In this document: positions 1-24,009 of the stretch, piece after piece
Numbering within the stretch: the stretch's first letter is position 1
How the letters are laid out: each line of letters opens with the position of its first letter
DNA from: a virus
Length of the DNA: 24,009 nt
Reading direction: 5' to 3' (one strand)
IMG/VR virus record: IMGVR_UViG_3300040751_002419
Location: 1-24,009 of that record
Position numbers and translations under genes: made by a program
Notes under the pieces: generated by a model
Told to the model about the DNA's origin: nothing
What the model saw: only the letters and a program-made list of their open reading frames with translations
Databases searched by the model: none

Positions 1-3000
1 AATCACCCACCGTTGTTGCCCCAATATTACTACTAACAATCCCAGCCCCAAGTGGGATTTTTTTGGCGGTTACGTGATATGTTTTAGGCGCACCATCACC
101 ATCACCATCACCATCACCATCACCATCTTCTGCTTGAACAGTAACATATAAATCTAACCCCCTGCGCAATTTATCACCTATCGATACTGAGACAATTCCA
201 CCCTCATCCATATAATTACCGAATGATGATAATGGCTTAATACTACTATCAGTTAATGGGTTATCCCAATCAATAATAGAAATCAACCTATCTTCATCAA
301 CACTATTGAACTCGTAAAACTCGTAATAATCTTCAAGTTTCCCACCAGTTGGAATAGATAAACCCCACCCCCAAGATTGCTCGTAAGAACTTATTGGATA
401 CGAACTTAAACCATCTATCATCAGTGGTGTAATTATTGAATAATAATTATTAAATTTTTCTTTGGCAATGAACTTAGTTTGCGGATCAGCAGATACCTCA
501 TATGTTAATGTGTTTATTTCATCCCCACGGTAGTCTTCAATGAATCCAGTTTTATAATCTTCGCCCCAAAGTTTTTTAAATTTAATACTAAATAAATCAA
601 CAATTCTTTTAATATCTCTCGGAAGATTTAATTTTGTATCGAATACGATACCAGTTTCCTCACAAAACGATTCAAGTGCATCAATAGAACAAGTTTCAAT
701 GTCACCATGATTCATTACAAAATTTGCAATTTTTTCATAGATGTTTTTACCGATATATGTCCCATCATCTAATCTATTTCCATATATGCTACCCAAGAAA
801 TTATCAAAAAGATTATCATAATTTAACATTAAATCAGTTGTCCTGTATGATTTCAATGTTTCAGTAGCATCAAAATCTTCATTTATTTTCTGGATATTAT
901 ATTTATCTTGTGGGTAAATATTAAATGGCGCTGATTGCCCACTCAAATCATATGTAATAATTGTTCCGTCGAATCCGAATTTATTAAACCACCTAAACCC
1001 ATTCCAATCACCATATGCGACATATTTATTTTTTTCATTGTCGATATCTTCATTTATTGTGATTTTTGTGGTATTATTGGTATCGTCTACATCAATAATA
1101 TCAACAACATCATCATCGCTATTTAAAACCCACACATGTCCATATGAGTCACCCGTTATGCCACCTATATTTTTATACCCATGTACAACTGAGCCGCCTA
1201 TCCCCCCCGTAACTAACTCTATGGGAACTTCTCCAATAAATTGACCCGATTCTAATGAATCGTTGGTTTCTGTAATAGTTACAACATCAGATAAATACGT
1301 ATTTAATAACGTTCCCCCAACTACGGTTATTGTGTTGTTTGATATATTTATAGTTCCCCCACTATATGTTTTTACACCAATTGTCACAGCCCCGTTTCCC
1401 ATTGAACCAAACCAATGTGCCGCTAAACGAATGGACATATAATCGGAACCCCCATTTTCCTTTAAATTGGCAACATCGACAACAACGCTCTCATATCCAG
1501 ATGCTGTATTATCCCCACCCCACAGCATAACATAATCAGTTGCACTGTTACCAACATATGTATCCCTATCGTATCCAACCTCAACCCCACTCCAAAACTC
1601 ACCATCCTGTATTATGGAAGTTCTAGTATCCAAATCATCACCACTGGTTTGTTCCCAATAATATGTAATAACTATCCACGATGTTGATAATTCTGGGGAT
1701 ATTGATGTATAATTTTCATTTTCAATTTCTTTTTCATATGGATGTACGATCACCTCATTACTTGTAGAATCTATTTCTACAAGTCTATTATAATCTGTCC
1801 CAACATCGTGTTTTTTAACGATAGACCAAACATTTTGATTTGTATCAATGGTTATAAATTCAGCGTCATACCCTATAGCATTACTGCTTGATGAATTATC
1901 AATTGTTGAATATTTTTTAATATAGCTCTCCCCACTATAATAATTTGTAGCTAAAATATACAACGAATCCCCACTTCTATTAGATAACATATCAACAGGA
2001 ACATCACTTGATAAACCAATCGTCCCGATAGATGATAACGTATATGGATCAGTTGATCTATCCAACACATATTTTTGAACAAAATTATATCCACCACCTG
2101 TATATGCTATATATATCGTTTTATTGTCACTTAAAATATCCAATGCTGCTGGTTGATAGACAAATCCATCTTCATTATCAATATAGACATAACTCGACAA
2201 TTCTATACCACCATTATATATAATAGGTGAACCACTTAATGTAACAAACTCCCCGCTTATTTGCGGGTATAAATCTATTTTTTTGACCTCATCACCAGTA
2301 ACGTATAATAAATCAGCAGTATCGTGAAGGGTTATAAAATAATCGCCAACTTTATCCATTTGTATTTGAGCAGGAGATGACACCCCCCGATATGACGTTA
2401 AACCATCTGAAGATAAAATAAATTCATCATAACTCGATAATTCAATTGAGCTAATCAATTCAAATGAAGTATCATATATTTCAATTCGTGAATCATCTGA
2501 ATCTAAAAATACAGCATTATAATTTGTATCGATCAATGCACCAAATTTATTTGAAGTAACCCCATCGTATTCATTACCTATTACATCGGAATCTTTTCTT
2601 ATATAGCTTTTATCAAACCCATCAATAAATGATGTTCTATAAATTTTATTTGAGTTTTCATCAGAGAATATACCATACCTCGTCAATATCTTATTAAGTG
2701 AGTAATCGATAGATGTTGATGCTGTTAGAGTGACGGCTTCTGTTGTTGGTTGTGTAACTATAAAATAAGATTCAAAAAACCCACCGAGATTACTGAAATC
2801 TGGGACAAATCTTTCTAATGTATTACCTTCAAATGATGGTAAACTCTCTTTAGAAACATCCCCTATAAACCCTATATTAATTTCATGTGAACTTATTACA
2901 TCAGATTCAATAGGATCGGTTTTAATGAAATTATTATTTGAATCTACTAATCTAATATTGTAAGGTATTTGTGTATTAATGAATTTAATATTAGAAATAT

Positions 3001-3829
3001 CGAATACACCATTTGATGTTATGGATAATTTTTCTGGAACAATATTATCAACAAACACCGAATTTATCAATGATGGGTATTGTAAATAATCTTCTTTTTT
3101 AAATTTTTCATCCCCATAAACACCAGATAAATTTTGCGTTACAATGATAGTTGACGGTAAATAATCTTCATCTGGAGAAATACCAGATGGCGTGTCATCA
3201 ACAAAAAAGAATTTCGCTTGTGAACTAACCCCAACAAATACACTGTCACTAGATTCGTTTGTATCTAGATAAATTTCTCCATTTATTTTTTGAGCATATA
3301 TTTTATCTTGGGATAATGTAACAGTTTCGATCACATTGTCATCAGTATCTAAAAATCTCCAATTTGGTTTTAAATGTATTCTTTTATCTGTAATATCAAA
3401 AGGGATGCTCTTTGAATTTTCAGCGTATAAATGTAGAAATGAGTCTTCACAATATTGTTGCCAACTGTTATAAACATTGGCAATAAATGCTGTATCATTT
3501 TTAACAGATGCGGTTATTGATCCCCCACTATAAGAACCACTATCCCATTCCATAAGATTTGGGATTAAATTTCTAACAGTTACTGTTTGTGGTTCCGATT
3601 TAACAGGTTCACCACTTGGAAGGTATTGTGTTAATGTTATATCAAAATCACCAACGGTTTCATAAACATGTTCAACAGTTTGACCAATTGATCGATTACC
3701 ATCACCAAAATCCCATATATAGTAGTTCGAACTATATTCATCGGATGGTATCGATGATACCCGTAGTGGAGTTAATTGATTAGAATATAACTCAGTATCT
3801 GATAATATTTGAAAGGTTGGCTTATCCAT
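1..3829 (-). CDS. Large PKD-domain tail/baseplate protein, gp7 position (3' end off window)
   Basis: One frame stays open from an ATG at 3829 to the left edge, giving at least 1276 residues; the stop lies outside the window. The start overlaps the gp6 stop by 8 bases (ATGGATAA), so translation is probably coupled to gp6. Residues about 20-86 form a PKD (immunoglobulin-like) domain with the diagnostic WDFGDG at 39-44. The middle is rich in short beta-strand repeats that look propeller-like, and a later part contains an alpha/beta stretch (around YEKIANFV) that I associate with large structural proteins of marine T4-like phages. Residues 1235-1246 are a (Asp-Gly)6 tract. In T4, gene 7 (baseplate wedge, 1032 residues) follows gene 6, so a wedge or tail-surface role is inferred from position and size. 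Sequence similarity to gp7 itself is not established here. Confidence 0.85.
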   Translation of the reverse strand, partial: MDKPTFQILSDTELYSNQLTPLRVSSIPSDEYSSNYYIWDFGDGNRSIGQTVEHVYETVGDFDITLTQYLPSGEPVKSEPQTVTVRNLIPNLMEWDSGSYSGGSITASVKNDTAFIANVYNSWQQYCEDSFLHLYAENSKSIPFDITDKRIHLKPNWRFLDTDDNVIETVTLSQDKIYAQKINGEIYLDTNESSDSVFVGVSSQAKFFFVDDTPSGISPDEDYLPSTIIVTQNLSGVYGDEKFKKEDYLQYPSLINSVFVDNIVPEKLSITSNGVFDISNIKFINTQIPYNIRLVDSNNNFIKTDPIESDVISSHEINIGFIGDVSKESLPSFEGNTLERFVPDFSNLGGFFESYFIVTQPTTEAVTLTASTSIDYSLNKILTRYGIFSDENSNKIYRTSFIDGFDKSYIRKDSDVIGNEYDGVTSNKFGALIDTNYNAVFLDSDDSRIEIYDTSFELISSIELSSYDEFILSSDGLTSYRGVSSPAQIQMDKVGDYFITLHDTADLLYVTGDEVKKIDLYPQISGEFVTLSGSPIIYNGGIELSSYVYIDNEDGFVYQPAALDILSDNKTIYIAYTGGGYNFVQKYVLDRSTDPYTLSSIGTIGLSSDVPVDMLSNRSGDSLYILATNYYSGESYIKKYSTIDNSSSSNAIGYDAEFITIDTNQNVWSIVKKHDVGTDYNRLVEIDSTSNEVIVHPYEKEIENENYTSISPELSTSWIVITYYWEQTSGDDLDTRTSIIQDGEFWSGVEVGYDRDTYVGNSATDYVMLWGGDNTASGYESVVVDVANLKENGGSDYMSIRLAAHWFGSMGNGAVTIGVKTYSGGTINISNNTITVVGGTLLNTYLSDVVTITETNDSLESGQFIGEVPIELVTGGIGGSVVHGYKNIGGITGDSYGHVWVLNSDDDVVDIIDVDDTNNTTKITINEDIDNEKNKYVAYGDWNGFRWFNKFGFDGTIITYDLSGQSAPFNIYPQDKYNIQKINEDFDATETLKSYRTTDLMLNYDNLFDNFLGSIYGNRLDDGTYIGKNIYEKIANFVMNHGDIETCSIDALESFCEETGIVFDTKLNLPRDIKRIVDLFSIKFKKLWGEDYKTGFIEDYRGDEINTLTYEVSADPQTKFIAKEKFNNYYSIITPLMIDGLSSYPISSYEQSWGWGLSIPTGGKLEDYYEFYEFNSVDEDRLISIIDWDNPLTDSSIKPLSSFGNYMDEGGIVSVSIGDKLRRGLDLYVTVQAEDGDGDGDGDGDGAPKTYHVTAKKIPLGAGIVSSNIGATTVGD
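91..126 (-). repeat. Six-copy 6-bp tandem repeat (CACCAT) encoding (Asp-Gly)6
   Basis: Six perfect CACCAT units on the plus strand read as GAT GGT codons in the large tail protein. The unit length is a multiple of three, so copy-number slippage would lengthen or shorten the Asp-Gly linker without shifting the frame. Confidence 0.95.
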
Positions 3830-5591
3830 TTGTTACATTAATTTTTTCAGAAAGATTATCTAAATCATAGAAGAATGCATATTGAAAATCTTCTAAATTA
3901 TAATTTTGTGATGTACTGGTATAATTTGTATCATACACAACATCCCAAATATAAAGATTCAACCCATTAGAAACTCTATCCCCATTTTTTGTTGATATAG
4001 ACGAAACACCATTTATATTTAATATTTTATTGTTTAATTCTTGAAGATTTATTGTTTGTCCAAGTTCAAAATTTGAAGGGAGAAAGTAATTTTTAAAAAT
4101 ATTTACAATTTGTGTTTTAATATTTTTAATATCAATATTAGATGAACTTGTTGTAACTTCTAGCGTTGTTTCCGATATATCACCTAACGATACAGTATCC
4201 CCAATACCAGTGATGCCGATATCAACCCCCATATAAACTGGGTCTTGAATTATAATGTCAAGAGATATTTCCTTCTTATCTTCCATCGCATCGATAATAG
4301 TTTGTTTTTGAGCAGGATTGATATAATTAATTCGTCTTAATGTAGAAAATTTCTGCTCAACTCTTGGGACAACATATATATAAACGTTATTAAAATTACA
4401 TGGAGTTGAAAAGAAATATTGATTTGTTAAAATACGACCATCTTCAAATGGATACGCTACACCAATTTGTGATAAATATCCAATATGGTTTTCAAGAAAA
4501 TCTCGATTATTTATAACCTTAACTGAACTGATTATACCACTATAGTTATTTTTAACAAACGATGTAAAGTCATTTTTACTAATTAAACGATTTTGGCTTT
4601 GATAGAAAATGGACGCATTCGATTTAATATTATCAACACTTTCTTTAACTGATGATTTAGTCGATGGTAAATTATTTGAGAACGAAATATTAGAAACATC
4701 TGATGTTGATATATAGTTGATATCATTAATATCTGATAAAATTTGATTTATTCTAGGTGTGCTAAATATAGTCATTTGACCACTAAGGAAATCTTGTGTA
4801 ACTTCACCTTCTTCGCCTTGGCTATTTAAATAAAATACACTTACGATATCCCCACGTTGTAATGCTGAACCATTAATACCATCACCAAAAATAATATCAT
4901 AATCTGAATTTTCATTTAAACGAACAGAAAAATTAGTTTCATCATAATCTGAAAAGTATAAATCCTCAACTTGTTTCCATTCTGACCACACCCCATTTCT
5001 TTGAACATATACGTCGATTGTATTTGAATCAATGTATTTATCACTTGCTGAAAGAGTGATAATCTCTGATGCATCGCCAACAGATGTATAGTCACCTAAT
5101 CTCTCATACTTACCATTGTATAAAATATATGAGTTAGAAAACTCCGTGAGAGTTTCTTGGGTATCTGTGGTTTTAACGAATGTTCCATCTTTAACTAAAG
5201 AATAGCTTATACCATCAATATTAAAGAATGAATATCTTGGGATACTATATACACCTTTTGCGAGTGTAGATGTAGCGGTAAATCCCAATGTAGCAGTTAC
5301 AACCCCTCTTGGTTTATATGCAATCAACTTAACAATCCTGTTAACGTTTTCGTAAAACTCTGCCTCCGAAAACATAGACTCTTTAGATGTTTGGTTTAAA
5401 TAGAATAAAAGAGTATTATTAGCATATGCTAATATATCTAGTAGATTATTTAAGTTGCTACCAACGAATTTTTGATCTGTAAACCATTCATTATCAGATA
5501 GTTTCTGAATCATATAAGATTTAAATGATTCAGCATCAAAGTTTAGATACGCATCTGTTGGTAAATTGTAGTTTATGTAGTTTTCTGCCAT
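3822..5591 (-). CDS. 6: Baseplate wedge subunit gp6-like
   Basis: 589 residues, a little shorter than T4 gp6 (660). The N-terminus (residues 1-110) has the family's helical opening with a conserved NLNNLLDILAYANN-type stretch. A beta-rich middle ends in the characteristic IIFGDGINGS segment (FGDG at 235-238) followed by a V-x-V-x-Y strand, the hallmark shared by gp6 and the baseplate J family. gp6 dimers tie neighbouring wedges into the ring around the tail hub, so this is a virion structural protein assembled in the cytoplasm. It lies 30 bases after gp25 and overlaps the next large gene by 8 bases, the order expected for a T4-like baseplate cluster. The start at 5591 is supported by a late-promoter-like box just upstream. 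Confidence 0.9.
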   Translation of the reverse strand: MAENYINYNLPTDAYLNFDAESFKSYMIQKLSDNEWFTDQKFVGSNLNNLLDILAYANNTLLFYLNQTSKESMFSEAEFYENVNRIVKLIAYKPRGVVTATLGFTATSTLAKGVYSIPRYSFFNIDGISYSLVKDGTFVKTTDTQETLTEFSNSYILYNGKYERLGDYTSVGDASEIITLSASDKYIDSNTIDVYVQRNGVWSEWKQVEDLYFSDYDETNFSVRLNENSDYDIIFGDGINGSALQRGDIVSVFYLNSQGEEGEVTQDFLSGQMTIFSTPRINQILSDINDINYISTSDVSNISFSNNLPSTKSSVKESVDNIKSNASIFYQSQNRLISKNDFTSFVKNNYSGIISSVKVINNRDFLENHIGYLSQIGVAYPFEDGRILTNQYFFSTPCNFNNVYIYVVPRVEQKFSTLRRINYINPAQKQTIIDAMEDKKEISLDIIIQDPVYMGVDIGITGIGDTVSLGDISETTLEVTTSSSNIDIKNIKTQIVNIFKNYFLPSNFELGQTINLQELNNKILNINGVSSISTKNGDRVSNGLNLYIWDVVYDTNYTSTSQNYNLEDFQYAFFYDLDNLSEKINVTNG

Positions 5592-5597
5592 TTCAAT

Positions 5598-5605
5598 TAT
5601 TTATT
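5598..5605 (-). promoter_or_regulatory. Late promoter box (variant AATAAATA) for gp6
   Basis: Reads AATAAATA on the minus strand, one mismatch from the T4 late consensus TATAAATA, with 6 bases (ATTGAA) between it and the gp6 ATG. It lies in the 30-base gap after gp25 and matches the spacing seen at gp25 and gp21. Confidence 0.6.
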
Positions 5606-5621
5606 AAATATTTTTGATTTA

Positions 5622-6089
5622 TCAAATATTTGTGAACCCATTCTCAGTAAAAATGCTACGATAAACAACATCCTTATTGAGTGATGGTATAGTTAGGTTT
5701 AATGATATATCATAACTATTGTATTCTTCATCAACAACAACTTCAACAAATTTAAGTGTTACCCTTGATTCATATTTGCGAATACCTTGTTCGATTTTAC
5801 GACCAATTAATCTAGCGGTATATTCATTTGCATTTTCAAACAAAAATTGAGATAAATCCAACCCATATTCTGGGTCGAGTAGCCTTTGTTTTGGTCGTGT
5901 TGAAAAAAGGTTTCGCAATGAATTCGCAATAGCATGTTCATCAAAATCTGTTTTGATGTCACCATTACCACCACCTCTTGTTAAATTAGATTCACCATAC
6001 GGAGTATATTCATTTTCCATATCCAAAGAAAGGTCAGAATAGGTGTAATCTGTTTTAAAATTTTTTTCAAATTGAATAGAAATTGCCAT
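5622..6089 (-). CDS. 25: Baseplate wedge subunit gp25-like
   Basis: 155 residues, versus 132 for T4 gp25. Residues about 50-145 match the GPW/gp25 fold: a helix (ANSLRNLFSTRPKQRLLDPE) leading to the conserved P-x-x-G-x-x-L-x-x-F-L-F-E pattern at 73-85, then a long helix and beta strands. gp25 sits in the inner wedge next to gp6 and helps nucleate sheath polymerisation. The N-terminal 45 residues, with a Gly/Asn-rich stretch, are extra relative to T4. It is the first gene of this minus-strand block, preceded by an exact TATAAATA box 6 bases before the ATG and with no Shine-Dalgarno site. Confidence 0.92.
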   Translation of the reverse strand: MAISIQFEKNFKTDYTYSDLSLDMENEYTPYGESNLTRGGGNGDIKTDFDEHAIANSLRNLFSTRPKQRLLDPEYGLDLSQFLFENANEYTARLIGRKIEQGIRKYESRVTLKFVEVVVDEEYNSYDISLNLTIPSLNKDVVYRSIFTENGFTNI

Positions 6090-6095
6090 TTTAAT

Positions 6096-6103
6096 TATTT
6101 ATA
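6096..6103 (-). promoter_or_regulatory. Late promoter TATAAATA for gp25
   Basis: Exact T4-type late box; the minus-strand context is TATAAATAATTAAAATG. If T4 geometry holds (box at about -13 to -6), transcription starts one base before the ATG. It is divergent with the box at 6136-6143. Confidence 0.85.
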
Positions 6104-6135
6104 ACAAAAATTGATTTGAAAAAACATTCCAATTT

Positions 6136-6143
6136 TATAAATA
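6136..6143 (+). promoter_or_regulatory. Late promoter TATAAATA for the 6162-6686 gene
   Basis: Exact box on the plus strand followed by ATTAAAAC, 18 bases before the ATG at 6162. It stands back-to-back with the gp25 box, 32 bases away, and the two form an inverted repeat. Confidence 0.8.
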
Positions 6144-6161
6144 ATTAAAACTATATTTAAT

Positions 6162-6686
6162 ATGAAATTTAATAAAAAATTTAAAAAATATTCTAAAATG
6201 TTCCTTGAGGGTGTAATTGCACAAGAACATTTACCAATCCATCAAGGTGATCAAGTAGAATTTGCTAAGGATTGGGCTAAAAAGCTACCAGATATCGCTA
6301 ACACTAGTACAGGTCAACGTATCAAAGAGATGATTGATCAAACTGATAATATTCTTATTGCAACATCTATTTCTGGTAAAAAACCTATGGCATATGGTTC
6401 ACATGGTTCTCAAGAAAATAACCCAGCTATGGAAACAGAATATGTTGTCACAGTTGGGGAACAATATGCATTGGGGCTTTATAAAAATATCGTAACTGTT
6501 CCTATGAATGCTTTAGTTGGTGTTAATAACGGAGTCAATCTACCCCCTCTGTCCAAAAACCAACAAGAAAAGGAGAGGAAACAAAATTACAAAGGTGAAG
6601 AACCTAAGATTGATAAAACATTATCTGACCCAACTTCACAAACACATGCATCATGGAAAGATCATGGTGGAGGATTACCTAGTTAA
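6162..6686 (+). CDS. Unknown late protein, 174 residues
   Basis: I do not recognise the family. The protein has a very basic N-terminus (four FK/K-rich residues pairs in the first 12 positions), a central mixed alpha/beta part of about 110 residues, and a hydrophilic tail from about residue 128, rich in Lys, Glu, Gln and Gly, that looks disordered. There is no signal peptide or membrane segment. It stands alone on the plus strand between two minus-strand structural blocks, has its own exact late promoter, and is followed by two strong hairpins with T-runs, so it is a single-gene late transcription unit. Late timing and position between baseplate genes suggest a virion or assembly role, which is inference only. 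Its stop overlaps the stop of the convergent 59-residue gene by 3 bases. Confidence 0.85.
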   Translation: MKFNKKFKKYSKMFLEGVIAQEHLPIHQGDQVEFAKDWAKKLPDIANTSTGQRIKEMIDQTDNILIATSISGKKPMAYGSHGSQENNPAMETEYVVTVGEQYALGLYKNIVTVPMNALVGVNNGVNLPPLSKNQQEKERKQNYKGEEPKIDKTLSDPTSQTHASWKDHGGGLPS

Positions 6687-6862
6687 TCCATATATTCATC
6701 CCACCATTTAGCATGGTGGTTTTTAACCCAAATTAATAAGGCGCGACTATATCCAATGTCGCGCCTTTCTTTTTCAGACTCTATCCATTTTAGTTTCTGG
6801 ATTTCCTCGCACTCAGAAGAAAGTTTTTTAAACAAGCTTGAGTCTGAAAAATCCTCTTTCAT
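6683..6862 (-). CDS. Small unknown phage protein, 59 residues
   Basis: An ATG at 6862, 9 bases after the preceding gene's stop, opens 59 codons ending in TAA at 6685-6683. The protein is acidic at the N-terminus and carries the pattern R-D-I-G-x-x-R-A-L-x-x-W-x-x-x-H-x-x-x-W in its second half, a style of short conserved phage protein I have seen as unannotated genes; no function is known to me. It follows the 64-residue gene closely, so both are probably expressed from the late box at 7090-7097. The 3' half coincides with the two plus-strand hairpin terminators of the opposite gene, so this DNA is used on both strands. Coding looks real because the frame stays open through hairpins and residues are well mixed. 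Confidence 0.72.
   Translation of the reverse strand: MKEDFSDSSLFKKLSSECEEIQKLKWIESEKERRDIGYSRALLIWVKNHHAKWWDEYMD
6701..6724 (+). terminator. Intrinsic terminator 1 of the 6162-6686 gene
   Basis: CCACCAT / ATGGTGG, a 7-bp perfect stem with a 5-base loop (TTAGC), followed by five Ts. It lies 15 bases after the plus-strand stop codon and inside the coding sequence of the opposite 59-residue gene. Confidence 0.8.
6738..6774 (+). terminator. Intrinsic terminator 2 (strong GC stem)
   Basis: AAGGCGCGAC / GTCGCGCCTT, a 10-bp perfect stem with a 10-base loop, followed by TCTTTTTC. It is a second terminator in tandem for the plus-strand gene. The same bases encode R-R-D-I-G-Y-S-R-A-L in the opposite gene. 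Confidence 0.82.
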
Positions 6863-6871
6863 TATGAAGAT

Positions 6872-7066
6872 TTATGAATCTTCCTTTTGGGTTTCTGCCC
6901 TTTTCTTTGCTCGCTTAACCTGTGACGGTGAAAAGAGCAACGACCCCTCATCCGAAGAATACACTAATAGATATTCCTTTGATTCAAGATGAGGGTAATT
7001 AATATGTGTATTATCGACCCACTCAACTGTGGTAATACCTAGAAATTTTTTTATTTTTTTAAACAT
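6872..7066 (-). CDS. Small unknown protein, 64 residues
   Basis: The protein starts with a basic amphipathic segment (FKKIKKFLG), continues through a short beta-like centre and ends in a charged V-x-R-A-x-x-R-A helix with a ED terminus, a layout common in small conserved T4-like phage proteins; no function is known. The start at 7066 is supported by AGGA four bases upstream, one of the few Shine-Dalgarno-like sites in the window, and by an exact late box at 7090-7097. The overlapping plus-strand frame at 6756-6992 begins inside a terminator and has no promoter, so I prefer the minus-strand reading. It is followed after 9 bases by the 59-residue gene. Confidence 0.75.
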   Translation of the reverse strand: MFKKIKKFLGITTVEWVDNTHINYPHLESKEYLLVYSSDEGSLLFSPSQVKRAKKRAETQKEDS

Positions 7067-7089
7067 ATTATCCTAATATTCTTTTTAAT

Positions 7090-7097
7090 TATTTATA
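7090..7097 (-). promoter_or_regulatory. Late promoter TATAAATA for the 64- and 59-residue genes
   Basis: Exact box followed by ATTAAAAAG on the minus strand, 23 bases before the ATG at 7066 and directly after the stop of the DUF1353-like gene. This start has a real leader with AGGA, unlike the near-leaderless starts at gp25 and gp21. Confidence 0.82.
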
Positions 7098-7099
7098 AT

Positions 7100-7570
7100 T
7101 TAAGTGTATTTTTTCCAATTTTCTTCGGAAGACATAACGGAATATAGTCTTTGAAATAAAATTAAACCAATATATTGAATCCTACGTTTAAATGAGTTTG
7201 GTTTATCCTCTTTATTAGGCCATTGTTTAATCATCTTGCGATACAACTTTGCCCCCTTTTTAATTTTAAATTTAGTATATTTAATTTCATTTAACGAACT
7301 ATACATAATCGGCATATTATTCATAGTATCATGCATAGCCGATGCTGCGATACATGCCTCTGCATCACGTTCACCAACCAGTTTTTCTAAAAATTTTGGA
7401 TAAGACGGACCATCAAATACATAGCCTATAGGTAATGCAAATATCGCATTATCCTTGTACCTATAGTATAACGATTGAGTTAACTGATAACCATTTTTTA
7501 CAGATTTCCCATACCAAGTTTTTTTGTATACTTTGCAGGGCGTATAATGTATTTCAGTAGATATCCACAT
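7100..7570 (-). CDS. DUF1353-like phage protein, 156 residues
   Basis: Residues 45-85 carry the pattern of the DUF1353 family: a hydrophobic strand into P-x-G-[YF]-V-F-D-G-P-S-Y-P (DGPSYP at 53-58), a short spacer, then A-x-A-x-A-M-H-D (HD at 80-81). The conserved Asp and His-Asp resemble a metal or hydrolase site, but no activity is established for the family as far as I know. DUF1353 genes usually sit near tail or lysis genes in phages. The C-terminal half is strongly basic, with a hydrophobic segment near 130-142 too short to call a membrane helix with confidence. It lies 31 bases after the DUF4376-like gene with no box of its own, so it is probably the last gene of the transcript from 9831-9838. 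Confidence 0.72.
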   Translation of the reverse strand: MWISTEIHYTPCKVYKKTWYGKSVKNGYQLTQSLYYRYKDNAIFALPIGYVFDGPSYPKFLEKLVGERDAEACIAASAMHDTMNNMPIMYSSLNEIKYTKFKIKKGAKLYRKMIKQWPNKEDKPNSFKRRIQYIGLILFQRLYSVMSSEENWKKYT

Positions 7571-7601
7571 TAGCTAGGGAAGTTGTATACTAATTTCTAG
7601 A

Positions 7602-8168
7602 CTACCAAACAATTAGGTCTAGTTCCTCTTTTGTTTGGGCAGCATTAATGGCATCTACCAATGTTTTCTGCTTGAGAAATGCCGCCCCTTTACGCATGAT
7701 ACCTTCAGAGATACTAGTTTGAAACTGCGCTTTTGTAATATCATTATATGAACCATCTGCATTTTTATATGATTGATAAACATCAGTATCCGATGACAAT
7801 GTCTCGATAATAGTCTTAACATCGATAATCGTTTCCAGATCAGTTTTGAAATGTAGACCATCAGAGGTAACTAACACTGAAGTATATTCAGCGTTACGCG
7901 CATTTACTATCTCGCGGCGTTTACGAGCGCGGAATATCTCTGGGTTCTCAGTATATAGAACTTCATCACGAATTTTAGATTCAATCTCCATCATTTCTTC
8001 GAAAGACTTAACCTCACCATCATAAAATTTTGATGTGGGTGTGATCTTCGATGCCTCCCCCTCAGTAATGGTTGCGATGTGAAAGTTATCACTAATAAGC
8101 GTGATCTGTCCAACATCTGCAATTTGAACGATAGTATAACTTTTTGAGTGTATTGATATGTCTTTCAT
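7602..8168 (-). CDS. DUF4376-type tail-fibre chaperone-like protein
   Basis: 188 residues. An N-terminal beta-rich part and a Glu/Lys/Arg-rich helix (about 65-95) precede a C-terminal domain with S-D-G-L-H-F-K-T-D, D-G-S-Y-N-D-I and a final helix ending A-A-Q-T-K-E-E-L-D-L-I-V-W. This is the pattern of the DUF4376 domain found in tail-fibre-assembly proteins. A paralogue with the same layout and the same terminal Trp is encoded at 23152-23757. Such proteins are typically encoded next to receptor-binding genes and help fold or trimerise them, and here the leucine-rich-repeat gene ends 3 bases upstream. Base composition is more GC-rich than the neighbouring structural genes, suggesting that the pair moved together. 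Confidence 0.78.
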   Translation of the reverse strand: MKDISIHSKSYTIVQIADVGQITLISDNFHIATITEGEASKITPTSKFYDGEVKSFEEMMEIESKIRDEVLYTENPEIFRARKRREIVNARNAEYTSVLVTSDGLHFKTDLETIIDVKTIIETLSSDTDVYQSYKNADGSYNDITKAQFQTSISEGIMRKGAAFLKQKTLVDAINAAQTKEELDLIVW

Positions 8169-8171
8169 ATT

Positions 8172-9161
8172 TTATAGATCGTAAATGATGTTCTCTGCGT
8201 CCCAAATTCCACCAGTATACCCAGTCGCGCCAATAGGAACGTGGAACTCTGCAATATTACAAAGAAGAAATACCATATTACCGTGCGATGGCGCAACTTG
8301 TGCGAAACAATCAACACGCGAAAGGGATGTGCAGTTGAAAAACGCCATCTCGCCCAAATAAGACATAGAACTACCAATAGTTACCTTTGTAATATCGTCA
8401 ATAGCTGAAAAGGATGCCTCCCCAATCGATGTGACAAGATCTGGTATAATCAACTCACCTGTAATCCCGTTACACCCTCGGAATGCCTCATTACCAATAG
8501 TTTCGGTCAAACTACCAAGTGTGATACTGGTTAACCCAGCGTTGTTTTGGAACATGTGGTCTGGGATTATCGTCATATTATCTGGAAGAACTAAACCACC
8601 AGTGAGGCCACACGCGCTAAATGCGCCTATACCATAAGAAACATTTGTATTTGGTAGCGTCAACCCCCCACCCAAATTACAACCAACGAATACATAATCA
8701 CCAACCTCTGTGATCGATCTAGGTAACACTAGCTGCTGCGAACGTAAATTGATACAATTTTCAAATGCCCTCTCTCCTATGGTTTCGACGTATCTAGGTA
8801 GTCTAAGCTGGTCTTCATAGAATGCATCACACAATCTGAACGCAAATGCGCCGATGGATGCGATACTGTCGGGTAGCGTCAATGGTGAAAATCCATTGGT
8901 TACCCTAAATAATCCATCAAATGCGTTATCATTTATTGTCCTTACTTTATTTCCAATATATAGTTTGAGTGGGGTTGTAGTTCCCTCATACACAGATGGT
9001 ATGTTATCATAGTCATACCATGATATATCACCCAATGTATCGATTATACTAGTAAACTGCACACCATCTACACCCACACCCATTGCTACTCGCAGTTGTG
9101 CTTGTTCTTCTGCTGTTGGTGGTGTTCCTGTTGGGGTGTTCCCTAAATCTATATTGCTCAT
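8172..9161 (-). CDS. BspA-like leucine-rich-repeat protein, candidate receptor-binding protein
   Basis: 329 residues. The N-terminus has the motif G-T-P-P-T-A-E-E-Q-A-Q-L-R (about 12-24), which I recognise from phage tail-fibre subunits. From about residue 70 to 300 there are at least eight copies of the LRR_5 (BspA-type) repeat, with the I-G-x-x-A-F-x-x-C and L-x-L-P-x-x-[IV]-x-x-[IV] pattern. LRR_5 proteins are surface adhesins in bacteria and protists; on a phage the natural reading is a tail fibre or tip contacting the host. The adjacent DUF4376 chaperone-like gene supports this. There is no late box directly upstream, so it is probably read from 9831-9838. Composition is GC-richer than the flanks, consistent with exchange between phages. 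Confidence 0.8.
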   Translation of the reverse strand: MSNIDLGNTPTGTPPTAEEQAQLRVAMGVGVDGVQFTSIIDTLGDISWYDYDNIPSVYEGTTTPLKLYIGNKVRTINDNAFDGLFRVTNGFSPLTLPDSIASIGAFAFRLCDAFYEDQLRLPRYVETIGERAFENCINLRSQQLVLPRSITEVGDYVFVGCNLGGGLTLPNTNVSYGIGAFSACGLTGGLVLPDNMTIIPDHMFQNNAGLTSITLGSLTETIGNEAFRGCNGITGELIIPDLVTSIGEASFSAIDDITKVTIGSSMSYLGEMAFFNCTSLSRVDCFAQVAPSHGNMVFLLCNIAEFHVPIGATGYTGGIWDAENIIYDL

Positions 9162-9182
9162 ATTATTTTGTTATTTTAAATT

Positions 9183-9329
9183 TTAATTATATACTAAATA
9201 GTTTCCATTGTATTGTATCGGCTCACCATTATATAGTATAGCATTATCGGGTAAGCCGTTAATTATAGGTGATATACCTATCTTAATTGCCCCAAGTTGT
9301 CTTACAGGAAATGGAAAGTGGTTAATCAT
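9183..9329 (-). CDS. Small virion-like peptide, 48 residues
   Basis: A start at 9329, two bases after the preceding stop, gives 48 residues. A longer start at 9395 would run back into the upstream gene in another frame and is less likely. The C-terminus N-A-I-L-Y-N-G-E-P-I-Q-Y-N-G-N-Y-L-V-Y-N is a repetitive Y-N-G beta pattern seen at the ends of phage fibre or adaptor proteins. Position between two virion-like genes in one transcript supports a structural role; its exact function is unknown. Confidence 0.65.
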   Translation of the reverse strand: MINHFPFPVRQLGAIKIGISPIINGLPDNAILYNGEPIQYNGNYLVYN

Positions 9330-9331
9330 AA

Positions 9332-9802
9332 TTATGCGATGTATGCACCAATAACGTAAAGTTTTTCGCCACCAGCAGCACCGATAACATACCATTCTGA
9401 TAAGTCATCTGATGATACTGTCATTGTAGGATTAGATGCTTTTAAGATAGTTCCAGTTGTTGTTGAAACACCAGCAGCACCAACATAAACAACATCAGTA
9501 GTATCTGGATCGATAGTTAGTGTTACCCAACCCTTTTTAGCATTGGCTGTGATTTGGGCAGCACTGGTTGTAACGTCAACTTGTGCATTAAATGGTGTAT
9601 CTTGATATGCAGTATTGTCTAATATAGAACCACTTGATAGTGATGGTGAACTTGAAACATCAGATGCCGAATATGTTAGTTGAGCGTATACCCCATTTGG
9701 GTAACTCGCTTCAAGAGGGGTTCCAGTTGTATCTAACAAAATTACATTAGATGAACGGGGATTTGGTGTTTCAATTGCATTTTTGTTGATGATATCTGTC
9801 AT
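9332..9802 (-). CDS. Small beta-rich virion-type protein, 156 residues
   Basis: The protein is rich in Ser, Thr, Ala, Val and Gly and is predicted almost entirely beta, with no signal peptide, membrane helix or catalytic motif that I recognise. The last 50 residues (Y-V-G-A-A-G-V-S and W-Y-V-I-G-A-A-G-G-E-K-L) look like a compact beta-sandwich of the kind found in decoration or fibre-associated proteins. It is first in the minus-strand unit leading to the LRR fibre candidate. Two late boxes precede it: one overlapping the ATG itself (9802-9809) and one 28 bases upstream (9831-9838); only the second can produce an mRNA containing the ATG. A virion surface role is inference. Confidence 0.75.
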   Translation of the reverse strand: MTDIINKNAIETPNPRSSNVILLDTTGTPLEASYPNGVYAQLTYSASDVSSSPSLSSGSILDNTAYQDTPFNAQVDVTTSAAQITANAKKGWVTLTIDPDTTDVVYVGAAGVSTTTGTILKASNPTMTVSSDDLSEWYVIGAAGGEKLYVIGAYIA

Positions 9803-9805
9803 ATT

Positions 9806-9813
9806 TATAAATA
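9806..9813 (+). promoter_or_regulatory. Late promoter TATAAATA for the papain-like gene
   Basis: Exact box on the plus strand, 29 bases before the ATG at 9843. It lies inside the leader of the divergent minus-strand gene. Confidence 0.78.
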
Positions 9814-9830
9814 ATTTAAATTGTTTTAAT

Positions 9831-9838
9831 TATTTATA
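9831..9838 (-). promoter_or_regulatory. Late promoter TATAAATA for the 9332-9802 gene and followers
   Basis: Exact box on the minus strand followed by ATTAAAAC, 28 bases before the ATG at 9802. With 9806-9813 it forms an 11-bp inverted repeat (TATAAATAATT) separated by 11 bases. Confidence 0.8.
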
Positions 9839-9842
9839 AAAA

Positions 9843-10565
9843 ATGAACCTAAAAGAAACCAAACTAAAAAACAACGTAATCACCCAAGATATACGCTTAG
9901 ATCGAATTGAGGATTTTGATCCACGCAGTAAATCTTTCCCAATTTCGGATATTCAAAAATCTAAAAAACTTAGATCATATACATGGAGATGTGAAGAATG
10001 GTTTGATCAAGAAGCTGAAGGAAAATGTGTCGGCTACGCACTTGGTCATGAGTTATGTGCTAGACCAAGTGAAGTTCTTGGATTGACTAACCAGTTTTTA
10101 ACACAAAAAATTTATTGGGAAGCACAAAAAATTGACCCTTGGGTTGGTGGGGCATATCCAAATGCCGAAAGATTTTATGAGGGTACTTCATTATTAGCTG
10201 GGATTAAGATCGTTAAACAATTAGGGTTTATTAAATCATATAGATGGGCATTTTCTATTGAAGAAACATTATATGGTCTTGGACATAATGGCCCTGCCGT
10301 ATTGGGTATCCCTTGGTTCTACGACATGTATTTTCCAGATTCTAATGGATTTATTAAACCAACTGGACGACGTGTAGGTGGACACGCCATCCTAGCTAGA
10401 GCTATCAACGTTAAGGAAGGGTATGTGACACTACGTAATTCTTGGGGACAAGATTGGGGTAAAAACGGGGACTGTTACATTACATTTGATGATTTAGAAC
10501 AGGTTCTAAATCAAAATGGTGAATGTGCATTCCTGTTAAACCGAACAATAAACCCTAACAAATAG
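9843..10565 (+). CDS. Papain-like (C1A) cysteine protease
   Basis: 240 residues with the complete papain catalytic set in order: Gln56 (oxyanion hole) in DQEAEGKCVGYA, nucleophile Cys62, His181 in VGGHAILARA, and Asn199 in the diagnostic N-S-W-G (199-202) followed by W-G-x-x-G. There is no signal peptide and no long inhibitory prosegment, so if active it would fold active in the cytoplasm or as part of the virion. It is a lone plus-strand gene with its own exact late promoter, so it is made with structural proteins. Roles that fit are processing of virion proteins, degradation of host factors at lysis, or injection with the particle; the sequence does not decide. It converges on the DUF1289 gene and overlaps it by 11 bases. 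Confidence 0.88.
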   Translation: MNLKETKLKNNVITQDIRLDRIEDFDPRSKSFPISDIQKSKKLRSYTWRCEEWFDQEAEGKCVGYALGHELCARPSEVLGLTNQFLTQKIYWEAQKIDPWVGGAYPNAERFYEGTSLLAGIKIVKQLGFIKSYRWAFSIEETLYGLGHNGPAVLGIPWFYDMYFPDSNGFIKPTGRRVGGHAILARAINVKEGYVTLRNSWGQDWGKNGDCYITFDDLEQVLNQNGECAFLLNRTINPNK

Positions 10566-10580
10566 AATCATTTATTGTTC
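10543..10580. repeat. Inverted repeat at convergent gene ends
   Basis: GAACAATAAA / TTTATTGTTC, 10 bp perfect with an 18-base loop, spanning the ends of the papain-like and DUF1289 genes. The stem is A/T-rich and neither side has a clear T-run, so it may be a weak bidirectional terminator or chance. Confidence 0.4.
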
Positions 10581-10788
10581 TCAACCTTGAGAATTTAGGA
10601 AAACTATCTTGTTTAATATTATAAGTTGTTTTCGAATTTAATATACGCTGTTTCTCAGATTGCGTATACTCAGCCCAATTAATTATCTGATCAAGTGTTC
10701 TCCAACACCCCATACAATAATGTTCGATTGGATTTAATTTACATTTACCTACACAACATGTAGGTGTTTTGTCTATTATATTATTCAT
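10555..10788 (-). CDS. DUF1289-family small cysteine protein, 77 residues
   Basis: The start at 10788 shares one base with the ribonucleotide reductase stop (TAATG), indicating translational coupling; a longer start would overlap that gene deeply. The sequence has C11, C12, C16, C25 and C28 followed by W-R-T-L-D-Q-I-x-x-W, which is the DUF1289 pattern (C-x(3)-C, C-x-G-C-x-R-T-L-x-E-I-x-x-W). The cysteines suggest a metal or Fe-S site, but no function is established to my knowledge. Coupling to a cysteine-dependent reductase makes a redox or assembly partner conceivable, which is speculation. Confidence 0.78.
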   Translation of the reverse strand: MNNIIDKTPTCCVGKCKLNPIEHYCMGCWRTLDQIINWAEYTQSEKQRILNSKTTYNIKQDSFPKFSRLRTINDSIC

Positions 10789-13355
10789 TATGAGCATTTT
10801 GACCAACCGCATGATGGGCAAGAAACACACCCACTTTGGTAACTTAATTCTTCACTTCCACAATCTGGACAAGTTTGACCAGTTACTTTTTGACCATCTT
10901 TAATGTATTTTTTCAATACTCTAGCGACAGCACTAGGTAAACTAAACATATCATTGGTAGATTTTTGCATTTGTTCTACAACAAATTCAATAGGAATACC
11001 GTGACGTAGCATTGTAGATGCCATTCTAAAAATAGTTTGCTCTTGGGGGGTAAAATGCTTAGAAAAATCATCAATTTCATCCGATCTTCCATCAATATCT
11101 AAACCATATTGTCCTTTTTTATGTTTGATAAGCTTACCCGAACATGTTTGCTTGACACCAAATCCGTTTGCTTTGCCCCCAAATACCTCATATGGTTGAT
11201 CATTTAGCAAACCAACAGCTACAATATATTTTTCACCTTTAGCTAAAGCTAAATGGATATCAGCATCTAACACTTTGGGTCTTTTTGGTGCTTGATCAGT
11301 ATGTAATTTAATTTCTTTTTTAGCGTCATCTTTAACTAAAACACCTGTTCTACAATTATCTCGGTAAATTGTTTGGCCTTTTAGTCCCATTTTCCATGAA
11401 GTTATATAGATATCATAAACAGATTCTTCTGTAACATCTTCGGGAAGATTTAATGTTGTTGATATCGCAGATGTTGTATATTTTTGCAATATAGATTGCA
11501 TTTCAACTCGTTTAATCCAATTAATGTTATTTGCGGTTGATCCATGATAAGCAGTTGTTTTGACAAATTCATCGATAACTTTAGAGTCAGTTATATCTAA
11601 CTTTTGTTTTAACATTTGTTCTTTAATTTTTGGATGTAGGATTGGATATCTCATCCAAGAATCTCCACTATCATCAACAAAATCAACTCTTTTATCTTTA
11701 TCGTTCGGATTAATTTTAACATTTCTCAAAAAATATGGTAAAAATAATGGTTCACACCCAGAAGTTGTCTGCGTTTCAATAGACACTGAGCCAGCAGGAG
11801 CAATTGTTGACCAATTAACGTTTCTACGACCATATTTAATCATTCGTTTGGTTTCTTCTGGAAATTCTTCCAACATCATTTTGAAGAATGAATTACCACC
11901 TTCACCATTAGGAAATTCTAAATTAGTATCAAACCCACAAAATGATCCAAAAAGTATAGCCAAGTCAATAGATGCATCTATTTCTGCTTTCATTTTTTGG
12001 CGCATAACTTTATCAGTTGTTTTTAATGCATCTTCTGAATCGTATTTCAAATTACATGCTGCGAGCATATCACCTAAACCTGTAATACCGCATCCAACGC
12101 GACGACCAGATTCAGCCATGTCCTTAACAACATACCAAATATCCATTTCAATTTGTTTTTCGTTGTCTGGGATATTATCAGATTTAATTTTTTCAATAAT
12201 TCTATCAATATATTTAATTTCCAAGTCAACTAAAATATCACCTAAAATCAATTGAATATAAGACACTTCATAAAGTTTATCAAAATCAATTTCAGCAGTA
12301 TCTTCAAATGGGTTATTAACGAATGAATATAAGTTTTCTAAAATCAATCTACAAGTATCACCAACGGCCATTGGTTGCTCACCACACGCATTTGTCCCAT
12401 CAACCCTGTATTTATCATATACACACGCTGGATCATAGTCTAACATTCTATCCCAAAAGAAAACACCTGGTTCGGCATTATCTCTAGCGCACTTCACGGT
12501 TTTATTGAATATATCTCTAGCTTTAGATTTCTTAACAAATTCATTTTTACCAACTTCTGTTAGTATTCCAAAATCTAAATCCGAATAATCCTCTTTAAGT
12601 TCTAAATTAGTTGGGAATCTATGAATGAATGTTTTATCATTGACAACTGAACTCATAAATTCGTCTGTATATTTAACCGATACGTTAGCCCCTGTAACTT
12701 TTGTGGAGTCTGATTTAATAGTAATAAAATGCTCAACATCTGGATGAGTTGCTTCGATATCTATTAAACAAGCACCTCTACGGCCATTTTGTGCAACCTC
12801 TCTTGTTGAAAAGGAGTATCTATGCATAAATGAAACTGAGCCTGTTGATGTTTGTGCTGCATTACTTACACTCGCTTCTTCTGGTCTTAGGTTTGATATA
12901 CCCAACCCATATCCGCAACCTCTTTTTGCAACTGATACCAAACAAGTATCACTATACATAATTGATGAATAACTATCTTTGGGTGGGGGGAGTCTTAGGC
13001 AATTGCTCAGACTTCTATATGAATCATATACCCCAAGTCCTGCCATAACTCGACCCTGTGGAACAATATATTTAAATTTATCAAAATAATTGAATATATA
13101 ATCATCTAATTGTGATTCAGATAATGACGATAATTTTTCAAAAAAATCTTTACCGTGATCAGATAAATTTTCTAATCCTAATGTTTTATTTTTTAATTTA
13201 TTTGATAACTCTCTGGAAAATTCACCAGAAAGTCTCCTATGCATTTGATCTGGTGATTCTTCATCTCCGTTTTTGTATTTTCCTAAAAATACGTTTGCTG
13301 CTAATTCGTCTCCATTGAAATACTCTTTACTTTTTTCAAATGCTTTACTGCTCAT
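10788..13355 (-). CDS. nrdJ: Class II (adenosylcobalamin-dependent) ribonucleotide reductase
   Basis: 855 residues. It converts ribonucleotides to deoxyribonucleotides for phage DNA synthesis, using B12 to generate the thiyl radical, and so needs no oxygen and no separate radical subunit. Key sites are Cys119 (SNCLRL) and Cys335 (DTCRL) as the likely redox pair, and Cys324 with Glu326 in TNACGEQPM as the radical site. Further family motifs are A-P-A-G-S-V-S-I-E-T-Q-T-T-S-G-C-E-P and L-K-G-Q-T-I-Y-R-D-N. A TSCPD-type region near 700-790 and a C-terminal Cys-rich tail (T-C-P-D-C-G ... C-P-S-C-G-W-S-K-C) are typical of NrdJ. T4 itself uses class I NrdA/NrdB. A consensus sigma70-like promoter lies just upstream, so expression is probably early. 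Confidence 0.95.
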   Translation of the reverse strand: MSSKAFEKSKEYFNGDELAANVFLGKYKNGDEESPDQMHRRLSGEFSRELSNKLKNKTLGLENLSDHGKDFFEKLSSLSESQLDDYIFNYFDKFKYIVPQGRVMAGLGVYDSYRSLSNCLRLPPPKDSYSSIMYSDTCLVSVAKRGCGYGLGISNLRPEEASVSNAAQTSTGSVSFMHRYSFSTREVAQNGRRGACLIDIEATHPDVEHFITIKSDSTKVTGANVSVKYTDEFMSSVVNDKTFIHRFPTNLELKEDYSDLDFGILTEVGKNEFVKKSKARDIFNKTVKCARDNAEPGVFFWDRMLDYDPACVYDKYRVDGTNACGEQPMAVGDTCRLILENLYSFVNNPFEDTAEIDFDKLYEVSYIQLILGDILVDLEIKYIDRIIEKIKSDNIPDNEKQIEMDIWYVVKDMAESGRRVGCGITGLGDMLAACNLKYDSEDALKTTDKVMRQKMKAEIDASIDLAILFGSFCGFDTNLEFPNGEGGNSFFKMMLEEFPEETKRMIKYGRRNVNWSTIAPAGSVSIETQTTSGCEPLFLPYFLRNVKINPNDKDKRVDFVDDSGDSWMRYPILHPKIKEQMLKQKLDITDSKVIDEFVKTTAYHGSTANNINWIKRVEMQSILQKYTTSAISTTLNLPEDVTEESVYDIYITSWKMGLKGQTIYRDNCRTGVLVKDDAKKEIKLHTDQAPKRPKVLDADIHLALAKGEKYIVAVGLLNDQPYEVFGGKANGFGVKQTCSGKLIKHKKGQYGLDIDGRSDEIDDFSKHFTPQEQTIFRMASTMLRHGIPIEFVVEQMQKSTNDMFSLPSAVARVLKKYIKDGQKVTGQTCPDCGSEELSYQSGCVSCPSCGWSKCS

Positions 13356-13391
13356 ATTGTTATTTATTTTTATAATTTAAGTTAAATGTTA

Positions 13392-13419
13392 ATTATAACT
13401 GATACCAACTAATTGTCAA
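13392..13419 (-). promoter_or_regulatory. Consensus sigma70-like promoter for the reductase gene
   Basis: TTGACA (13414-13419), 16-base spacer, TATAAT (13392-13397) on the minus strand: both hexamers are perfect. The predicted leader is about 30 bases, A-rich and without a Shine-Dalgarno site. It implies early transcription by the host polymerase. Confidence 0.8.
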
Positions 13420-13444
13420 TATAGTTATTACCCTTTGGTTTAAT

Positions 13445-13452
13445 TATTTATC
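13445..13452 (-). promoter_or_regulatory. Possible late box (GATAAATA) upstream of the reductase
   Basis: GATAAATAATTAAACC differs from the late consensus by one base and keeps the downstream AATTAAA context, 89 bases before the reductase ATG. It could give a second, late transcript of the reductase or be a relic. Confidence 0.35.
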
Positions 13453-13480
13453 CCCCCACCGACTATTCCATAACCCATTC

Positions 13481-13520
13481 ATAAAAAAGCAGTTATGAAT
13501 CACTAAATCCATAACTGCTT
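13481..13520 (-). terminator. Intrinsic terminator of the repeat-protein gene
   Basis: AAGCAGTTATG / CATAACTGCTT, 11-bp perfect stem with a 12-base loop, followed on the minus strand by a run of six Ts. It lies about 50 bases after the stop at 13568 and separates that late gene from the reductase unit. Confidence 0.82.
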
Positions 13521-13567
13521 GATAATTATAATGTTATATTATCTGCGGAATTTATTAATTTATTAAA

Positions 13568-13900
13568 TTAATAGCCAAGTAATCTACGTCTACGTTTATT
13601 TCGCCCAGAATTAGATACTGTAGGTTCAACTGTCGGTTCAACTGTCGGTTCATCTGTCGGTTCAACTGTCGGTTCAACTGTTGGTTCAACTGTCGGTTCA
13701 ACTGTCGGTTCAACTGTCGGTTCAACTGTTGGTTCAACTGTCGGTTCAACATCAACCATTATAGGTTTTTTGCCCACAAGCCCATGTTCGGTCGTACTTT
13801 TAGCTCTTGTACTTTTAGCTCTTGTAGTTTTAGCTTTTGTAGTTTTAGCTTTTGTAGTTTTAGCTTTTGTAGTTTTAGTTGTTGTTTTTTTTCTAGCCAT
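13568..13900 (-). CDS. Low-complexity basic/acidic repeat protein, 110 residues
   Basis: Three compositional blocks are visible. Residues 1-38 are strongly basic, with 5-residue repeats of the form K-T-T-K-A, like histone-H1 tails. Residues about 50-93 are eleven E-P-T-V-type tetrads (one D-E-P-T variant), acidic and proline-rich. The last 13 residues are basic (G-R-N-K-R-R-R-R). An exact late promoter (13915-13922) and a strong terminator (13481-13520) make it a single-gene late unit. The basic ends suggest nucleic acid or capsid binding joined by an extended linker, which is inference; I know no family for it. An overlapping minus-strand frame (13555-13755) is only the repeat read out of frame. 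Confidence 0.78.
   Translation of the reverse strand: MARKKTTTKTTKAKTTKAKTTKAKTTRAKSTRAKSTTEHGLVGKKPIMVDVEPTVEPTVEPTVEPTVEPTVEPTVEPTVEPTDEPTVEPTVEPTVSNSGRNKRRRRLLGY
13623..13754 (-). repeat. 12-bp tandem repeat, about 11 units
   Basis: Near-identical 12-base units GGTTCAACTGTC (plus strand), with variants ending TT and one GGTTCATCTGTC. They encode the E-P-T-V tetrads. The variants are synonymous or nearly so (V/V, one V to D), and copy changes stay in frame. Confidence 0.92.
13792..13881 (-). repeat. 15-bp tandem repeat, about 6 units
   Basis: Units of the form TTTTGTAGTTTTAGC on the plus strand, encoding the K-A-K-T-T repeats at the N-terminus of the same protein. Units nearer the centre have drifted to Arg/Ser codons. 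Confidence 0.88.
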
Positions 13901-13914
13901 AATATTTTTTTAAT

Positions 13915-13922
13915 TATTTATA
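13915..13922 (-). promoter_or_regulatory. Late promoter TATAAATA for the repeat protein
   Basis: Exact box followed by ATTAAAAAAA, 14 bases before the ATG at 13900, placed between it and the stop of the 409-residue gene. Confidence 0.83.
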
Positions 13923-13925
13923 CTT

Positions 13926-15155
13926 TTAAATTAATTTTGCAAGCATTCTACGCTGTGTTACCCCACCCTCTTTAAAATGACCATCCTTACCCCATTCAAT
14001 AATTTCCCTTTTAACTTCATCCCATTCAACTTTATTTTTGATAATATTAAGGTATTTATTAACTTGATATTCTGAAAAATTAATATCTTCGGTAATCCAT
14101 TTTTGTATTGATTGCGACCCATTAATTAAAAGTTTATACCTAGTAAGATAATTAAAATACTCTTTAACATCTTCACTATTTGGCTCTCTATTCTCTAACC
14201 AATATAATAAAAATCGTTTTCGTTTCATATCTCGTAAATTTTCTTTGCGACCATATGATATATGATATTCATACCATTTCTTAGTTTCTTCGAGAATCAT
14301 ATCAGTATTAATATATTCACCAGTAATTTTATAGGAATCTTTTAATACTTGTTCAATTGTGTTATTATTAATATGTTTTCGTATAGTTAATTTATTCATA
14401 TGGTTTATATTGAGATATTGTATGGTATTTACATCATCATTATCATATACTAGATCATTCGGAAAGGAAAAATTAACTATAATATCATCACTCTGTAATT
14501 TAGGTGCTAGATATTTTTCATTATAGTTAATATCTATCCACTCTTTCAAAAATTGTAGAGTTTCTTTTGGGAATAACCCATAAGGTGTTGTTGATGGATG
14601 TAGCCAATAATCACCAGAATCGTAGTCATAGTATGGGATAATGAAACAACGCCCTAGAATGTTGGTTTTTGTTGAAGAGACGAGGTATGCAATCATACAA
14701 CTATTAGCTATAATCATATCATGTATACATTCCTTATTAAAACCATCTTCAAAATTCAAACAACTATCCCAATCTTGATTCAATGATGCACATGCGATAT
14801 CATATGGGTGACGCGATATTACCAATTTAAATTTCTGCCTATATACACAATCCCTAAAATGATTTGAAATATATTTGTTGTTTTTTACAACCTTCCCGAT
14901 TTTGTATATATTCTTATCATCTTTTTTTGTAGCATACCCACCTACATAATCAGATATCTTATAACCATTATCATTCAAATAGTTAAAAACTAATTTATAT
15001 GAATCGCTATTAGAATAATCTAAATTATTAATAGATATCTCAAATCTATCTTTACCATTTGGGAATAGTTCTGAAAAATTATTTTTATATAATCCTCGAC
15101 TAAATTTAATCGCCTTCTTAAATACTCTCTTTTGTTCACCTGTTAGAATTTTCAT
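13926..15155 (-). CDS. Unknown protein, 409 residues, with HPYDI...WDSC motif
   Basis: The protein is soluble, Asn/Lys/Tyr-rich, with no signal peptide or membrane helix. The clearest landmark is S-R-H-P-Y-D-I-A-C-A-S-L-N-Q-D-W-D-S-C (about residues 113-131). It resembles a [DH]-P-[YW]-D-I-x-x-x-S-x-x-x-x-W-x-S-C pattern I have seen in uncharacterised phage proteins, but I cannot name the family or role. The C-terminal third is helical and charged, with several W-x-x-E segments. A TTGACA-type promoter may lie just upstream at 15169-15196, so expression could be early. It follows the small-gene operon and ends directly before the late box of the repeat protein. Confidence 0.75.
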   Translation of the reverse strand: MKILTGEQKRVFKKAIKFSRGLYKNNFSELFPNGKDRFEISINNLDYSNSDSYKLVFNYLNDNGYKISDYVGGYATKKDDKNIYKIGKVVKNNKYISNHFRDCVYRQKFKLVISRHPYDIACASLNQDWDSCLNFEDGFNKECIHDMIIANSCMIAYLVSSTKTNILGRCFIIPYYDYDSGDYWLHPSTTPYGLFPKETLQFLKEWIDINYNEKYLAPKLQSDDIIVNFSFPNDLVYDNDDVNTIQYLNINHMNKLTIRKHINNNTIEQVLKDSYKITGEYINTDMILEETKKWYEYHISYGRKENLRDMKRKRFLLYWLENREPNSEDVKEYFNYLTRYKLLINGSQSIQKWITEDINFSEYQVNKYLNIIKNKVEWDEVKREIIEWGKDGHFKEGGVTQRRMLAKLI

Positions 15156-15168
15156 AAGTTAAAACCCT

Positions 15169-15196
15169 ATGATGTGGGAGACATATCAAATGTCAA
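15169..15196 (-). promoter_or_regulatory. Possible sigma70-like promoter for the 409-residue gene
   Basis: TTGACA (15191-15196), 16-base spacer, CATCAT (15169-15174). The -35 is perfect but the -10 matches only four of six positions, so the call is weak. The -35 overlaps the stop of the preceding gene. Confidence 0.4.
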
Positions 15197-15438
15197 TAAA
15201 TTTCTTCATCTAAATTATTATAATAATCTTGGGACTCATCTTCTAGATGTTTATCATATTCTAGATTAAGAAAATCTTCTTCAAAAACATTTTCAACGAA
15301 TTCTTTAGGTGTCATTTTTTTCCACCAATCATGTAAATAATCTTCAATTACATAAAGATCACCTTCTTCAAAACATTCAAACCCAAGAGTTTTTAAACAA
15401 TATGAGTTAGCTTCTTTTCTGTATTCTTTTTTATTCAT
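15193..15438 (-). CDS. Small acidic unknown protein, 81 residues
   Basis: The start at 15438 overlaps the previous stop by 8 bases (ATGAATAA), the usual sign of coupled translation; a longer start would bury 39 more bases in the upstream gene. The protein begins basic (N-K-K-E-Y-R-K-E), then becomes very acidic, with Glu/Asp making up much of the last 45 residues. Y-L-H-D-W-W-K-K-M-T-P-K-E-F-V-E-N-V-F is a helix with two Trp that could be a binding surface. I do not recognise the family. Acidic small proteins in early phage operons are often inhibitors of host enzymes, but nothing here proves that. Confidence 0.7.
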   Translation of the reverse strand: MNKKEYRKEANSYCLKTLGFECFEEGDLYVIEDYLHDWWKKMTPKEFVENVFEEDFLNLEYDKHLEDESQDYYNNLDEEIY

Positions 15439-15889
15439 CTTCTTTAATTTCTGGAAAATCTTCACCATTTGCAACATAATTCCAATAATGATAGCTACCT
15501 TCCATTAATAATTTATTACCTGCATCGAGATTTTCAGAACCAGTAAATCGCGTATAAAATTTATTAATCCCATATGCCAATGAAGCATGAGCTTTACGAC
15601 ATCTATTTTGTTCCTTTATCGTAACCATACCATTTTTATCATATTGAATAAATGGTTGTAATGTATTATAATGAACGTGCTCATAATGTCCATTTGGTGT
15701 ATTTTGACCAACAAATAAAAACGCATCATCAACACCAGCTTTAACTAAACTATCTAAAGCCTCTTTAATTGCCGTATATTTATCTTGATCCTCTTTGGGT
15801 TGATTATCATAAAATGATTCGTTTTTACGATCTAACTCTTTTTGAGCAGCTTCAAAGTGTTCTTGGTTTTTTCTTTCGTATTCAGTCAT
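15431..15889 (-). CDS. Unknown protein, 152 residues
   Basis: The start at 15889 lies one base after the stop of the upstream Cys-rich gene; the longer start at 15946 would overlap that gene by 56 bases and is rejected. The first 45 residues are a charged helix, possibly coiled coil, followed by a mixed domain with D-D-A-F-L-F-V-G-Q-N, several His residues (Y-E-H-V-H-Y) and aromatic-rich C-terminal segments. The family is unknown to me. It is the third gene in a four-gene unit with overlaps or one-base gaps, so it is expressed with the small proteins around it. Confidence 0.72.
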   Translation of the reverse strand: MTEYERKNQEHFEAAQKELDRKNESFYDNQPKEDQDKYTAIKEALDSLVKAGVDDAFLFVGQNTPNGHYEHVHYNTLQPFIQYDKNGMVTIKEQNRCRKAHASLAYGINKFYTRFTGSENLDAGNKLLMEGSYHYWNYVANGEDFPEIKEDE

Positions 15890-15890
15890 A

Positions 15891-16034
15891 TCACTTTTGT
15901 TCAAAACAATTCTCTTTTTTAGGTGGTGAATCTTTAGTTGTATCACATCTCAATTTCTTGCACATTGGATACCCAAATGGTGGGTCTTGAAATTGTTTAC
16001 AGTTTGCACATATTTTGTTTTTATTGTTATTCAT
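15891..16034 (-). CDS. Cys-rich mini-protein, 47 residues, zinc-ribbon-like
   Basis: An ATG at 16034 overlaps the upstream stop by 4 bases (ATGA) and the frame ends in TGA at 15893-15891, one base before the next ATG. This perfect tiling is strong support for a gene despite its length. Cysteines at 9, 12, 25, 30 and 43 give C-x-x-C and C-x(4)-C pairs, with G-Y-P-M-C between, consistent with a small zinc-binding fold. The rest is Lys-rich. No family is recognised; a nucleic acid or protein-binding adaptor is plausible. Confidence 0.75.
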   Translation of the reverse strand: MNNNKNKICANCKQFQDPPFGYPMCKKLRCDTTKDSPPKKENCFEQK

Positions 16035-16318
16035 AATTCTATAGTAATACCAGCGTTTTTAAGTTCTTTAATTTTTCGTTTAAAATAAGGTTTCCAATCT
16101 TCGTATTCGGTATCATCCTTTATAAATTCGCGATCATCATCTTCAGAACACCAAATATCTATTCCCATAAAGGTTATATTCATAAACCCATATCCAAATA
16201 CATAGTCAGCTTTAAATAGGGTTAACCCACCCTCTTCAACAATATTTTCTAATTTTGGGTTCTTTTCGAGAATATCCCAAGTGAGTTCATCTAATACTTC
16301 TATCAATTTTTCATCCAT
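16031..16318 (-). CDS. Unknown acidic protein, 95 residues, first gene of small operon
   Basis: The protein is acidic, with an N-terminal helix, a central beta-rich part (D-Y-V-F-G-Y-G-F-M-N-I-T-F-M-G-I-D-I-W) and a charged C-terminal helix ending I-T-I-E-L. It may be a small alpha/beta fold, but I do not recognise it. It heads a unit of four overlapping genes running to 15193. A sigma70-like promoter (16328-16355) lies inside the 3' end of the upstream endonuclease gene and would give a leader of only a few bases. No Shine-Dalgarno site is visible. Confidence 0.75.
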   Translation of the reverse strand: MDEKLIEVLDELTWDILEKNPKLENIVEEGGLTLFKADYVFGYGFMNITFMGIDIWCSEDDDREFIKDDTEYEDWKPYFKRKIKELKNAGITIEL

Positions 16319-16327
16319 ACTATAATT

Positions 16328-16355
16328 ATTATCTATATATTCTTAGGGTTGTCAA
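16328..16355 (-). promoter_or_regulatory. Sigma70-like promoter for the small-gene operon
   Basis: TTGACA (16350-16355), 16-base spacer, GATAAT (16328-16333). The -35 is read as Leu-Asp-Asn codons at the end of the endonuclease gene, and the -10 overlaps its stop region. It implies early expression. Confidence 0.68.
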
Positions 16356-18033
16356 GATATTTTTCAAATTTTAATTTACCACAATCCCATATAATATCAT
16401 AACCATTATTTTTGAGATTTTCCCATTCTGTTAGATTTTTATCATAGTTCTCAAATCTGTTTTTAATGTATTTGTGTCTAAATTGTCGCTTATCTATGGT
16501 TACATATGGGTATCTACCAGTTGTAACTCGATAATTCGGTGGATTAGTTTCGGTTAAATTAAACCCTAATTTATAATACATATCACCATTTGACCATCGT
16601 TTATCTGCAAATGTGGTTATCTTATGTGGCTTATAATTTCTTTCAAAATATTTTAACAATTTACCTGCCCCACCTATAACATTGAAATGAAAATTACAAC
16701 AATACCTGTTTAATACCCATTCATTATTTTGGTTTTCTTTCTTAAATGTCATAATAGATGTTATTCTATTATTGTAAAATAATCCCAACTTTATTGAAGA
16801 ACTATCATTCTTTAATAAATGATATTTATCTAGAAATGATTTTTTAATTTTATTGTCAATTAATCTAACCCCACACTTTCTACCATATATTGATATTTTA
16901 TTTTTTTTGAAAATAGAATTTAATTTAGATACAACTATCTTTTCATCATGAACTATCTCATCTTCATTTATATGATATAATTGGATACCTAACTTTTCAC
17001 ACTCTTTTGTTTTATTAAGATGATACGACATCCCCTTACCCCCAAGAAATTGGGTGTGATATCTCAAGCCATTAATTTCAAATGCAATACCCTTATCTTT
17101 AAAATAAAAATCCAGTTCTTTATTATCCTCTAATATACCGCGTTTTCTTTCTTCAAATATGATATCATTATCTTCTAAATATTTTTTAATAAACTCTTCA
17201 AGTCTTGATTTTTTATTGTTACACTTTTGACAACCATGCTCACCGTTTCTATGGTCAAATATACTTTGAAAGAAAAATTCTTCGTGCTTATTACATAATA
17301 TCTTTATCTTGGTTCTTGTTATACCATCATAATCTTTTTCAGCCAAACTGTAATCATATGTATCTTCACCATGAATTCGATTACAATCCTCTACAAACTC
17401 TTCGAATGATATAGACTTATCAAACTTCAAACACTCAACACATCCCCCAAATTTACTATGTATATGGTTATTAGGGGTGACTTCAACACTTGTGTTATGT
17501 TTATTACATTTTAAAATACCTTTAGTAAATGCATTAACATATACAAAATTAGAATAATCATAGGTGTCTCCGAATATATTTTTAGATGATATTATAAAAT
17601 CATCTAAATTTCTAATTTGATTGCTCTTTAAACATACTGGACAAACCTTTAATTTAACGTGGTTACTTGGTGTTTGTTCGAATGTATTATTGCAGGTATT
17701 ACATTTAATATTTATTTTTGTATGGGAATCTACATATATCACATCAGAATAGTCAAATAAATCTCCATGTAATTTTTTAAAATTAGATATTACAGTTGTT
17801 AATGATAATTTATTTTGATTCGATATTTTGTTATTAGAACATGTAGGACAACCTTGCTTATTTATTAAATGGTTAACAGGGGTCTTCTCAAATATAGTGT
17901 AACATGTATTACATTTAATCTTTAATTTAGTTTTATTGTTTATGTAGTTAGATAAATTGTAATCATATTTATCGCCGTGTATTTTTACAGCACTTTCTAT
18001 AAATTGTTCGGTTGTTTTTCGTTTACTAGTCAT
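16333..18033 (-). CDS. Free-standing homing endonuclease-like protein 1 (Vsr-like nuclease with Cys repeats)
   Basis: 566 residues in three parts. Residues 15-271 hold four repeats of about 60 residues, each with H-G-x-x-Y-D-Y near the start, a C-x-x-[CH] pair, a T-P-x-x-H and a closing C-x-x-C, so probably zinc-binding DNA-recognition modules. Residues about 275-375 are a Vsr/EDxHD-type nuclease with Asp308, Glu319 and His326 as likely catalytic residues. Residues 385-560 form a C-terminal domain with V-I-G-G-A-G-K-L-L and Y-Y-K-L-G-F, which resembles the CoA-binding loop and motif B of GNAT folds. Such free-standing genes spread by cutting phage genomes that lack them. It sits just after the gp23 terminator and has both a late box and a TTGACA upstream. 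A relative lies at 21470-22936. Confidence 0.82.
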   Translation of the reverse strand: MTSKRKTTEQFIESAVKIHGDKYDYNLSNYINNKTKLKIKCNTCYTIFEKTPVNHLINKQGCPTCSNNKISNQNKLSLTTVISNFKKLHGDLFDYSDVIYVDSHTKINIKCNTCNNTFEQTPSNHVKLKVCPVCLKSNQIRNLDDFIISSKNIFGDTYDYSNFVYVNAFTKGILKCNKHNTSVEVTPNNHIHSKFGGCVECLKFDKSISFEEFVEDCNRIHGEDTYDYSLAEKDYDGITRTKIKILCNKHEEFFFQSIFDHRNGEHGCQKCNNKKSRLEEFIKKYLEDNDIIFEERKRGILEDNKELDFYFKDKGIAFEINGLRYHTQFLGGKGMSYHLNKTKECEKLGIQLYHINEDEIVHDEKIVVSKLNSIFKKNKISIYGRKCGVRLIDNKIKKSFLDKYHLLKNDSSSIKLGLFYNNRITSIMTFKKENQNNEWVLNRYCCNFHFNVIGGAGKLLKYFERNYKPHKITTFADKRWSNGDMYYKLGFNLTETNPPNYRVTTGRYPYVTIDKRQFRHKYIKNRFENYDKNLTEWENLKNNGYDIIWDCGKLKFEKYLDNPKNI

Positions 18034-18042
18034 CGTTTTAAT

Positions 18043-18050
18043 TATTTATA
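18043..18050 (-). promoter_or_regulatory. Late promoter TATAAATA for endonuclease 1, with TTGACA upstream
   Basis: Exact late box 9 bases before the ATG at 18033. A TTGACA lies at 18066-18071, 15 bases above the TATAAA part of the same box, so the element might also serve as a host-type promoter with short spacing. Confidence 0.72.
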
Positions 18051-18082
18051 CTATAGAGTTGAATCTGTCAACAATTAAACAC

Positions 18083-18108
18083 AAAAAAAACCCACTCCGA
18101 AGAGTGGG
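18083..18108 (-). terminator. Intrinsic terminator of the major capsid gene
   Basis: CCCACTC / GAGTGGG with a TTCG loop on the minus strand, followed by eight Ts. It lies 25 bases after the gp23 stop. This is the cleanest terminator in the window and isolates the capsid mRNA from the endonuclease. Confidence 0.93.
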
Positions 18109-18132
18109 TTTAGAATGTTTGTCCTTAAACGA

Positions 18133-19572
18133 CTATACGTAGTGATCTTCTGTCATGAAGACTGAAGTTTCACCAGGAGTGAACGCTACATCAAGGTTCT
18201 TCACAATGATTGTGTGGTAGAACAGATCAGCACCGAATAGGTGGTCAACCACGCCGTAACGAGTCATAAGACCGACGATTGGGTTGAAACGAACTGGATC
18301 GATTGTTCTTTGAACCATAACAGGGATGTATGGGCAATAAATGATACCAGTATCGAAGAATTCTGGTCCTTTATAACCTAACAACGCATAGTCAACACCG
18401 TTGGTTCTTGAACCAGAGATGTATTGAGACTCTGTACGAGTATCACGGTAAACATTGAAACGTCCAGCAAGTGTTCCAAGTTTTGCGATACCTACAGGTT
18501 GTGTATTCACATTACCGTTAACAGCCATGAATTGGAACTCTGGAAGAGATTCAAGCATAGCGCATACGGATGGAGTTGCAACGATGAAGTTAGCAGCACC
18601 ACGACGATTGCGGATAGCAACACGGTTAGCTTCTACAAGTAGTTTTTGATAGAAGTGACGGTTACGTTCACCAAGCCAACGACCGTCAGCAGATGCAGGT
18701 TCCCAGATGGAATAACCTTTACCACGTCCAGCAGTTAGAGTAACTTGGATCATACGCATGATCATTTCACGGTCAATTTCAGCTTGAATTTCATAAGACA
18801 TTGCATTTGTCATTTCGTTATCGATATCGATACCGTTCATGTTGCGAACGTCTTGTTCAAGTTCCACTGACCATTTTGCAGCGAGTCTACGTGTTCCAGC
18901 TTCAACAGCAGTTTTCTCAAAAGAGATAACCATTTGTGGAATTTGGTCGTTAAGCTCGAAGTTTTTAAGCAGATCAGCAACACCTTGGTCTTCACCTACG
19001 AAAGCGAAGTCAGAACCACCAGAAAGGCGATCAGAACTTGTACCTGTAAAGCGAGTATCAAGGCTATTGTAACCAGCTTCTTTACCGTCTGCGGAAGCAG
19101 AATAGTTACTTGTGCGTGTGTCACTACCACCTAGAGAATCACTTTCGTATTTATAACGAAGAGCGAACGCTAGTCCGACTGGTCCAGACATAGGCTGAAC
19201 ACCAACGATTTCATTCGTGATAAGTTCTGGGAACGTACGACGAATCATTGGGATTAATACTTTAGGGAGACGTGCATCTCCTTGTGCATAAGTGTCAGCA
19301 CTGAATTGATTAGCTCCGTTGGTTCCAAGACCAGCAGCAGCATTGTCGCCATAAGCACCGCCAGCGAAACTGTTACCAGCTTCGTTGATAAGCCCACCAT
19401 TTTGAGAACACCAGTTTTCTTGGTTTTCTAGTAGGATAGCAGTGTTAAGACGTGTATTAGACTCTGTGATAGCTTTAACTTTCTCAGATTTGTAATCAAG
19501 GACAGGACTCCACTTTTCTAGAAGTGCGCTTGCGCGACCTCTATCGATGTATGAGTTTGATGGTTTAATCAT
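18133..19572 (-). CDS. 23: Major capsid protein gp23-like
   Basis: 479 residues, versus 521 for the T4 precursor. The N-terminus has the family pattern (L-L-E-K-W-S-P-V-L, then L-L-E-N-Q-E), followed by the conserved P-M-I-R-R-T-F-P-E-L-I-x-N-E-I-V-G-V-Q-P-M-S-G-P segment near 110-132 and D-T-G-I-I-Y-C-P-Y-I-P towards the end. It forms the hexamers of the head shell. The prohead protease probably cuts after Glu64 in L-I-N-E|A-G, equivalent to the T4 gp23 cut after Glu65. The gene is GC-richer than its neighbours, as usual for highly expressed capsid genes. It has a 111-base leader with the best Shine-Dalgarno-like site in the window and ends at a strong terminator, allowing separate high-level expression. 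Confidence 0.97.
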   Translation of the reverse strand: MIKPSNSYIDRGRASALLEKWSPVLDYKSEKVKAITESNTRLNTAILLENQENWCSQNGGLINEAGNSFAGGAYGDNAAAGLGTNGANQFSADTYAQGDARLPKVLIPMIRRTFPELITNEIVGVQPMSGPVGLAFALRYKYESDSLGGSDTRTSNYSASADGKEAGYNSLDTRFTGTSSDRLSGGSDFAFVGEDQGVADLLKNFELNDQIPQMVISFEKTAVEAGTRRLAAKWSVELEQDVRNMNGIDIDNEMTNAMSYEIQAEIDREMIMRMIQVTLTAGRGKGYSIWEPASADGRWLGERNRHFYQKLLVEANRVAIRNRRGAANFIVATPSVCAMLESLPEFQFMAVNGNVNTQPVGIAKLGTLAGRFNVYRDTRTESQYISGSRTNGVDYALLGYKGPEFFDTGIIYCPYIPVMVQRTIDPVRFNPIVGLMTRYGVVDHLFGADLFYHTIIVKNLDVAFTPGETSVFMTEDHYV

Positions 19573-19683
19573 AATATTTTATTTCCTTTATTTGTTTGTT
19601 TGTTTGTCTTTAACGTTTTACTATACTCAGGCGAGTCTGCCTCATGGTCTAAATTTTATTATTAAATTCCGATTCAATAATTA
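19573..19683 (-). promoter_or_regulatory. gp23 leader with CAAA repeats and Shine-Dalgarno-like AAAGGA
   Basis: This 111-base interval lacks an exact TATAAATA box. It contains TTTAATAATAAAATTTAG near gp22, a short G/C-rich hairpin candidate (AGGC / GCCT around 19627-19645), then four CAAA units and AAAGGA 13 bases before the ATG. The unusual leader may boost translation of the capsid protein. Confidence 0.5.
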
Positions 19684-20577
19684 TTAAAATGTGTCGTTGA
19701 ATCCACTAAGATATTGTTCAGTTCCTGTTAAGGTAGCTTCTTTTTTCTCTTTAATGATTTCCTTTTCGCCTCTATCTACATTTTCAGAGATGATTTTTGT
19801 TTTCTTAGTTGCTTGTTCTTTAAGAATTTCACGACTTGAATCCTCTTCTTCATCAAAAAGAGCTAGAGTGTATTCGAAATTTTCTGTAATGAAATCAATT
19901 GACTTGTTACCAAGAACTTTGTTAATATATTCCTTTTTAACTTTTGGGAGTCCTTGTGTTTTTTCGGCAAGAATTTCTTTGCGCTTACCATCAACTTTTT
20001 CTGTAAGAAGTTTTTTGCGGTCAGCTTTAAGTTTTTGATTCTCTTCACGAAGAGAATCAATTTCTGTTTTAGCTTCTGTGATTCCTTCTTTAACAAGTTT
20101 GTTTTGTTGAATTTTATCAACACCGATCAAGCGAGCAATTCTTTCAAGAACGACTTTACTACGAACATTCTCAACAGCTTCTTGCAATTCTTTTTTGGGA
20201 ACTTGTTCTTCAACTACGATGTCAAAGAATTTGTCAACTTTATTTACAAGAGTATCTTTAAACTGTTTACACTCGGTGATATATTCTGATTTATATTTTG
20301 TAATTAGTTTTGAAAGTTGATCATAATGTTTTTGACTAAGACCTTCAACAAGAGTCTCCATCTTTTCGGTGTGGTCGTTGTCAATGTCTTCCAAAAATTT
20401 TTCTAACTTATCAGCGTATTGGGCATCTTGTTTAGCAAGTGCAGCTTCAAGTTTAAGGTCGTAATCTTTTTTAGCTATCGATTTAGCTTTCGTTTCAATT
20501 GCTTCTTGTAGCTTTTGAAGATTTTCTTCTGAAAGTGTATCTTTAGTTGCTTCTTTAAGTAGGTCTTGGATATCCAT
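19684..20577 (-). CDS. 22: Prohead scaffold core protein gp22-like
   Basis: 297 residues (T4 gp22 is 269). The sequence is almost entirely charged helix, dominated by Lys, Glu, Asp, Gln and Leu with heptad-like spacing, as expected of the scaffold core that shapes the prohead and is later degraded by gp21. A small central region (V-V-L-E-R-I-A-R-L-I-G-V) and a C-terminal segment (G-T-E-Q-Y-L-S-G-F) recall the family. Many [ILV]-x-E sites are available for protease cutting. It lies between the core peptide gene (2-base gap) and gp23, the order in T4. No promoter is visible directly upstream, so it is read from 20731-20738 or 21437-21444. Confidence 0.9.
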   Translation of the reverse strand: MDIQDLLKEATKDTLSEENLQKLQEAIETKAKSIAKKDYDLKLEAALAKQDAQYADKLEKFLEDIDNDHTEKMETLVEGLSQKHYDQLSKLITKYKSEYITECKQFKDTLVNKVDKFFDIVVEEQVPKKELQEAVENVRSKVVLERIARLIGVDKIQQNKLVKEGITEAKTEIDSLREENQKLKADRKKLLTEKVDGKRKEILAEKTQGLPKVKKEYINKVLGNKSIDFITENFEYTLALFDEEEDSSREILKEQATKKTKIISENVDRGEKEIIKEKKEATLTGTEQYLSGFNDTF

Positions 20578-20579
20578 GA

Positions 20580-20723
20580 TTATTTATTTTTAGATTTAGA
20601 AATGGTTTTTATTTTACCACTGATTTTACCTTCAATGATAGCTGATATATTACCTTTAGCTTTAGAATAATCGCCATCGGAAATATTTTTTAAAAGTTGA
20701 TGAATTTCTTTTTTATTGCTCAT
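20580..20723 (-). CDS. Small prohead-core-like peptide, 47 residues
   Basis: An ATG at 20723, placed 7 bases after an exact late box, opens 47 codons ending in TAA two bases before gp22. The peptide is basic in its last 16 residues (six Lys) and contains A-I-I-E|G at 28-32, which fits the [IL]-x-E cleavage rule of T4-type prohead proteases. T4 encodes small core proteins 67 and 68 next to gene 21, though on its other side. I infer a core or internal peptide; sequence homology to gp67 or gp68 cannot be shown by eye. Confidence 0.72.
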   Translation of the reverse strand: MSNKKEIHQLLKNISDGDYSKAKGNISAIIEGKISGKIKTISKSKNK

Positions 20724-20730
20724 TTTTAAT

Positions 20731-20738
20731 TATTTATA
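20731..20738 (-). promoter_or_regulatory. Late promoter TATAAATA for core peptide/gp22
   Basis: Exact box, minus-strand context TATAAATAATTAAAAATG; 7 bases separate it from the ATG, so the predicted mRNA has about a 2-base leader. Confidence 0.85.
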
Positions 20739-20752
20739 AAATAACCCAAAAA

Positions 20753-21430
20753 TTATTTAATTTTTGATATAAAATTCATGATCTGCTCCATTAAGTATTT
20801 CTCAATATCTCTCTTTGGAAGGTGATCTATTGATTCTTGAAAACCATCATAGATAATTTCATTGCCTTGATTATAATTAATCATGAATTCTTTATTCTCT
20901 AAAATACCATTAACAAAGCAACTTGCATTCTTTCCTTGACCACTTGGTTCCCAAACTGTGTCTGTCGCCACCATGCGTGGACCTTTTACATAATTCACGC
21001 CATTACTCTCAGTTAATTGTCCAAGACAACGAGTAGATTTGCCTAATTTGACCCCATCTCTAATTAAACTCTCTTGGAGTTTACCCATAGGTGTTGATAA
21101 ACATTGTGCTTTACCAATATAAACATTTCCTTCTTTAATTAAAGAAATTGTCATATCACATGCACGTTCTAAATTAACATCAGCCTCGTTAGGGTGATTC
21201 ATCTCATTTAGAGCGCGTTTTGTATTAACATATTTTTCAATGTATGTCTCCACACACGGGTCCATCTCCGACGATTCATAGATTCTCCCGTTTTGATTCT
21301 TTTCATCAAGCATGATGAACGGACCTTTAATATAATATTTTGGTTCAGAATTATTATTTTTCTCTTCAACCAAATATTCAAAAGAATCTACATCTACATC
21401 TTCAACAATTAATTTATACTTACTTTGCAT
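20753..21430 (-). CDS. 21: Prohead core protease gp21-like
   Basis: 225 residues (T4 gp21 is 212). This serine protease (herpesvirus-assemblin-like fold) matures the head by cutting gp22, gp23 and core peptides. Landmarks are the strand into G-P-F-I-M-L-D with N-G-R-I-Y (47-51), catalytic His79 in L-N-E-M-N-H-P, and the nucleophile region L-G-K-S-T-R-C-L-G with Ser132, where other members usually have V-S-S-R-G-x-G. A self-cleavage site L-I-V-E|D may lie at residues 7-11. The gene has an exact late box 6 bases before its ATG. The endonuclease 2 gene ends 40 bases upstream, and a broken copy of this gene's first 65 bases lies at 22967-23032. Confidence 0.93.
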   Translation of the reverse strand: MQSKYKLIVEDVDVDSFEYLVEEKNNNSEPKYYIKGPFIMLDEKNQNGRIYESSEMDPCVETYIEKYVNTKRALNEMNHPNEADVNLERACDMTISLIKEGNVYIGKAQCLSTPMGKLQESLIRDGVKLGKSTRCLGQLTESNGVNYVKGPRMVATDTVWEPSGQGKNASCFVNGILENKEFMINYNQGNEIIYDGFQESIDHLPKRDIEKYLMEQIMNFISKIK

Positions 21431-21436
21431 TTTAAT

Positions 21437-21444
21437 TATTTATA
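21437..21444 (-). promoter_or_regulatory. Late promoter TATAAATA for gp21
   Basis: Exact box, minus-strand context TATAAATAATTAAAATG, identical to the gp25 arrangement. It is missing from the degenerate copy at 23030-23046. Confidence 0.88.
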
Positions 21445-21469
21445 AAATGCAAAGCAATTTTAAATATAA

Positions 21470-22936
21470 TTAGTAAATTTTCTCAAAAACCATATTTCCA
21501 CAATCCCAAATACGATTCCATCCATTTTCAACCATATTTTCCCATTCGGTTTTATTGGAATCAAACTTAGGTAATTTTTTAGATAATTCGGATTTTCTAA
21601 AATTGAAACGATGATAAAGTTTAGAATTATTACTATCATTAAAATACCAATAATTGGGTTTACTATCATGTGTATGGGTAAATCCTAATTTGAAATATAG
21701 ATCACCTTTTGACCACCTTTTGTCAGCATATGTAACAATTTTTTTAGGATTATAGTTTCTTTCAAAATATTTTAATAATTTACTAGCTCCACCAATAACA
21801 TAGAAGTTAAAATTACCACAATATCTTGATAATTCATATTCACCTTCTTCGGATGTTTTTTTACCCATAGCTATACGCCTTTTACAAAATGTCATAACCG
21901 ATACCAAATGATCATTATAAAATAATCCAAGTTTAACTGAAGATTTATCATTACCTTGAAGATGGTATTTGTTTAAGAATTTGGATTTTAATTTAGTATC
22001 AATTTCTCTAACTTCGCATTTTCTACCATGAATTTTTCTTTTTGAAATGTTGAGAATTGATTTAAGTTTAGATTCAACAATTCTCGGTGTATTATCAATT
22101 TCATTTTGATTTATATGGAATAATTGAATATCTTTTTCTTTACATAAATTTGTTTTATTAAGGTGATAATTTTTATCTTTACCCCTTAATTCAGAATGCC
22201 AGTAAATACCGTTAACCTCTATAGCTATTTTATAATCAAGTAAATAAAAATCTAATTCTAATGGGGGTATTACATCTCTGATGCGCTCTCTGAATATTAT
22301 TCCCTTTAATTTGGTTTTTAAAAATTCTTCATATTTTGATTCAGTTGATGAGCACTTAGGGCAACCACATCCTTTTGATATATGGTTATTCGCCGTTTGA
22401 AAAAACGAACCATGTATTGGGCAAATTATTTCAATTTTGTCTAACGATCTTCTATAATTAACAAGAGAATAATCATATGTGTTACCATGAACATAATTTA
22501 CTTTACCCAAAAATTGCTCAGTAGATAATACTTTCACACATCGTTTACACCCTTGACCACTTAGATGTTTTTTCGGTTTTTGAAAAAATGAACCATGTAT
22601 CGGACAGATTATTTCAATTTTATCTTGTCTAGTATAATAATTTACATTAGAATAATCATATTTATCACCATGTAAAATTTTAGCAGATTCTATAAATTTA
22701 GACGTATTTGATTTTAAATATTTTACAGTTTCATCTTGACCACATTTTGGACAACCGAATTTACTTTGAATATGAGATGCGGGGGTTTGTAAAAAATCAC
22801 CATGATCTGGACAATTTATTGTTACCTTCGAACAATTATTGTTATATTCAACATTAGAATAATCAAATTTATTTTTGAATTTCTTATTTGCAGTCTTAAA
22901 AAATGCTTGCGCTCTATACTCTATAGATTTTGGCAT
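21470..22936 (-). CDS. Free-standing homing endonuclease-like protein 2 (Vsr-like nuclease with Cys repeats)
   Basis: 488 residues with the same design as protein 1 but three rather than four recognition repeats (about 20-65, 88-133, 148-195), each with D-Y-S-x-V-x-Y, C-P-x-H-G-x-F and C-x-x-C. The nuclease part has Asp229 in L-E-L-D-F-Y, Glu240 in I-E-V-N-G and His247 in Y-W-H-S-E. The C-terminal 185 residues contain V-I-G-G-A-S-K-L-L and L-Y-F-K-L-G-F, GNAT-like features, and end W-N-R-I-W-D-C-G-N-M-V-F. It sits directly upstream of gp21, in the place where portal and core genes would be expected to adjoin it. Its promoter is of host type (TTGACA), not late. The remnant at 23044-23151 is the end of a different relative. 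Confidence 0.82.
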   Translation of the reverse strand: MPKSIEYRAQAFFKTANKKFKNKFDYSNVEYNNNCSKVTINCPDHGDFLQTPASHIQSKFGCPKCGQDETVKYLKSNTSKFIESAKILHGDKYDYSNVNYYTRQDKIEIICPIHGSFFQKPKKHLSGQGCKRCVKVLSTEQFLGKVNYVHGNTYDYSLVNYRRSLDKIEIICPIHGSFFQTANNHISKGCGCPKCSSTESKYEEFLKTKLKGIIFRERIRDVIPPLELDFYLLDYKIAIEVNGIYWHSELRGKDKNYHLNKTNLCKEKDIQLFHINQNEIDNTPRIVESKLKSILNISKRKIHGRKCEVREIDTKLKSKFLNKYHLQGNDKSSVKLGLFYNDHLVSVMTFCKRRIAMGKKTSEEGEYELSRYCGNFNFYVIGGASKLLKYFERNYNPKKIVTYADKRWSKGDLYFKLGFTHTHDSKPNYWYFNDSNNSKLYHRFNFRKSELSKKLPKFDSNKTEWENMVENGWNRIWDCGNMVFEKIY

Positions 22937-22942
22937 TTTACT

Positions 22943-22970
22943 ATATTATTATATATTTAATTATTGTCAA
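22943..22970 (-). promoter_or_regulatory. Sigma70-like promoter for endonuclease 2
   Basis: TTGACA (22965-22970), 16-base spacer, TAATAT (22943-22948), 6 bases before the ATG at 22936. The first four bases of the -35 belong to the gp21 remnant, so the element was created at the junction. Confidence 0.55.
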
Positions 22971-23032
22971 CCAAATATTCAAAAGAATCTACATCTATAT
23001 TCTTCAACAATTAATTTATACTTACTTTGCAT
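22967..23032 (-). pseudogene. Remnant of gene 21 5' end
   Basis: 66 bases nearly identical to the first 65 bases of gp21 (21366-21430), including the ATG, with one inserted base near 22998 that shifts the frame. Homology stops at the equivalent of codon 22. Confidence 0.9.
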
Positions 23033-23043
23033 TTTAAATATAA

Positions 23044-23151
23044 TTAGTAAATTTTCTTAAAAACCATATTTCCACAATCCCAAATACGGTTCCATCTATT
23101 TTCAACCATATTTTGCCACTCTATTTTATTGGGGTTAATAAAATTACCTAA
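23044..23151 (-). pseudogene. Remnant of an endonuclease 3' end (35 codons plus stop)
   Basis: Reads L-G-N-F-I-N-P-N-K-I-E-W-Q-N-M-V-E then a stretch ending I-W-D-C-G-N-M-V-F-K-K-I-Y and a stop. It is closely similar to the end of endonuclease 2 but differs in its first dozen residues and several others, so it comes from a separate allele. The fragment begins immediately after the stop codon of the tail-fibre-type gene, in the same frame. Confidence 0.88.
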
Positions 23152-23757
23152 CTACCATGAGATTGCTTCTAGTTCAGCAAACGTTGATGCTGTCATAACT
23201 GCTTGAGTGAGTCCATGTAGCTTAATAGAGTAGATACCAAAGTCTCTGCCTTGAATCGCCTCACGGATAGTAACCATATCATCAACGCCTAGATTAACGA
23301 AAGACCCGTCAACGCATTTGTAGTTGGGATATTCGCCATTCTCCAAAATTGGTGATGTACCAGCATTCACAAGATTTTCAATCCCTTCTAGGTGGATTAG
23401 AGTCCTTGCATCGACGTGGAATGTCCCAATCCCATCCACAATGATATCTGATTCAGACTCAATTCTTGCGGCTTCTCTGAACGCATTTAGCTTACGTTCC
23501 TTAGCTGCGTCTGGATCGCTTTGAAATCGTTCCTCTTGACGCGCAGCTAGTCGGGCAAGACGTTCAATCTCTCGCATCTCTCCCAGTGTCTTTAACTCAC
23601 CATCTACTAAAAATAGTGGATCGTTTGATGCTTCAATGGTTGCTGCCTGTTCGTCAGTAATCGCCACGATCTCCATACCGTCAAAAGTTGTCAGTGTGCC
23701 TGTATCACCAACTCTGAGGATGTAGTGTCTTTCGATGTTTATTAATGCTTCTTTCAT
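23152..23757 (-). CDS. DUF4376-type tail-fibre chaperone-like protein (paralogue)
   Basis: The start at 23757 (M-K-E-A-L-I-N-I) gives 201 residues and lies one base after the upstream stop; a longer start at 23844 would overlap that gene and is rejected. The layout matches 7602-8168: beta-rich N-terminus, an Arg/Glu-rich helix (about 75-110), then V-D-G-I-G-T-F-H-V-D, D-G-S-F-V-N-L and a final helix ending A-E-L-E-A-I-S-W. It probably helps assemble the protein encoded upstream. Its GC content is well above that of the adjacent endonuclease and gp21, and it sits among head genes, which is not its usual place, so recent import is likely. Confidence 0.76.
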   Translation of the reverse strand: MKEALINIERHYILRVGDTGTLTTFDGMEIVAITDEQAATIEASNDPLFLVDGELKTLGEMREIERLARLAARQEERFQSDPDAAKERKLNAFREAARIESESDIIVDGIGTFHVDARTLIHLEGIENLVNAGTSPILENGEYPNYKCVDGSFVNLGVDDMVTIREAIQGRDFGIYSIKLHGLTQAVMTASTFAELEAISW

Positions 23758-23758
23758 A

Positions 23759-24009
23759 TTATATGTAGGTTGGGAAGGATGAGAAATCTGCCTCCGTGAC
23801 TGTGTAACCTGTTGACACTCCCGCTTGGGCATCTGCGTCAGCAATCATCTGGTTGAGCGCGTCGATGTGCTCGCAGACCGCCGTCCCTGCACCTGCACCT
23901 CCCCATGTCCAAGCGGTAATTAGTACGAGTTCCCCATTAAGTATGACAAATGCAGGGTTGCCCGAATCACCAACAATCTTATTTTCGTGGAATATTAACC
24001 TGTTGGCAT
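23759..24009 (-). CDS. C-terminal end of a protein with trypsin-like GDSG motif (5' end off window)
   Basis: 83 codons are visible, ending in TAA at 23761-23759. The segment includes V-G-D-S-G-N-P-A-F-V-I, the nucleophile motif of chymotrypsin-fold serine proteases, followed by hydrophobic strands (E-L-V-L-I-T-A-W-T-W-G-G), then a helix and a Y-T-V-T-E-A-D-F-S tail. The catalytic His and Asp would lie beyond the edge, so activity cannot be judged. With a DUF4376 gene next door, the whole protein is likely a tail-fibre or surface protein bearing a protease-like domain. GC content is the highest in the window. Confidence 0.7.
   Translation of the reverse strand, partial: ANRLIFHENKIVGDSGNPAFVILNGELVLITAWTWGGAGAGTAVCEHIDALNQMIADADAQAGVSTGYTVTEADFSSFPTYI

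What the first reader, a model, noticed from the sequence alone, without database searches (positions are those of the whole stretch)
22967..23151. Scar of an endonuclease and gene 21 pieces: HEG'-21'-HEG-21 arrangement
Reading in gene direction, the order is end of a broken endonuclease, start of a broken gene 21, intact endonuclease 2, intact gene 21. The broken endonuclease differs from endonuclease 2 in many residues, so it is not a simple recent copy but the trace of a second element once in the same site. This records repeated homing or recombination at the 5' edge of gene 21.
Basis: seen in the sequence. Interest (0 to 1): 0.75.

Follow-up and report, generated by a model that had tools for sequence, protein, structure and literature searches.

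The report
Decayed duplicate of endonuclease–gene 21 junction
In an uncultured T4-like phage, a selfish DNA-cutting gene sits just before the capsid-protease gene 21, and a small decayed second copy of the endonuclease-gene 21 junction lies just upstream: a rearrangement scar beside an ordinary kind of phage homing endonuclease.

Summary
Reading the minus strand, a tail-fibre-like gene is followed by the last ~29 codons of an endonuclease (23044-23132), the first 65 bases of gene 21 plus a frameshifting base (22967-23032), an intact Hef-like endonuclease (HEG2, 21470-22936) and intact gene 21. The claim that the fragment differs "in many residues" is overstated. It matches HEG2 in 95/102 bases and gene 21 at 97%; the best other database HEG reaches 86% over 65 bases. 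Both copies share the same HEG-to-21 join, so the scar is a decayed second copy (or close allele) of the same element at the same junction, not a different element. The copy lost 28 bases between TTAAAAT repeats, including gene 21's late promoter, which HEG-less relatives keep. None of 84 other gene-21 loci has a Hef-like HEG upstream of gene 21, and none of the other HEG loci scanned has such flanking repeats. Most likely a HEG2-21 junction was duplicated in tandem by break repair or illegitimate recombination, then truncated where a tail-fibre cassette now joins. The HEG-21-22-23-HEG layout is a known kind (HEG island; HEG remnants are common). The order of events is inferred, and reads were not available.

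The parts
23152..23760 (-). DUF4376 tail-fibre-like gene (202 aa from ATG) that abuts the scar
   Evidence: Weak Pfam DUF4376 match E=0.003; relative at 7602-8168 matches DUF4376 at 4e-7 and PHROG tail fiber. G+C 45.8% against 27% in HEG2.
23133..23151 (-). 19 bases of unassigned joint between the tail-fibre stop and HEG'; contains TTAGGTAATTTT, an inverted match to HEG2 at 21567-21578
   Evidence: No colinear match; the 12-base inverted match was reached in 33 of 2000 composition-matched trials, so only suggestive
23044..23132 (-). HEG': last ~29 codons and stop of an endonuclease, no start codon
   Evidence: 95/102 bases identical to HEG2 over 23031-23132; next best HEG 86% over 65 bases
22967..23032 (-). 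21': first 65 bases of gene 21 plus one inserted base; no late promoter
21470..22936 (-). HEG2: intact 488-aa Hef-like homing endonuclease with N-terminal zinc-finger-like repeats and an EDxHD/Vsr-like nuclease core
   Evidence: PHROG 559 (E=1e-129), PHROG 3339 homing endonuclease (3e-97), DUF723, weak Vsr; PDB 3r3p with a profile, E=1.7e-7
21420..21457 (-). 15-bp hairpin with the late promoter TATAAATA (21437-21444) across its loop and the gene 21 start codon in its 3' arm; its 5' arm, loop and late promoter are absent from the remnant
20753..21430 (-). gene 21, prohead protease, intact
   Evidence: Pfam Peptidase_S77 E=5e-22; PHROG 207 head maturation protease E=1e-47
16333..18033 (-). HEG1: second intact Hef-like endonuclease, downstream of gene 23; with HEG2 it brackets genes 21-22-23
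   Evidence: PHROG 559 E=3e-127; relatives hold HEGs at the same place

Best explanation
The scar is the decayed upstream copy of a tandemly repeated HEG2-gene 21 junction. A Hef-like free-standing homing endonuclease gene settled just upstream of gene 21's late promoter. Break repair or illegitimate recombination then placed a second HEG-21 junction in tandem: either duplication within one genome, or one-sided repair that copied HEG plus 21 from a near-identical phage and joined its upstream end to the broken 21'. The upstream copy, free of selection, lost its late promoter by deletion between TTAAAAT repeats, took point changes and a frameshift, and lost all but its last ~29 HEG codons where a tail-fibre cassette now joins. 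Intact HEG2 and promoter-bearing gene 21 remain. Shown: the duplication, shared join, promoter loss, decay, and HEG-less relatives. Inferred: the recombination route, the order of events and HEG2's nuclease activity.
For: The two copies share HEG 3' end, stop, TTATATTTAAA and gene 21 start, at 93% over 102 bases and ~97% over 66. HEG' is nearest to HEG2 among all HEGs found. Relatives L005, L006, L024 and L025 (gp21 70-81% identical) have no HEG here and keep ATAAATAATTAAA directly before the ATG, so the promoter-bearing form is ancestral and the remnant lost it. The 28-base gap lies between TTAAAAT repeats that flank one arm of a strong hairpin, a usual setting for slippage deletion. Judged against the other HEGs, 6 of the 7 mismatches are changes on the remnant side, 4 of those 6 altering residues, as expected of unconstrained DNA. 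Homing-endonuclease-driven tandem amplification that truncates the HEG itself is documented for SegB in T6 (PMC13096335).
Against: No intermediate (full HEG-21'-HEG-21) was found. HEG' differs more than 21' does (9/102 with the adjacent CC/TT difference vs 2/80; Fisher p=0.12), so joining of two already diverged alleles is not excluded. Nothing shows that HEG2 cuts DNA, or where.
Confidence: 0.68

Rival explanations
1. One reading: HEG' is what is left of a different endonuclease that held the same site before HEG2 homed in and displaced it.
For: HEG' keeps some states shared with outside HEGs and not HEG2 (e.g. CCCC before AATAAAA, as in L009 and L011), so it does not descend from HEG2 as it is today.
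Against: HEG2 is its closest relative by a wide margin, the join to gene 21 is the same apart from the 28-base deletion, and 21' is nearly identical to the resident gene 21. HEG2's own derived changes explain the shared outside states.
Confidence: 0.17
2. Assembly artefact: two strain variants of the locus were joined in a metagenome contig.
For: The window is a metagenomic virus fragment. Two contigs of another metagenome both stop inside HEG 3' ends that share 99 identical bases, so HEG ends do disturb assembly in this group.
Against: The longest exact match between the two copies is 37 bases, neither outer joint lies in a repeat, and the copies differ by indels.
Confidence: 0.09
3. The upstream copy has a present-day job, such as a decoy target or a repeat that allows HEG2 to be excised by recombination.
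For: The repeats (~165-190 bases) flank HEG2, so recombination between them could remove it.
Against: 21' is frameshifted and promoterless, HEG' has no start, and changes look unconstrained. None of the other HEG loci scanned has such repeats.
Confidence: 0.06

Closest known systems
Hef / EDxHD (Vsr-like) free-standing phage homing endonucleases (phage U5 Hef; I-Bth0305I nuclease core, PDB 3r3p)
   Same: PHROG 3339/559 membership, zinc-finger-like N-terminal repeats, nuclease core matching 3r3p, free-standing gene next to an essential late gene
   Different: Site is the 5' side of gene 21; no such pair was found in 50,697 phage records or 84 gene-21 loci. Activity and cut site unknown.
HEG islands bracketing capsid genes (Barth, Dunham and Seed 2023, PMC10448857)
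   Same: Two HEGs flank genes 21-22-23; the paper reports such brackets around capsid genes and lists the scaffold protease in its key
   Different: One edge here also carries a decayed duplicate of the HEG-gene junction and meets a tail-fibre cassette.
SegB-driven segmental amplification in phage T6 (PMC13096335)
   Same: Tandem repeat of a homing-endonuclease region in which the endonuclease is truncated
   Different: GIY-YIG enzyme, selected amplification of a tRNA gene, fresh repeats; here an old two-copy scar with no known benefit.
Truncated HEG remnants in Skunavirus (PMC12724721)
   Same: Partial endonuclease genes left in phage genomes are common (56 of 268 there)
   Different: HNH family; no linked duplicate of the neighbouring essential gene's start was seen in the passages read.

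Membership tests
Hef-like EDxHD free-standing homing endonuclease (HEG2) | Sequence membership in the phage homing-endonuclease family | tested here: met
   PHROG 559 E=1e-129 and PHROG 3339 E=3e-97; annotated 'Hef-like homing endonuclease' relatives in phages
Hef-like EDxHD free-standing homing endonuclease (HEG2) | EDxHD/Vsr-like nuclease core | tested here: met
   A profile of 7 HEGs matches 3r3p, E=1.7e-7; weak Vsr match below cut-off. Catalytic residues were not assigned one by one.
Hef-like EDxHD free-standing homing endonuclease (HEG2) | Free-standing gene, absent at the same site in relatives | tested here: met
   No HEG upstream of gene 21 in 84 loci
Hef-like EDxHD free-standing homing endonuclease (HEG2) | Cuts the HEG-less allele and is inherited by homing | not testable with these tools
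   Needs biochemistry or mixed infection
HEG island (PMC10448857) | Essential genes bracketed by HEGs | tested here: met
   HEG2 and HEG1 flank genes 21, 22 and 23
HEG island (PMC10448857) | Bracketed genes more than 90% identical between otherwise unlike phages | tested here: not met
   Best relatives share 75-83% DNA identity over genes 21-23; only a few relatives were available
Tandem duplication scar | Direct repeats that include the join of two neighbouring genes | tested here: met
Tandem duplication scar | Full two-copy intermediate in a relative | tested here: not met
   None in the fetched loci

The most novel reading that the evidence does not exclude
A Hef-like (EDxHD) homing endonuclease makes tandem copies of itself with the start of its neighbouring essential gene during failed or one-sided homing, so that it ends up flanked by direct repeats through which it can later be lost: a SegB-like duplication route in another enzyme family.
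Probability: 0.2. Interest if true: 0.5.

Novelty: new member of a known kind. Interest (0 to 1): 0.32.

Why it matters
It gives a readable record of how a homing endonuclease can duplicate part of its neighbour and leave scars at the edge of an essential capsid gene. It also places a Hef-like HEG at a site where none was found in the phage records searched, at a border with a tail-fibre cassette. If break repair made it, duplication by homing endonucleases would not be limited to SegB.

Tried and rejected
Megablast of 20600-24009 in phage records: no match. An exact HEG-end pattern in viral contigs: none. A gene 21 search in bacterial and archaeal genome contigs: no relative. A search for a joined HEG2+gp21 place in phages: no record covers 80% of the joint query (pairs further apart than the joining limit would be missed). 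HEG1 as the source of HEG': rejected, only 18/20 bases align. Inversion at the tail-fibre joint from a 12-base inverted match: kept only as a hint (33 of 2000 trials). A gene-21 start hairpin as a general trait: rejected as general (mean z -0.2 over 52 loci), though strong in this window, L024, L086 and L007.

Full report
What is there. The window is a 24,009-base virus record, a metagenomic fragment. In gene direction (minus strand) it ends with a tail-fibre-like gene (DUF4376-type, 23152-23760), then the scar, HEG2 (21470-22936), gene 21 (Peptidase_S77, 20753-21430), a gene 22-like ORF, gene 23 (Gp23, E=7e-90) and HEG1 (16333-18033).

The repeat. 23031-23132 matches 21457-21558 in 95 of 102 bases, and 22967-23032 matches the first 65 bases of gene 21 with one substitution and one inserted base. 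Against the rest of the record this repeat scores E=1e-54. The remnant holds the last ~29 HEG codons and stop, then TTATATTTAAA, then 21', which shifts frame after ~11 codons. Over 28 alignable residues HEG' and HEG2 differ at 4.

Same element, not another. HEG' is 93% identical to HEG2; the next best, L009 and L011, reach 86% over 65 bases; HEG1 hardly aligns. Using the other HEGs as outside reference, 6 of 7 mismatches are on the remnant side, and 1 (plus an adjacent CC/TT difference) on the HEG2 side (polarised by eye). So both have changed since they parted. The copies share the same join between HEG and gene 21, hence one junction was copied, or two close alleles of one element were joined.

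Which form is older. In relatives with no HEG here (L005, L006, L024, L025; gp21 70-81% identical), ATAAATAATTAAA stands right before the gene 21 ATG, as in the intact copy. The remnant lacks 28 bases that hold this promoter. The gap lies between two TTAAAAT repeats. The remnant therefore derives from a promoter-bearing HEG-21 junction by deletion. L005 also has TAATTATATTTAAA upstream of its promoter, matching the HEG2 stop region, which marks the 3' edge of the HEG insertion.

How common. None of 84 gene 21 loci (79 with over 500 bases upstream) has a Hef-like HEG upstream of gene 21, while several have one downstream of gene 23. In 50,697 phage records no place covers 80% of a joined HEG2+gp21 query. 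Of 35 HEG spans scanned (33 besides the window's two, several of them the same contig fetched twice), only HEG2 of this window is flanked by long direct repeats; one other contig, fetched three times, shows a 22-base match.

What HEG2 is. It belongs to PHROG 559 and 3339 (homing endonuclease) and its core matches 3r3p, the only PDB hit, at E=1.7e-7 with a profile. That 3r3p is I-Bth0305I, the EDxHD type enzyme, is from my own knowledge. Hef of phage U5 targets nrdB (PMC2988022).

Mechanism. Free-standing HEGs move by cutting an HEG-less allele at a distance and by repair that copies the HEG with flanking DNA (PMC2988022). A one-sided repair that copies gene 21, promoter and HEG and then joins to a broken 21', or a tandem duplication in cis, gives HEG-21'-HEG-21. 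SegB in T6 produces tandem repeats with a truncated endonuclease (PMC13096335). The first HEG later lost its 5' part where a tail-fibre cassette now joins. L007 carries a similar cassette on the other side of gene 21, so gene 21's flanks look like exchange borders, in line with PMC10448857. These steps are inferred.

Limits. No reads, no sister genome with the full two-copy form, no activity data. Assembly error is unlikely because the longest exact match between the copies is 37 bases and neither outer joint is in a repeat, but not excluded.

Verdict. A real and tidy scar. The parts are known kinds (Hef-like HEG, HEG island, HEG remnant); the duplicated HEG-gene junction is unusual among the loci seen.

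Noticed in passing
21420-21457: A 15-bp hairpin holds the gene 21 start codon in one arm and the late promoter across its loop (RNA z -6.3). L024/L025 have a hairpin at the same place with different but again complementary arms; L086 and L007 have ones too; most gene 21 loci do not. It resembles T4 leaders that hide a start in read-through mRNA but not in late-start mRNA.
   Followed up: partly
L009 and L011, right ends: Two contigs of the same metagenome both end inside a HEG 3' end with 99 identical bases, a sign that HEG ends are repeated in that phage population.
   Followed up: partly
L107 (L011) 4927-6561: A Hef-like HEG in opposite orientation lies where gene 21 would be expected next to gene 22; gene 21 is not on the contig.
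   Followed up: no
L007 5667-9168: LRR and DUF4376 tail-fibre-like genes sit between genes 21 and 22, and gene 21 reads in two overlapping frames.
   Followed up: no
21470-22936: HEG2 and L010 share 82% DNA identity over ~800 bases of the C-terminal part but differ at the N-terminal finger repeats, as in domain shuffling.
   Followed up: partly
13568-13900: A 110-aa ORF with a lysine/threonine-rich start and a run of about ten PTVE repeats.
   Followed up: no
9843-10565: A plus-strand 240-aa ORF that by eye resembles a papain-type cysteine protease.
   Followed up: no
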